Part shown: piece after piece, positions 1 to 56,179 of the stretch
Layout: each line of letters opens with the position of its first letter
Position numbering within the stretch: the first letter of the stretch is position 1
Assembly: GCA_017432345.1 (NCBI GenBank)
Contig: JAFRJI010000022.1
Coordinates: 1 to 56,179, forward strand
Length of the DNA: 56,179 nt
Direction: 5' to 3'
From: Bacillota bacterium
GTDB lineage: Bacteria; Bacillota; Clostridia; Peptostreptococcales; Anaerovoracaceae
The notes under the pieces: generated by a model
The model's database searches: none
The model's input: the letters and a program-made list of their open reading frames with translations, nothing else
What the model was told of the DNA's origin: nothing
Position numbers and translations under genes: made by a program

Positions 1-59
1 ACTTGCCCCATTCTTTCGTAATATGTCAATGTTTCTTCCAATTCTTTCTGAAATAACAT
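1..59 (-). CDS. possible start of a gene leaving the window
   Basis: Read on the minus strand, an ATG at 59-57 opens a frame that stays open to the window edge and gives MLFQKELEETLTYYERMGQ, an amphipathic protein-like sequence. A GAGAGGG stretch lies about 8 nt upstream and could be a ribosome site. Only 19 codons are visible, too few for a family call. The overlapping plus-strand frame at 23-217 looks less protein-like. Confidence 0.3.
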   Translation of the reverse strand, partial: MLFQKELEETLTYYERMGQ

Positions 60-271
60 CTCTTTTTCCCTCTCTGCTTGAACATTTCTCTATGGGCTTT
101 ATGCGCTGTCAAGTGATTTCGGCAAAAGCATTGACAACACACCCGTTATGGGAGCAACTGTTCAAGCACACCGTTAAAATATATCCATCTACCCCTTATT
201 TATGGCTCCAAACTTGACAACCGTTTCTCCGTTCGTCAATTTGTTCAAGCACAACTACTTGCGCTCTATAC

Positions 272-308
272 GTTGAACGAGCTGCTGTTTTCGGAAGGTC
301 ATTCAACT
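272..308. repeat. 37-nt palindromic repeat, copy A
   Basis: This segment matches 775-811 at 34 of 37 positions. The ends are near-inverted (GTTGAACGA with TCATTCAACT), so each copy can fold into a hairpin around a common TGTTTTCGGAAGG core. The two copies bracket the 73-bp phased array. No protein frame is associated. Confidence 0.7.
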
Positions 309-311
309 TGA

Positions 312-690
312 GGTGGTCATTTCTTCAGACTGGAGATAGACGGACGTCCACCATTTCAAGAAAACATGTGGGTTTTGATGGCGTGGTGGTGGGCGATTTG
401 CGATCGTTTCAGGTGGATGTCCACCATTTCAGGAAATGAACCGGGCTTGAGGGCCATGGTGGTGGAGAAAATAACTGAGAGAAAGAAAACCGTCCACCAC
501 TATAAGCCTGAAAGTCTGATAGAAGCGATAAATGGTGGGAATCCGAATCGGGCAATAAAGAACCGTCCACCACTATAGGCCTGAAAGTCTGATAGAAGCG
601 ATAAATGGTGGAAATCCGAATCGGGCAATAAAGAACCGTCCACCACTATAGACCTGATAGCCTAAAAAAGCAGATGATTGGTGGAGAAAG
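312..690. repeat. 73-bp phased tandem array
   Basis: GTCCACCA occurs at 346, 419, 492, 565 and 638, exactly 73 bp apart. Its partner box GGTGG occurs at 312, 385, 458/461, 534, 607 and 680, also in 73-bp register. The units starting at 492 and 565 are nearly identical over their full length. Units 1, 2 and 5 keep the boxes but have diverged between them. CCACC and GGTGG are complementary, so each unit can form a hairpin. No convincing coding frame crosses the array. It may be an old tandem duplication, a structured RNA or a protein-binding array; function unknown. Confidence 0.75.
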
Positions 691-774
691 GAACCAGCGA
701 AATGGATTTTAGAGATTACGTGCAACGGAGCATCGTCGCCGATCGGCGCCAAGTAAAGTATTATCGTACATTGA

Positions 775-811
775 GTTGAATGAGCCGCTGTTTTCGGAAG
801 GTCATTTAACT
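775..811. repeat. 37-nt palindromic repeat, copy B
   Basis: Second copy of the element at 272-308. Here the arms AGTTGAATGA and TCATTTAACT pair with one G-T wobble, so the hairpin is stronger than in copy A. Copies are 503 bp apart in the same orientation. Confidence 0.7.
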
Positions 812-870
812 CAGGACGATTTGGTTATTATCAAGGAGATCCTCAATTCTTTGATAATATTCGGATTTGA

Positions 871-902
871 TAAAGAATGGGCTGTCTAAAGAATGGGCTG
901 TC
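871..902. repeat. 16-bp tandem duplication
   Basis: TAAAGAATGGGCTGTC is present twice back to back (871-886 and 887-902). The second copy forms part of the left arm of the hairpin at 894-928, so the duplication appears to have copied a piece of the terminator arm. Confidence 0.8.
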
Positions 903-928
903 GCATTAAGCATTAATGCGACAGCCCA
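894..928 (-). terminator. strong hairpin behind the membrane protein gene
   Basis: A 16-bp perfect stem (894-909 with 913-928) closes a 3-nt loop directly behind the stop codon of the minus-strand gene at 940. The minus-strand tail is only mildly T-rich, so it may act as a weak intrinsic terminator or as a 3'-end stabilising hairpin. Confidence 0.6.
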
Positions 929-939
929 CCTGTTACATT

Positions 940-1743
940 TTAGTGTTTTCCCATTACGCGGGAGAATCGTGTGCGCGGGATGTGTATCTCCACGCCGGTC
1001 AGAAGTTTGATGATCCAGATGTAGAAGGCGAGGACGGCCAGCGGGATCGCACAAGATGTCACCATCAGGACAGCCGTCGCTTCTACGTAGCCGTTCAGGA
1101 TTGCCCGGAACTCTTCGGCCTTTGCAGTGACACTGCCCTTGACATTGTTGTAGATCTTTTTCGCCAGGTTTTCATCGTCCTCCGCCTTGGACTCATCCTG
1201 GATCGCGTTGGAACTTTCCTTCGCGTCTTCAATGGTCTGTTCGATAGAAGCCTGATAGTTGGCATAGATCATATCCGACAGAACGACACTGGTCGGCACC
1301 AGCGCGAAGGCGATCAGCCCAAAGCAGATCAACTTTATAAAAATACCCCTGATTGAATCGTTTGCGAAGAATAAAGCGGCGGCGAGTCCGAGACAGCACA
1401 CAGGAATGATATACTTGAACGCGACCAGTCCGGTGATCGTCACGAGCCATTTTTCAACGTAGATCGCAGCCAGAATAAACACGAAGTATCCGCTCAGATC
1501 AGCCAGCTTTTCCGCAATTGGCGTCCCAACATCGCCCGGAATGATGGTGATCGCTGCAGACAGCGCCGTGGATCCGGCTGTCAGTTCCATGACCGTCGAG
1601 CTCTTTTCATTGAGTGAGCCGATGGTCGTCTCAAAGTGATCCGGGTCCGTTGCGTAACTGGATATCCAGAAGAAACTGACCGCCGCGATCGCGATGAGAA
1701 GAAGAACCGCCACGACTTTTTTCATATCTGTTGCATTTGCCAT
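940..1743 (-). CDS. predicted multi-pass membrane protein, unknown function
   Basis: The protein has about 268 residues. It begins with an N-terminal hydrophobic segment (about residues 6-26), then a short extracytoplasmic stretch, several hydrophobic helices (about 75-180), an acidic coiled region (about 190-225, rich in E, D, K and A), and a last hydrophobic helix before a basic tail. The ATG at 1743 is preferred over an in-frame GTG 9 nt upstream because AAAGGAGGT sits at proper distance from it. I recognise no catalytic motif. It is monocistronic, with a hairpin just behind it, and is divergent from the XRE gene at 1888. Confidence 0.75.
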   Translation of the reverse strand: MANATDMKKVVAVLLLIAIAAVSFFWISSYATDPDHFETTIGSLNEKSSTVMELTAGSTALSAAITIIPGDVGTPIAEKLADLSGYFVFILAAIYVEKWLVTITGLVAFKYIIPVCCLGLAAALFFANDSIRGIFIKLICFGLIAFALVPTSVVLSDMIYANYQASIEQTIEDAKESSNAIQDESKAEDDENLAKKIYNNVKGSVTAKAEEFRAILNGYVEATAVLMVTSCAIPLAVLAFYIWIIKLLTGVEIHIPRTRFSRVMGKH

Positions 1744-1887
1744 CGGAACCACCTCCTTTCTCCGTCAATATGATATAATCAATGCAGGAAATCAAACATC
1801 GCAGAATTTGCGGAAAACAGAACCGTTTTTCCGCATCTTTCGCGACAGAGCCTTTTGCATAAAAGCAGGGGCGGAGAGGAAACCGGA

Positions 1888-2385
1888 ATGGAAAAGAGAT
1901 ACAAGGAACTCCGGCGGGCCATGGAATGGTCGCGGGAAACGGCGGCGGCAGAGCTGGGAATGTCGGACGACAAGTTGGAACGGATCGAGAACGGCAAGCA
2001 GATCCCGAACCCGCAGGACGTGCTGCGGATGGCGGACGCGTACCGATCCCCGGAACTTTGCAATTACTATTGCCATCACGACTGCGAGATTGGACAGCGG
2101 TACGTCCCGGAGGTGCCGGACGCGAGCCTGCCGAAGATCATCCTGAACCTGTTGCGGGCAGCCAATGAGTTTGAGGATATGGAGAAAAAATTGATCCGGA
2201 TCACGGCGGACGAGGAAATCGAAATCGCGGAGATTCCGGAAATGGTGGAGATACAGAATACGCTGGAGAAATTGTCTCTGATGATCGAAGCGCTGCAACT
2301 TTGCATTGAGAAGAAGATCGGAAAGGGCGAGATCGACCGCGAGGCCTACGAGAAGGAACTGGCGAAATACGGAGGCGTACGATGA
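1888..2385 (+). CDS. XRE-family transcriptional regulator
   Basis: The 165-residue protein starts with a Cro/C1-type helix-turn-helix (about residues 5-55; ETAAAELGMSDDKLERIENG holds the recognition region). A Cys/His patch follows (CNYYCHHDC), then a long helical C-terminal part. The ATG at 1888 has GGAGAGG 8 nt upstream; the longer frame from 1855 lacks this support. The stop overlaps the start of the DUF6125 gene (ATGA), so the two are translationally coupled. It probably regulates its own operon. The Cys/His cluster could bind metal, but that is inference. Confidence 0.8.
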   Translation: MEKRYKELRRAMEWSRETAAAELGMSDDKLERIENGKQIPNPQDVLRMADAYRSPELCNYYCHHDCEIGQRYVPEVPDASLPKIILNLLRAANEFEDMEKKLIRITADEEIEIAEIPEMVEIQNTLEKLSLMIEALQLCIEKKIGKGEIDREAYEKELAKYGGVR

Positions 2386-2897
2386 ACGAGGAATTAAAGA
2401 AACTGAGCAAAGAACAGCTCATTGAGCTGGCGGAAATCTATTCGAAGAACTGGCTGGCCTGCGACGGGCTTTGGTTCCAGGCGGTCGAGAAGCGCCAGGG
2501 AATGGACGGCGCGATGGATTGCGATAAGGAGATCTGGCGGTCGTTCACGGTCATCGAAGCGAAGCGCATCAAGGAATTCCTGCAACTGCCGGAACGGGCC
2601 GGACTTGAGGGGCTGGAAAAAGCCATGCGCTTCCGGCTGTACGCCAATCTGAACGACGAAGAATACATCATCGACGGCAACAAGATGATCTACCGCACGC
2701 TGAACTGCCGCGTGCAACGCGCCCGGAGCCGCAAGGGCATGGAGTGGCATCCGTGCAAGGCGATCGGCGAGATCGAGTATGCGGATTTTGCAAAAACCAT
2801 CGACGGCCGAATCACCTGCCGGTGCATCAGCTGCTACCCGGACATCACGGAGGATGAACGGGAAGGCTGCTGTGCCTGGGAGTTCACGCTTATATAA
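2382..2897 (+). CDS. DUF6125 family protein
   Basis: This 171-residue cytosolic protein resembles the DUF6125 family of anaerobe proteins: an N-terminal helical part (KEQLIELAEIYSKNWLACDG), a central conserved block and a Cys-rich C-terminal part (CRCISC and CCAWEF) suited to binding a metal or small cofactor. It overlaps the upstream XRE gene by 4 nt. Function is not known to me. The pairing with an XRE regulator suggests a regulated two-gene unit. Confidence 0.7.
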   Translation: MNEELKKLSKEQLIELAEIYSKNWLACDGLWFQAVEKRQGMDGAMDCDKEIWRSFTVIEAKRIKEFLQLPERAGLEGLEKAMRFRLYANLNDEEYIIDGNKMIYRTLNCRVQRARSRKGMEWHPCKAIGEIEYADFAKTIDGRITCRCISCYPDITEDEREGCCAWEFTLI

Positions 2898-2906
2898 TAT
2901 AGGCTA

Positions 2907-3311
2907 TTACTTGCGGTCCATAAGATCGCTTAACTTCTTACTATAAAAAAAGTCCCGGACGATCTCATCGAATTCTCTCCACATCGGCAGAGTCGGGCAG
3001 ATCGCCTCCCGCGGACATTTTTTTGTGCTGTCGGCAAGACACGCCACGCTGGAGAGGGTGCCTTCCATGAGTTCCAGCACTTCTCCCACCGAATAGTCTT
3101 CCGGTTTCCTGCAAAGGCTATAGCCGCCGCCCTTGCCGCTGACGCCGGTGACGAGCCCCGCATGGACCAGTTCTTTTACGATGATCTCCAGATATTTTTT
3201 GGAGATATCCTGCCGTTCGGCGATGCTCTTAAGAGGAATGTTGCCGCTTTCCTGGTGTTCAGCCAGATCGATCATGACGCGCAGTGCGTAGCGCCCCTTG
3301 GTTGAGATCAT
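2907..3311 (-). CDS. Rrf2-family transcriptional regulator
   Basis: The 134-residue protein has the Rrf2 winged helix at the N terminus (MISTKGRYALRVMIDLAEH), the wing motif GVSGKGGGYSL near residue 75, and three C-terminal cysteines spaced C-x8-C-x5-C, as in IscR-type members that sense Fe-S clusters or redox. It could equally be a CymR-like cysteine regulator. The start at 3311 has AAGGCGG upstream; the longer frame to 3374 has no ribosome site. It is divergent from the metY-cysK operon, which makes cysteine metabolism the obvious target. Confidence 0.88.
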   Translation of the reverse strand: MISTKGRYALRVMIDLAEHQESGNIPLKSIAERQDISKKYLEIIVKELVHAGLVTGVSGKGGGYSLCRKPEDYSVGEVLELMEGTLSSVACLADSTKKCPREAICPTLPMWREFDEIVRDFFYSKKLSDLMDRK

Positions 3312-3344
3312 GTCATAAACCGCCTTTCGTTCGTTGTTTGACCT

Positions 3345-3374
3345 ATTATACCGCAAGGTAAATAGGGAAAGCAA
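3345..3374 (-). promoter_or_regulatory. promoter of the Rrf2 gene
   Basis: On the minus strand TTGCTT (3374-3369) and a perfect TATAAT (3350-3345) are separated by 18 bp. An ACCT...AGGT inverted pair (3341-3359) overlaps the -10 box and could be an autoregulatory operator. Confidence 0.6.
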
Positions 3375-3390
3375 AAAAATTTTTAATTAA

Positions 3391-3423
3391 CCTATTGACA
3401 TAGTAGGCGAATAGTTGTATCAT
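3391..3423 (+). promoter_or_regulatory. promoter and probable Rrf2 operator of the cysteine operon
   Basis: TTGACA (3395-3400) and TATCAT (3418-3423) are spaced by exactly 17 bp. The -35 box is embedded in an imperfect inverted repeat, CCTATT...AGTAGG (3391-3407), so a bound dimer would block polymerase. The CCTATT half-site is also found in the divergent Rrf2 promoter. Confidence 0.7.
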
Positions 3424-3459
3424 ACGGACATCAAATGAAAAAGAAAGGAGACGCAGGTA

Positions 3460-3567
3460 ATGAAAAAAGCGAATGATTCCAAGATCACCAATGTGATGTG
3501 TTGTCTGATGCGTAACTCCCGGGCATGTGAAATGGCGGGGGTGTGTGGTTGCCTGCGCACGCCTTGA
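3460..3567 (+). CDS. Cys-rich leader peptide of the cysteine operon
   Basis: A 35-codon frame begins with ATG at 3460 and is preceded by AAAGGAG at a workable distance. It encodes five cysteines, a tandem Cys pair at residues 14-15 and single Cys at 23, 29 and 31. It lies between the promoter and an intrinsic terminator upstream of metY-cysK. This is the layout of an amino-acid attenuation leader, in which ribosome stalling at scarce Cys codons would control terminator folding. Cys-rich leader peptides ahead of cysteine genes are known in mycobacteria; I know of no described clostridial example. Expression is inferred. Confidence 0.72.
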   Translation: MKKANDSKITNVMCCLMRNSRACEMAGVCGCLRTP

Positions 3568-3616
3568 TGTGACAACAAAGCAGTAATAGTTGCTCATTTG
3601 CCATTTGCCCGGGAGT
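3515..3616 (+). promoter_or_regulatory. antiterminator pairing of the attenuator
   Basis: ACTCCCGGGCA at 3515-3525, inside the leader peptide codons, is the exact reverse complement of 3606-3616, the left arm of the terminator. Pairing continues past a short bulge (AAATGGC with GCCATTT). Formation of this helix excludes the terminator hairpin. A ribosome paused at Cys codons 14-15 (3499-3504) would leave the 3515 arm just free. Confidence 0.7.
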
Positions 3617-3644
3617 CAAATCACCGACCCCGGGCAATTTATTT
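3605..3644 (+). terminator. attenuator terminator before metY
   Basis: TTGCCCGGG (3605-3613) pairs with CCCGGGCAA (3629-3637), followed by TTTATTT. It sits 79 nt before the metY start and downstream of the Cys-rich leader frame, so it is a regulated terminator rather than an end-of-operon one. Confidence 0.8.
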
Positions 3645-3722
3645 ACAGAAAACGGAATCATATCACATATGGAATCATAGTACGATCAGAATAACCATCA
3701 AAAAAGAAAAGGAGAACAAACA

Positions 3723-5006
3723 ATGAGCGAATATAAATTTGAAACATTACAGTTACACGTAGGACAGGAACAGGCGGATCCGGCAACCGACGCGAGAGCA
3801 GTGCCGATCTATCAGACGACGGCATATGTCTTTCATAACAGCCAGCACGCAGCCGACCGGTTTGGTCTGGCGGATGCGGGAAACATTTACGGCAGACTGA
3901 CCAACTCCACACAGGGCGTTTTGGAAGAACGCATCGCAGCTCTCGAAGGCGGCAGCGCGGCACTGGCATTGGCCTCCGGGGCAGCGGCGATCTCATACAC
4001 GATCCAGGCGCTAGCCGCAAACGGCGGTCACATCGTCGCACAGAAGACGATCTATGGCGGGACCTTCAACCTGCTGGAGCACACGCTTCCGCAGTATGGA
4101 ATCAAGACGAGCTTCGTCGATGCCCATGACCTTGCGGAAGTAGAGGGCGCGATCGAAGAAAACACCCGGGCGATCTTCCTGGAGACACTGGGGAATCCAA
4201 ACAGCGATATTCCGGACATCGACGCGATTGCGGAGATCGCCCACAAGCACGGGCTGCCGCTGGTCATCGACAACACGTTCGGAACGCCGTATCTGATTCG
4301 TCCGATCGAACACGGAGCCGACATCGTGGTGCATTCCGCTACAAAATTCATCGGCGGGCACGGAACGACGTTGGGCGGCATCATCGTTGAAGCAGGCAAA
4401 TTCGATTGGAGCGCCAGCGGGAAATTCCCAAACATCGCCGCGCCGAATCCGAGCTACCATGGCGTATCATTCTACGACGCAGTCGGCCCGGCAGCTTTTG
4501 TGACATATATCAGAGCGATCCTCCTTAGAGATACAGGCGCCACATTGTCGCCGTTCAGCGCATTCCTGCTTTTGCAGGGAATCGAAACACTGTCGCTGAG
4601 ATTGGAACGCCACGCCGAAAACACAAAAAAGGTCATAGAATATCTGAAGCAGCATCCTCAGGTTGCGCACATCAACCATCCATCGCTTCCTGAGCACCCG
4701 GATCATGATCTGTATGAAAAGTATTTCCCAAACGGCGGGGCATCGATCTTCACCTTTGATATCAAAGGCGGAAGAGAAGAAGCGTGGAAGTTCATCGATG
4801 GACTCCAGATCTTCTCACTGCTGGCCAACGTGGCCGATGTGAAGAGCCTGGTGATCCATCCGGCTTCCACCACACACTCGCAGCTGACGGAGGAAGAGCT
4901 GCTGGATCAGGGAATCAAACAAAGCACCATCCGGCTTTCCATCGGAACCGAGCACATCGACGACATCCTCGCCGACCTCGAAAAGGGGTTTGAGGCAGCC
5001 AAATAG
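3723..5006 (+). CDS. metY: O-acetylhomoserine sulfhydrylase (MetY type)
   Basis: The 427-residue PLP enzyme of the Cys/Met metabolism family matches the usual length of O-acetylhomoserine aminocarboxypropyltransferase. Visible motifs are the N-terminal ETLQLHVGQ, the phosphate loop around ALASGAAAISY, VIDNTFGTPY with the PLP-binding Asp, and the Schiff-base lysine in HSATKFIGGHGTT. It makes homocysteine from O-acetylhomoserine and sulfide in the cytosol; close relatives can also use O-acetylserine. AAAGGAG precedes the ATG. It forms an operon with cysK behind the Cys-leader attenuator and the Rrf2 promoter, so sulfide assimilation appears to be regulated at two levels. Confidence 0.93.
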   Translation: MSEYKFETLQLHVGQEQADPATDARAVPIYQTTAYVFHNSQHAADRFGLADAGNIYGRLTNSTQGVLEERIAALEGGSAALALASGAAAISYTIQALAANGGHIVAQKTIYGGTFNLLEHTLPQYGIKTSFVDAHDLAEVEGAIEENTRAIFLETLGNPNSDIPDIDAIAEIAHKHGLPLVIDNTFGTPYLIRPIEHGADIVVHSATKFIGGHGTTLGGIIVEAGKFDWSASGKFPNIAAPNPSYHGVSFYDAVGPAAFVTYIRAILLRDTGATLSPFSAFLLLQGIETLSLRLERHAENTKKVIEYLKQHPQVAHINHPSLPEHPDHDLYEKYFPNGGASIFTFDIKGGREEAWKFIDGLQIFSLLANVADVKSLVIHPASTTHSQLTEEELLDQGIKQSTIRLSIGTEHIDDILADLEKGFEAAK

Positions 5007-5081
5007 AGCGGACCGAAAGATACAAACATAGAAAACACGAGACACACAGAACATAAAGAAATAAAACAGGAGGCAAAGAAC

Positions 5082-6017
5082 ATGGCAAATATCTATAAAG
5101 GAACATTGGAATTGATCGGCAACACGCCGTTAGTAGAAGTGATCAACATCGAAAAGGATCTGGGACTGGAAGCGACCGTCTTGGTCAAGCTGGAGTACTT
5201 CAACCCAGCCGGAAGCGTGAAGGACAGAATCGCGAAATCCATGATCGAGGACGCGGAAGCAAAGGGCCTGCTCAAAGAAAACTCCGTCATCATCGAGCCG
5301 ACATCCGGCAACACCGGCATCGGCCTGGCGGCCATCGCGGCGGCCAAGGGCTACCGGGCGATCCTGACGATGCCGGAGACCATGAGCGTAGAACGTAGAA
5401 ACATCCTGAAGGCGTACGGCGCCGAGATCGTACTCACCGACGGAGCAAAAGGCATGAAGGGCGCCATCGCGAAGGCGGAAGAACTGGCAGAGGAGATCGA
5501 CGGCGGATTCATCCCGGGACAGTTCGTGAACCCGGCGAACCCGCAGATCCACTACGACACCACGGGTCCGGAGATCTGGGCGGATACGGACGGCAAAGTC
5601 GACATCTTCATCTCCGGCGTCGGGACCGGCGGAACCGTGACCGGTACCGGCGAATACCTGAAAGAGCAAAACCCTCAGGTCAAAGTCATCGCAGTCGAAC
5701 CGGCCGATTCACCAGTGCTTTCCGAAGGTAAAGCCGGTTCGCATAAGATTCAGGGAATCGGCGCGGGCTTCGTTCCGGACGTTTTGAACACCGCTGTGTA
5801 CGATGAAGTCTTTAAATCGTCTAACGACGATGCGTTTGCGGCCGCCAAATACCTGGCCAAGACCGAAGGGATTTCAGTGGGAATCTCCTCCGGCGCCGCG
5901 CTGTACGCGGCCATCGAGCAGGCAAAGGATCCGGCCAACAAGGGCAAGACCATCGTCGCGCTCTTGCCGGACAGCGGCGACCGGTATTACTCAACACCGC
6001 TGTTCACCGAAGGATAA
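5082..6017 (+). CDS. cysK: cysteine synthase A
   Basis: The 311-residue protein is a normal-length O-acetylserine sulfhydrylase. PLP lysine is in NPAGSVKDR (about residue 46), the substrate loop is [10 protein letters not shown], the phosphate-binding loop [12 protein letters not shown], and the C-terminal serine loop ISSGAAL. It converts O-acetylserine and sulfide to cysteine. AGGAGG lies just before the ATG. Gap to metY is 75 nt without a terminator; a strong terminator follows the gene. Confidence 0.95.
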
Positions 6018-6062
6018 GACACCGAAAATACACTACAACATAATTCCCTCCTAAAAACAATC

Positions 6063-6097
6063 CCGGGGCGATCCTACTGGACCGCCCCGGTGTTTTT
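6063..6097. terminator. terminator between cysK and the radical SAM gene
   Basis: CCGGGGCG (6063-6070) and CGCCCCGG (6083-6090) form a GC-rich stem followed by TGTTTTTGTT on the plus strand. It ends the cysteine operon and lies between convergent genes. Confidence 0.88.
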
Positions 6098-6100
6098 GTT

Positions 6101-7285
6101 CTAAATATATCGGCAAATATAGTCGTTCATCTTCGCGTCCCATACGTCCGGCGGATCGTCACGGACTGCGTCCCGCAGCTGCTGCCACTGCGCTGCGGTC
6201 AGGTTCTCCAGATCCGATGGGCTGTACGCCCGCAGCGTCCTGCGTAAAAGCTGGAACACGCGCCGGTCGGTTTCCGGCATCGCGAAGTAATCGTCAATCA
6301 ATTGAAGCATCTCCGCACGGTCAGAGTCACCCGGATTCCCCGACAGCGACCCGTTCACTTCCTGCAGCAGGTTGACCATGTGGTCGCTGACCAGCGTGGT
6401 CGTTACGCCCTCAGTCAGCTCGATGACGCGCCGGATCTCCCGTACCTTATCATCATCACTGCAAAGGCTATAGTCCCCGCTCTCGTACATCCCGTACAGC
6501 TCCGTGCCCGGTTTGATGGCCGCGGTCCGGATGCGTAGGAAATCAGGCTGCACCTCGCGGATCACGCGGGCAGTCCCTTCAGAATTTTGCACGGTGAGGT
6601 CCTTGCCGCCGATCCCGGGCATGAAGTAGATGCTCAGTTCGATGCCGCCGGCTTTGATGTTCCGTCCGGCACGGATCTCCTGCTCGGAGGTGACGCCTTT
6701 GTTGATCAGCTGCAGCACTTCGTCGGAGCCGGATTCGTAGCCGGAATGGATCCGGTCGAGGCCGGCTTCTTTAAGTTCCGCGAAATAGGCGGCGTCGTGC
6801 CGGGACAGGTTCTCCGCGCGCCCGTAGGAGGTGATCCGTTTGATCTGCGGAAAGACCTGTTTCAGATAGATGAGCACGTCCGACAGGCGGCCGCTGCTCA
6901 ACGCCGTGGTGTTGCCGTCCTGCAGGAACACGTTCTCGCCGTCCCGGAGCAGCCAGTTCGCGACCATGTAAAAGCACTGGCGCTCCTCGTCACTGACGAG
7001 ACGCGACAGATGCTCGTTCAGACCGTCGATGTCCCAGAGGCCGGCCAGTGAGCGGTATGCACGGACTTGCTGCGCGTAGGCAGCGATCGTGTCGATGTCC
7101 TGTTTCACGCTGTCGGCGCTGAAGGCTTTGAACGTCGTGTCTTTGTAGATTGTGCAGAAACGGCACTTGTTCCACGTGCACCCATTGGTGACCTGGAGCA
7201 AAAGACTGTCTGCTTCACTTGGCGGCCGGATCGGTCCGACCCGGAATGTCCGGTTTCTTTCTTCGGGCTCGCTGATCTGTATCAT
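6101..7285 (-). CDS. radical SAM protein
   Basis: The protein has 394 residues from an ATG at 7285, which AAAGGAG supports; an upstream in-frame ATG lacks a ribosome site. The cluster motif is NGCTWNKCRFCTIY, i.e. C-x4-C-x2-C rather than the standard C-x3-C-x2-C, as I recall for a clostridial subfamily with NGCxYNKCxFC. Other radical SAM landmarks follow: GYESGSDEVL (the SAM ribose/carboxylate strand, as in Elp3/HemN-like enzymes) and a long C-terminal helical part. Substrate unknown. It is monocistronic between two terminators, convergent with cysK. Confidence 0.85.
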   Translation of the reverse strand: MIQISEPEERNRTFRVGPIRPPSEADSLLLQVTNGCTWNKCRFCTIYKDTTFKAFSADSVKQDIDTIAAYAQQVRAYRSLAGLWDIDGLNEHLSRLVSDEERQCFYMVANWLLRDGENVFLQDGNTTALSSGRLSDVLIYLKQVFPQIKRITSYGRAENLSRHDAAYFAELKEAGLDRIHSGYESGSDEVLQLINKGVTSEQEIRAGRNIKAGGIELSIYFMPGIGGKDLTVQNSEGTARVIREVQPDFLRIRTAAIKPGTELYGMYESGDYSLCSDDDKVREIRRVIELTEGVTTTLVSDHMVNLLQEVNGSLSGNPGDSDRAEMLQLIDDYFAMPETDRRVFQLLRRTLRAYSPSDLENLTAAQWQQLRDAVRDDPPDVWDAKMNDYICRYI

Positions 7286-7310
7286 GAGAACTCCTTTCGC
7301 GCCTCCATTA

Positions 7311-7345
7311 TAAACAAAGAAAGGAAGTGTTGCCACTTCCTTTCT
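7311..7345 (-). terminator. terminator of the LDT/Ig-like operon
   Basis: A perfect 12-bp stem (7318-7329 with 7334-7345) with a 4-nt loop is followed on the minus strand by TTTGTTTA. It ends the 10598-7375 operon and lies 26 nt upstream of the radical SAM start. Confidence 0.8.
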
Positions 7346-7374
7346 GAGGAAAAATATTAATCACAAGGAGTTTA

Positions 7375-9039
7375 TTATTTGATTTTGATCTTTACAGTTA
7401 CGAACTTGCTGGATGAGAGATAGTTCTCGCCGCCATCGTCAGTAACCAATACCTTGATCTTGTAAGTCTTTCCCTTCTTCAACCCCTTCTTAACAGTGAT
7501 CTTGCCGTTGGAAGCAACATCGATCTTTGAATGCCAGGTGTAGTCTTCATAGGTTACAGTGCCCTTAGCACCGGTGACCTTGAATGCCTTGGAAGCCTTG
7601 ATCGTAGTCTTCTTCTTGGCCTTTGCCGTTACGGTCTTGCCGCTCGCCTTGATGGTGTTGCTGTATCCGACCTTGATCTGGGTCATTTCGTTCACGCCAT
7701 AGTACGGGGTGAGACCGGTAACTTTGTAGATGTAGACTCCGGCTTCAGTCGGGAACTCATCCAGAGCTTCTCCGGTCGTCTTGTTGATATACACTGCCTT
7801 GTAGTCCGTGCCTTCTATCAGTTCCTTACCGTCAATGGCGACAGTCGGAGTCAGGATCGTGCCCGGCTTTACTTCGTACTGCTCCCATGGATCCTCATCG
7901 ATCCACTTCAGATAATTCTGGTTGAAATCGATATCCGGACCATACTCAGCCAGGCAAGTGCGGCTGTAGAGGAATAAGTAAGCAGGGTAATCTTCCGTTT
8001 CGCCGGAGTAACCCGCGCCAACAGCCTTTGCCTTGATGCGGAAGACGGCAGAGCCATCATCGCCGGTCGTCAGAGGCTGATCCCAAGGAGTGTACGTCTC
8101 TTCACCAGTTGTCGGATTGTATTCATATTTGTCTACGACCAGTTCATAAGCTGCAGGGTCGAGAACGTAATCACCGGTAGTAACGCTTACATTATCGAGT
8201 GAATAGGCTTCGCCCTCATCAAGGAACGTTCTCCAGTCATAGTCTTCATCTTCCGGAAGCCATACGGAATACTCATTGAGGTCCGATGAAACGGTTCCCA
8301 ACCAATAGTATGCATAATCTTCGGTTGGCTCCGTAGCACCCGGTTCCATCCATGATGCTGTCAGGAAAATGTCTGTTTCATCATCGCCCAGACGTGTGAT
8401 TGTATACTTGCACAGGTCAGGATCCTTCGTGATCTCAACTTCTTCCGGATCATAGTCCCATTCGAAGGTCGCGTCATCGATCAGAACTCCATCCGGGGTG
8501 TCGATGGTATAGTGGACGACGCTTGGGAAGATGGTCACGCTTTCACCGACAAGAAGGTATTCCCTATCCAAATCGCTCGGATAGACCCGTGTAAAATCTC
8601 CGGAGTTGATCAAGATAACGTAGTCACTGGTTTGTGCTTTGCCTTCTGCAAAGACAGTAACTTTTACGCCGATATATGCCTCTTCTTCTCCCTGCAGGTC
8701 TTTGAATTTGATAACGGCTGTATTAGGATCCTGCTTTCCCGGACGGATCGTGCAGTAGAGCTCATCGCCCTCATCCAGTTCCCAGAGATAGTCCACATCT
8801 GCCTGTGACACAAGATTTTCTCCATAGCCGAAGTCCTGATAAAGGTCTGCTTTCAATTGAAGCGTAGTGCCAGGCAGTCCGCTATAGAATCCGCTGGTAG
8901 ATTCGATCGAAACCTCATAGTTGCCATTGTACGTTGCCGCATAGGATGACTGCTGCCATGTGCCCGGCATCAGAGTCAGGGCTGCAGCTACAATGACAGC
9001 CAACACGATGGTTGGTATCTTTTTATATAATAATGTCAT
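7375..9039 (-). CDS. secreted multi-domain Ig-like protein
   Basis: The protein has 554 residues from the second ATG (9039), 6 nt from AGGAGG; the ATG at 9045 touches the ribosome site. It opens with a signal peptide (about 1-35, ending near SYAA). A Tyr/Asp/Glu-rich body follows without a catalytic motif I know. The last 90 residues form a Lys-rich Ig-like module ending KKGLKKGKTYKIKVLVTD and an all-beta tail, very like the C terminus of the 5'-nucleotidase at 40496. It is 17 nt downstream of the L,D-transpeptidase-like gene, so probably co-expressed and cell-surface located. No sortase motif is visible. Confidence 0.8.
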   Translation of the reverse strand: MTLLYKKIPTIVLAVIVAAALTLMPGTWQQSSYAATYNGNYEVSIESTSGFYSGLPGTTLQLKADLYQDFGYGENLVSQADVDYLWELDEGDELYCTIRPGKQDPNTAVIKFKDLQGEEEAYIGVKVTVFAEGKAQTSDYVILINSGDFTRVYPSDLDREYLLVGESVTIFPSVVHYTIDTPDGVLIDDATFEWDYDPEEVEITKDPDLCKYTITRLGDDETDIFLTASWMEPGATEPTEDYAYYWLGTVSSDLNEYSVWLPEDEDYDWRTFLDEGEAYSLDNVSVTTGDYVLDPAAYELVVDKYEYNPTTGEETYTPWDQPLTTGDDGSAVFRIKAKAVGAGYSGETEDYPAYLFLYSRTCLAEYGPDIDFNQNYLKWIDEDPWEQYEVKPGTILTPTVAIDGKELIEGTDYKAVYINKTTGEALDEFPTEAGVYIYKVTGLTPYYGVNEMTQIKVGYSNTIKASGKTVTAKAKKKTTIKASKAFKVTGAKGTVTYEDYTWHSKIDVASNGKITVKKGLKKGKTYKIKVLVTDDGGENYLSSSKFVTVKIKIK

Positions 9040-9056
9040 GCTCATCCTCCTTTCGA

Positions 9057-10598
9057 TTACTCAATGATGACTTTCGTCTTGTTCGGCACGTAGTTATAGA
9101 GGTACTTCGCGTTGTTCAGTGACAGACGGATGCTTCCGTTGGACAGGTTCTTGCCCAGATTTCCGTCATAAACAGTCTTGCCGTCCTGATAGTAGATGAT
9201 ACTGTTGAAGCCCATACCGGAATTGTTGGTAAAGTGCAGCCAGTACCAGTACATAACTTTGTCGCCCTTGTCATTGGTGTAGTAATGTGTTGTTCCTCTC
9301 TTGCCGATGTAGAACGTTCCCTTCGGTGTTGGCGAAGAGGACTTACCTACCGTGCAAGTAAAGGTGTAGATTCTGCTCCAGTTGCCCTTCTTGCCCTTGT
9401 AGACACGAACCTGGTGGCTCGAGCAGTTGACATAGAGCAGGTAGCTGGTGCTGCTGCTCTGCTTCTGCATGCGTTTGTCGATCTTGTCACCCAGCGTTCT
9501 GATGTAAGCGCCGTTCTTGGTGCTGAACTGATACCAGTAGTTTCCGATCAGAACCGTTCCCACGGCCAGCTTGCCGCCGCCATAGCTGTAACGCTTTTTC
9601 TTGTCAAGGGATGCGGTGAACCAGCCCTTGCCGATCGCAGAACCTTTCTGCTTGCCGTCGACCTGGAAATAGTACAGGTCACCGGACAGCTTGATGATGC
9701 CGGTTCTCATAACGCCCTTCGCGGAGAAGCAGTACTTGAGTCCGTTGATCTTGCAAACGCCAGTCTTGGCTTTGCCGGTCTTCGTGTCGAGATAGTACCA
9801 TTTCTTCTTGCTTGGCTTGTACCAGCCGGTCTTCATCTTGCCCAGATTCTTGCCGACCTTGTTGTTCAGGAAGTAGCGGTCGCCATTCAGGTTCAGCCAT
9901 CCGATCTTCATCCTGCAATTGTCCGTATTGAAGTAATACTTTGAATTGTTGATGGTCTTCCAGCCGGTGTAAGCTTTACCGTTGTTCTGGTTCAGATAGT
10001 ACCATTCTTTTTCTCCCGGCTTATACCAACCGGTCTTCATCTTGCCGTTGTTCTGGAAGAAGTACTTGGCTCCGTTCAGTGTCAGCCATCCGGTGTGCAT
10101 TCTTCCGTCTGTCTGCAGATAGTACTTCACATTGCCCAGCTTCAGCCAACCGGTTCTCATAACGCCGGTCATGCTTCCCTCACCCGGGGTACCCGGTGTC
10201 GGATCGAAGTAGTAACGATATCCATCGCTCAGATCCTGCCAACCAGTCTGCATGATCCCCTGATCATTAAAGTAATACCAGTTGCCGCTAACCTGAGATC
10301 CAATAATGATGAGCTGTTTGCCGGTCAGAGGGGCACCGTTCTTGTAGAAATACCAGTTGTTGCCATCCTGTACCCAGCCATCCAGTGCAGGCGGATCATC
10401 GCCCTCGTTGACCTCAACTTCTTCCTGCCATACAGGAGTTTCATCGGTCGCAGGCGCTTCCGCTTCTTCGCCTTCTAACGGTTCTGCCGCAACGACATCC
10501 GCCGGATCCGGGTCGCTCACCGGATTTGCGAACGTCACGGTCGGTATTAAGCAAAATACCATGCAGACCGTCACTGCAAATGAAATGAGTTTTTTCAT
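9057..10598 (-). CDS. cell-wall-repeat protein with YkuD-like domain lacking the catalytic Cys
   Basis: The 513-residue secreted protein has a signal peptide (about 1-25), an acidic linker, some dozen choline-binding-type repeats of the form GW-x-YYF-x-G-x-M-x-TGW (about 70-340), and a C-terminal YkuD fold (about 385-513) with PTPKGTFYIGKR and the region around LSNGSIRLSL. In L,D-transpeptidases the last motif is [HN]GC[IV]R; here the codon at 9134-9132 is AGC, giving Ser489 in place of the nucleophilic Cys. It may be an inactive wall-binding domain or a Ser variant. AAGGAGG precedes the ATG. First gene of a two-gene operon. Confidence 0.85.
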   Translation of the reverse strand: MKKLISFAVTVCMVFCLIPTVTFANPVSDPDPADVVAAEPLEGEEAEAPATDETPVWQEEVEVNEGDDPPALDGWVQDGNNWYFYKNGAPLTGKQLIIIGSQVSGNWYYFNDQGIMQTGWQDLSDGYRYYFDPTPGTPGEGSMTGVMRTGWLKLGNVKYYLQTDGRMHTGWLTLNGAKYFFQNNGKMKTGWYKPGEKEWYYLNQNNGKAYTGWKTINNSKYYFNTDNCRMKIGWLNLNGDRYFLNNKVGKNLGKMKTGWYKPSKKKWYYLDTKTGKAKTGVCKINGLKYCFSAKGVMRTGIIKLSGDLYYFQVDGKQKGSAIGKGWFTASLDKKKRYSYGGGKLAVGTVLIGNYWYQFSTKNGAYIRTLGDKIDKRMQKQSSSTSYLLYVNCSSHQVRVYKGKKGNWSRIYTFTCTVGKSSSPTPKGTFYIGKRGTTHYYTNDKGDKVMYWYWLHFTNNSGMGFNSIIYYQDGKTVYDGNLGKNLSNGSIRLSLNNAKYLYNYVPNKTKVIIE

Positions 10599-10756
10599 AC
10601 ATTCCTCCTTGTTCAGGTCTCGAAATATTAAAGAACATAAATATTATACCATAGAACGACCCGCAGTTTTCTTAATAAATCTAAATATTCAGAGAAAAAC
10701 TTTTCTCGCTTTAAAGAAACAGAGCACCCGGATCACGGCGTCCACCCTGCCGCAAT

Positions 10757-10786
10757 AAAAAGGCTGGAACCTGATGGCTCCAGCCT
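10757..10786 (-). terminator. terminator of the tRNA-Val transcript
   Basis: AGGCTGGA (10761-10768) pairs with TCCAGCCT (10779-10786), extended by CC/GG across a mismatch; the minus strand then reads TTTTTA. It lies 6 nt beyond the tRNA 3' end. Confidence 0.85.
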
Positions 10787-10792
10787 AATGTG

Positions 10793-10868
10793 TGGTGGTC
10801 TGTGCGGGGCTCGAACCCACGACATCTTGGTTGTGACCCAAGCACTCTCCCAGCTGAGTTAACAGACC
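10793..10868 (-). tRNA. tRNA-Val (anticodon CAC)
   Basis: A 76-nt cloverleaf with CCA encoded. The acceptor GGTCTGT pairs with ACAGACC, the D stem is ACTC/GAGT, the anticodon stem CTTGG/CCAAG holds the loop GTCACAA (anticodon CAC, decoding GUG), and the T arm is GTGGG-TTCGAGC-CCCGC. Discriminator base A. A promoter and a terminator flank it, so it is transcribed alone. Confidence 0.95.
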
Positions 10869-10891
10869 GTATGCGGTTGCCCGCATGGACT

Positions 10892-10920
10892 ATTATAAAT
10901 GCACTCGTTCCAAAATGCAA
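10892..10920 (-). promoter_or_regulatory. promoter of tRNA-Val
   Basis: On the minus strand TTGCAT (10920-10915) and TATAAT (10897-10892) are spaced 17 bp, 23 nt upstream of the mature tRNA 5' end. A small ATGCGG/CCGCAT hairpin lies in the leader. Confidence 0.8.
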
Positions 10921-10979
10921 CACATCGAGTGCCGTACGCGCGAAATTCGTCATCCGCGATTATTTCCGCGTTTCGTCTT

Positions 10980-11135
10980 ACAAAATTCTCCGTGCCGCTG
11001 AAAGTGCATGCAAAATTCTGTGGCGGTGCAAAATTCTATTGCATCATAGAATTAGGCAGATACGTAGACTGAAATTAAACGTATCCCGAAAAAAAGGGAG
11101 CATAAAAGGTGTTTTGCATGCAAAAATATTTTGCA
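10980..11135 (+). promoter_or_regulatory. candidate upstream activator sites for the sigma-54 operon
   Basis: The sequence (A/G)CAAAATTCT occurs at 10980, 11010 and 11028, and a 17-bp near-perfect palindrome TGCAAAAATATTTTGCA lies at 11119-11135. These sit 70-220 bp upstream of a -24/-12 promoter, the usual position of enhancer sites for a Fis-type activator. The regulator at 21129 is the natural candidate. The assignment is inference from position and repetition. Confidence 0.5.
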
Positions 11136-11198
11136 CTTTGGGGTGTTTTTCTGTTACAATAAAATCGCAAATGCGTTGGAATTACAACGCTTCTCCTC

Positions 11199-11215
11199 TT
11201 GGCACAAAGATTGCA
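11199..11215 (+). promoter_or_regulatory. sigma-54 (-24/-12) promoter
   Basis: TTGGCAC-AAAGA-TTGCA matches the sigma-54 consensus, with GG at 11201-11202 and GC at 11213-11214 separated by exactly 10 bp. No comparable sigma-70 promoter is seen nearer to the lyase gene. Transcription would start near 11227, leaving a leader of about 110 nt that includes a CGCGGTACCGCG palindrome. It requires RpoN and an AAA+ activator, one of which is encoded at the end of the operon. Confidence 0.88.
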
Positions 11216-11338
11216 TTTTACTAATGCAATAACGCGGTACCGCGATAAAGGGCAGTTTGACCTAAGAGGCGATTACCGCGAGCCAACCAAGTCAAAAAAA
11301 TAAAGATATAAATGGCACAAGAAGAAGGAGGAGTAGCA

Positions 11339-12979
11339 ATGAAACAATATCCATTGGACGTTCCGGCACCAAAGCATTTTTCCTATGTAGTAAGGAATCT
11401 TCCGGAAGTTACCGTGGAACAGCGGGAACGCGTCCTCAAAACAACACACTACAATGAATTCGCCTTTCCGGCAGGAATGCTGACCGTCGACATGCTGTCA
11501 GACTCAGGAACGACATCCATGACGGATCAGCAATGGGCATCCCTGTTCCTGGGCGATGAATCCTACGGCAGAAACAAGGGATATTACGTATTACTCGACA
11601 CCTTCCGCGACATTTTTGAGAGAGGCGGCGAGAAGAACTGGAAAAAGATCATCAATCTCGTGAGGACGGATTGTCAGGACATCGAGAAGATGATGGAAGA
11701 AGTGTACATGTGCGAGTACGAAGGCGGCTTCTTCAATGGCGGGGCAGCGCAGATGGAACGCCCGAACTCGTTCATCATCCAGCAGGGCCGTGCGGCGGAA
11801 TCCGTGCTCATGGAAATCGTCAAGAACATCCTGCAGGAACGGACGCCGGGCAAGGTCTATACGATCCCGTCCAACGGTCACTTCGACACCACCGAAGGAA
11901 ACATCAAGCAGATGGGTTCCGTTCCGAGGAACCTCTACAACAAAGAGCTACTGTTCGAGGTGCCGGAAGGCGGACGGTATGAAAAGAACCCGTTCAAGGG
12001 CAACATGGACATCGAGAAACTGGAAGAACTGATCCAGGAAGTCGGCGTCGATGACGTTCCGCTGATCTTTACCTGCATCACCAACAATCCGGTCTGCGGC
12101 CAGGCGGTTTCCATGGCAAACCTGCGGGCAGTCAGCGAGATCGCGCACAAGTACGATATCCCGTATATCTACGATGCGGCCAGATGGGCGGAAAACGCGT
12201 ACTTCATCAAAGTCAACGAAGAGGGCTATGCGGACAAGAGCATCGCGGAGATCGCGACGGAAATGTTTTCCTACTGCGATGGCTTCTGCATGTCAGCCAA
12301 GAAGGACGGCCACTCGAACATGGGCGGCATGCTCGCCTTCCGGGACAAGGGCCTCTTCTGGAAGAACTTCACTGACTTCAATGAAGACGGCAGCGTCAAG
12401 ATGGACGTCGGCGTGCGCCTGAAAGTAAAGCAGATCTCCTGCTACGGCAATGACTCCTACGGCGGCATGAGCGGCAGAGACATCATGGCGCTGGCAACGG
12501 GCTTGTACGAGAGCTGCAAGTTCGAATACCTGGACGAGCGGGTCAGCCAGTGCAATTATCTGGCGGAAGGCTTCTACAACGCCGGCATCAAAGGCGTCGT
12601 CATTCCGGCCGGAGGCCACGGCGTCTACATCAACATGGATGAGTTCTTCGACAACAAGAGAGAACACGAAAAGTTCGCCGGCCAGGGATTCTCGGTCGAA
12701 CTGATCCGGAGATACGGCATCCGTGTCGCGGAGCTCGGCGACTACTCCATGGAATACGATCTGAAGACGCCGGAACAGCAGAAGGAAGTCTGCAACGTCG
12801 TGCGTTTCGCGATCAACCGGAGCCAGTTCAGCAGAGAGCATCTGGACTATGTCATCGCGGCCGTGAAAGCATTGTATGAAGACCGCGAAAGCATTCCGAA
12901 CATGAGGGTCGTTTGGGGCAAAGACCTGCCAATGCGTCATTTCCACGCATTCCTGGAACCGTACCCGAACGAAGAATAA
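11339..12979 (+). CDS. beta-eliminating lyase (tryptophanase/tyrosine phenol-lyase family)
   Basis: The 546-residue PLP enzyme aligns by eye with tryptophanase: SDSGTT-x-QQW, GDESYGRNKGYY, QQGRAAES, NGHFDTTEGNI, YDAARWAENAYFI and the Schiff-base lysine in MSAKKDGHSNMGG (Lys322). It is about 75 residues longer than tryptophanase, mostly from an insertion near residues 97-142 between the DESY and QGR motifs. The family cleaves the beta substituent of an amino acid to give pyruvate and ammonia, but the insertion and context argue against simply calling it TnaA. The ATG at 11339 follows GGAGGAG; it is the first gene of the sigma-54 operon. Substrate unknown. Confidence 0.85.
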   Translation: MKQYPLDVPAPKHFSYVVRNLPEVTVEQRERVLKTTHYNEFAFPAGMLTVDMLSDSGTTSMTDQQWASLFLGDESYGRNKGYYVLLDTFRDIFERGGEKNWKKIINLVRTDCQDIEKMMEEVYMCEYEGGFFNGGAAQMERPNSFIIQQGRAAESVLMEIVKNILQERTPGKVYTIPSNGHFDTTEGNIKQMGSVPRNLYNKELLFEVPEGGRYEKNPFKGNMDIEKLEELIQEVGVDDVPLIFTCITNNPVCGQAVSMANLRAVSEIAHKYDIPYIYDAARWAENAYFIKVNEEGYADKSIAEIATEMFSYCDGFCMSAKKDGHSNMGGMLAFRDKGLFWKNFTDFNEDGSVKMDVGVRLKVKQISCYGNDSYGGMSGRDIMALATGLYESCKFEYLDERVSQCNYLAEGFYNAGIKGVVIPAGGHGVYINMDEFFDNKREHEKFAGQGFSVELIRRYGIRVAELGDYSMEYDLKTPEQQKEVCNVVRFAINRSQFSREHLDYVIAAVKALYEDRESIPNMRVVWGKDLPMRHFHAFLEPYPNEE

Positions 12980-13004
12980 ATAGATATAGTAGAAAGGATA
13001 AGTC

Positions 13005-13508
13005 ATGGAAAGTCAAACGATCAAAGTGAACATCAACGGCAGAGCCTACAGCCTTGTCGCGGGCAGGGACTTCGAAGTGACGGAGACCCTGTCGACCGTT
13101 CTGCGTGAACGGCTTGGTTTCACCGGGGTAAGAGTTTCATGCAATCAGGGGGCCTGTGGTGCATGCACCATCCTGCTGAACGGCCGGTCTGTATTGTCCT
13201 GCATGATGCTCGCCGTGGAGGCGGATGGATGCGACATCACGACCATCGAAGGACTCCCTGCAGATGATCCGATCATCAAAGCTTTTGCAGAAGAAGCAGA
13301 TCCCGGATACGGAACAGCCATGCAGTGCGGTTTTTGCACACCGGGCTTCGTTCTCGAGACCAAAGCTCTGCTGGCGGAGAACCCGCACCCGACAAGAGAG
13401 GAGATCCGGGAAGGCCTTTCCGGTCACGTCTGCCGGTGCGGCGTCTACCAGGGAATCGAGCATGCCGTTGAAAAAGTGAGCAAAGCGATCAGTGAGGAGG
13501 GGAAATAG
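13005..13508 (+). CDS. molybdenum hydroxylase, [2Fe-2S] subunit
   Basis: The 167-residue protein has the full small-subunit signature of the xanthine dehydrogenase family. A plant-type [2Fe-2S] domain comes first (CNQGACGACT, then LSCMM), followed by the four-helix [2Fe-2S] domain (MQCGFCTPGF and HVCRCGVYQGI). It passes electrons from the molybdenum centre to the FAD subunit. It lies 25 nt after the lyase and its stop abuts the start of the molybdopterin subunit, so the three subunits are made together. Confidence 0.93.
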   Translation: MESQTIKVNINGRAYSLVAGRDFEVTETLSTVLRERLGFTGVRVSCNQGACGACTILLNGRSVLSCMMLAVEADGCDITTIEGLPADDPIIKAFAEEADPGYGTAMQCGFCTPGFVLETKALLAENPHPTREEIREGLSGHVCRCGVYQGIEHAVEKVSKAISEEGK

Positions 13509-15908
13509 ATGAAATACAAATATGTACCCCGCGTCAATCGCAAATACGTCGGCTCCTATCTGCCAAAGATAGACGGCAAGGAAAAGGCCATGGGCCGCAC
13601 AAAATTCTTTGACGATATCACCATCCAGGCCAAAGTTCCGAGGATGCTGCACCTGGCGATCTTGAACGCCCCGCACGCCAACGGAACGATCCTGTCAATG
13701 GACACGTCCAAAGCCGAGGCCCTGGAGGGCGTCCGGGAGATCATCCGGTACGATGATCCGGAAATCATGGCGATGCCGCCGACAACGAACTCCTGGACCG
13801 ATACCGCCATCACGCCATACCACAGGGAGACCGTCCCGAAATGGTTCGACCGCAAAGTTCTGGATGACACGTCCAGATTCGTCGGGGATCTGATCGGTGT
13901 CGCGGTCGCGGCGGACACGAGAGAGATCGCCGAAGAGGCGCTTAAGCTGATCGACATCGAGTGGAAGGTAGACAAACCGTTCCTGGAAGCGGATGAAGCG
14001 CAGGCGCCGGACGCCAAAGTGCTCCATCCGGAAGCGAACCCGACGGGCAACCAGTTGCCGCACCGGGACGACCTGGACGGCGGCCACGCCATCGACAACG
14101 TCGTCGTCGACAAGGGCGACGTGGAGAAGGGCTTTGCAGAAGCGGACGCGGTCATCGAAGTCAACGAGACTTTCGGAGGGAACTCCACGCAGGGCACGCT
14201 GGATTTCAGAGGCTGCATGGTCGAGTGGATCGACGACCGGATCGAAGTGTGGACGAACCACTACTATTCCGATCAGGTCCGGATGCATCTGCACGATATG
14301 TTCGGCTTGCCGATGGCAAAGATCCGCGTGCACAACACCAACTGCGGCGCGCACATGGGCAAATGGAATCTGGGAGAATGGAACTTCTACCTGCTTTCCG
14401 CCATCGCCGCGCGGCGCAGCGGATGCCCGGTCAAATTCAAGATGAACGTCCACGAAGAATTCGCGGAAACGCGGACGATGATCAACTTCCACATCAAGGC
14501 AGGCGGCAAGAAGGACGGAACGGTCACCGCTCTGGACTTTGACGGCATTGCCAATAACGGAGCCTATTCCGGCGTAACGGGATACGCTCTGACCGGATTC
14601 ATGAACGCAGAAGGCATTCCGCGTCTGTTCTATCCGGTCGAAAACGTTCGCATGAAGAGCCGGGTCTACTTCACCAACCGGATCCCGGGCGGCGTGTTCC
14701 GAAGCGTCGGAAACGTACAGCAGAACTTCCCGCTCGGACAGGCCGTCGACGAACTGGCCGAGGCGCTGGATATCGACCCGATCACCATTTACAAGAAGAG
14801 TTTCGGCAACTCCTTCGACCCGCAGCCGAACGCCAGCATCGCATCGGTACTGGATACGGCCGCGGAAGAGTTCGGATGGGAACGCCGGCATAAAACAGCC
14901 AACAGCCCGCTGATCGATGGGCACATAAAACGCGGCATGGGCATGACGCTCCATAACCAGTGGCACGCCGAATGGCAGGAGAACGAGAGAGGTCGCATCG
15001 AGACATCGATCCGCGTCAATCCGGACCTGTCCGTGATCCTGAACGCGCCGACCAAAGAGACCGGCTCAGGCGGAAACAGCGCGGCGGTCATGGCCTGCGC
15101 AGACAATCTGAGCTTCCTGCGCGTCCGTCCGGAAGACATCAAGTGGGTGTCCGACGGGGATACTGAAATGGGACTTCGTGATTGTCCGCCGACGGACAGC
15201 GTCGTTTCCTTCATCCTGTCTGAGTGCATCGTCGGAGCGGCCCTGGATGTGAAGCGGCAGTTCCTCGAACGCGCGTCGCTTATGATGAACATCAAGGAAG
15301 AGCTGTTGGACATCAAGGACGGCAAGATCTTCAAGAAGACGGAACCGAGCATCTGCATGGACGCCCGCGACGTCATGATGGAAGACGACTGCGTGCCGAT
15401 CACCGGACACAATGTCCGCAACAACAATAAGACGGTCACCGGCATCGGATACGGAGCCTGGTTCGCCGAAGTCGAAGTCGATCTGGACACGGGCAAAGTC
15501 ACCGTACTGGATATGGTCATCGCCAACGATGTCGGGCAAGTCATGCACGCATCCGGCGCGGAGAGCCAGCAGATCGGCGGCGTCTACATCGGAACGGGCG
15601 AAACGCTCACGGAAGAATTCTTCTATGACAAGAGAACCGGAACGATGCTGAACACCAACTACATCGATTACAAGATGCTGACGATGGCGGACGCGCCGCA
15701 CGTTGCGCCGATCCTGAAAGAGACCTGGAAGGGCGCGAGCGAATACGGCGCCTGCGGTCTGGCGGAGAGCACGCCGACCGGAGCGTCCACAGCCATCGCG
15801 AACGCCGTGCACAACGCCATCGGCGTGCGCATCCCATCGAATCCGCTGACGCCAAAGAAGATCCTTGAGGGTCTTGCAGAGCAGTCCATAAAGGAGGCGA
15901 GGAAATGA
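13509..15908 (+). CDS. molybdenum hydroxylase, molybdopterin-binding subunit
   Basis: The 799-residue large subunit of the xanthine dehydrogenase/aldehyde oxidoreductase family has the N-terminal hammerhead domain (KIDGKEKAMGRTKFFDD) and the long cofactor domain with GGVFRSVGN and ETGSGGNSAA. The C-terminal motif YGACGLAESTPTGA corresponds to the usual AKGxGE region and keeps the catalytic Glu. It would hydroxylate or dehydroxylate a carbon next to a heteroatom or carbonyl. Whether it carries a sulfido or selenium ligand cannot be told. Its 3' end overlaps the next gene by 4 nt. Confidence 0.92.
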   Translation: MKYKYVPRVNRKYVGSYLPKIDGKEKAMGRTKFFDDITIQAKVPRMLHLAILNAPHANGTILSMDTSKAEALEGVREIIRYDDPEIMAMPPTTNSWTDTAITPYHRETVPKWFDRKVLDDTSRFVGDLIGVAVAADTREIAEEALKLIDIEWKVDKPFLEADEAQAPDAKVLHPEANPTGNQLPHRDDLDGGHAIDNVVVDKGDVEKGFAEADAVIEVNETFGGNSTQGTLDFRGCMVEWIDDRIEVWTNHYYSDQVRMHLHDMFGLPMAKIRVHNTNCGAHMGKWNLGEWNFYLLSAIAARRSGCPVKFKMNVHEEFAETRTMINFHIKAGGKKDGTVTALDFDGIANNGAYSGVTGYALTGFMNAEGIPRLFYPVENVRMKSRVYFTNRIPGGVFRSVGNVQQNFPLGQAVDELAEALDIDPITIYKKSFGNSFDPQPNASIASVLDTAAEEFGWERRHKTANSPLIDGHIKRGMGMTLHNQWHAEWQENERGRIETSIRVNPDLSVILNAPTKETGSGGNSAAVMACADNLSFLRVRPEDIKWVSDGDTEMGLRDCPPTDSVVSFILSECIVGAALDVKRQFLERASLMMNIKEELLDIKDGKIFKKTEPSICMDARDVMMEDDCVPITGHNVRNNNKTVTGIGYGAWFAEVEVDLDTGKVTVLDMVIANDVGQVMHASGAESQQIGGVYIGTGETLTEEFFYDKRTGTMLNTNYIDYKMLTMADAPHVAPILKETWKGASEYGACGLAESTPTGASTAIANAVHNAIGVRIPSNPLTPKKILEGLAEQSIKEARK

Positions 15909-18259
15909 TCAAGAATTATACATATACCAAGCCTGACAACATTACCGGCGCAGTCAAGGAACAGCAGAGCAGCAGCAATGCAAAATTCCTTGCCGGCGGG
16001 ACGGACCTGATCGGCGTCATCAATGAAAAAATCAAAATGATCTGTCCGGACAAGCTGGTCTCCCTGAAGGGAGCCGGTCTGGACTATATAAAGGATGAGG
16101 ACGGCCAGATCTGCATCGGCGCCATGACGACGCTGAAGGATCTGGAAGATTCCGATGTCATCCGGGAAAACTGCCCGGTCCTGTGGCAGGCAGCCCACCA
16201 GGTCGCCAGCCCGCAGATCCGGCACATGGCAACGCTGGGCGGCAACCTTTGCCAGGAACCGCGCTGCTGGTACTACCGGTATCAGGATGACAAATTCCAC
16301 TGCATGCGCAAGGGCGGAGAACTTTGCAATGCGATGATGGGGAACAACATCTACCACTCCATCTTCGGCGGGAGCAAAGTGTGCGACTCCCCGTGCGAAT
16401 CGCAGTGCCCAAACGGAACGGCGATTCCGGAATACTTCGATCATCTCCGCCGGGGAGAGATCGACAAAGCTGCGAAGGTCCTCTGGGAAATGAATCCTCT
16501 GGCCGCGGTGGTCGGACGCGTTTGCCCGCACACCTGCCAGAGCAAGTGCAACCGCAACGAATACGGTGAGCCGGTATCGATCCGCAACATCGAGCGGACG
16601 GTCGGCGATTACATGCTGGAGCACGCGGAGGAGCTGATTGAGCTTCCGAAGAGCCGCACCGGCAAAAAGATCGCCGTCATCGGAGCCGGCCCGGCCGGAC
16701 TGGTCGCCGCGTATTTCCTGCAGAAGGAAGGCCACCAGGTGGCGATCTACGACGATAACGAGGGAACTGGCGGAATGCTACGTTACGGTATCCCGGCGTA
16801 CCGGCTCCCTCGGATCATTCTGGACCGCCTCGAAGCAATCCTCACCTGGATGGGCGTCGAATTCCATCACCGGTTCCGCATCGGCAGGGACATCACCATG
16901 GCTGAGCTGATCGAAGGCCACGACGCGGTCTTTGCTGCGATCGGCGCGTGGAAGGCCGTACCGGTGGGATGCCCGGGCGATGACGCGGCCGGCGTCGTCG
17001 GAGGAATCGATTTCCTGCGGCAGGCGGCAACGCATCAGGATACGGGCATCGCAGGCAAGATCGTCGCGGTGGTCGGCGGAGGAAACACCGCCATGGACTG
17101 CTGCCGGAGCGCAATGCGTTTGGGCGCGGCCAAAGTATACAACTTCTATCGGCGTACCGAAGCCGAGATGCCGGCAGAGGAGGATGAGATCCGCGAAGCA
17201 AAGGCCGAAGGAATCGAGTTCTGCTACCTCGTCAGCCCGGCGGAAATAGAGACCGAAGGCGGACGCATCAAGGCCGTCAAACTCCAGAAGATGGAGTTGG
17301 GCGAGCCGGATGAAAGCGGACGCCGCCGTCCGGTGCCGATCGAAGGAGCCTTCGAGACCGTGGAAGTGGACGTACTGCTTTCCGCGATCGGACAGGCCGT
17401 TGCACCGGAGGGACTGGATCTGGAAGTCACCAAGAAGAACTGGATCGCCACCGGCGATGACCACACAGCCAGCAAGGCGAAGGTCTTTGCGGCAGGCGAC
17501 GCCGCGATCGGACCGAAGACAGCCATCGAAGCGATTGCCGACGCGCGGAAGACGGCGGATGCCATCAACCGGTATCTGGGTGGAGGAACGATCCTCCGGC
17601 CGTCCAAGTATCACCAGGATCTGTTCTTCGATGAAAGCTGCATCGAGGAATCCGGCGCGCTGCAGCTGCCGGAGATCGAGGTGGCGGCGAGAACACTGGA
17701 TCAGGAGGACATCGCCAGCGCTTCCATAGAGGAGATCCGCACGGAAGCGAACCGCTGCTACAACTGCGGCTGCGTGGCGGTCAGCCCTTCGGACACCGCA
17801 CCGGCGCTGATCGCGCTGGACGCCGTGATGGTCACGACGAAGCGGGAGATCTCGGCGAAAGAATTCTTCCGGGCCAAAGTGGACGGCTCCACGATCATGG
17901 ATCCGGACGAGATCCTGCAGGAGATCCGGTTCAGCAAAGACGCCGGCGGAACGTTCCAGCAATACCAGAAGTTCCGCACAAGAGAGACGATCGATTTTCC
18001 GATCGCGGGACTGGCGGCCAACATCGATGTGAAGGGCGGCGTGATCGATTCCGCGAAGCTGGTCTTCAGCGGAGTGGCACCGACGCCGTACGAATTCACC
18101 GATGTCGAGGCCTACCTCAAAGGCAAAGCGCCGTCTGACGACGTAGCCGCGGAGGCCGCGGACATGGCGATCCGCAATGTGCTGGTCCTCAAGGAAAACT
18201 TGTTTAAAGTACAGGTTGTGAAAGCCTTCGTAAGAAGAGCGGTCGCAGCCGCGAAATAG
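15905..18259 (+). CDS. FAD subunit of molybdenum hydroxylase with nested GltD-like NAD(P)H oxidoreductase
   Basis: The 784-residue protein begins as an FAD subunit (residues 1-157: FLAGGTDLIG, ATLGGNLCQEPRCWYY) and ends as one (624-784: PSDTAPALIALDA and the C-terminal domain). Between them, at the conserved Cys before PSD, sits a complete GltD/YgfK-like unit of about 465 residues: Cys 160/164/168 and 207/211/215 for 4Fe-4S clusters, a GAGPAG FAD-binding loop at 260, an NAD(P)H loop GGGNTA at 391, and AAGDAA near 530. The nesting would couple substrate oxidation directly to NAD(P). In E. coli-type clusters these functions are separate genes (ygfM and ygfK). Confidence 0.9.
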   Translation: MIKNYTYTKPDNITGAVKEQQSSSNAKFLAGGTDLIGVINEKIKMICPDKLVSLKGAGLDYIKDEDGQICIGAMTTLKDLEDSDVIRENCPVLWQAAHQVASPQIRHMATLGGNLCQEPRCWYYRYQDDKFHCMRKGGELCNAMMGNNIYHSIFGGSKVCDSPCESQCPNGTAIPEYFDHLRRGEIDKAAKVLWEMNPLAAVVGRVCPHTCQSKCNRNEYGEPVSIRNIERTVGDYMLEHAEELIELPKSRTGKKIAVIGAGPAGLVAAYFLQKEGHQVAIYDDNEGTGGMLRYGIPAYRLPRIILDRLEAILTWMGVEFHHRFRIGRDITMAELIEGHDAVFAAIGAWKAVPVGCPGDDAAGVVGGIDFLRQAATHQDTGIAGKIVAVVGGGNTAMDCCRSAMRLGAAKVYNFYRRTEAEMPAEEDEIREAKAEGIEFCYLVSPAEIETEGGRIKAVKLQKMELGEPDESGRRRPVPIEGAFETVEVDVLLSAIGQAVAPEGLDLEVTKKNWIATGDDHTASKAKVFAAGDAAIGPKTAIEAIADARKTADAINRYLGGGTILRPSKYHQDLFFDESCIEESGALQLPEIEVAARTLDQEDIASASIEEIRTEANRCYNCGCVAVSPSDTAPALIALDAVMVTTKREISAKEFFRAKVDGSTIMDPDEILQEIRFSKDAGGTFQQYQKFRTRETIDFPIAGLAANIDVKGGVIDSAKLVFSGVAPTPYEFTDVEAYLKGKAPSDDVAAEAADMAIRNVLVLKENLFKVQVVKAFVRRAVAAAK

Positions 18260-18284
18260 TGAATTGATCTGAAGGGAGGATTGT

Positions 18285-19808
18285 ATGTTTGATCTATTAT
18301 TCAAAAACGGAAACATCCTGACCATGGATCAGGACTTTTCGAAGAAAAAATGGATGGCGGTATCCGACGGGAAGATCGCAGCCCTGGGGGACAGCGATTG
18401 TCCAGAGGAAGCCGGCCGTGTCATTGATCTGGAAGGAAAGACGCTGATGCCTGGTATCATCGATGCGCACGTTCACTGCAGCATGACGGGCATCGACTAC
18501 AAGGGCATCGACCTCGGAGGCATCGACAGCTGCCAGGGCGTTCTGGACGCCGTCGAAGCATTTTGCAAGAAGGAGACGAAGCCAAGGCTCATCTGCGGAT
18601 ACAACATGAATCTCCGGGAAGACATGACGGACAAGAAACTGCCGACGCGGTACGAGCTGGATGAAGTGACCGGCGACCACACGGTCATGCTGGTGTTCTG
18701 GACGGCGCACGGCGGTGTCATGAACAGCAAGGGCGTCGAAAAATCAGAGCTTCCGGACGAATTCAAATACGTTGAAAAAGACGGATATTTCAATCGGGAC
18801 GATGTATCGTTCTACATCATCGGACAGATCTACGCGCAACACTCGGAACAGGACTTCGTCGATATCTACACGAACCTGGCGAACATCTGCGCGCAGTACG
18901 GTATCACGACGGTGTGTGCGCTCGACGGCATGATGACCAGGGACGACCTGGACGTCGAGTATCTCCTGAAAGTCAAGGATCAGCTGCCGATCGAATACGT
19001 GGTCTACACGCAGACCTTTGATTATGAGAAGGTCGTGCGGAATGGACTGCCGCGGATCGGAGGCTGCCTGACTATAGACGGGTCGCCACCACAGCTGACC
19101 GCGGCGTACTTTGATCCGTATCCATGCGCACCGTTCACGAGAGGTCTGCTGGAGTATTCGGACAAGTACCTGTACGACTTCATCGTTGAGTGCACGAAGC
19201 GGGATCTGCAGTGCGGCTTCCACGCCATCGGCGACCGGGCCGTCGACCAGATCGTACGCGTGTACCAGCAGGTCGACAAGGAGATCGGCATCAAGCATCT
19301 GCGGCACAGAGTCGAGCACTTCTCGCTGGCGACCGATGAACTGATCGAGGCCGCGGCAGAGATGAACCTCGTCGGGATCCCGCAGCCGGCGATCGGCAAT
19401 GCGCTGGATCTGGGAGAAAAGGGCAACGGCTTTGAGAATTTTGTATCAAAAGAGAAGGCGCAGCGGCATGAGAACTTCAATTACCTGATCAAGGGCGGCG
19501 TTATGGTCGCAGGAAGTTCCGATTCGCCGTGCTCACCGCTGGATCCGTTCGTCGGCATCGACGCTGTCGTGAACGCGCACAATCCGGCAAGACGCGCTTC
19601 GCTGGATACGGCGCTGAAGATGTACACCTGGAACGGCGCGTATGTATGCCACAAAGAGAAAGAGATCGGATCTCTGGAAGCGGGCAAGTACGCGGACTGC
19701 ATCATACTGGACAAGAGCCCGTATGATACGCCGGATGCTATCAACCGCGATACGCTCACAGTGCTTGAAACGTTCAAGCGCGGCAAGAGCATATACGCTG
19801 CTAAGTAG
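18285..19808 (+). CDS. amidohydrolase (YtcJ-like)
   Basis: The 507-residue metal hydrolase of the amidohydrolase-3 group has the N-terminal beta sandwich (LLFKNGNILTMD), the metal motif DAHVHC (about residue 62), FHAIGDRAV and HRVEHFSLA with later metal-binding His residues, and the final Asp in SSDSPCSPLDPFVGI. No signal peptide, so cytosolic. Members cleave amides, ureides, deaminate bases or open rings. GGGAGG precedes the ATG, 25 nt after the FAD subunit gene. In this operon it may act on the product or precursor of the molybdenum hydroxylase; substrate not assignable. Confidence 0.88.
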   Translation: MFDLLFKNGNILTMDQDFSKKKWMAVSDGKIAALGDSDCPEEAGRVIDLEGKTLMPGIIDAHVHCSMTGIDYKGIDLGGIDSCQGVLDAVEAFCKKETKPRLICGYNMNLREDMTDKKLPTRYELDEVTGDHTVMLVFWTAHGGVMNSKGVEKSELPDEFKYVEKDGYFNRDDVSFYIIGQIYAQHSEQDFVDIYTNLANICAQYGITTVCALDGMMTRDDLDVEYLLKVKDQLPIEYVVYTQTFDYEKVVRNGLPRIGGCLTIDGSPPQLTAAYFDPYPCAPFTRGLLEYSDKYLYDFIVECTKRDLQCGFHAIGDRAVDQIVRVYQQVDKEIGIKHLRHRVEHFSLATDELIEAAAEMNLVGIPQPAIGNALDLGEKGNGFENFVSKEKAQRHENFNYLIKGGVMVAGSSDSPCSPLDPFVGIDAVVNAHNPARRASLDTALKMYTWNGAYVCHKEKEIGSLEAGKYADCIILDKSPYDTPDAINRDTLTVLETFKRGKSIYAAK

Positions 19809-19856
19809 TTAGTAATAATCGATTATCATAGATCAAATACTATAGGAGGAGGAAAA

Positions 19857-21110
19857 ATGGAAAACAATCTTGATGCTAAAAAGCAATTTGGTTATGAAAA
19901 TAAGATCATAGCCTTGTTCTTCCTGACCTGGGGATTCCTGTTCATTGACCGACTCGCGATCTCATTCATATTCCCGGTCATCGTTCCTGATCTGGGGCTG
20001 AGCAATGCTCAGGTAGGAACTATCAATATGTCATTCACGATCATGTGGGGTATTTCCGCGATCGTCGTCAGCGCGTTCGCGGATAAGATGGGCAACCTGA
20101 AGCGGTGGCTCGTCGTCTGCGGTTTCCTGACCGCGATCTTCGGCGGATGCTGCGCGTTCGCGCACTCCTATGTAGCGTTGCTGCTGCTGCGTGCGCTGGT
20201 CGGCGTTGCGGAAGGTCCGTTCTCCACATTCATCATGGCTGCACTCGGCAAGTCCGTACGCGGCGAACGTCTGGGTCTGTCCGTCGGTATCGTTAACGCC
20301 GGCGTTGCCGTTATCGCGGCGACCCTGGGACCGATCTTCCTGACACAGCTCGTTGCGGTAACGACCTGGCAGATGGCCTTCGTCGTCGCGGCTGCACCTG
20401 GCTTCATCCTGATGATCTTCGTAGCGCTCTTCGTAAAACCGATTCCGGATGCAGAAAGAGAACCGGTCGAAGAAGGCATAAGCAAGAAGAACATGTTCTC
20501 AGAACTTTGGAGCTATCGTAACTTCCGCGTCTGCTTCTTCCTGGCGATGACGCACATGTCCGGTTACTACATCATCCAGATTTACGCTTCCCTGTACTGG
20601 ACCGAGATCGCCAAGATCTCCGTGCAGACAGCCGGATTCCTGATGTCCGCTGCCGGATTCCTGGGAATCTTCTGGTGCGTCGTGCTGCCGAAACTATCCG
20701 ATAACTTCGGCCGTCGTAAAGTACTTCTGATCTGCTATGTGGCATCCTTCCTGGCACCGCTGACGATGTTCGCAGCGCCTGGCAGCCACCTGGCTATGGT
20801 CATGTATGCAGTCTGCTCATCCATCCCGGGAGCGATCGGTATCTTCTGGATCAACCTGATCCCGATGGAATCCCTGCCGAAGCACCTTACTTCAACAGGT
20901 ATCTCCATCCCGATGTCCATGGGTGAATTCATCGGCGGCGCGCTGATCACCACGATCGCCGGCGTTATCGCAGACCTCTTCGGACTCGCGAACATGATGG
21001 TACTGGTAATGGCAGGGTACGCCCTCTCATTCGTCCTCGTATTGTTCGTCATCGAGACCGCGCCGAAGGTCGTTGCAAGACAGAAGCAGAAGCAGGAACA
21101 GCTGCAATAA
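19857..21110 (+). CDS. MFS transporter
   Basis: The 417-residue protein has about 12 hydrophobic helices in two halves, with the MFS loop motif after helix 2 (ADKMGNLKRW) and its repeat in the second half (LSDNFGRRKV). It resembles anion/organic-acid permeases of the family, and lies within the sigma-54 operon between the amidohydrolase and the activator. It is the likely uptake or export system for the operon's substrate. GGAGGAGG precedes the ATG. Confidence 0.9.
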   Translation: MENNLDAKKQFGYENKIIALFFLTWGFLFIDRLAISFIFPVIVPDLGLSNAQVGTINMSFTIMWGISAIVVSAFADKMGNLKRWLVVCGFLTAIFGGCCAFAHSYVALLLLRALVGVAEGPFSTFIMAALGKSVRGERLGLSVGIVNAGVAVIAATLGPIFLTQLVAVTTWQMAFVVAAAPGFILMIFVALFVKPIPDAEREPVEEGISKKNMFSELWSYRNFRVCFFLAMTHMSGYYIIQIYASLYWTEIAKISVQTAGFLMSAAGFLGIFWCVVLPKLSDNFGRRKVLLICYVASFLAPLTMFAAPGSHLAMVMYAVCSSIPGAIGIFWINLIPMESLPKHLTSTGISIPMSMGEFIGGALITTIAGVIADLFGLANMMVLVMAGYALSFVLVLFVIETAPKVVARQKQKQEQLQ

Positions 21111-21128
21111 TCGTATCGGAGATAGGGT

Positions 21129-22793
21129 ATGGATTATCAGAACCTATTTAACTTCATACCTGAAAACGAGGGCATACTGGTGGCGGATAAGGATTTCAAG
21201 CCTGTCTTTGCTGCCGGTATCGCCCGTGAGTTCATTCAAGACGAGAAGATCAACGACACGATCCTGTCCGTGTTCCGCCAATCGCTGGACAACGGGTGGA
21301 TCACGTTCCAGATGGACGGAAAGGCGCTGCGCCTGAAAGCCCGGCACGACCCGCCGTCCTATGTGATGTGGCTTGGGGATGCTACCGAGAACGATCATGA
21401 CCGCAGGATGCTTTCCTATTGTCTGGAGATCCTGGACAACATCAACGAAGGCGTGATCATGACCGATGAGGACGGGCGCATCATCATCTACAACAAAAAG
21501 CTCGGCGAGTTCGAGGACATGGACCCGAAGGACGTCATCGGCCATCAGCTGAAGGACATCTACGACAAGTGGTCCGCTGAGAGCAGCGAACACTACCAGG
21601 TCCTGAAGACCGGACAGGCGATCAAGGAATGCCAGTACCGCAATATCACGAAACACGGCAGGACCAACTATCTGGTCGCCAGCTCGTTCCCGGTCAAAAA
21701 TGGGGACAAGACGGAAGCGGCGTATTCCATCAGCCGGAACGTGACGACGATCCAGGAGCTGTATGACCGGACAATGGAACTGCAGGAGGCGGTAACCGGC
21801 GAATCGCGCATGGCGAACGGCACCCGGTTCACCTTTCAGGATATTATCCACCGGAGCGGCCGCATGAGCGAACTGCTGGCGGATGCGGAGAAAGCGGCCT
21901 GGAGCGATTCGGCAGTCCTGGTGTGCGGTGAAACAGGCACGGGGAAAGAACTGCTGGTGCAGGGCATCCACAACGCCGGACCGCACCGGAACGAACCGTT
22001 CGTCGCGCTGAATTGCGCGGCCCTGCCGGAAACGCTGCTGGAGAGCCTGCTGTTCGGAACGAAAAAAGGCTCCTTCACCGGATCCGAGAACACGGTCGGA
22101 TTCTTTGACCAGGCAGGAGAGGGGACGCTGTATCTCGACGAGATCGATTCCATGCCGCAGAATCTGCAGGCAAAGTTTTTGCGTGCCATCCAGGAGAAGG
22201 AATTCCGCCGGATCGGCGACGATAAGGTGCGGGAGATCAAGTGTAAGATCATCAGCTCCGTCAACGTCGATCCGATGACGTGCATAGAGAACGGGCATCT
22301 CAGGCAGGACCTGTATTACCGGCTCAGCACCATCGTGCTGGAGATCCCTCCGCTGCGGCAGCGCAAGGAAGACATCGAGGTCCTCGTAGACTATTTCTGG
22401 CACAAGTACAGCCAGCTCTACGGAATGGGCAATCTGGTCATGGATGAGGAACTGAAGCGCGCCATGCAGGTGTATGACTGGCCGGGAAACGTCCGCGAGC
22501 TGGAGCACCTGATTCAGCGCAGCATTTCTCTCATGGACAGCGGCGAGACACTGACCCTGTACAACATGCCGTCCTATTTCAGAGAGAAACTGTACAGTTC
22601 CAAATATCTGCCGGACCAGAATGACGGTGCGCTTACCCTGAACGAGATCCTGTTCGCGACCGAAAAAAATGTCATCAAAGACGCACTGCAGCATAACGGG
22701 ATGAATATTTCAAAGACCGCCCGGCAACTGGGGATCAAGCGCCAGAGCCTGCAATACCGGATCGAGAAACTCGGCTTGAAAGAGAGGAAATAA
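21129..22793 (+). CDS. sigma-54-dependent transcriptional activator (PAS-AAA+-Fis)
   Basis: The 554-residue protein has an N-terminal sensory region (1-95), a PAS domain (about 100-220; EGVIMTDEDGRIIIYN), an AAA+ domain with Walker A GETGTGKE (about 272), a sigma-54 contact loop GSFTGS (usually GAFTGA, with Phe and Thr kept), Walker B LYLDEID and the DWPGNVRELEH region, and a C-terminal Fis helix-turn-helix (NISKTARQLGIKRQSLQYRI). It lacks a receiver domain, so it should sense a ligand directly, as RocR- or PrdR-type activators do. It is inside the operon whose promoter is sigma-54 type, suggesting positive self-regulation. Confidence 0.94.
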   Translation: MDYQNLFNFIPENEGILVADKDFKPVFAAGIAREFIQDEKINDTILSVFRQSLDNGWITFQMDGKALRLKARHDPPSYVMWLGDATENDHDRRMLSYCLEILDNINEGVIMTDEDGRIIIYNKKLGEFEDMDPKDVIGHQLKDIYDKWSAESSEHYQVLKTGQAIKECQYRNITKHGRTNYLVASSFPVKNGDKTEAAYSISRNVTTIQELYDRTMELQEAVTGESRMANGTRFTFQDIIHRSGRMSELLADAEKAAWSDSAVLVCGETGTGKELLVQGIHNAGPHRNEPFVALNCAALPETLLESLLFGTKKGSFTGSENTVGFFDQAGEGTLYLDEIDSMPQNLQAKFLRAIQEKEFRRIGDDKVREIKCKIISSVNVDPMTCIENGHLRQDLYYRLSTIVLEIPPLRQRKEDIEVLVDYFWHKYSQLYGMGNLVMDEELKRAMQVYDWPGNVRELEHLIQRSISLMDSGETLTLYNMPSYFREKLYSSKYLPDQNDGALTLNEILFATEKNVIKDALQHNGMNISKTARQLGIKRQSLQYRIEKLGLKERK

Positions 22794-22795
22794 AA

Positions 22796-23254
22796 ATGAC
22801 AGATGAAAGATTCAATGAACATCAGATAGAAGTGCTGCGGAAGTGCTTTGCGATCGTCACTGACACCGTCACGGAGTCGTACCGCGAGAAGGTCGAGAAG
22901 AACGTGGCGGAATCGGTGTATGAAAGCGCCCCGGCGTTCTGGGGCATGCTGACGGAATCCGTCAAAGATTTCGAGGGCCTTTGCGAGAAAATCCTCTCAA
23001 ACGACCTGGAGTCCGTCGACAGCGAGCAGTTCCAGGAAGTCATGTTCCTGGTGGAAGTGCTCGAGCACGAGGCCGCGCACACCGACCTGCAAAAGGCTCA
23101 GACCCTGCGAAGCGGGTTGACACTTCTTGTGGGGATGTTCCGCAATCAGTTCCCGGGGGAACAGTGGAACCCGGACAACGTCCGCTGGACCACGATCGGT
23201 GAAGCCGAGACCCGCGGCATATCGCCGATGTTGATGGCGATCGCCGAACTGTAG
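22796..23254 (+). CDS. unknown protein co-transcribed with the activator
   Basis: This 152-residue soluble, acidic and mostly helical protein has no signal peptide, membrane segment or metal motif that I recognise. It starts 2 nt after the activator stop, with GAGAGGAAA as ribosome site, and is the last gene before a terminator. The arrangement suggests a role with the activator or operon enzymes, perhaps as a chaperone or modulator, but nothing in the sequence proves it. Confidence 0.75.
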   Translation: MTDERFNEHQIEVLRKCFAIVTDTVTESYREKVEKNVAESVYESAPAFWGMLTESVKDFEGLCEKILSNDLESVDSEQFQEVMFLVEVLEHEAAHTDLQKAQTLRSGLTLLVGMFRNQFPGEQWNPDNVRWTTIGEAETRGISPMLMAIAEL

Positions 23255-23294
23255 CGGGACAGATCAAGGCATATAATAATAGTAGTATGATAAA

Positions 23295-23326
23295 AACACG
23301 GAGATCGTAGGTCCCCGTGTTTTTTG
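23295..23326. terminator. bidirectional terminator ending the sigma-54 operon
   Basis: AACACGG (23295-23301) pairs with CCGTGTT (23315-23321), with T-runs on the plus strand and AAAA before the stem for the minus strand. It serves the operon on the left and the pyruvate kinase gene (minus strand) on the right. Confidence 0.85.
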
Positions 23327-23332
23327 TGTGCA

Positions 23333-24415
23333 TTAGAGGAGTTCTTCCCCGTAGCGATCCAGATCCAGCTCCGACTGTTCGATGATCTTCGCCATTTCCT
23401 GAACGACCTCGACAGGGTGCTTGCCCGCGGCGGTCTCGCCGGTCACAAGCAGATCGGTCGCCCCGTCGAAGACAGCATTGGCGATATCGGAGACTTCCGC
23501 GCGGGTCGGCGTGAGGTTCTCGGTCATCGAATCGATCAGCTGGGTGGCAACGATCACAGCCTTGCCCAGCTCTCGGCATTTGCGGATGATGCGCTTCTGT
23601 ACGGCCGGGACTTTTTCGAACCCCGTCTCGACGGCCATGTCACCGCGCGCGACGAGCACCTGGTCGGCCGCCGCCGCGATGCCCTCGATGTTGCTGATCG
23701 CTTCCTTGTTCTCGATCTTGGCGATGACGCCGATATGGCTGCCGCCGTTTTCCGCCAGCAGATCCCGGATCACCTGCACGTCGGCTTTCCGGCGAATGAA
23801 AGAACCGGCAATGTAGTCGACGTCGTTTTCGATGCACCAGAGGATGTCCTCCTTATCGTCGTCGCCCAGATAATCCATCTGCAGTTTCACATCGGGAACG
23901 TTGATGCCCTTGTGGCTTTTGATCTCGCCGCCCCGATTCACGTAGCAGATGATGTCCTGTCCGTCTACGCTTTCAACCGTCAGGCTGATCTTGCCGTCGT
24001 CGATCAGGACCTCGATCCCGGTCTCGACCTCCCGGCAGAGGTTCAAGTAATTGATGCGGATGACGCTGTCGATGTAACCGTTCTTCTCTTCGCCCTGTGC
24101 GGCGTCTTCGCGCGGCGTGTCAACGTCTTCGCAGCGCAAAGTCACCGTCTGTCCCTCGGATACAAAGACTTTGCCGCCCGGGATCTCCTTGATCCGGATC
24201 TCCGGGCCCCGTATATCGAACATGATGGCCGCACCCGGCTTTTTACGCAGGCGGGCGGCCTCTCTGAAATTGTCCAGCTTATCTTTCTGGGATGCGGCGC
24301 TTCCGTGGGACAGGTTCACCCGGGCCACTTCCATGCCGGCATCGAGCATATCGCCCAGGATCTGCGGATCGTTGCAGGCCGGGCCGATCGTGCACTGGAT
24401 TTTTACGTTTCTCAT
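23333..24415 (-). CDS. pyk: pyruvate kinase, short form without C-terminal domain
   Basis: The 360-residue protein has the barrel and B domain of pyruvate kinase: KIQCTIGPACND, VARVNLSHG, IRGPEIRIKE (usually TKGPEIR), GSFIRRKADV, VIAKIENKEA, VARGDMAVE (usually RGDLGVE), ATQLIDSMTEN and PTRAEVSDIANAV. It converts phosphoenolpyruvate and ADP to pyruvate and ATP. Typical enzymes have 470 residues or more; here the frame stops after the barrel, so the allosteric C-terminal domain is absent. The natural stop, own promoter and terminator argue against a recent truncation. GAGGAG precedes the ATG. Confidence 0.85.
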   Translation of the reverse strand: MRNVKIQCTIGPACNDPQILGDMLDAGMEVARVNLSHGSAASQKDKLDNFREAARLRKKPGAAIMFDIRGPEIRIKEIPGGKVFVSEGQTVTLRCEDVDTPREDAAQGEEKNGYIDSVIRINYLNLCREVETGIEVLIDDGKISLTVESVDGQDIICYVNRGGEIKSHKGINVPDVKLQMDYLGDDDKEDILWCIENDVDYIAGSFIRRKADVQVIRDLLAENGGSHIGVIAKIENKEAISNIEGIAAAADQVLVARGDMAVETGFEKVPAVQKRIIRKCRELGKAVIVATQLIDSMTENLTPTRAEVSDIANAVFDGATDLLVTGETAAGKHPVEVVQEMAKIIEQSELDLDRYGEELL

Positions 24416-24469
24416 GGTTTCTCCTCACTTTATAGATCGTAACTATATCAGTCTAAAAAACTGTCTCTT

Positions 24470-24498
24470 ATTATAATGCATCTTGATGTCGCTGCCAA
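24470..24498 (-). promoter_or_regulatory. promoter of the pyruvate kinase gene
   Basis: On the minus strand TTGGCA (24498-24493) and TATAAT (24475-24470) are separated by 17 bp, about 54 nt upstream of the start codon. Confidence 0.8.
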
Positions 24499-24546
24499 GT
24501 AATTGGAACAAAGGGCAATATTTTTGTACTTTAGTGCGGCAAATCG

Positions 24547-24575
24547 TTGAGTAGTCAGAATATTCGTAGTATAAT
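24547..24575 (+). promoter_or_regulatory. promoter of the C39-like secreted protein gene
   Basis: TTGAGT (24547-24552) and TATAAT (24570-24575) are spaced 17 bp, about 70 nt upstream of the start. The stretch 24416-24644 holds this and the divergent pyruvate kinase promoter and no gene. Confidence 0.75.
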
Positions 24576-24644
24576 AGTGCCATAAAGCAGTAGAGTTATT
24601 ATAGCAGTAATATAAGCAGTATCATATTTGTGAAGGAGGTTTTT

Positions 24645-27272
24645 ATGCAACAGATAGTAAAACGAAGTTTCGTTTTTCTGGTCGTTCTGATAGTGGGACT
24701 GGCGATGAGCTTCTCGTTCAACGTCGGTAACGTCAGCGCGGCAGCGAAGGCGAAATCGATTACACTGAAAGCGACGTCGACGACCGTCGATATCGGCGGC
24801 ACGGTCACCGTCAAAGTCAGTAAGGTCAAACCGGCCAAGGCAGCCAAAAAGGTAAAATGGTCGGTCAAAAAAGGCGGCAAGTTCGCTAAGCTGAAATCCA
24901 AAAAGGCTTCCAGCGTTGTCGTACAGGGAAAGAAAGCCGGCACGATAACGATCAAGGCGACAGCCAAAAAAGGAAAAGCCACAAAAACCATTAAGATCAA
25001 AGTAAAGGATCTGCATGCAAAGGAGATCATACCATCCGAAGATGAAGTTCTCCTGCAGCCGGGGAACACCCATCAGGTAGAAGCCACAGTTATCCCTCCT
25101 ACGAAGGATGGCTATAAAGAAGAGGCAATCACTTGGGAAACCGGCGATGCAACCGTAGCGACCGTTGATGAAAATGGATTGATCACGGGCGTAGCGCAGG
25201 GCAAAACGAAAGTTACCGTTTCAAGTGATGGCGCGTCCGCGGATGTCGTGGTCAACATCCCGAAGCTGGATTCGTCCAGACCGTTCACATTGGTTGGTCA
25301 ATATCAGCCTGACGTCATCGATTATGTCAAGGTGGCGGAAGATGCAACAGTCGAGAAATGGGACAGCACAGCAATGAGCTATCTGCCAGCAGAAAACAAT
25401 GTCGAGACCATTTGGGGGAACTTTGCAAAACTAGAGGATACGGACAACGATGGAGCTGCAGATAAGATTTCTGTTGTAGACCGGGCAGACAGCCAGTCGA
25501 TATGGGATAAGGATATGGTCTGGGAAGATGGAATCCAGCAAGGTCCTGAACAGGCGATGACGACAGAATTTGCTCTGTCAATTTACGACAAGGAGTACCG
25601 TATTCCGTTCGGTGAACGTCAGCTGTCTGAATTTGGTGTCACGGACTACAGCGGCACTAGCGATTTTGCGAATTTCGTAGACAGTCCGTACTGGACAGAT
25701 GTTGATTATTACAATGCGAAGTCCGGCGGAAGTCTGACGTTGCTGGAAGGCTACAAAACGCAGTCACAGTCCACCGGTTGGGCTTGCGTCATGACGTCTG
25801 CCGTTTCCGTTCTGGAATGGTATGGCCTGCGTGGAGATCTGAATGAAAGAGACCTCGCCTCACTGCGCGGCGTTTCAAGAAGCAGATTCTTCCAGGGGAC
25901 CAGCCTCAACGAACTGGAAAAAATGTACGATAACCTGACGGCTCTCGGAATCGGAACCTGGAACTATATCGACAGCAACAATTCCGATCCGGAGGAGACG
26001 TTCTATAATCCGGAATGGATCAAGGAGCAGCTCAGTTTAGGACATCCGATCCAGGTCATCTGGAATTCATTCGGGGCGCACGGACAGGTCATCATCGGCT
26101 ATGACGATATGGGAACCGAAACCACAGCGGACGACCAGGTTATCCTCATGGACCCATATGACACCACTGACCACGATGCGGACGGATATGTTGTTCAGTC
26201 CTATGAACGTCTGATTTACGGCGTCCTTTCATGGGAAGGCGAACTGGGCATCCCGACGAAGTATATGGCGGTATGGCCAGAAGAGTGGCAGGGATACACC
26301 CCGAGCACGACCGGAGGCATTCCGGATGTCGACAGCAATCATCTCTCCGATGCTATGAAGACGATGAATCTGAACGACAAGCTCTTTGGCCTGAACGGCG
26401 ACGGCCCGACACAGGCGGATATCCAGACCTACTACAGCGACTTCCTGCCGTATATGGAAATCTATCCGAACGGCCTGAGCGGAGCGGCGCTTCCGGAAGA
26501 TTGGCAGGCGAACTATGACAAGTCCCCGTACTATATCTTCAATGATTTCACTGATCCGGCCAAAGTTTCACCGTCGCTGAAGATGGTGAAAGACTTCAAT
26601 ACCGTTCAGCAGGCGACTGAGTGGACATGCGGATGCACATCCTCACTGATGGTTCTTGAGTACTTCGACAAGAATGCGGATGCGGCAGGTGATCCGCTTG
26701 AGACGGAAATCAGCATCAGCTCCAAGCGTCAGGACGGCGCACCGGGAGGAACATACCTTAAGGGTGTCAGACAGGTCTTCGAAAAGATCATGAAGGAAGA
26801 TCACAATCAGAATTGGATACTCTTCGACAAGAACGACCTGGATGATCCGGAAGGCGAAGAATCTTACCTCGGCAATTACTGTCTGCAGGCAGGAAGCGAA
26901 ACGCCTGGTTGGGACGGCTTGATTCCATACCTGATCGATAACAACATTCCGATGATGATTGGATCCGATGAGTGGGGCGGCCACTGGCAGGTCATCGTCG
27001 GATACGACAGCATGGGAACCGAAGGAACCCAGGATGACGTACTGGTCATCGCGGATCCGTACGACACGACTGACCACGCACAGGAAGGTCTCGTCATCAA
27101 GGGCTTCGAACGTCTCGTCTATGGATGGGGCTGCGCATTCGAGGCTTGGGAAGACGAACCGGTCTGGGGTGCTGGACCAGAAGCAGTTCACAATGACTTC
27201 GTCATTGCGATCCCTGTAGGCTACAGCCCTGAGACAGATGCGGTCATCGCTGAACTCGGCGGAGAAGACTAA
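24645..27272 (+). CDS. secreted protein with Ig-like modules and two C39-like cysteine peptidase domains
   Basis: The 875-residue protein starts at the ATG behind GAAGGAGG; an upstream GTG is inferior. It has a signal peptide (about 1-32), a Lys-rich bacterial Ig-like module (about 35-125), a second BIG2-type module (about 130-205), then two papain-like C39 domains. Domain 1 has STGWACVMTS, AHGQVIIGYDD and MDPYDTTDH; domain 2 has ATEWTCGCTSS, GHWQVIVGYDS and ADPYDTTDH, so each keeps Cys, His and Asp/Asn. Both end in an E/F-RL-x-YG stretch, indicating internal duplication. Likely a surface or secreted peptidase; substrate unknown. Confidence 0.85.
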   Translation: MQQIVKRSFVFLVVLIVGLAMSFSFNVGNVSAAAKAKSITLKATSTTVDIGGTVTVKVSKVKPAKAAKKVKWSVKKGGKFAKLKSKKASSVVVQGKKAGTITIKATAKKGKATKTIKIKVKDLHAKEIIPSEDEVLLQPGNTHQVEATVIPPTKDGYKEEAITWETGDATVATVDENGLITGVAQGKTKVTVSSDGASADVVVNIPKLDSSRPFTLVGQYQPDVIDYVKVAEDATVEKWDSTAMSYLPAENNVETIWGNFAKLEDTDNDGAADKISVVDRADSQSIWDKDMVWEDGIQQGPEQAMTTEFALSIYDKEYRIPFGERQLSEFGVTDYSGTSDFANFVDSPYWTDVDYYNAKSGGSLTLLEGYKTQSQSTGWACVMTSAVSVLEWYGLRGDLNERDLASLRGVSRSRFFQGTSLNELEKMYDNLTALGIGTWNYIDSNNSDPEETFYNPEWIKEQLSLGHPIQVIWNSFGAHGQVIIGYDDMGTETTADDQVILMDPYDTTDHDADGYVVQSYERLIYGVLSWEGELGIPTKYMAVWPEEWQGYTPSTTGGIPDVDSNHLSDAMKTMNLNDKLFGLNGDGPTQADIQTYYSDFLPYMEIYPNGLSGAALPEDWQANYDKSPYYIFNDFTDPAKVSPSLKMVKDFNTVQQATEWTCGCTSSLMVLEYFDKNADAAGDPLETEISISSKRQDGAPGGTYLKGVRQVFEKIMKEDHNQNWILFDKNDLDDPEGEESYLGNYCLQAGSETPGWDGLIPYLIDNNIPMMIGSDEWGGHWQVIVGYDSMGTEGTQDDVLVIADPYDTTDHAQEGLVIKGFERLVYGWGCAFEAWEDEPVWGAGPEAVHNDFVIAIPVGYSPETDAVIAELGGED

Positions 27273-27288
27273 GCAAAGTCAATTTGGA

Positions 27289-27319
27289 AGAGGCGGTTCA
27301 TTACGAACCGCCTCTTTTT
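27289..27319 (+). terminator. terminator of the C39-like gene
   Basis: A perfect 11-bp stem, AGAGGCGGTTC (27289-27299) with GAACCGCCTCT (27305-27315), is followed by TTTTTAA. Confidence 0.92.
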
Positions 27320-27347
27320 AATACTTCAATTTTGTATAAAAATACGC

Positions 27348-27389
27348 TTTACATTATATAAGCATATACGTATACTTATGTGGGGGGGG
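27348..27389 (+). promoter_or_regulatory. promoter with a G8 tract at the predicted start of transcription
   Basis: TTTACA (27348-27353) and TATACT (27371-27376) are spaced 17 bp; an alternative is TTGTAT (27332) with TATATA (27355). A TATACGTATA palindrome (27365-27374) overlaps the -10 box and could be an operator. With the first promoter, transcription would begin inside the run of eight G (27382-27389). Confidence 0.6.
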
Positions 27390-27464
27390 ACACTAGACAG
27401 CTTTAGGAATGGCATTTGGCGTCTCTTTTATTTTAAAAAAAACGAAATGAAAAAAGGAGTCATT

Positions 27465-28586
27465 ATGGAATACCTTGATATGTATCAGGCGGCATGTATC
27501 CAGCCGATCATCCGTTCAGCGGAGACGCGGGACGTGATCATGGAAAACGTGAAACGCGTCTGTGAGCTGATCGATGAAGCGCCGCAGTATTCGATCGCGG
27601 GAGCAAAGAATACGTATAAGAACTGGTGGGCACCGATGAAGCTCGTATCTTTCCCGGAATTTTTCATTCAGGGACATGAAGGGAACTGGACCCATGAGCA
27701 TTACATCAAAAACGTATTGATTGAAATGGACGGACCGGAAATGGAGCCGATCCGAAACAAAGCGATCGAGCATGAAATCTATATTGCCGGATGCTGCCTG
27801 GAGCACGACCCGCAGTGGAAGAATGAAGACTATATCTTCAATACCCATTTTCTGATCGACCCGAAGGGCGATATCGTCATGAAATACCGCAAGCTGACGG
27901 TGGCGACGCATTTCGAACTTTCGATGAGCCCGCATGACATATACGACGAATATGTCGCGATGTACGGGGACGATTTGAGCACCTTCTTCCCGGTTGCGGA
28001 TCTGGAGATCGGCAAGATCGGTCTCACGACCTGTATGGACGCGCATTTCCCGGAGAACTACCGTGCCCTCGGACAGCAGGGAGCGGAGGTCATTCTCCAT
28101 CCGGTTCTCGTTGATCCGCTTCTTTCGGAACCGACCGACGTCTGGACCGCAATCAACCGGGTAAGGGCCTGGGAGAACATCTGCTACATCGTCTGCTCCA
28201 GCTGGGGAGCGTATGTCGGAAGCCTGAGACCGGAAAACACGACTCCGGGTCAGGCGATGATTGCCAATTACAATGGCATGGTTCTGGCCAAGTCGCACCA
28301 TCCGGGCGAATCGATCATCAGCGCGACGATCAACCTGGAAGAGCTCAGAAGAAGGCGGCTGGACCCAAGCCGGAACTATCCGACCATGCTTCGGAATGAG
28401 ATCTACCGAAAGATCTACACAAACAACGTGTATGAGGCAAATCAGTTCACGGGCATGAATCCGAGAACCAGAGAATCCAGAGATTCGATCGCCGCCATCA
28501 AGGACTTTGTTGACCGCGGCATCTATACGCGTCCGGAAAAAGTTCCTGATTTCTTCAAAGCCTACGAGGAAAAGAACAAAGACTGA
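27465..28586 (+). CDS. carbon-nitrogen hydrolase (nitrilase superfamily)
   Basis: The 373-residue protein carries the Glu-Lys-Cys triad of the superfamily: Glu in SFPEFFIQG, Lys in MKYRKLTV, and Cys in GLTTCMDAHFPE. The spacing and the extended C terminus resemble aliphatic amidases and N-carbamoyl hydrolases more than true nitrilases. The ATG at 27465 follows AAAGGAG; the longer upstream frame crosses the promoter G-run and is not real. It is the first gene of an operon with a complete TRAP transporter, so the imported organic acid is probably an amide, ureide or nitrile that this cytosolic enzyme hydrolyses. Confidence 0.88.
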   Translation: MEYLDMYQAACIQPIIRSAETRDVIMENVKRVCELIDEAPQYSIAGAKNTYKNWWAPMKLVSFPEFFIQGHEGNWTHEHYIKNVLIEMDGPEMEPIRNKAIEHEIYIAGCCLEHDPQWKNEDYIFNTHFLIDPKGDIVMKYRKLTVATHFELSMSPHDIYDEYVAMYGDDLSTFFPVADLEIGKIGLTTCMDAHFPENYRALGQQGAEVILHPVLVDPLLSEPTDVWTAINRVRAWENICYIVCSSWGAYVGSLRPENTTPGQAMIANYNGMVLAKSHHPGESIISATINLEELRRRRLDPSRNYPTMLRNEIYRKIYTNNVYEANQFTGMNPRTRESRDSIAAIKDFVDRGIYTRPEKVPDFFKAYEEKNKD

Positions 28587-28603
28587 GAGAAACGATAATT
28601 TCT

Positions 28604-29902
28604 ATGAGTTTATTATTGATAGCGACAATTGGAATAGCGGTAATGATCTTCATGGTGCTGATGGGCGTCAATGTCGGCCTGAGCATGTTCATTACAGGGT
28701 TCTTTGGGTATGCGGCCATCAGAGGTTTTGGTTCAGCTGTATCCATTCTTGGAACCTATACCATGTCACAGGCGATGAGTTATTCGATGACCGTCATCCC
28801 GCTGTTTGTACTTATGGGTCAATTTGTCTTCGAGTCGGGCATCAGCACAGAGCTCTTTAATTCGACTAAGATTTGGTTCGGTAAAAAGCGCGGCGGTCTC
28901 GGCTATGCGGCGGTTTTGTCCTGCACCCTGTTCGGGGCGATCTGCGGGTCTCTCGCCGCAACGACGGCTACGATGTCCCGTGTTGCAAAACCCGTCATGA
29001 AAGATCATGGGTATAAAGATGAAGTCATTGGCGGCACACTGGCATGTTCCGGAACGCTTGGGGCACTGATACCACCAAGCACGCAGTTCATTCTTTACGG
29101 TGTCATGGCGGAGGTATCTATTGGCGATCTGTTCGCGGCGGGCGTTGTTCCGGGAATCATCTCAGCACTTTGCTTCTGCGGCGTCATCCTGTTCTGGACG
29201 ATCAAAGATAAAGACGCCTGTCCGGCAGCAGAGGCCTACACCTGGACAGAGAAGCTCAAAGCCCTGGGCGGCGTATGGAGGATCTGTCTTTTGTTCGTGA
29301 TCGTTCTCGGTGGAATGTTCAGCGGCATCTTCTCCGTGACCGAAGCGGCGGCAATCGGCGCAGTCCTTGCCTTCCTGATTATGCTCATGAGAGGCAAAGT
29401 GAACAAAAAGAGCATTACCTCCAGTGCGCGGGATGCCATTGCAACGACCGGTATGGTCATGATCTCGATCGTCGGTGCAGGCGTGTTCGGAACATTCATC
29501 ACGCTTACAAAACTCCCGGTGGCTATTGCAACCGGCATCCAGGGACTGGATGTCCCTCCGGTCATCGTTGTCGCGCTCATTATTATCATTTATGGATTGC
29601 TCGGGTGCATCATGGATACGCTGGCTTTGATTCTTCTCAGCATCCCGATCTTCATGCCGCTGATTGCGACGCTGGGACTGGATCCTGTTTGGTTCGGTGT
29701 CATCCTAATCATGATCATGAATCTGGGAGCGGTAACGCCTCCGATTGGACTCAGCTGCTATGTGGCGAGCGGCGTCACCGGAATAGAACTGAACAAAGTG
29801 TTCCGGGGTGCGGTTCCATTTTTGGTCGCATTCATGGTTGCGTTCCTCATTGTAGTGCTGTTCCCGCAGGTTTCGCTGTTCCTGCCGGGATTGTTGGATT
29901 AG
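28604..29902 (+). CDS. dctM: TRAP transporter, large permease (DctM)
   Basis: The 432-residue membrane protein has about 12 hydrophobic helices and the DctM hallmarks: an N-terminal FMVLMGVNVGLSMFITG, GAICGSLAATTATM, SGTLGALIPPSTQFILYG, and a second half with IYGLLGCIMDTLALILLSIPIF and MNLGAVTPPIGLSCYV. It forms the sodium-coupled translocation channel. It lies 17 nt after the hydrolase gene. The ribosome site (GAGAAA) is weak, suggesting coupling to the upstream gene. Confidence 0.94.
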   Translation: MSLLLIATIGIAVMIFMVLMGVNVGLSMFITGFFGYAAIRGFGSAVSILGTYTMSQAMSYSMTVIPLFVLMGQFVFESGISTELFNSTKIWFGKKRGGLGYAAVLSCTLFGAICGSLAATTATMSRVAKPVMKDHGYKDEVIGGTLACSGTLGALIPPSTQFILYGVMAEVSIGDLFAAGVVPGIISALCFCGVILFWTIKDKDACPAAEAYTWTEKLKALGGVWRICLLFVIVLGGMFSGIFSVTEAAAIGAVLAFLIMLMRGKVNKKSITSSARDAIATTGMVMISIVGAGVFGTFITLTKLPVAIATGIQGLDVPPVIVVALIIIIYGLLGCIMDTLALILLSIPIFMPLIATLGLDPVWFGVILIMIMNLGAVTPPIGLSCYVASGVTGIELNKVFRGAVPFLVAFMVAFLIVVLFPQVSLFLPGLLD

Positions 29903-29965
29903 TGAACAACAAATGTTGATTATATAGTGTTACAAAAAAAGAGTTAATTAAAGGAGAACAACAAA

Positions 29966-31075
29966 ATGAAAGAAATCATTAAAAACAGGTACATCGCCTT
30001 AGCTGTATCGCTGATGATGATCGGCGTATTCTCGTTTGGTTTGACGGGATGCGGCGGAAGCGATTCTTCGGATTCAGCCGGCAGTGACGAAGTCTTCAAT
30101 CTGACGATGACCGTTCACTCTGCGTCGACAACGGCGTATGCGGAAGCCCTTGACGAGTGGGCAGCAGAAATGGCGGAAAAGAGCGATGGCAGACTGAACA
30201 TTGAAATCAGCTATGGCGGAACGATTGCGGCAGCTGAGAACACGGTCGATGTAACGGCAGAAGGCGGAGCAGACCTGTGTTGGTCAACCGTTCCGATCAA
30301 CAACTCGAAATTTAAGTACATCCACATCTTCTCCACATTTGGCGAGGATCTGGACAACAGCATGTCCGCAACGAAGGCCCTGATCGATCTGTACAACGAC
30401 AATTCCGATCTTTACGGAGAATTCGATGCACTCGGCCTGAAACTGGTTGGAGTACATGCGTTGACACCAAACGCTCTTTGCGCGAAGGACAAGAAATTTG
30501 AATCAACTGATGACTTCAAGGGGCAGGCGATCATGGCAATCAGTGCATCTAACATCGCAGTTCTGGAAGGTCTCGGTGCAGTTCCTATGGGCATCGCTCC
30601 AACCGATCTGTTCGAGAACTATTCCAAGAATGTCTGCGACGCTTCACTAGTAGATGCTTCTCTGTACGAGTCCACGAGTGCATATGAAGAAGTCGGGACA
30701 TGGTGCACTTACAACTTCAGCACCTGTGTATGTTTCATCGCGATGAATCAGGGTGTATATGACAGCCTGCCGGATGACCTGAAGGCACTGATTGACGATT
30801 CGTTTGAATCGCTTTCCATGAATTGCGGTGAAAAAGTCAACACCAACTACCAGAATTTCGTTGGTATTGTCAAAGATTCTGGAATCGACGTATATGATAT
30901 CAATCCTGACCTGATGGCGGAGGTCGAGAATCAGATTCAGACGGCTGTCGTAGAACCTTGGAAGAAGGTTTGCGATGAAGATGGCATTGACGGGGACGAT
31001 TTCTATAATCAGTTCAAGGAAACCATCGAAGCTGCAGCAGAAGAATATGGCGACGATTACAGCTGGTATAAATAA
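29966..31075 (+). CDS. dctP: TRAP transporter, solute-binding lipoprotein (DctP)
   Basis: The 369-residue protein starts with a lipoprotein signal peptide ending in the lipobox LTGC (Cys near residue 28) and a Gly/Ser-rich linker, then the DctP fold (LTMTVHSASTTAYAEALDEW, SYGGTIAAAENTVDV, FKGQAIMAISASNIAVLEGL). It captures the organic anion outside the membrane. No ligand can be assigned by eye; the family's usual Arg that clamps a carboxylate is not evident in the expected QAIMAIS region, which may point to an atypical ligand. AAAGGAG precedes the ATG. Confidence 0.92.
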   Translation: MKEIIKNRYIALAVSLMMIGVFSFGLTGCGGSDSSDSAGSDEVFNLTMTVHSASTTAYAEALDEWAAEMAEKSDGRLNIEISYGGTIAAAENTVDVTAEGGADLCWSTVPINNSKFKYIHIFSTFGEDLDNSMSATKALIDLYNDNSDLYGEFDALGLKLVGVHALTPNALCAKDKKFESTDDFKGQAIMAISASNIAVLEGLGAVPMGIAPTDLFENYSKNVCDASLVDASLYESTSAYEEVGTWCTYNFSTCVCFIAMNQGVYDSLPDDLKALIDDSFESLSMNCGEKVNTNYQNFVGIVKDSGIDVYDINPDLMAEVENQIQTAVVEPWKKVCDEDGIDGDDFYNQFKETIEAAAEEYGDDYSWYK

Positions 31076-31085
31076 GGAATAGGAA

Positions 31086-31607
31086 ATGAATGCATTTTTC
31101 GGTATCATTAAAAGAATAAGTTATGCTCTGGGATGGATTGGTTTCGGGCTGACGGTTATCATGTCCCTCATGTACCTGATTGATGTTCTGGGGAGACTGT
31201 TTATGGGTTCGCAGATGAAAGGAACGTTTGAACTGGCTCAGTTCATGCTGTGCCTCATATCGTTCTCCGCATTTTCGCTTGCTCAGGTCACCAGAAATCA
31301 CATCCACGTTGGTTTTATCGTGCGGCATTTCCCTCCAAGGCTCAAATATGCCGTTGCGACATTGAGTTTCGCTCTGTGCACCATGATGGGGACGATCATC
31401 ACGTACTGTCTGTTTTATATGAGCACGACTACGGCGGGCAGCAAGCTCACATCGGTTCTGGGTCTGCCATATGGGCCAATCTACATTGCGGCCGGTGTTT
31501 TCATGGCACTGTTTACCATCGTGCTGTTCTCAGACATATTGAGAAGCATCATGGCCTTTGCGGGGAATGAGGAATGCAGGCAGGAGATTGACAGAGTATA
31601 TCAGTAA
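31086..31607 (+). CDS. dctQ: TRAP transporter, small permease (DctQ)
   Basis: The 173-residue protein has four hydrophobic helices and the DctQ pattern (VLGRLFMGS, TFELAQFMLCLISFSAFSLA, RNHIHVGFIV). It is the small membrane subunit that pairs with DctM. It starts 10 nt after dctP and is followed by a strong terminator, so the operon reads hydrolase-M-P-Q. Confidence 0.92.
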   Translation: MNAFFGIIKRISYALGWIGFGLTVIMSLMYLIDVLGRLFMGSQMKGTFELAQFMLCLISFSAFSLAQVTRNHIHVGFIVRHFPPRLKYAVATLSFALCTMMGTIITYCLFYMSTTTAGSKLTSVLGLPYGPIYIAAGVFMALFTIVLFSDILRSIMAFAGNEECRQEIDRVYQ

Positions 31608-31631
31608 CCGAAAAAAACTGTACAAAAAACA

Positions 31632-31665
31632 AGGCCGCTGCGGTATTCGTGCAGCGGCCTTTTGT
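31632..31665 (+). terminator. terminator of the hydrolase-TRAP operon
   Basis: AGGCCGCTGC (31632-31641) pairs with GCAGCGGCCT (31651-31660) and is followed by TTTGTT. Confidence 0.92.
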
Positions 31666-31742
31666 TATGCAATGATCGGTATATTGGTGTATAATCATAG
31701 TATCATAATGGAAATGTGATTTCATGACCTAAGGATGAATTT

Positions 31743-32792
31743 ATGAAGTATTTATCCATATTACTGATATTCCTTCCGATTACGATCATCGGGAAACTGG
31801 TGGGGTTTTCTGAAACCCTTCTGTTCGTATTCAGTGCGCTCGCAATCATTCCGCTGGCCGGGCTCATGGGGAAGAGCACGGACGTCATCGCCTGCTTCTG
31901 CGGGCAGAGGATCGGCGGGCTTTTGAATGCGACGTTCGGCAACGCGACGGAACTGATCATCGCGTTTGTTGCCATGAAAGCAGGGATGTTCGATGTCGTG
32001 AAGGCATCGCTGGCCGGGTCGGTGATCGGAAACATCCTGCTGGTGCTCGGCATGTCGATGCTGGCTGGCGGGATAAAATACAAAACGCAGTATTTCAACC
32101 GGAACTCGATCAATATCACAGCGAGCATGCTGCTTCTGGCAGTCCTCGGCCTTTCCATTCCGGCCATTTTCACGCATACGATGCCGGAGCGTGCTCTGAC
32201 CACACAGCTCGAGGGACTCAGCGTCATCGTCGCTGCCTTGATGCTTCTGGTCTATATCATGCAGTTCGTGTTCTCATTCGTCACGCACCGCTCTCTCTAT
32301 GAAGAGACACTCACGTCCGATGACGAGGATGAACCGACCATGCGGCTGCCGGTCGCCATCGGCCTGCTGGTCGCCTCAACGATCTGCATCGCGGTCCTCT
32401 CGGAGATCTTTGTAGGAACGATTGAACCGATGGCCGAAAGCGCCGGCCTTTCAACGGCCTTTGTCGGTATCATTCTGGTACCGATCATCGGTAACGCGGC
32501 CGAGCATTCCTCGGCGATCCTGATGGCCGTCAAAAACAAAATGAATGCAGCGGTCGAGATCGCACTGGGATCCAGCCTGCAGATCATATTGTTCGTGATG
32601 CCGGTATTGGTGCTGCTCAGCTTATTCTTCCAGCCGATGAGCATCGTGTTCACGCCGTTCGAGATCGTTTCGGTGGCAGCCTCCGTGCTGATCGCCAATC
32701 TCGTTACATCCGATGGGGAATCGAACTGGCTGGAAGGCCTGCAGCTGGTGGTGGTCTACATCATGATCGGCGCAGCGTTCTTCTTTGTGTAA
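31743..32792 (+). CDS. cax: Ca2+/H+ antiporter (CAX family)
   Basis: The 349-residue protein has about 11 hydrophobic helices and the two alpha-repeat motifs of calcium/cation exchangers: LNATFGNATELIIAF in the first half and PIIGNAAEHSSAI in the second, with an acidic loop (SDDEDEPT) between the halves. It exports calcium using the proton gradient. AAGGAT lies upstream of the ATG and a TATAAT is at about 31698. It is monocistronic. Confidence 0.93.
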   Translation: MKYLSILLIFLPITIIGKLVGFSETLLFVFSALAIIPLAGLMGKSTDVIACFCGQRIGGLLNATFGNATELIIAFVAMKAGMFDVVKASLAGSVIGNILLVLGMSMLAGGIKYKTQYFNRNSINITASMLLLAVLGLSIPAIFTHTMPERALTTQLEGLSVIVAALMLLVYIMQFVFSFVTHRSLYEETLTSDDEDEPTMRLPVAIGLLVASTICIAVLSEIFVGTIEPMAESAGLSTAFVGIILVPIIGNAAEHSSAILMAVKNKMNAAVEIALGSSLQIILFVMPVLVLLSLFFQPMSIVFTPFEIVSVAASVLIANLVTSDGESNWLEGLQLVVVYIMIGAAFFFV

Positions 32793-32850
32793 AATATTCG
32801 TGCAATTAGAGAGATAATAGTAATAGCTAACAAGAAGGAGAAAGAGTATT

Positions 32851-35286
32851 ATGATTACGTCAGTCATCAAGAAAACGTTGGCGGCCGGACTGTTTGCCGT
32901 CGCCATGATGTTGCTGTGCTTACCGCTGTGCACGGAGTGGGCGTATGCGGCTCCTGACCCGGATCCGGTGGATATCGGAAGCTGGGAGCAGCTGGACGCG
33001 TTTATTACCGGCATCAACGACGGGAGCATCGATCCGGCACAGGATGCGAGACTGTTAAGGGACATCGAGGTTCCGGCGGAGGTTGGCAACAACTGGGTTC
33101 CTCTGGCGCGGGATATCGACCATGCCTATCAGGGATACTTCGAGGGGAATTTCAATACCATTTCCGGCATCAACATTGACCGCAGCGGGCAGTATCCGGA
33201 TCCTTGGAAGAAAGGAACTGAGGTTGGTAGCTATACCGCCTTCCTGTCTTTCCTTGGCACGAACGGGGAGGTGTGGAATCTGACCGTCGAGGCTTCCATC
33301 ACGGATGTCAACGATGTGGCGGGAATCGTCAGCCAGAATTACGGAACCATCAAGAATTGCACGTTCCAGGGAACTTTGCATAGTGATGTCTATCCGAACG
33401 AGGGAAGTGGCGTCAGCCCGCTGTATCCGCAGGGAATCATTGGTGATGATGAGGCCGAGTCCGGCGGTATCGCGGCATTGAATGCCGGAACCATTCATAA
33501 TTGCTATACGGCGGAGGGATCTTCGATATACCATGGCGGCACACGCTGCGGCGGCATCGTGGGAACACAGATCGAAGGCGGAACCACGGAGTGGTGCTAC
33601 AACTATGGTGCCGTTACGCTTAACGAAACAAAGTACAAAGTGGAAGGGACCTTTCTCGGCGGCGCGGGCGGCATTGTCGGCGGACAGGCGATCTATGATG
33701 AAGAGAATTTTGACCCTGCCATGAAACCTTCCATTAATAACTGTGGTAATTTCGGAACGGTCGAATGCGAGACACTGATCGGCGGAATCTGCGGCGAATC
33801 GTACGCCGGGGATATCATCCAGTGCATAAATACGGAAACCGGAACGGTAAACGGAATAACGGGGACCTGGGGAGGCGGCATTGTTGGACTTATGCAGGCT
33901 TCACCGCTCCTTACCGGAGACAACGCCTGCGAATTGGGGAACTGCAGGAACCACGCGGATATCAACGCTTCGGGTGCGACACCGGCCGGCTATCGGATCG
34001 GCGGCATTGCGGGCGTCGTACAGGATTACCTAGATGGTGACCAGCGGACCCCTATTCTGGTCCATGACTGCTATAACGCCGGTAAAGTCAGAGGGGATTA
34101 TTCCGTCGGTGGCGTAATTGGACATCTCGAGAACGGCTTATATCCGCTGGAAGGGGACAATGAAAAGTATCAGTCTAATGTGTATAATCTGATCAATGCG
34201 AACAGCGTTCAGGGATGCCATAACGTCGGGGGAATCGCCGGTTCCTGTCCTGGGGTTATGGCTTGCGCACTCAACTTCGGACCGATCCGGGCGCTTCCGT
34301 ATACAGGACCGGAAGAGGACGAGGATGTCTGCCTGGGCGGAATTGCCGGTTATTGCGGCACCACCGGGCATATCACCACCAGCCTGAATTACGGGAGAAT
34401 CACGGCTCCGGGTATCAAGGGCGTTGCTGTTCTGATGGGCGGCATCACAGGAGGGACGATCAGTGATACGGAAGGGTGTTATTCCTGCATCGATACGTCC
34501 GGCAGTGTGAAGTGCTTGAACGGATTCGACCCTGACAACCCGGACGGAATGCTGAGCCTTCCGGAAATGGTCGGTCTGGACAATCCGAAAACAAGCATGC
34601 CGGAGCTCTTTGATGGGAAAACAGGATTCCGCCCGCAAGTAGAGTGGGAGACGAAGGCGGGCTGGAATTACAATGGCGTGTCCTATGTCATGTCGCCGCT
34701 GATGCAGGGGGCTTATTTTGATCTGGAGGACATCTTGAAGTCCGGTCTGGACTTCAGCTACCATCTGGCAAAGAGCCTTGGAGCCGCGGTAATAACGGTC
34801 AGCGATCCCGTTGTGTACGACAAGAAGGGAGCGGCCTGGCCAGCGTCCCTGCAGGTCACTCTGAAGGGAGAGGAACTGGTTGAGGGCATCGACTACGAGA
34901 TCTTCAATTGCTACAACAACACCAAGGCCGGCGAGGGCATCGTTCTGATCCAGGGTACTGGCAAGTACTACGGTACGGTGCAGGGCACCTTCACCATCCT
35001 TCCTGCAAAGGCTGCGGTCAAGGTCCTGAAGTCTGGAAAGAAAAAGCTCACGGTGAAAATGGCGGGCAAGCCTTCCGCTTGTGGCGCGGCCAAGTACCAG
35101 ATCCAATACAGGGTCAAGGGCGCGGCGAAATGGAAGACCGTCACTTGCACCTCCGCCTCCAAAACAATTGCGAAATTGAAGAAGGGCAAGAAATATCAGG
35201 TGCAGGTAAGAGCGTTCATCAAGGTGGACGGAGAAACGCTCTTTGGCGAATGGAGCGATATCAGCATATCAAAGAAAGTAAAATAA
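32851..35286 (+). CDS. large secreted surface protein with GLUG-like repeats
   Basis: The 811-residue protein has a signal peptide (about 1-32), then a right-handed-helix-like region (about 50-550) made of repeats of the form GGI(A/V)G...NCYN-x-G-x-V/I, resembling GLUG-motif adhesins. The C-terminal part (about 690-811) combines a short Ig-like stretch (DYEIFNCYNNTKAGEG) and a fibronectin-III-like module ending GEWSDISISKKVK. No sortase motif is visible. GAAGGAG precedes the ATG. Probably an adhesin or structural surface protein; no enzymatic motif seen. Confidence 0.82.
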   Translation: MITSVIKKTLAAGLFAVAMMLLCLPLCTEWAYAAPDPDPVDIGSWEQLDAFITGINDGSIDPAQDARLLRDIEVPAEVGNNWVPLARDIDHAYQGYFEGNFNTISGINIDRSGQYPDPWKKGTEVGSYTAFLSFLGTNGEVWNLTVEASITDVNDVAGIVSQNYGTIKNCTFQGTLHSDVYPNEGSGVSPLYPQGIIGDDEAESGGIAALNAGTIHNCYTAEGSSIYHGGTRCGGIVGTQIEGGTTEWCYNYGAVTLNETKYKVEGTFLGGAGGIVGGQAIYDEENFDPAMKPSINNCGNFGTVECETLIGGICGESYAGDIIQCINTETGTVNGITGTWGGGIVGLMQASPLLTGDNACELGNCRNHADINASGATPAGYRIGGIAGVVQDYLDGDQRTPILVHDCYNAGKVRGDYSVGGVIGHLENGLYPLEGDNEKYQSNVYNLINANSVQGCHNVGGIAGSCPGVMACALNFGPIRALPYTGPEEDEDVCLGGIAGYCGTTGHITTSLNYGRITAPGIKGVAVLMGGITGGTISDTEGCYSCIDTSGSVKCLNGFDPDNPDGMLSLPEMVGLDNPKTSMPELFDGKTGFRPQVEWETKAGWNYNGVSYVMSPLMQGAYFDLEDILKSGLDFSYHLAKSLGAAVITVSDPVVYDKKGAAWPASLQVTLKGEELVEGIDYEIFNCYNNTKAGEGIVLIQGTGKYYGTVQGTFTILPAKAAVKVLKSGKKKLTVKMAGKPSACGAAKYQIQYRVKGAAKWKTVTCTSASKTIAKLKKGKKYQVQVRAFIKVDGETLFGEWSDISISKKVK

Positions 35287-35310
35287 ATCAGCAGATGCAG
35301 TGAAAAAATA

Positions 35311-35346
35311 AGACCGTTGTGCAAATCGCACAACGGTCTGTTTTAT
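35311..35346 (+). terminator. terminator between convergent genes
   Basis: AGACCGTTGTGC (35311-35322) pairs with GCACAACGGTCT (35328-35339), followed by GTTTTATT. It ends the GLUG-like gene and lies against the 3' end of the minus-strand PBP gene. Confidence 0.9.
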
Positions 35347-35351
35347 TAGTA

Positions 35352-38033
35352 CTAGTCTTTGTCTTTATCCTTGTCGGTCTCTGAAGTGGTATCGTCCTTC
35401 TTACCCTTTTTATCTTTGTCTTTTTTGTCCTTTTTGTCCTTGTCTTTATCCTTCTCTTCAGGTGGTGGTGGCGGAGGATCCGTTCCTTTGACATAGTACT
35501 CTCCGCTCATCCAGTATACGTCGGATGGCTTGTCATAGAAGTGCTGCTGCGGCAGATCTTTGCATGCGCCGGTCATGATCTTGGACCAGAATGCTGCGGC
35601 GGTGGAGGAGTAATTGTCAAGAGCGATGTTGACGTCACTGCCCATCCAGAGCGCCATGCTGTACCGCGGTGTGAATCCCGAGAACCAGATATCATACTTC
35701 GAAGAGGTCGTTCCGGTCTTGCCGGCAACGTCCTGTCCGGCCACCTGGGCGTTATACCCGGTGCCGTACTGAACAGCTGATTTCAGGATATTGGTCATGA
35801 TCCAGGCGACGGATTCATCGTAGACCCGCCTGCTTGACTGCTTGTTTTTAAGGATGACTTTGCCCTTGTTGTCCGTGATCTTGGTGTAGAAGATCGGTTC
35901 TCTGTAAACGCCCTTGTTGGCAAAGGTCGCATAGGCAGCCGTCATTTCGAGAGGGCTGATGCCCTGCGTCATTCCTCCCAGCGCCAGAGCGTCATGGTTA
36001 TCCGTAGTGTTGCCCTTCAGAACGAGTGAGCTGATGCCGTTTTTCTTGAGCATCTTGATGGAATAGTCGACGCCGATCTGACGGAACACCTTGACCGCCA
36101 CAACATTGACGGACTGCTGGACCGCTCTTCTCAGAGTCATCGGACCGCGGAAGGTGCCGTAGTCGTTCTGCGGCCAGATCTTTCCTTGGTACGTCATTGG
36201 AGCATCGTTGATAACGCTGCCTGCCGTGATGTAATTGCCCCAGCGGTCTCCGTCCTTAGCGGACAGGTTCATCTTTTTCCCTTTCTTAGCGAGCTCTGCA
36301 CTCTTCTGCAGTGCCGGTGCGTAAACAGCGATTGGCTTGATAGAAGAACCAGGCTGGCGCGGATTCGTTGCTCTGTTGTAAAGCTGTTTCCCGCTTGCGC
36401 CACGTCCGCCGGTTATCGCGATCACTCGTCCGTTTTCATTGTCTATGATGACAGCCGCGGCCTGAGGCTGACGCATTTTCGGTCCAAGCTGACGGTTGCT
36501 CTTGCTCACGATCAGCTTGCCGTGTCTTTTCTTAAAGAAATTAGGGAACTCCTCGCGGAAAGCTGCAGATACGACACAGTTTCCGTCTTCATCGAAACTC
36601 GTGTACCCCGCCGGAATGGACAGGGAACCGCCCTCGTAGAAGTAGAGCGCGCCGTCATCCTCCCTGTACATTTCCCGGAATTCCACACTGACGTATTTTG
36701 AACCGCCTGCGCTGGCTTCATAGAAGAGAAGCCGCTTGCCCTTCATCAGTGTGATCGTTCCATCGTCCGCTTTGCGGTATTCTTTCTTAGTCAGCTTGAG
36801 CTTGCCATTCTTTTCGAAGTAGTAGCTGTATGGACGCATCAGGATTTCACCGGAAGGAGAAATGATATTCCCGTTTCCGTCCTTGCGGATGGTGTTGATG
36901 GTAGCGTAATTGGAGCTGGTGTTGATTTCATTGTCGAGTGTCTTCTGCACTTTTTTGTCAAGGCATGTGTATATATGGTAGCCTTGCGTGTAGATCCTCG
37001 TGCGTGCCTCTTCTTCTGTGATGTCATACTTTTTCGCCATATCCTTGACCGCTTCGTCAACCGCACAGTCGATATAATACGAATAAGCACCACGATTCTT
37101 CCCTGAATTGAGCTTGATATGTTTTTCCAGAGAAGTGCCAAGGGCTTTCTGATATTGCAGCTCCGAGATATGCTCATTTTTCAGCATATTGGAAAGAATG
37201 ATCTTTCGTCTGTTTTCTGAAGCGGCTCCGTTATATAAGTAGACGTAGCCGTTGCCCTTGGTGATGACAGGGAGATCTTCAGAATTTTTTTGGGAATAGG
37301 TAGTCTTAACAAGAGCGTATGTATCCGGTGCCTGTGGAAGTGCTGCGAGAGCTACGCACTCGACGAGGGACAGCTTCTTTGGCTTCTTCCCAAAATAGCT
37401 CTGGCTTGCCGCCGCGATCCCGTAAGAGTTGAAGCCGAAATAGACCGTGTTGAAATACGCCTCGAGGATTTCCTTCTTGGAGAGTTCTTCCTCCAGGACT
37501 TTCGTGTAGTAAGCTTCGAGGATCTTTCTGTTCAGCGTCCGCTCGGATTTGATTTCCGAAAGATATATGTTTCTCGCCAATTGCTGCGTGATCGTAGAGG
37601 TTCCGGAGATCTGGCCTCCGCCAAATATCTTTTCCTTTATGGCGCCGAGTATACGGATATAGTTGAAACCGTTGTGTTCCCAGAAGGTCTTGTCTTCGGT
37701 ATCGATGACCGCATCGATCAGTTCCTGCGGAAGATCGTTGTATTCAATGAGCGTTCTGTTGCCGCCCGAAAGATACAGCGCGTCGACTTCTTTCCCTTTG
37801 CTGTCGTAGATCATGGATCTTTGGTAGATCAAAGAGTAGATGTTGTCCGTCTCGAGATCCTTGGTAGCGGATTCTTCGATGACCTTTTCTGCGTATTTAT
37901 TGAACACAAAAATAGAGGCGGCACCCACCAGAAGAAGAATGAGAATAATGAGCAGAATCACTCGTAATACTTTACGCCGTTTCCCCTTTTTGCTTCGTTG
38001 CTTTAATTGTTTGTTGCGTTGTGCTTTTGCCAT
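35352..38033 (-). CDS. class A penicillin-binding protein (bifunctional)
   Basis: The 893-residue protein has a basic cytoplasmic N terminus, one membrane anchor (about 24-47), a GT51 glycosyltransferase domain (EDKTFWEHNG, GTSTITQQLARN), and a transpeptidase domain with SxxK in PGSSIKPI, SxN in QSVNVVAV and KTGTTSSK. It polymerises and cross-links peptidoglycan outside the membrane. The C terminus is a proline run followed by about 40 residues of mostly Lys and Asp, a disordered tail. No clear ribosome site is seen; TATAAT lies only 6 nt before the ATG. Confidence 0.93.
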   Translation of the reverse strand: MAKAQRNKQLKQRSKKGKRRKVLRVILLIILILLLVGAASIFVFNKYAEKVIEESATKDLETDNIYSLIYQRSMIYDSKGKEVDALYLSGGNRTLIEYNDLPQELIDAVIDTEDKTFWEHNGFNYIRILGAIKEKIFGGGQISGTSTITQQLARNIYLSEIKSERTLNRKILEAYYTKVLEEELSKKEILEAYFNTVYFGFNSYGIAAASQSYFGKKPKKLSLVECVALAALPQAPDTYALVKTTYSQKNSEDLPVITKGNGYVYLYNGAASENRRKIILSNMLKNEHISELQYQKALGTSLEKHIKLNSGKNRGAYSYYIDCAVDEAVKDMAKKYDITEEEARTRIYTQGYHIYTCLDKKVQKTLDNEINTSSNYATINTIRKDGNGNIISPSGEILMRPYSYYFEKNGKLKLTKKEYRKADDGTITLMKGKRLLFYEASAGGSKYVSVEFREMYREDDGALYFYEGGSLSIPAGYTSFDEDGNCVVSAAFREEFPNFFKKRHGKLIVSKSNRQLGPKMRQPQAAAVIIDNENGRVIAITGGRGASGKQLYNRATNPRQPGSSIKPIAVYAPALQKSAELAKKGKKMNLSAKDGDRWGNYITAGSVINDAPMTYQGKIWPQNDYGTFRGPMTLRRAVQQSVNVVAVKVFRQIGVDYSIKMLKKNGISSLVLKGNTTDNHDALALGGMTQGISPLEMTAAYATFANKGVYREPIFYTKITDNKGKVILKNKQSSRRVYDESVAWIMTNILKSAVQYGTGYNAQVAGQDVAGKTGTTSSKYDIWFSGFTPRYSMALWMGSDVNIALDNYSSTAAAFWSKIMTGACKDLPQQHFYDKPSDVYWMSGEYYVKGTDPPPPPPEEKDKDKDKKDKKDKDKKGKKDDTTSETDKDKDKD

Positions 38034-38208
38034 GTCATTATTATAGCATTTTCCATTCCTGCCGAAGGGAGCCTAAACAAATATTCATCAATTATTAATC
38101 GCTTTGAAGCTTTTGGCTGGCGGATGACGGGAGAGCCCCCGAAAGACAAATAAAACCGCACGCGGAACTTTGCGATCCACACGCGTTTTTGTTGAAATAC
38201 TTGGGTTT

Positions 38209-39249
38209 CTATTTCTTGCGGAACAGTTTGATGAAGAAGTCCGGGACACTGTTCCAGGAATGATCCCGACGAGCCAGATTGTTGGAGCTGGCGCCCTGCA
38301 CATTGTTGATCGCAGGGATGCTCTCCTCGCCGCGGGCCTCCCGTTCGCGGTTCATCGATTCATGGAGGTCGCGGCTGCTGATGACAGCGTCTTCCTTGCT
38401 GCCGGAGGATCCGGTGGCTCCGGAGATCCCGATAGCGATCGGAATGCCGATGAAGAACAGTATTGCCAGCGCCAGAACGATGCATCCGCCGGTGCCCAGA
38501 TTATGGTGCAGTCTGGAGAAAATACTGCCCCCGGCATCGTTAGCCGGCCGGTGATAATCAAAGGTTTCAATAAAGGCCAGCATCCCTTCCTGCTGTGCTT
38601 TGGAGCAGGAAGCATAATAGTTGTCTTTGTCCAATTGTTTGCACCGGTATTCCGCGATATATTCTTCATCGCCATGATGGATCAAGCAGTACAGTTCGTT
38701 ATTTCTGTCATGGGACCAGTCGAATGCATTGATCTCGACCTCCGTAGAAGGATCGACTTGGATGATATCCTTCTGAGAAGTAAAATCTGTTTCTATCAGA
38801 CCATTGTAATACAGGATGATCGTTTCTTTGGTATCCGTCGTTTCACGGACGAACTCTTTGTAGTTTGCCGGATCCGTGCTGGTCGTCGTAACCTCTTCGT
38901 AGCCGGCAGGCAGCTGGTAAGACACGTTTTCCTCCAGCGACCCGCTATAGTCGGTCAGCTTCATGGCACCGATAACGGCCATCGCCGCGATTGCAAAGCC
39001 CAGCGTGATCATGACGATCAGGATCCTGTTCCGGATCATCCGGCGCTTGATTTTCCGGAGCGACGCGGCTTCATCCGCGAAGTCCGTATTTGCCGCCTCC
39101 GGGAGGTCTTCCTGCAAAAGGCTCAGATATGCTCTGCATTCTTCGCATTCCTTCAGATGCTCTTCAATCAGCTCGCGGCTTTCTTCGCTTACGACCTCAT
39201 CCACATAAAGAGGAAGAAGGTCTCTGATTACTTCACATTTAATATTCAT
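38209..39249 (-). CDS. anti-sigma factor with zinc-finger domain
   Basis: The 346-residue protein starts with an anti-sigma zf-HC2 domain (CEVIRDLLPLYVDEVVSEES and HLKECEECRAYL, giving the His-x3-Cys-x2-Cys site), followed by a membrane helix (about 75-97), an extracytoplasmic region and a second hydrophobic helix (about 258-280) with a basic tail. It should hold the ECF sigma factor at the membrane until a surface signal arrives. It overlaps the sigma gene by 11 nt, so the two are coupled. Confidence 0.87.
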   Translation of the reverse strand: MNIKCEVIRDLLPLYVDEVVSEESRELIEEHLKECEECRAYLSLLQEDLPEAANTDFADEAASLRKIKRRMIRNRILIVMITLGFAIAAMAVIGAMKLTDYSGSLEENVSYQLPAGYEEVTTTSTDPANYKEFVRETTDTKETIILYYNGLIETDFTSQKDIIQVDPSTEVEINAFDWSHDRNNELYCLIHHGDEEYIAEYRCKQLDKDNYYASCSKAQQEGMLAFIETFDYHRPANDAGGSIFSRLHHNLGTGGCIVLALAILFFIGIPIAIGISGATGSSGSKEDAVISSRDLHESMNREREARGEESIPAINNVQGASSNNLARRDHSWNSVPDFFIKLFRKK

Positions 39250-39721
39250 CCTTCAATTCCTCCTTTACCTTTAATCTTGCTCTGTGATAGATGACACGCG
39301 CCCAGCTGTCATTCTTTCCGAATATGGTTCCGATTTCCCGGAAGGGCAGTTCACTGAACATCCGCAGCGAAAGCACTTCTTTATATGGTTCTTCGAGCCG
39401 TTGTATGGCGGCCAACAGTTCCGCCGTTTGCTCCCGCTGTACCGATTCCTGCTCCGCGCTGACGGATTCCGGCGGGTGCTGCTTCGTGATGTCCTGCAGG
39501 TGTTTCTTCCGGTTCGCTTGGTTCAGGTACTGATTCCGGGCGATCCTGCAAAGCCAGGTCGTCAGGGAACAGTCGCCGCGGAAGCTGTCTAAACGCTGCA
39601 TCGCCTTGAAAAACGTGTCCTGCGTGATATCTTCCGCCAGATGCGGGTCACCGGACATAGACAGAACATATCGGTACACCTTTATAAAATTGTCCTGATA
39701 GATTCTGTCAAGCTCTTGCAT
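39239..39721 (-). CDS. ECF-type RNA polymerase sigma factor
   Basis: The 160-residue sigma-70 relative has region 2 (YVLSMSGDPHLAEDITQDTF and TWLCRIARNQYLNQ) and region 4 (LRMFSELPFREIGTIFGKN with the DNA-binding helix). Regions 1 and 3 are missing, as in ECF factors. GGAGGG precedes the ATG. It is transcribed with its anti-sigma factor from a promoter that resembles ECF targets, so it probably activates itself. Confidence 0.92.
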   Translation of the reverse strand: MQELDRIYQDNFIKVYRYVLSMSGDPHLAEDITQDTFFKAMQRLDSFRGDCSLTTWLCRIARNQYLNQANRKKHLQDITKQHPPESVSAEQESVQREQTAELLAAIQRLEEPYKEVLSLRMFSELPFREIGTIFGKNDSWARVIYHRARLKVKEELKDEY

Positions 39722-39759
39722 GGCTCCCTCCAGCAGGTCAAGTTTGGTTTTTCTATCTG

Positions 39760-39788
39760 TTAGACAAATGGTAACACAAAACGTTACA
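39760..39788 (-). promoter_or_regulatory. ECF-type promoter of the sigma/anti-sigma operon
   Basis: On the minus strand TGTAAC (39788-39783) and GTCTAA (39765-39760) are 17 bp apart. This fits the AAC/GTC pattern of autoregulated Firmicute ECF promoters and lies 38 nt before the sigma start codon. Confidence 0.65.
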
Positions 39789-39803
39789 AAAGATAGATAA
39801 ATA

Positions 39804-39835
39804 TTAAAAAGACACAGAGACAGGTGTCTCCGTGC
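39804..39835 (-). terminator. terminator behind the amidohydrolase pseudogene
   Basis: CAC-A-GAGAC (39813-39821) pairs with GTCTC-C-GTG (39826-39834) across one mismatch; the minus strand continues TTTTTAATATT. It separates the pseudogene from the sigma operon. Confidence 0.75.
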
Positions 39836-39853
39836 CTTGGAGGCCGTTCATCA

Positions 39854-40293
39854 TCATCGGATGATCGATCCGTCTTTCATGACCATTGTGATCGTGTCTA
39901 CCGTGAGTTCATGGATGTTTTCTAATGGATTTCCGGCAACGACGAGGATGTCGGCAGCCTTTCCAGCCTGCAGAGAGCCTGTTATATCGCCAACGCCCAA
40001 TACTTTCGCGCCATTTGACGTTGCGGCCACGAGCGTGTCCATCTCACTCAGGCCTGCCTTGTCCACGAAATCATGGATCTCGTGTATGGTTGTTGGTCCA
40101 TAAGGAGTGTTTTTCCGGACGCATCAATCACTTTGTAATCAGAGGAGATTTCCTTCGCTTCACCGGCGTATTGGATGATTCCGTCTTCAATGAGAAGAAG
40201 ACCGTCTTTGATCGCCGGCGCGCCGGTTCCATCGATCAGAAGGCCGTCTTTTATCGCTGTTTTATTCGCAATATGTTTATCGTTGTTCATCAT
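39854..40293 (-). pseudogene. amidohydrolase remnant with central deletion
   Basis: The start (ATG 40293 or 40290 after TAGGAG) encodes the N terminus of an imidazolonepropionase-like amidohydrolase (AIKDGLLIDGTGAPAIKDG, then VIDASGKTL). About 60 residues in, near 40100, the sequence jumps and the frame shifts to one encoding the family C terminus (LVAATSNGAKVLGVGDITGS, AGKAADILVVAGNPLENI). The whole metal-binding barrel of some 270-290 residues is missing, so no active enzyme can result. The flanking terminator and promoter region are intact, suggesting fairly recent decay. Confidence 0.85.
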
Positions 40294-40495
40294 TATTTCT
40301 CCTATCCGCCCCATGTGGTTGAATGACATATCACATTTAAGGCATAAAGATCCGTTCATTTTTCTAATTATACCAAAAACATGGAGCTTTGCAAAAGCCA
40401 AAGCTCCGTGAAGTCCCAGTTGCATTGGGGGTGTTCTCAAGAAGTAGGGTGTGATACAATTTGGACAGAAAAGGAAAATAGGTGGGGTGATCGTG

Positions 40496-42739
40496 ATGTT
40501 TGATAGATTTAGAAAACGAATAGTATTTGCGGTATTTACCATAGCTTTGATCGTGGGCTCAGTAGGGTTCGCATATGCGGATGACGCGGTGGAGCCCGCG
40601 GAGTTCGGAACGCTGGATGACAGCTATGTGGGCAAGACGGTGATCCTTAGCACGAACGATGTGCACGGGGCGATCGACAATTATCAGTATCTCGCCGGAC
40701 TCCGTGACGAGCTTCAGAAGCGCGGAGCGGACGTGTACATCGTGGATTCGGGAGATTACCTGCAGGGGAGCATCAGCGTCTCATGGGACCGCGGCGCTTC
40801 CGGGATCACGATGATGAACGCGGTCAAATATGATGTTGCAACAATAGGTGACCATGAATTTGATTATTCCTATGAGAGGCTTAAGAGCAATCTCGCCAAT
40901 GCACAATTTGAGGTGATCTGCGACAATGTCTTTGAGAAAGCGACCGGTGATCGAATAGTACAGTATGGCACCAGCACCATCAAGAACGGGGAACTTTGCA
41001 TTGGATTTTTCGGTGTCGACACACCGAAGACCAAAACTGAGTCGATGCCATCGAACACGAAGGATCTGGATTTCCTGGACGATGTCTCGCAGACTTCGAT
41101 CTATATGCGGGCCGCGCAGGATGTGAAAGAACTGAAGGATAAGGACGCGGACGTGATCATCGGACTTACGCACCTCGGTGTGGCGAGCAGCGATGTGAAG
41201 TACAGATCATATGACTTATGGAGCAATTTTGAAATCGAGGGGAAGGGCTTTCCGGACCTGTTGCTGGATGGACACTCGCACACGGTGATGACGGAAGGCC
41301 TCAAAGGCGAACCGATCATGTCGACGGGAACGAAGCTGGTGAACGTCGGGGTTGTCGTGATCGACGAGAATACGGAAAAAATCGACAAATGGTTTTTATA
41401 TAAGGTAGAGGATATTCAGCAGAGCGGTTGGTCGAACGCAGAAGTCAAGGCGGTCTCGGATCAGATCGACGAGGCAGTCGATCGGGAATATGGCCAGAAA
41501 TTCAGCACAGCCGATGTGGAGCTGAACGGTACGCGGAACAAGGACGATGCCAAGCAGCAGGGCAAACCGTTCCCGAACGGAAACCGGGACGGCGAGACGA
41601 ACTTCGGGGATTTTGCATCGGATGCGCTTGTGAAGCTCGTGCTGAAGGAAGAAGCCGCTGGGACGACATTCGATGTTGCGGATGATCATATCGTGGCGAT
41701 TTTGAACGGCGGAGCGTTCCGCGCGGGCATCGAGAAGGGCGATGTCACGAAGAAGGACATCTTTACGGCATTCCCGTTCGGAAACACGATCGATGGCGTC
41801 TATGTGAAGGGCAGTGATCTGCTGTCGGTGCTCGAGGCTTCGACTCCGGATCTCCCGGATGAGGATGCCGGGTTCCCGCAGGTCGCCGGCATCGATTATT
41901 CGATCGACACACGGTATAAGTACAGCCCGCTGCCGGATCCATACCCGGATACGGAGGTATACGGTCCGAAGGAGATCCGCCGCGTTACGATCAACAGCGT
42001 GAACGGAAAGCCGTTCGCTGAGAATGATACATACCTCGTGATCACGAACCACTTCTGTGCGACCGGTGGCGATACCTATTACCTGCTTGGACAGGCTGAA
42101 AACAGAATCAATACCGGCGTCATTGACGCGGATGCTTTGATCTCATACATCACGGACGAGCTCGGCAGTGTCATCGGCAAAGAATATGCCGAGCCGGCAG
42201 GACGCGTCAAGATCACGACGGGATCGATCGAGGTGTCTGACGTAGAGACCGCCTACACCGGGAGCGCGCCGGAGATTCCGGAACCGGTCGTGACGGGAAT
42301 CACCGGAAAGGTCCTGTACAAGTACTATGCGGACAAGGACGGCAAGACCGAGCTCAGCGAGGCGCCGGTCAATGCCGGGCAGTACTACTACAAGGCATAT
42401 TCAGAGGACTTTGACGCCGTTGAAAGCGACATCGCCGGGCTGACGATCGACAAAGCTGCGGGCCAGATCACCAAGATCACCCCGGCTATAAAGAAGATCA
42501 AAGCCGGAAAGAAGTTCCAGCTGAAAGTCACTAAAGCGGAGGGCGCCGGAGAAGTGACCTTCAAGCGGATCGGCGGAAACAAGAAGATCAAAGTCAGCAA
42601 GGCAGGCGTCATCAAGGTTCCGAAGGGACTGAAGAAGGGCAAGACGTATAAGGTCAAGGTCAAAGCCACAGCCGCCGAGACGGAAAACTATTTGCCGGCC
42701 ACTTTGAAGAAGACGATCAAGATCAAGGTCCGTAAATAA
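40496..42739 (+). CDS. secreted 5'-nucleotidase-like metallophosphoesterase
   Basis: The 747-residue protein has a signal peptide (about 1-29, ending AYA), a metallophosphoesterase domain (STNDVHG, VDSGDYLQG, IGDHEFDYS, GLTHLG, LDGHSHT), the 5'-nucleotidase C-terminal domain (LNGGAFRAGIEKGD, TAFPFGNTID, VITNHFCATGGD), and a Lys-rich Ig-like tail ending GLKKGKTYKVKVKATA. The usual GNHE motif reads GDHE here (Asp119), altering a metal ligand. It probably releases phosphate from nucleotides at the cell surface, in keeping with the phosphate genes beyond. The ATG at 40496 was chosen for its distance from AGGTGGGG; GTG starts nearby are possible. Confidence 0.87.
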   Translation: MFDRFRKRIVFAVFTIALIVGSVGFAYADDAVEPAEFGTLDDSYVGKTVILSTNDVHGAIDNYQYLAGLRDELQKRGADVYIVDSGDYLQGSISVSWDRGASGITMMNAVKYDVATIGDHEFDYSYERLKSNLANAQFEVICDNVFEKATGDRIVQYGTSTIKNGELCIGFFGVDTPKTKTESMPSNTKDLDFLDDVSQTSIYMRAAQDVKELKDKDADVIIGLTHLGVASSDVKYRSYDLWSNFEIEGKGFPDLLLDGHSHTVMTEGLKGEPIMSTGTKLVNVGVVVIDENTEKIDKWFLYKVEDIQQSGWSNAEVKAVSDQIDEAVDREYGQKFSTADVELNGTRNKDDAKQQGKPFPNGNRDGETNFGDFASDALVKLVLKEEAAGTTFDVADDHIVAILNGGAFRAGIEKGDVTKKDIFTAFPFGNTIDGVYVKGSDLLSVLEASTPDLPDEDAGFPQVAGIDYSIDTRYKYSPLPDPYPDTEVYGPKEIRRVTINSVNGKPFAENDTYLVITNHFCATGGDTYYLLGQAENRINTGVIDADALISYITDELGSVIGKEYAEPAGRVKITTGSIEVSDVETAYTGSAPEIPEPVVTGITGKVLYKYYADKDGKTELSEAPVNAGQYYYKAYSEDFDAVESDIAGLTIDKAAGQITKITPAIKKIKAGKKFQLKVTKAEGAGEVTFKRIGGNKKIKVSKAGVIKVPKGLKKGKTYKVKVKATAAETENYLPATLKKTIKIKVRK

Positions 42740-42751
42740 AGGGCAAATTGA

Positions 42752-42787
42752 AAATGTGCAGGTCATTATGATCTGCACATTTTTTTA
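42752..42787. terminator. bidirectional terminator between nucleotidase and phosphate genes
   Basis: AAATGTGCAG (42752-42761) pairs with CTGCACATTT (42773-42782), followed by TTTTT on the plus strand and preceded by AAAA for the minus strand. Confidence 0.88.
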
Positions 42788-42792
42788 TCGAA

Positions 42793-44559
42793 TCAACCAA
42801 TCGGTTGCAGGTATTTGATGCTGTAATCTTCATATAATCGATCGAAGGCTTGTCGTTCCTCCTCGGTGTCATGCGTCCTGTCATGGGTGCTGAGCTCCCA
42901 TCCATTGAGCCTTTGCAGTAAATGTTGGCACACATTGTTGCAGTGGTCGGAGATTCGTTCGATATCCGTCAGCATCTCAATGAATGACACGCCACGTTCG
43001 ACCGTACACGTTCCTTCTTTCAGACGCACCGCATGGTTGCTCTTCATCGTGTCGACCATATCATCGATGATTTCCTCCAGCGCTTCTACTTTCAGAACGA
43101 GCGAAGCGTCTTCGGTCTCATATGCCTTGGCCGTCGTTTCGAGGATCTCATTCAACGCATCTTTCAGGTATCCGAATTCCACCATGCTCTCATCCGAGTA
43201 TTTGATTCCATCGTTGTGCATCCGTTCGCTTTCTTCCGCCAGGTTATCGACGTGATCACCGATTCGTTCCATGTCGCCGACGGTATGCAAAAGCTCCGTC
43301 GCAAAGATATTCTGCCGCGCGCTCAGAGGATGCTCTGTGATGTGAACGATGTATTCACCGAGCACGGTTTCGGTCTTATCGAGAAAGGCTTCGTTGTCGA
43401 TGATGATTTGGCGCTTCTCTTCGTCGTACTGGTTGACAAGATCACAGGCGATGTTGAAACTGTCTCTTCCGGTGTCGCACATGATGTTGATGACTTTGCG
43501 GCACTGCTCGAGAGCGACATTCGGCGTTTCAAAGAACCGCGGATCCAGCATGGCCAGTTCCTGATCCATCTTCGAGTATCCGCTTTTGTCTTTGACGAGT
43601 TTCCCGGCCAGCGAGATGAGCGGATTGATGAACGGCAGGAACACGACGGCTACGACGATGTTGAACAGGGTATGGAAGTTCGCGACACCGCCCATGTTGA
43701 CCGTATCATTCCAAAAATCAAAACCGATGACTGCTTGGTAAATATAGATGACGATCAGGAACAGTGCAGAGCCAAGCACGCACATGGTCACATCGATCGA
43801 AACGGCCCGCTTCGCATCCCGGTTAACGCCGATGCTGGCCAGGAGAACGGTGACACACTTTCCGAGGTTGCAGCCGATCGCAATCGGTGCCGCCATGGCG
43901 AAGGTGACTACGCCGGTCGAAGCCGTTGCCTGAAGAACGCCAACGGCGGCCGAAGAACTTTGCAGTAGGATCGTCACCATCATACCGGCGGCGACGCCCA
44001 GAAACGGATTCTCAAACAGGGTAAAGATCCGCGTGAACTCGTCGGATTCGGCCATCGGCGCGAAGCTGTTCTGCATCAGCGTCATGCCCATGAACAAAAT
44101 TCCCAGACCCATGAAAATGCCGGTCTTGTCCTTGACGGACTGGCGCTTTGACATGAGCATAATAAATGCGCTGACCACGATGAGGATCGGTGCGAAGGAT
44201 GATGGCTTGAGCATCATCAGCAGAATGTTGTCACCGTTTATATCTCCCATTCGCAGAATCTGCGCAGTGATAGTTGTGCCGATATTGGCGCCCATGATCA
44301 CGGGAACGCCTTGTGCCAGTTTCAGGATGCCTGCATTGAGAAAGCCGACGACCATGATGATCGTTGCGGCGGAACTTTGGATGACGGCTGTGACGCCGGC
44401 GCCGAGAGCGACGCCTTTCGCCTTGTTGCTCGTCAGTTTTTCGAGGATCTTCTCCATCCTGGCGCCTGCGGCGCTTTCCAGAGAAGACCCCATCAGCTTC
44501 ATGCCGTAGAGAAACATTCCGATGCCGCCCAGCATCATGAGTATCGATTCAAATGTCAA
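42793..44559 (-). CDS. Na+/Pi cotransporter with PhoU-like C-terminal domain
   Basis: The 588-residue protein belongs to the NptA/YjbB family. The membrane half contains two inverted QSS motifs (VIQSSAATIIMV and LLQSSSAAVGVL) with about 8-9 helices; the C-terminal 240 residues are helical and PhoU-like (LHTVGDMERIGDHVDNLAEE and MLTDIERISDHCNNV). The start is TTG, with GGAGGG 6 nt upstream, overlapping the stop of the histidine kinase gene (TTGA). It lies in one operon with a PhoB-like regulator and kinase, so phosphate uptake and its signalling are coupled. Confidence 0.9.
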   Translation of the reverse strand: MTFESILMMLGGIGMFLYGMKLMGSSLESAAGARMEKILEKLTSNKAKGVALGAGVTAVIQSSAATIIMVVGFLNAGILKLAQGVPVIMGANIGTTITAQILRMGDINGDNILLMMLKPSSFAPILIVVSAFIMLMSKRQSVKDKTGIFMGLGILFMGMTLMQNSFAPMAESDEFTRIFTLFENPFLGVAAGMMVTILLQSSSAAVGVLQATASTGVVTFAMAAPIAIGCNLGKCVTVLLASIGVNRDAKRAVSIDVTMCVLGSALFLIVIYIYQAVIGFDFWNDTVNMGGVANFHTLFNIVVAVVFLPFINPLISLAGKLVKDKSGYSKMDQELAMLDPRFFETPNVALEQCRKVINIMCDTGRDSFNIACDLVNQYDEEKRQIIIDNEAFLDKTETVLGEYIVHITEHPLSARQNIFATELLHTVGDMERIGDHVDNLAEESERMHNDGIKYSDESMVEFGYLKDALNEILETTAKAYETEDASLVLKVEALEEIIDDMVDTMKSNHAVRLKEGTCTVERGVSFIEMLTDIERISDHCNNVCQHLLQRLNGWELSTHDRTHDTEEERQAFDRLYEDYSIKYLQPIG

Positions 44560-45320
44560 TGATGTCCCTCCTTTGGAAAAGTGATCGTAATGGTAGTACC
44601 GTATTTCAGTACGCTGACAAGATGGATTTCTCCATTGTGGATCGCGGTGGCGTGCTTTACGATGGAAAGTCCGAGGCCGGTGCCGCCGACTTCTTTGGAA
44701 TGGCTTTTGTCGACCCGGTAGAACCGTTCAAAGATACGGTCCTGTTGATCCAGCGGAATGCCGATGCCGTTATCGTTTACGGTTAGAACGGCACGGTCGT
44801 TAAAATCGTTGATGTCCACCTTGACGCTGCCGCGGGGGTTGTTGTATTTGATGCCGTTTTCGCAGAGGTTGTAGACAATCAGACTGAGAAGCTGGGAGTA
44901 GCCGTTGATTACGCTCTTTTCCCCGGTCAGTTCCAGCGAAACGTTTGCCGAGCGAGCCTCTTCCTTAAGCGAATCGACGGCCGCGATAGCGACTTCATAA
45001 AGATCCACGTCCTCACGGACCATATCGCCCATGCCTTCATCAAGATGGGACAGCTCCAGAATGTCGTTGACCAGCGTGATCATTCTTTGGGATTCCGAAT
45101 AGATCCGCTCCGCGAATTGCTGCACGTCTTCTTCTTTGACCATTCCGCTTTTCAGCAGTTCCGCATATCCCGAAATGGATTGAAGCGGTGTTTTCAGTTC
45201 ATGGGATACATTGGCAGTGAATTCCTGGCGCATTCGTTCTGCTTCGCGCTGCACCTTACCGCGTTCCTCAGAAGCGATCCTGCTAGATAGGCGATCGTAG
45301 ATAAAGTTTCTTTTTTTCAT
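44556..45320 (-). CDS. PhoR-like histidine kinase without sensor or membrane domain
   Basis: The 254-residue kinase has HisKA with the phospho-accepting His in NVSHELKTPL (near residue 40) and an HATPase domain with NLCENGIKYN, VNDNGIGIP, FERFYR and GGTGLGLSIVK. The region before HisKA is only 35 hydrophilic residues; the membrane segments and PAS domain usual in PhoR are absent. It starts 1 nt after the response regulator stop, without a strong ribosome site, so it is coupled. The PhoU-like domain of the downstream transporter might supply the signal, by analogy with PhoU-PhoR. Confidence 0.87.
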   Translation of the reverse strand: MKKRNFIYDRLSSRIASEERGKVQREAERMRQEFTANVSHELKTPLQSISGYAELLKSGMVKEEDVQQFAERIYSESQRMITLVNDILELSHLDEGMGDMVREDVDLYEVAIAAVDSLKEEARSANVSLELTGEKSVINGYSQLLSLIVYNLCENGIKYNNPRGSVKVDINDFNDRAVLTVNDNGIGIPLDQQDRIFERFYRVDKSHSKEVGGTGLGLSIVKHATAIHNGEIHLVSVLKYGTTITITFPKEGHH

Positions 45321-45321
45321 A

Positions 45322-45999
45322 TTAATACCTGAATCTGTATCCAACACCCCGGACGGTTTCTATGTATTTACCGTACGGTTCCAGTTTTGTCCGCAGGGTT
45401 CCGATGTGAACGTCAACGGTTCTCGTCTCCCCGGCGTAACTGATGCCCCAAACATCAGAAAGGAGTTTTCCTCTTGAGAATACGTGTTCCGGATGCCGCA
45501 TGAGCAGCTGCAATAGTTCAAACTCTTTTAGCGTGAGGGCGACGTTCTCGCCGTCCACGGTAACCATATGCGTGTCTACATTAATGCTGATTTCTCCGAT
45601 TTCGATGACGTCATCCGTATCGGTCGGTTTCCCGAATCTTCTTAAGACTGCGTTGACTCTGGCGATCATTTCCATCATGCCGAAGGGTTTTGTAAGATAA
45701 TCATCCGCTCCGGTATCGAGCCCGATGACCTTGTCGAACTCTGTTCCTTTGGCCGTTGCCATGATGACCGGAATGTCGCTTGTCTGCGGATTTGCCTTGA
45801 GTTTTTTGAGGATCTCCATGCCATCTTCGCCGGGCAGCATGATGTCCAGCATGATCAGCTCGGGAAGGTCGTTTTCTTGTGAGAGCGCCTCGAACAGTTC
45901 AATGCCGTCATTGAATCCGCGTGCCTCGTGGCCGGAAGTCCCCAGGGCATATATCATCAAATCTCTGATGGAAACATCGTCTTCGACACAAAAAATCAT
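45322..45999 (-). CDS. PhoB/OmpR-family response regulator
   Basis: The 225-residue protein has a receiver domain (acidic pocket EDD at 6-8, phospho-accepting Asp52 in LDIMLPGEDG, Thr and Lys in MATAKG and TKPFG) and a C-terminal winged helix (HPEHVFSRGKLLSDVWG, RTVDVHIGTLRTKLE, IETVRGVGYRF). CAGGAG precedes the ATG. It leads the operon with the sensor-less kinase and Na+/Pi transporter, so a role in phosphate regulation is likely. Confidence 0.92.
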   Translation of the reverse strand: MIFCVEDDVSIRDLMIYALGTSGHEARGFNDGIELFEALSQENDLPELIMLDIMLPGEDGMEILKKLKANPQTSDIPVIMATAKGTEFDKVIGLDTGADDYLTKPFGMMEMIARVNAVLRRFGKPTDTDDVIEIGEISINVDTHMVTVDGENVALTLKEFELLQLLMRHPEHVFSRGKLLSDVWGISYAGETRTVDVHIGTLRTKLEPYGKYIETVRGVGYRFRY

Positions 46000-46114
46000 G
46001 GTTTGCTCCTGTTAAAATAATCATTTCTTTTCCACAATAATAATACTATTGATAGTTAAAAAACATAACAGTAATTTGTAAAATCTATGTAAAGTTTGCC
46101 GGGGCTGCTCTTTA

Positions 46115-46146
46115 GATGAAAAAACGGATAGGTCGTTGCCTATCCG
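46115..46146 (-). terminator. terminator of the zinc-ribbon gene
   Basis: CGGATAGG (46125-46132) pairs with CCTATCCG (46139-46146); the minus strand continues TTTTTTCATC. The same CGGATAGG stem is reused at 49987-50012. Confidence 0.82.
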
Positions 46147-46168
46147 CTTTCGTTTGACAAATAAAGAT

Positions 46169-46384
46169 TTAATACCGGAACTGAACCAGCCTGCAGGTCT
46201 CACAGCAATAAGCCTCAATGTGCACTCTTTGACCGGCCTTGATTGGGGTTATTTCAATAAAACCCTCTTCTGTCCTTGCATTTTGAAGCATACGGGGTAC
46301 CGCATCAGCAAAACTGAAGGCACCGTCTTTTGTAGTAAATAAATAACCTTTTTTCATCTCTTGATTGCATATTGGACAGTTCAT
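46169..46384 (-). CDS. small zinc-ribbon protein (PF20097-like)
   Basis: The 71-residue protein has CPICNQEMKKGYL at the start and CCETC near the end, a four-Cys zinc-ribbon arrangement typical of a small widespread family. AAAGGAGG supports the ATG at 46384. It lies 13 nt after the E2-fold gene and is probably co-transcribed with it. Function unknown. Confidence 0.78.
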   Translation of the reverse strand: MNCPICNQEMKKGYLFTTKDGAFSFADAVPRMLQNARTEEGFIEITPIKAGQRVHIEAYCCETCRLVQFRY

Positions 46385-46397
46385 TTGAATTCCTCCT

Positions 46398-47276
46398 TTA
46401 ATCGATATCTTCCACAATCTTCTCCGGCGGATCGTCCAGTTGGTCGGGATTTTTGAAGAAACGCTTCATCATCCTGAAAGCGGTCGCATAGTAATACCCA
46501 TCCACGATTCTTTCATCCGTTGTAATTGTGTAATCCATATATTTTTTCTTTACGATTTCTCCGTTCTTATCAATCTCATATTCCGTCCGCTTCGGACCGA
46601 TGGCACAGAATACTGGCACGTTTCCGAAATTGTAAAGGTGATGGAAAATCGGTGGGATCCCCAGAGAACCCATGGAAGTGATAAAGAAACTTCCGTGGAA
46701 AGGACTCAGATCCAGAAGGGATTTCGGAAGTCGTCCGAAGTAATCCAGCAGTTTCAGGAACCATATGGAGAACTTAAAGAACAGCTTCGGGAATTTAGCC
46801 AGTGTGGCTGCGACCCCATCAAAGTCACTGTCGCTTTCGCCAACTCTTTCATGGTCGATGACAGCCTTCATCTTACGGTAAACATCTTCTGCCGTATCTT
46901 CCGGGCTGAGGATGATTTTGACGCAGGTGTTTGGTGCTTCCAGAGTCATCTCTTTTTTGATGTCGATGTTTACTTCGATCCTGTTTCTGGCATAAACCCT
47001 CTGTCCGGAGACGAAGCGGTTCACCGCAGGCATCTGTGATACGACCCTGACATATGCTGCGATCATAACATGCATCAGGCCGAATCCGCCCAGTCCTTCT
47101 TTTCGCTTCCTTCTTATGTATTCTTCAGCTTTGGTGATCTCGATTTTATCTTGAATATAGTTGGTCGCACCAGTCCGGTCGACCAGGATAAATGTTTCTA
47201 CCGTGCTCATAGGTTCACGCGTCCGCAGGAGTCTGCCGTCCTTGCGATCACCCCATCTTCTTTTTCTGCCTTCCAT
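46398..47276 (-). CDS. E2-fold (2-oxo acid dehydrogenase acyltransferase-like) protein
   Basis: The 292-residue protein starts at an ATG with AAGGAAAT upstream; the longer frame is unsupported. The fold resembles the catalytic domain of dihydrolipoyl acyltransferases and chloramphenicol acetyltransferase: FGLMHVMIAAYVRVVSQMPAVNR, FITSMGSLGIPPIFHHLYNFG, and the C-terminal TTDERIVDGYYYA. The catalytic motif HxxxDG reads ERIVDG, so the His is Glu. No lipoyl or E1-binding domain is present. It is therefore unlikely to be a real E2; role unknown. Confidence 0.78.
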   Translation of the reverse strand: MEGRKRRWGDRKDGRLLRTREPMSTVETFILVDRTGATNYIQDKIEITKAEEYIRRKRKEGLGGFGLMHVMIAAYVRVVSQMPAVNRFVSGQRVYARNRIEVNIDIKKEMTLEAPNTCVKIILSPEDTAEDVYRKMKAVIDHERVGESDSDFDGVAATLAKFPKLFFKFSIWFLKLLDYFGRLPKSLLDLSPFHGSFFITSMGSLGIPPIFHHLYNFGNVPVFCAIGPKRTEYEIDKNGEIVKKKYMDYTITTDERIVDGYYYATAFRMMKRFFKNPDQLDDPPEKIVEDID

Positions 47277-47444
47277 TATTTCCTTACCCGTTTGTCGATG
47301 TCCCGCGTTCCCCCAAATAAAATATACACTATTTTTTTGTGCGATACAAATGAATGCCTCTAAGATTTCGATTCCCCGTGCAGTCACCCAAGGAATAGTT
47401 TTAATTCTTTTATAAAATATTTATCGTAAAACATTAAAAAACTG

Positions 47445-47478
47445 TTGACAAACATTAATTCATGCATATAATATGCAT
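47445..47478 (+). promoter_or_regulatory. promoter with overlapping palindromic operator
   Basis: TTGACA (47445-47450) and TATAAT (47467-47472) are 16 bp apart. A perfect inverted repeat, ATGCATAT-A-ATATGCAT (47462-47478), is centred on the -10 box. The XRE regulator encoded as second gene is the natural ligand. Confidence 0.78.
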
Positions 47479-47512
47479 TGTAAGGCAAAGCAGAAACGGA
47501 AAGGAGTTCATC

Positions 47513-48013
47513 GTGAATAAAGAAACCAAATTAGCAAAACTACAGAAAACGAGCAAGGTCTTCGCCGTCATCGCAAGAATCATTGAGATCGTAAACTACG
47601 TTGGAGCCGCGATTTGCACAGCTGCCATTCCGGTACTCTTTATCGCCCCGGATAAGCTGAAATATTTCATAAGCGGACAGGACAGCGATCAGTTTTTCCA
47701 AATGCTGTCGAATAACATGGAATTCAAGAGCGCCATGGTGGTCTTCCTCATTATGCTCATCGTGCTCACGCTCGCCAGCGCCTATCTTTTCAGAAAGATT
47801 GGAACGCTTTTCAGAAACATCAATAAAGACTATTCGCCGTTCATTCCTGATAACGTAAAACTCATCAAGATCATAGCAGTGTTCGTTGCGGTGATCGTGT
47901 TGCTGGAAGCAGGTATCGTTCCCGCAATTCTGATCGGGTTGATGCTCTGGGCCGTAGCGCTTCTCTTTGACTACGGCTGCGAGCTTCAGAACGAATCCGA
48001 CGAGATTATTTAA
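47513..48013 (+). CDS. DUF2975 membrane protein
   Basis: The protein has 166 residues from a GTG start placed just after AAAGGAG. It has four hydrophobic helices (about 20-45, 72-98, 120-140 and 143-160), as in DUF2975 proteins. These are regularly paired with a YozG-like XRE regulator, which follows here after 10 nt. Molecular function unknown. Confidence 0.85.
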   Translation: MNKETKLAKLQKTSKVFAVIARIIEIVNYVGAAICTAAIPVLFIAPDKLKYFISGQDSDQFFQMLSNNMEFKSAMVVFLIMLIVLTLASAYLFRKIGTLFRNINKDYSPFIPDNVKLIKIIAVFVAVIVLLEAGIVPAILIGLMLWAVALLFDYGCELQNESDEII

Positions 48014-48023
48014 GGAGGGCATT

Positions 48024-48236
48024 ATGGCGATAATATTAAGACTCGACAGAATGATGGCCGACCGCAAGATGTCCCTGAACGAGCTTGCAGAAAAAGTCGG
48101 CATCTCCAACGTCAATCTTTCAAAGATAAAGACCGGCAAGGTAAACGGCGTGCGGTTCACCACTCTGGACGGCATTTGCAAAGCCCTGAATTGCCAGCCA
48201 GGAGACATTCTTGAATACAAAGAAGACGAAGAATGA
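48024..48236 (+). CDS. YozG-like XRE transcriptional regulator
   Basis: The 70-residue protein consists of one Cro/C1 helix-turn-helix (MSLNELAEKVGISNVNLSKI, then LDGICKALNCQPGDIL). AGGAGGGC supports the ATG at 48024. It is the second gene after DUF2975, and probably binds the palindrome over their common promoter. Confidence 0.9.
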   Translation: MAIILRLDRMMADRKMSLNELAEKVGISNVNLSKIKTGKVNGVRFTTLDGICKALNCQPGDILEYKEDEE

Positions 48237-48382
48237 TTTGATTCGAAGATAAAACGGCAGCCCGCTGTACATATATTTTTCCTCCTTTGTATTAGTTTCC
48301 GGGAGCTGTACAAATACTCCCGTCGAAAAATGATACAAAAGGAGGTTCCTTGCTGCAATTGAAAAGAGCCACTACATATTGT

Positions 48383-48422
48383 GGTGGCTCTCAAGCTTGC
48401 AATCGGTGGCTCTCAAGCTTGC
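48383..48422. repeat. 18-bp direct repeat, two copies
   Basis: GGTGGCTCTCAAGCTTGC occurs at 48383-48400 and 48405-48422. The first copy also pairs with AGAGCCAC at 48365-48372. The rest of 48237-48437 shows no gene; an AAGGAGG at about 48340 is not followed by a usable frame. Confidence 0.7.
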
Positions 48423-48437
48423 TAATAATCACATAGG

Positions 48438-48466
48438 GAACCGTCATTCGCTTGGCGGTTCTTTTT
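48438..48466 (+). terminator. terminator downstream of the XRE gene
   Basis: GAACCG (48438-48443) pairs with CGGTTC (48456-48461), followed by TTTTTAT. It is some 200 nt beyond the XRE stop. Confidence 0.65.
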
Positions 48467-48500
48467 ATGGGAAAAACAGCACGGTTTTGTTATATATCAG

Positions 48501-49106
48501 TTATTCTTCCGGAAATTCAGAGTGATGCTTTATCCTTAATCTGGTCGTGATGGCCTTTGCAATCTGTAAATAACCGGCTGCGGCGAGCACACCGTACATC
48601 ATTGCCGGCGGATATACAGTCAATGACAAAATCAGAGCGATGATCTTAATGATAATATCCGGCAAGAGTATCGTCCGGTACTCTTTTGTTCTCTTCAAAA
48701 GGATATTTTCTTCGGCATTTGGCGCTTCAATCAGCTTGTGCAGGACCCAGTTGCAAATGGAGGTCATGATTACGATGAACCCATAAAAAGCCTGCGGCAT
48801 GCTGCTATTAAAGTTGAAACTGACAAGTTCGGTGGCATATGGCATAAACGAGGCGAAGAACAAAAAGATAAGATTCCACCAGACTATTAAGCCGTTTATC
48901 TTTTTTACGTGTCGCCAAATGCTGTTCAGTGAGATCCACATGGATCCAATCCAGAAGAATGACAGGCAGTACGCAAAAAAAGCAGCCCGCATTTCCCAAA
49001 GGCCCGCAAAGGACAGTTCATCCGGCAAATCCAACCCCAAAACCAGAATCGTCATGATGATAGCCAGGACCGCATCTGTAAATGCGATCATTCTTTCCGC
49101 ACGCAT
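48501..49106 (-). CDS. TMEM175-family membrane protein
   Basis: The 201-residue protein has six hydrophobic helices and begins with the family signature RMIAFTDAVLAIIMTILVL (R-x3-F-S/T-D) that lines the pore of TMEM175-type potassium channels. TAGGAGGT precedes the ATG. It appears monocistronic. Ion selectivity is inferred from the family. Confidence 0.85.
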   Translation of the reverse strand: MRAERMIAFTDAVLAIIMTILVLGLDLPDELSFAGLWEMRAAFFAYCLSFFWIGSMWISLNSIWRHVKKINGLIVWWNLIFLFFASFMPYATELVSFNFNSSMPQAFYGFIVIMTSICNWVLHKLIEAPNAEENILLKRTKEYRTILLPDIIIKIIALILSLTVYPPAMMYGVLAAAGYLQIAKAITTRLRIKHHSEFPEE

Positions 49107-49334
49107 ATAAACCTCCTATCTCGTCAACAAAGTCATTATACTCCGAGACAAGGACAAATGCTACAAAAGATAATGAAATGATTACCGGGGAAGATAGGAC
49201 GACCGGAGCTCGACGACGCTCCTGCTTTTTCATTTCAATAGAAAAGTTGGAAATCAGGAATCACGGAGGTTTTTAAGTGTTATAATAATAGGCAGCTAGA
49301 ATAATCGTTGACACAGTCAAGAGAGGAGAATGAC

Positions 49335-49958
49335 ATGAAAAAGAAAATAAGCATCTGTGTTATAGCTTTCATTACAGCGTTCGTTACTGCAATTGCGTTT
49401 ATGCCTACGACTGCCTACGCAGAGACCGCAGCGAAGATGTATGAGTATGGAGCTTTTAAGGATGGTAAAACGGTATACTGCTGCGGCGAAACCGGTTTGT
49501 ACAAGGTAAAGGTAACGTCTTCCGGGAAGGTTAAAAGCAAGAAGCGCATCGTCAAATGCGGTCTGCATGCTTACCTCTTCTCGTTCCACAAGAATGGTAA
49601 ATTTATTTATTATACGCAGGGGACAGAGGGCACTACGTCATATGTAAAGCGCGTCAAGACCAATGGCAAAGAGAACAAGAAACTTGCAACGCTTGAAGAC
49701 TCAATGTACGGTTTCTCTATAGATGGCGATAAGATCTATTATTCCACCTATGATTGGGACGCTGATGATGAGATTTTTATGTGCATGAATTTGGATGGAT
49801 CGGACAAACAGACAACGACTATAACACCAAACTCCAAGTTCAAACGCACCAACAAAAAGGGATATAAGGTAGTTATAAAGTACGACGGAAAGTATGTAAA
49901 GGAATACCTGAAGACCCCGAAGGCGAAAAAACTCCTTGGGAAAAAGAAGGTCTATTAA
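49335..49958 (+). CDS. small secreted protein, DUF5050-like
   Basis: The 207-residue protein has a signal peptide (about 1-28, ending AYA). It continues as repeated beta strands with the pattern KIYYSTYD, FIYYTQG and NLDGSDKQ, as in DUF5050/TolB-like propeller pieces, though there are too few blades for a full propeller. The tail is basic (KKLLGKKKVY). GAGAGGAG supports the ATG at 49335. It may bind other surface components; no catalytic motif seen. Confidence 0.75.
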   Translation: MKKKISICVIAFITAFVTAIAFMPTTAYAETAAKMYEYGAFKDGKTVYCCGETGLYKVKVTSSGKVKSKKRIVKCGLHAYLFSFHKNGKFIYYTQGTEGTTSYVKRVKTNGKENKKLATLEDSMYGFSIDGDKIYYSTYDWDADDEIFMCMNLDGSDKQTTTITPNSKFKRTNKKGYKVVIKYDGKYVKEYLKTPKAKKLLGKKKVY

Positions 49959-49986
49959 TCTGCCGATTGTTAACATACATGAAAAA

Positions 49987-50014
49987 AACGGATAGGCGTT
50001 TGCCTATCCGTTTT
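49987..50014. terminator. bidirectional terminator
   Basis: AACGGATAGGC (49987-49997) pairs with GCCTATCCGTT (50002-50012), flanked by A- and T-runs on both sides. It serves the DUF5050-like gene and the convergent tocopherol-cyclase-like gene, whose stop lies at the stem's edge. Confidence 0.88.
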
Positions 50015-51144
50015 CAATATTCTCCGTACTCGCAGCCGATCTCAGCTGCGATGATTTCATCAATCAGCGTTTCCTTGCCGGAGGCGCTGCGCTTATATAG
50101 CTTCAGAACGCCTTTGCCCGTGCCGCCGTTCCATAGCCGGTTGTGGCGTTTATGTCCATCCGGGGACTCGTAGTTTATATTGAGCATTTCCTTTTTCGGG
50201 CAGGTGATCCGGGTTTCCAATCTGGCCGAACGTGTTGTTTGATTCACATACCACTGGATTTCTTCTTCGGTTTCTTTGCAATCGAATTCCGTTCTTGAAA
50301 AGGTCCATACCTTTGAGAAATTGAATTCATAGAAATTCCCTTCATAATAGATACCGCCGAGGAGCTTCCGGTTCAGCGCCACAGGACCAACCTTCGGCCT
50401 TCCGCCGCCGATATCGAAGACGCTGTTGTTGAGTTTCTCCCCAGTAAGAGCACTTCTCAGGTTGTTGGATGACAGCCATACCCATGGGCTCGTGAAATCT
50501 CCGCCCCAGTTTTTGTCCGCGTAGCCGTTGCAGCTTTCCGGGCGGACGATATATTTTTCTCCGTTCAGGATGATCTCACCCTCATACAAAGTCTTCATTC
50601 CTTCCGCATGCCAGAACATTTCAAACGCGTTCATCTTACGGAGCGGTTGGCTTGCACCATATCCGACATTGAAGGCGATGTCTTTGTAGATTTTCAGTTT
50701 CCAACTGACCGATCCTGCATCGCACATCCATTCCGGGTGCGCTTGGACGTCCTCCGTCGAAATGTCGATGCTGCCCTCCGTATATCGTTCCGAGCAAAAG
50801 CAGTCGCCCGCTTTGATTTGAAACGGAACGCTCTCAAAGATTTCCGCATCCTTTAGTGAAAAGAACCTATGCAGCTGCCCGTGGTCTTCGCCCCAATATC
50901 CCACGTTCACCATGAGATAGGAAGGCAGCACACCTGCCGCCTGGTTCTCCGGATCATTCCATACGATGACTGGCTCATCCTGTGCATGGGCCGGATTGCA
51001 TGTAAAGAATTCTACATAAAATGGTTTTCTCTCGCCGGTTTGTTCGTTTTCTCCTGTGAAGGAATGCCACCACCAGTCATATCCCTTGCGCGCAAGAGGT
51101 CCCTTCAGCATCCATTGGTTCCTACGGATATCGTTTCCATACAT
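50014..51144 (-). CDS. tocopherol-cyclase/AttH-like lipocalin protein
   Basis: The 376-residue soluble protein resembles the tocopherol cyclase family (two lipocalin-like halves): NQWMLKGPLARKGYDWWWHS, WHAEGMKTLYEGEIILNGE, and the typical YADKNWGGDF-x-SPWVWLSSN. The family binds or modifies hydrophobic molecules; bacterial members have varied and mostly unknown roles. AAAGGAG precedes the ATG. It is monocistronic. Confidence 0.78.
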   Translation of the reverse strand: MYGNDIRRNQWMLKGPLARKGYDWWWHSFTGENEQTGERKPFYVEFFTCNPAHAQDEPVIVWNDPENQAAGVLPSYLMVNVGYWGEDHGQLHRFFSLKDAEIFESVPFQIKAGDCFCSERYTEGSIDISTEDVQAHPEWMCDAGSVSWKLKIYKDIAFNVGYGASQPLRKMNAFEMFWHAEGMKTLYEGEIILNGEKYIVRPESCNGYADKNWGGDFTSPWVWLSSNNLRSALTGEKLNNSVFDIGGGRPKVGPVALNRKLLGGIYYEGNFYEFNFSKVWTFSRTEFDCKETEEEIQWYVNQTTRSARLETRITCPKKEMLNINYESPDGHKRHNRLWNGGTGKGVLKLYKRSASGKETLIDEIIAAEIGCEYGEY

Positions 51145-51230
51145 TGCGGTTCTCCTTTAGATTCGGTAATAGTATACTTGGCCCACTCTTATTGTACCAC
51201 AATAATTTACAACCCACGCGCTGAGGCCAA

Positions 51231-51830
51231 TCACAATCTCTCGATTAAGTCTTCGACACGTACACCGAGGATACGGGCCAGCTTTATGAGTGTGAGCAAC
51301 TCAGGGACGCGCTCACCATGCTCCCACCGGTAGACGGTCTGTCTGGAAACGTTCATGAGGTCAGCGATCTTTTGCCGGGAAAGACCTCGCTGTTCTCTGT
51401 ACAGTTCCAGCCTTTTGCCTATAACGGCGTTGCCGGAATAGTACGACATGGAAAAATCAGGAGGCAAGTCTATGAACGGCTTTCTGAGATTCATGAAAGC
51501 TTTTTGCAGTTTTCTGGTGCCAACCGGCTTTACGAGGAAGGCGCTGCAATAGAGCTCATGCGCTTCAAGGGCAAAGTCTGAATGTCCTGTGCCAAATATA
51601 ATATTTATTTCAGGAGAGGAGGCAATGAGCTTTCTTGCAAGTGTCAGTCCGTCCATATCCGGCATGGCTATATCAAGCAGCGCAACATCAAATGCAGTGC
51701 TCTCTGCTTCTGCCAGAGCTTCTGCCGCACTTATCTTGCCAGCTATAACAGCATCGGGGTATAGTTCTTTCAGGTCTCTTGTAAGGTCGTCCACAATCAG
51801 TTTTTCATCGTCTACGATTAGTATCTTCAT
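51231..51830 (-). CDS. response regulator with XRE-type output domain
   Basis: The 199-residue protein has a receiver domain (VDDEK, phospho-accepting Asp53 in LLDIAMPDMDG, GTGHSD, and the Lys in LVKPVG) and a Cro/C1 helix-turn-helix (about 135-199: LYREQRGLSRQKIADLMNVS and TVYRWEHGERVPELLTLIKL). Regulators partnered with LytS-type kinases normally carry a LytTR DNA-binding domain, so the XRE output is unusual. It lies 10 nt after the kinase gene and is probably co-transcribed. Confidence 0.92.
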   Translation of the reverse strand: MKILIVDDEKLIVDDLTRDLKELYPDAVIAGKISAAEALAEAESTAFDVALLDIAMPDMDGLTLARKLIASSPEINIIFGTGHSDFALEAHELYCSAFLVKPVGTRKLQKAFMNLRKPFIDLPPDFSMSYYSGNAVIGKRLELYREQRGLSRQKIADLMNVSRQTVYRWEHGERVPELLTLIKLARILGVRVEDLIERL

Positions 51831-51840
51831 ATTGTTATCC

Positions 51841-53163
51841 TCAAACAGTTTCAGTCGAATTGTTGGCCATCCTGGTATTATAAGCCTGACGGGCAGGTAT
51901 CCGTATGATTACGGAAGTTCCGTCTTGTCCGCTTTTGATATTGAGGGAGCCATCACAAAGCGTCTCAAGTCTAGTACGTGCATTTTCTATTCCTATGCCT
52001 CTCTGGGTTTCATCTCTCTCAAGCACGGTCTGCCCGGAAGAAGAATTCCTAAAACCACATCCATTATCAAAAACCGTGACGATGAAATCACCGCCGTCTT
52101 TCTTTGACTCGATCTTTATGATTCCCTCATCTCTCACACCATGTCTGAACGCGTTCTCCACCAGAGGCTCCACTGTAAAAGGCGGCAGCTTGAAGTCGCT
52201 TTCTTTTATGTTATATATTACATCTATATTCTTGGTCTCGTCGGCAAGGGCGAGAGATACATATGCCTCAATATGCTCCAATTCTTCCTCCAATGTAATC
52301 AGCTTATCCGTTTTCAATGCGTCCAGATTGGCTTTAAGATAATCTGAGAAATCCTCCAAACATAGTATGGCTTTTTTCTGATCAATACGGATAAGGGCTT
52401 TTATGATCTGTAAAGAATTAAAGATGAAGTGCGGCTGCATCTGCTCGCGCATCAACCGGACTTTATTCTGGGCGAGCTTGAGTTTCTCGGCCGAAAGATT
52501 CGCTTGCATCTCAGACTCATGAACGGTGACGAGATACATGTAGTAAAGAAAGACCCCCAGCGCGAATGTCTCATCGATGTATCCTGGAGCGATATTAAAG
52601 CCTTCCATCGCACCTGTGAGCAGTGCTGCTCCAGACAGGAAAAACAGAATGATGCTGTTTCGCCTGTTGCTCTGAAAGATCTTTATCGACCATGTCAGGA
52701 GAAGAAGGAGGTAGAAGAATGTTACAATATATATGGTAGAGCCGAGAAGGCCACGGTCAAAGCAGTAATCCTCATCGAAGCGGAATACGAGTGTTCCCGT
52801 AAACGGTGCTATAAGATAGATGACCGTGTTTGCTATGAGAGGAAGAGCAAGAAGCAACCTTTTCCACCAGTCATACATCTCTTCTTTCGGTATGATGATG
52901 ACGAGCTCCAGATATATGACCAAAGGCTGCAGAACGTAGTGTATCACCGACATCAGCATTCTGATATCCGCCCGATCCGGCGATTGGGCAGCCCAAAGTT
53001 CCACACTGCTCGAAATGCTCATCAGAAAGAGCACGGCGATGATTAGAAGGAAGTTCCCGGTAGCCGGAAGATGCACCTTTCGGTATGCGTACATCACGAT
53101 CAACAATCCGCCTAGGATGAGGAATGTAAAGTAGTTTTCTTTTATCAGAAATTCCAGGTCCAT
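51841..53163 (-). CDS. LytS-like sensor histidine kinase
   Basis: The protein has about 440 residues. Seven or so membrane helices fill the first 230 residues, followed by a coiled linker, a His_kinase domain with the phospho-His in QMQPHFIFNSLQII, and HATPase with PLVENAFRHGV and TVFDNGCGF. The frame opens at 53223, but the first 20 residues are not membrane-like in the way relatives are, so I favour the ATG at 53163; neither has a clear ribosome site. The integral-membrane sensor suggests recognition of a signal within or near the membrane. It is divergent from the leucine-rich-repeat surface protein. Confidence 0.88.
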   Translation of the reverse strand: MDLEFLIKENYFTFLILGGLLIVMYAYRKVHLPATGNFLLIIAVLFLMSISSSVELWAAQSPDRADIRMLMSVIHYVLQPLVIYLELVIIIPKEEMYDWWKRLLLALPLIANTVIYLIAPFTGTLVFRFDEDYCFDRGLLGSTIYIVTFFYLLLLLTWSIKIFQSNRRNSIILFFLSGAALLTGAMEGFNIAPGYIDETFALGVFLYYMYLVTVHESEMQANLSAEKLKLAQNKVRLMREQMQPHFIFNSLQIIKALIRIDQKKAILCLEDFSDYLKANLDALKTDKLITLEEELEHIEAYVSLALADETKNIDVIYNIKESDFKLPPFTVEPLVENAFRHGVRDEGIIKIESKKDGGDFIVTVFDNGCGFRNSSSGQTVLERDETQRGIGIENARTRLETLCDGSLNIKSGQDGTSVIIRIPARQAYNTRMANNSTETV

Positions 53164-53251
53164 ATATGCTGAAATAAGTACAATATCAAAAAATGACAGT
53201 AACTGTTTAATACATTTTACCATATGAAATCATCAGATTAAAAGACCCCCA

Positions 53252-53270
53252 TGTCACCAATATGGTGACA
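53252..53270. promoter_or_regulatory. palindrome between kinase and surface protein genes
   Basis: TGTCACC-AATAT-GGTGACA is a perfect inverted repeat with 7-bp arms in the 200-nt divergent intergenic region. There is no T-run, so an operator is more likely than a terminator. XRE domains bind such sites as dimers, which makes the receiver-XRE regulator a candidate. Confidence 0.6.
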
Positions 53271-53363
53271 GAAATAAGGGGTGATTTCGTGCTATTCTTA
53301 ATAAAGATTAATAAATATGTAATCCGACGTTTTTTAGCGACATTAATGAAGGAGGAGATTGTA

Positions 53364-56179
53364 ATGAGTAGTTACTTGAAAGGCAACATACGGACGAAGC
53401 ATTTACTCGTCCTGTTGTCACTGTTGCTTGCCTGCACACTCAGTATGCTGATAATCACAGCGGATAACGTACATGCGGACGTTGTAGACTCCGGCAACTG
53501 TGGTGACAATGTGACCTGGGTGCTGGATGATGAGGGCACGCCTGATACTTATACGCTTACTATTTCAGGCACGGGCGCAATGACAGAGTATTCTGGTTTC
53601 AGGAATATACCATGGGAGCCCTATCATAGTAAGATCACAAAAGTTGTGATTGGAGATGGTGTAACGACAGTATGTAATTACGCCTTCTATCAGTGCTCTG
53701 CACTTACAGATTTGTCTTTACCGGCAAGTCTGACCACAATTGGCGAACAGGGGTTCGCTAATTGTACTGAGCTTCTGCAAGTGACACTTCCGGAAAGTCT
53801 GGAATCTATTAAGAACTCGGCGTTTAATTATTGCACTAAGCTGAAACAAGTAAATATACCAGGCAGTTTGAAGGAACTTGGAGGCAGTGCATTCCGCAGC
53901 TGCGCTGAGCTTCAGGGTCCGCTGGATATTTCTGGCTGTGAAACCATAGGGACGTATGCTTTCAGCGGTTGTTCCGCCTTGAGCGCTGTTACTCTCCCAA
54001 GTAATATTGAAGAACTGCCAAACAATTTATTCGAAAACTGCACTTCTCTGAATAGCATTATTCTACCAAACAGTATTAAAAAGCTACCAAATGCTTTATT
54101 CCAGGGATGTACTTCTCTGAGTAACATTACTCTCCCAAGCAATATTAAAGAGATTCCAAATAATATATTCAACAGATGCACTTCCCTCTCGAGCATAACG
54201 ATTCCGGAAGGAGTAACCAAAATTGGATCGTATGCTTTTTATAGTACAGCGTTAACATCAATCGTGCTGCCTGATTCGGTTACAGAAATTGGGGATAGTG
54301 CATTTAGCAGCTGTAATAGTTTGAATTCTGTTACATTCAGCAACAATATCCGGTCCATAGGCGTTTCAAACGAACCATTGGTTAGACAGGCTGTCGATGC
54401 AACGGCTACCAGTGAATTGACAGTAGAAATAAGTGGATATCGTCCTGGTATAGGAAATTATGCCGGTCAGTTACAGAAAATCACTGTCATGGATGGAACT
54501 CAGAAACCCGCTGGTCCACTCATGTATACATTTGATCCAGCTGGCAATTTGTACGAAGATGCTGACACATCTAGCTCTGCTGGTGCCGACGATAGTATCG
54601 GACAATCAACCGCATTATCACCGAAACTTTATGATTATTATGCTCCTAAATATAATGTAACATCTTTCAGCTGTATCGTGTACAAAATAGAAGACCATCA
54701 ATTGAAAAAGGTGGCACAGGGGACAAAATCTGGCCTCATAGAAACAAACAAGAGCAATGGTGATGAGCTTAAGAGTTCTCTAGCGGATCTGAGCGTTATC
54801 ATGGTCGAAGGGGAAACAATGACACTTGGGCAGATACTCGGAAGAGCAGGTCTGGCACATGTAAATTGTAGTCAGGTCAGAATCCCTGAAATAACAGATT
54901 TTACTGACGATCAAACCGCGATAGTAGGGATGCAAAAGAACTTAAATACGCTGCGTTCCTCCAGATTCACTGCGAAGTCTCCGGGAATAGTAGATGCAAA
55001 CTTTAAAATTTATACACAGGATTGCGAGTATCATGGGAGGCAGTTCAGCAGCAGTAGTCCATATGATGCAACTGTTAAACTCATTGTAATGGGTGTGCCA
55101 GAAGACACTCCTGAGTTGAGGAAAATAACTGTTGCCATTCATGATATCCCAGACGATCTTCCTGAAGGATCAGTAGTTAAAGTTACGTTAAATGGTGAGA
55201 CAAAGGATGTCACGATTACAGATGGAAGCGGCACAGCGGAGTTCACCGGTCTGGATCCTGATACAGAATATCCTTATTCAGTTGACATAGGAAACGATAC
55301 AACAGGATATTCACGGCTCTATCGTAAGACAAGAACATTGGTTCCAACGGTAATCATAGAGCATCCTCAGAATCTGAGCTGGATCGAAGGAGACAGCACA
55401 GCGAGATCATTGAGTGTTTCCGCGATCGCCAATGACGGTGGAAATCTGACCTATCAGTGGTATAAGATAGACGAAAACGGAGCAGAAGAGGCAATCTCCG
55501 GGGCAGACAGCAATACATACAATATCAGTAACCCAGAAGATATGGTAGAGGGAACGTATAAATACTTCTGCAGAGTTTCAAACAGTAATGACACCGAGCA
55601 TCCTTTGGATTCTGATATCGCTACGGTAACTGTTTCTGCAAAGCAGCCTGTGACGATTGGAACGGAGGACAAGGAGCTGACCTATAACGGTGAGCCAATC
55701 ACGATTCCGGTAGAAGGAATGTTTGACATCCCTGATGTTGCCGGCGAAGCGACGTTTACCGTGACCTCTGGAACGGGTGAAGGCACCTATGACAGCGAGA
55801 CCGGTAAGCTGACAATCACCAAGGCCGGAACATTCACGATTAAGGTCAATACCGCTGAAACAGATGCATATTTAGCCGGAGAAGCAACAGCGACACTGAC
55901 CGTGAACAAGGCAGAAGGTGTTGCTAAGGTGACCCTTGCCGATCAGGTTGCAGGCACGACAGACTATGAACCGACACTGGCTTCAGATAACTATGGTACA
56001 GCTGCAGACGATGTAACGATCACATACCTGAAGAAGGAAGGAGACGAATATGTAGAGCTTTCGGAAAAGCCGACCACAGACGGCGATTACAGAGTGGTCG
56101 TCACATTCAAGGAGAATGATCTGTATGTAGAGAAGACAGTGACGGCTGATTTCAAGATCGGTCGTGCGCCTGTGACGAT
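53364..56179 (+). CDS. BspA-type leucine-rich-repeat surface protein (3' end outside window)
   Basis: A frame from ATG 53364 (GAAGGAGGAG upstream) stays open to the window edge, about 938 codons. It has a signal peptide (about 1-38, ending VHA), a short all-beta start, then LRR_5 repeats of about 23 residues (about 85-330), each with a TSL-x-SITLP-x-N/S-(I/L)-x-x-(I/L) and AF-x-x-C core. Beta modules follow: a fibronectin-like piece near 590, an Ig-like piece (LSVSAIANDGGNLTYQWYK) near 680, and MBG/Ig-like repeats (ELTYNGEPITI) to the end. Likely a host- or matrix-binding surface protein. The LRR part is clearly more AT-rich than its neighbours. Confidence 0.9.
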   Translation, partial: MSSYLKGNIRTKHLLVLLSLLLACTLSMLIITADNVHADVVDSGNCGDNVTWVLDDEGTPDTYTLTISGTGAMTEYSGFRNIPWEPYHSKITKVVIGDGVTTVCNYAFYQCSALTDLSLPASLTTIGEQGFANCTELLQVTLPESLESIKNSAFNYCTKLKQVNIPGSLKELGGSAFRSCAELQGPLDISGCETIGTYAFSGCSALSAVTLPSNIEELPNNLFENCTSLNSIILPNSIKKLPNALFQGCTSLSNITLPSNIKEIPNNIFNRCTSLSSITIPEGVTKIGSYAFYSTALTSIVLPDSVTEIGDSAFSSCNSLNSVTFSNNIRSIGVSNEPLVRQAVDATATSELTVEISGYRPGIGNYAGQLQKITVMDGTQKPAGPLMYTFDPAGNLYEDADTSSSAGADDSIGQSTALSPKLYDYYAPKYNVTSFSCIVYKIEDHQLKKVAQGTKSGLIETNKSNGDELKSSLADLSVIMVEGETMTLGQILGRAGLAHVNCSQVRIPEITDFTDDQTAIVGMQKNLNTLRSSRFTAKSPGIVDANFKIYTQDCEYHGRQFSSSSPYDATVKLIVMGVPEDTPELRKITVAIHDIPDDLPEGSVVKVTLNGETKDVTITDGSGTAEFTGLDPDTEYPYSVDIGNDTTGYSRLYRKTRTLVPTVIIEHPQNLSWIEGDSTARSLSVSAIANDGGNLTYQWYKIDENGAEEAISGADSNTYNISNPEDMVEGTYKYFCRVSNSNDTEHPLDSDIATVTVSAKQPVTIGTEDKELTYNGEPITIPVEGMFDIPDVAGEATFTVTSGTGEGTYDSETGKLTITKAGTFTIKVNTAETDAYLAGEATATLTVNKAEGVAKVTLADQVAGTTDYEPTLASDNYGTAADDVTITYLKKEGDEYVELSEKPTTDGDYRVVVTFKENDLYVEKTVTADFKIGRAPVT

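Follow-up and report, generated by a model that had tools for sequence, protein, structure and literature searches.

The locus upstream of metY and cysK in the window, i.e., the whole 56,179-nucleotide stretch of Bacillota DNA analysed here, raises the question of whether a ribosome translating a short Cys-rich leader decides if RNA polymerase reaches these sulfur genes. In Clostridia, the control of amino-acid genes is generally attributed to T-boxes and repressors. The original prediction, cysteine attenuation by translation, has turned out to be largely right, and the reading preferred here is ribosome-mediated cysteine attenuation with a Shine-Dalgarno (SD) lock, operating under an Rrf2-type promoter, which we consider highly probable. 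Comparison of homologous sequences demonstrates the ORF, the conserved Cys codons and their spacing, a covarying antiterminator and SD lock, and the sulfur-gene targets. The features of the locus are collected in Table 1.

Table 1 Features of the metY-cysK leader locus in the window.
Feature	Coordinates	Strand	Description
Divergent Rrf2-family regulator gene	2907..3374	-	TIGR00738, 123.5 bits, above cut-off
Likely Rrf2 operator CCTATTGACATAGTAGG	3391..3407	+	Inverted repeat CCTA/TAGG over the -35 box; presumed role
Putative sigma-70-type promoter	3395..3423	+	TTGACA 3395-3400, 17-nt spacer, TATCAT 3418-3423
Leader Shine-Dalgarno AAAGGAG (3444-3450) and extension	3444..3457	+	CGCAGG 3452-3457 complementary to CCTGCG 3552-3557
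ORF of leader peptide	3460..3567	+	35 codons, stop TGA 3565-3567; frame control in homologues
Sensor codons Cys14-Cys15 (TGT TGT)	3499..3504	+	Sole well-conserved Cys codons
11-nt spacer, last Cys codon to CTCCCGGGCA arm	3505..3515	+	CTG (elsewhere CGA), ATG, five variable bases
Antiterminator left arm (arm 2)	3515..3536	+	3515-3525, bulge, 3531-3536
Hairpin within antiterminator loop	3539..3563	+	3' strand (~3552-3563) common to SD lock
Antiterminator right arm (arm 3)	3600..3616	+	Overlaps left arm of terminator
Intrinsic terminator	3605..3644	+	Stem 3605-3613/3629-3637, T tract TTTATTT 3638-3644
metY, O-acetylhomoserine/O-acetylserine sulfhydrylase	3723..5006	+	TIGR01326, 624 bits, cut-off 495
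cysK, cysteine synthase A	5082..6017	+	TIGR01139, 449 bits, cut-off 351

The leader locus and its homologues

The predicted 35-codon frame with five Cys codons, including a tandem pair, was borne out; it encodes MKKANDSKITNVMCCLMRNSRACEMAGVCGCLRTP, with Cys at codons 14, 15, 23, 29, and 31. The 11-nt complement proposed between frame and terminator is exact, as 3515-3525 (ACTCCCGGGCA) is the reverse complement of 3606-3616 (TGCCCGGGAGT), and pairing does continue past a 5-nt bulge, between 3531-3536 (AATGGC) and 3600-3605 (GCCATT). A terminator also follows the frame as anticipated. While leader, arms, and terminator of the supposedly complete attenuator were thus confirmed, the SD lock had been overlooked. 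Taken by itself, the window makes a moderate case: of 5000 dinucleotide-shuffled ORFs, 14 contained an 11-nt complement to the region of the terminator arm, 804 had at least five Cys codons, and 763 had a Cys-Cys pair, so that homologues have to decide. Once these are compared, the arrangement of leader and arms is, by sequence, far beyond chance.

Searches for known RNA and peptide families were largely empty. At gathering score, Rfam returned one tRNA only for the whole window; at E ≤10, five matches were obtained on 3400-3722, all under gathering scores, and twelve leader loci (the window's own included) gave no match. Neither the T-box (RF00230) nor the SAM (S-box) riboswitch had an Rfam match at the locus, and NCBIfam gave no family for the leader peptide at E ≤0.1. 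Four T-box matches, two of them above cut-off, occur elsewhere in the genome (contigs C7, C22, C35, and C50), so T-box and Cys attenuator probably coexist.

BLAST of 3400-3722 against 197 relatives found 11 genomes: apart from the window's own, nine had true homologues and one had a match (L013) rejected as chance. The covariance model R1, built from the ten leaders of the window and its BLAST homologues, located copies in 53 of 349 genomes of the window's family, the window's genome counted, spread over 11 of 92 genera. A second model, R2, found the leader in 26 of 393 genomes of the order, all from the window's family, in 10 of 291 genomes of the class, nine of which belong to four other families and which have as many as three copies each, and in two of 299 genomes of the phylum; all three counts take in the window's own genome. 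Both models include the Cys columns, and the conservation of Cys is therefore partly ascertained. With the codon-blind model R3, 255 class genomes yielded 12 strong matches, and a further 41 came from 36 genomes picked for having copies; all had been found previously, and no strong additional copy emerged from either set. Two R1 family matches and several in the R3 and same-genus searches merely repeat the same leaders as shadows on the opposite strand.

In addition, a pattern scan of named genomes recovered at least 118 stretches, with at least 80 loci listed. Among the 81 pattern matches listed, 53 combined a leader ORF with a complementary arm 3; of the remaining 28, many lie in GC-rich genomes and look like chance, but L175, L207, and L209 appear to be real leaders overlooked by this rule. 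L187 satisfied the rule and was discarded as chance. The matches listed include Lachnospiraceae, Ruminococcaceae, Saccharofermentans, and Mogibacterium assemblies, as well as Anaerovibrio lipolyticus DSM 3074 (Negativicutes), a culture-collection strain carrying the leader and suited to testing the prediction. Models and pattern together supplied at least 108 distinct usable leaders (68 and 40, respectively) from Clostridia and at least one Negativicutes strain, after leaving out L136, L137, and L139 (diverged, no matching arm 3 by the rule), L200 and the two matches of L198 on account of N bases, and nine exact duplicates.

Mutually exclusive structures and a proposed Shine-Dalgarno lock

Antiterminator and intrinsic terminator are mutually exclusive, sharing arm sequence, and the antiterminator pairs covary. 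In a MAFFT alignment made without structure (60 of 71 eligible representatives), 84.6% of cells were paired in the antiterminator and inner hairpin, compared with 26-55% when the structure was slid and 82.4% when shuffled, and 0/500 shuffles were as high; the margin over the shuffles is narrow because the core is highly conserved. Both-side changes affected 14 of 22 antiterminator pairs in this alignment, a number reached by 1/500 shuffles, and a core G-C to A-U exchange was seen in five of the 60 leaders. A model-fitted alignment of 39 leaders had 89.3% of cells paired (82.1% shuffled) and both-side changes in 18 of 25 pairs. Within the core, CCCGGACA covaries with TGTCCGGG, and a C-G pair becomes U-A in L073. 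Two other pairings were rejected: a local arm-2 hairpin, noticed by eye as a classic anti-antiterminator, was inconsistent in the alignments, and an extra RNAalifold helix between UUGUCUG and the right arm of the terminator had two of its six pairs broken in the two CGA-type leaders.

The hairpin past arm 2 has a 3' strand complementary to the leader SD (often AAAGGAGGCG plus an extension). For the 99 of 108 leaders entering the test, matched duplexes averaged -12.1 kcal/mol versus -9.7 for mismatched ones, and for 77 cluster representatives -11.7 versus -9.6, with 0/20000 permutations as good in either set; kinship can inflate these permutation tests, an effect that clustering lessens and does not abolish. 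In 76 of 84 representatives, the SD lock reached a z value of -7.1, while six control region pairs stayed between -0.4 and -1.6. As the lock crosses the helix of arm 2 and arm 3, lock and antiterminator should exclude each other, and untranslated window RNA is predicted to terminate.

Partition-function folding at equilibrium, with assumed ribosome footprints, computed such a structural switch for the window. The naked RNA gave the terminator 0.89 and the SD lock 0.76, while a ribosome stalled at Cys together with a second one on the SD gave the antiterminator 0.95. A lone stalled ribosome with the SD free did not release the lock (antiterminator 0.00), and a ribosome at the stop codon left the terminator at 0.89. 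The proposal that Cys14-Cys15 are placed so that a stalled ribosome exposes the arm holds in folding with the assumed footprint. Across the 108 leaders, the antiterminator was favoured in 56% as naked RNA, in 73% with a stalled ribosome, and in 86% with the SD occupied too; a ribosome placed at the stop codon lowered this share to 49%, and one placed on arm 2 to 0%. In silico, stalling leads to the antiterminator, and completed translation leads to the terminator in the window and in about half of the 108 leaders. Thus, being off by default is not universal. For about half of the leaders, the folding at the stop codon counts against the simplest attenuation reading; there, termination after complete translation would depend on timing, with the ribosome still on arm 2 as polymerase makes the terminator, or on following ribosomes that cover this arm.

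To see where the ribosome has to halt, the leading ribosome was moved along 38 of 73 eligible representatives while the SD was kept occupied, numbering the R/L codon after the Cys pair as 0. The antiterminator was at 0.58 with the A site at -9, at 0.74-0.77 from -3 to -1, at 0.37 at 0, at 0.09 at +1, and at 0.57-0.60 from +12 to +14. The drop from A site 0 onwards suggests that the conserved Cys positions are the last ones at which arm 2 stays free. For the window, again with the SD occupied, all positions from -9 to -1 were permissive (0.83-0.99), so that Cys would mark the edge of a zone, no unique spot.

From these predictions, we infer stalling in vivo, a response to cysteine, and the following order and timing of events. 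The attenuator would read the supply of cysteinyl-tRNA and act in cis. By default, the 3' strand of the hairpin past arm 2 would pair with the leader SD, which would block more leader translation and exclude the antiterminator, letting the terminator form and keeping metY-cysK off. With ample cysteine, a ribosome that has started would cover arm 2, and the terminator would form as well. When cysteinyl-tRNA is scarce, the ribosome would stall once a Cys codon enters its A site and, given the usual footprint, its leading edge would end one or two bases before arm 2; a following ribosome would occupy the SD, arm 2 would pair with arm 3, and RNA polymerase would enter metY-cysK. Runaway transcription in B. 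subtilis makes tight coupling doubtful in some Firmicutes, according to the available part of PMC7858274, and this is a point against a coupled attenuation model. The SD lock could illustrate how leader-peptide attenuation might work in loosely coupled cells, where no ribosome follows close behind the polymerase.

It could be argued that the cysteine attenuator has no functional lock, the complementarity being a by-product and the switch consisting of whether arm 2 is covered when polymerase reaches the terminator. The share of naked leaders already favouring the antiterminator speaks for this, and the SD resembles the hairpin 5' strand, so one strand would suit both. Yet the matched SD and strand of the 77 representatives surpass all permutations whereas the six control pairs do not, both sides change together in divergent leaders, and the window's switch requires SD occupancy in folding, which makes an attenuator without a lock unlikely, if still a serious alternative.

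Probable sensor codons and the leader peptide

If the ribosome is the sensor, frame and codons should matter. In 100/108 leaders, an ORF starting behind an SD continues across the Cys codons, compared with 1/108 and 2/108 in the other two frames. Among the 68 model-found leaders, Cys occupies -1 in 60 and -2 in 60, both positions in 53, and either one in 67. Some leaders have Cys runs of three or four, and TGT and TGC both occur. Good conservation is confined to the tandem Cys pair of the Cys-rich leader and does not extend to its three later Cys codons, which had contributed to this description. The last Cys lies 13 or 14 codons past the start in 36/68 model-found leaders, and the arm keeps its 11-nt spacer distance from the last Cys codon in 68/71 model-found copies. 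The alignment of homologues suggested at the outset hence agrees with the original prediction, Cys codons being retained and arms covarying; hairpins lacking Cys codons, which had been named as evidence to the contrary, occurred in 0 of 14 upstream regions read at leaderless metY loci of the same genus. In one leader (L127, G655), CCRMR is followed by the stop codon right at arm 2, with arms and terminator kept, which suggests that the peptide past the Cys codons is dispensable, unless this copy is decaying.

A mixed sensor of cysteine and methionine, with Met codons at -3, -4, and sometimes -1 serving as control codons too, has some appeal. Met is found at -3 in 39/68 and at -4 in 35/68 model-found leaders; among cluster representatives, the figures are 31/47 and 20/47 versus 2-7/47 at -5, -2, and -1. 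Folding predicts that a stall at -3 or -4 would likewise permit the antiterminator. Seven leaders have Met at -1, six of them before metY and one, L073 (G358), before metF and metH-type genes. The latter reads MGMRM without Cys at -1 and -2 and is possibly a methionine version of the leader. However, it is the only leader without Cys at both sites, metY lies downstream of most leaders regardless of their codons, and cysK alone is also found downstream of CC and CCC forms. A mixed sensor thus appears improbable as a general account, and cysteine attenuation with an SD lock remains the preferred reading. It may tentatively be extended, with somewhat less than even confidence, to a widespread Clostridia/Negativicutes family in which one strand chooses between the leader SD and the antiterminator hairpin, Cys/Met swaps tune the leader to methionine operons, and the transcript is off and closed to translation unless ribosomes both occupy the SD and stall at Cys codons.

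The peptide itself might instead act by nascent-chain arrest, in which an xCC[RL]MxxSRA peptide would sense cysteine or another metabolite and stall in the exit tunnel, as opposed to a pause caused by scarce cysteinyl-tRNA. Downstream of the Cys pair, R/L, M, S, R, and A are conserved, Met is frequent upstream of it as described above, and Clostridia have arrest peptides such as CliM (the accessible portion of PMC13183943). Against this, the top residue at each of positions -5 to -9 occurs in at most 22/68 model-found leaders. Moreover, S-R-A tracks the RNA arm, as SRA becomes SRT or SRV where the core arm covaries, so the RNA and not the peptide seems to be constrained there. All 68 model-found leaders have CGA (40) or CTG (28) as codon 0 and never a synonym, which points to a constraint on the nucleotides, and codon +1 is ATG in 64/68 (codons 0 and +1 are 3505-3510 in the window). 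Nascent-chain arrest is accordingly a very improbable explanation. A fixed pairing partner for the spacer was considered and dropped, its pairing being diffuse with no clear partner.

Separately, 28/108 leaders end in Arg-Cys-stop, mostly CGATGTTGA (e.g., L126, L129, L131, and L135). A ribosome paused at such an end, well beyond arm 2, would be predicted to free arm 2 again.

Promoter control, target genes, and related attenuators

Attenuation had been proposed in place of the usual Firmicutes control. While the attenuator is supported, an Rrf2-type regulator and a promoter box are present as well, so attenuation adds to protein control and does not replace it. The nearest named models for the regulator are IscR (104 bits) and CymR (97 bits), both under equivalog cut-offs. 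An Rrf2-type homologue is divergent in 14/54 fetched loci, and a box similar to CCTATTGACATAGTAGG was read in promoters of homologous loci. Among 29 metY loci of the same genus, the leader is present in nine, one locus is truncated at an end, and 19 had no match. Of these leaderless loci, 14 were read, 11 showing a similar promoter box and two having cysK directly upstream. The box being kept where the leader is absent, the attenuator looks like an optional module atop promoter control. That the Rrf2 regulator is the sole control and the leader a remnant might fit these boxed, leaderless loci, but it is the least credible explanation, as arms, SD lock, frame, and Cys codons co-evolve across many genera and the leader is found ahead of several different sulfur operons.

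One of the 14 loci read, L323 (G036), has a different Met/Cys-rich leader and terminator ahead of metY. Its leader ORF (MKKVHATATEMMEMCIWNCHMYM..., read by eye) is unrelated to that of the window, and the terminator also differs; L323 is perhaps an independently evolved sulfur attenuator.

The pattern-found loci were picked irrespective of neighbouring genes. In 49 of 51 listed, the leader immediately precedes sulfur or amino-acid transport genes (MetY 29, MetQ/NlpA 13, CysK 4, amino-acid ABC 3), the other two having too little DNA in one case and cysK further along in the other. For model-found loci of the family, metY or cysK starts at most 1.8 kb downstream in 48/54. Further targets are cystathionine enzymes with cysK and metN, MetQ/NlpA, an amino-acid transporter, a sulfonate-type transporter, and metF, while the weak copy L139 is upstream of a short-chain dehydrogenase.

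Attenuators with control codons, mutually exclusive antiterminator and terminator, and the ribosome as sensor are familiar from the enterobacterial trp and his operons, and a related SD pairing exists for trpL. The present leader would resemble trp and his in all three respects; it differs in having arm 2 within the leader ORF and in a predicted default state in which the leader SD takes part. A literature search, with most subscription papers outside its scope, found no description of this Cys-leader family or of the SD lock, and the family is apparently new, though of a known kind, ribosome-mediated attenuation.

The closest likeness is the uORFC-8-2 motif, a cysS leader of Rhodobacterales with tandem Cys codons usually at 14-15 and an intrinsic terminator, for which ribosome-mediated attenuation was proposed (available text of PMC8632094). 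Both combine a short uORF and tandem Cys codons with a subsequent intrinsic terminator. In the same text, however, uORFC-8-2 belongs to Alphaproteobacteria, occurs exclusively before cysS, and has its Cys codons inside the first stem, whereas the Bacillota leader precedes metY, cysK, metQ, and other targets, has its arm after an 11-nt spacer, and carries an SD lock. Since its targets and taxa are not the cysS and Rhodobacterales of uORFC-8-2, it is set apart by description. In Mycobacterium and relatives, cys operon leaders also place a Cys-codon leader peptide before cysteine genes; as far as the accessible text of PMC1262725 goes, their Cys codons are near the stop and no conserved terminator hairpin is present, and the title of Canestrari 2020 calls these short ORFs leaderless. 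Finally, Firmicutes His leaders share leader peptide, antiterminator, and terminator in Gram-positives, but have histidine codons and his genes, and an SD lock is not mentioned in the available portions of PMC2965389 and PMC9413887.

If true, the preferred reading would provide an RNA-encoded cysteine sensor for several sulfur operons of gut and rumen Clostridia. The covariance models and the pattern could annotate many sulfur operons of uncultured genomes.

Elsewhere in the window, overlapping ORF translations at 366-752 share one repeated segment (HHLSLLSDFQAYSGGRF...), which suggests tandem DNA repeats.
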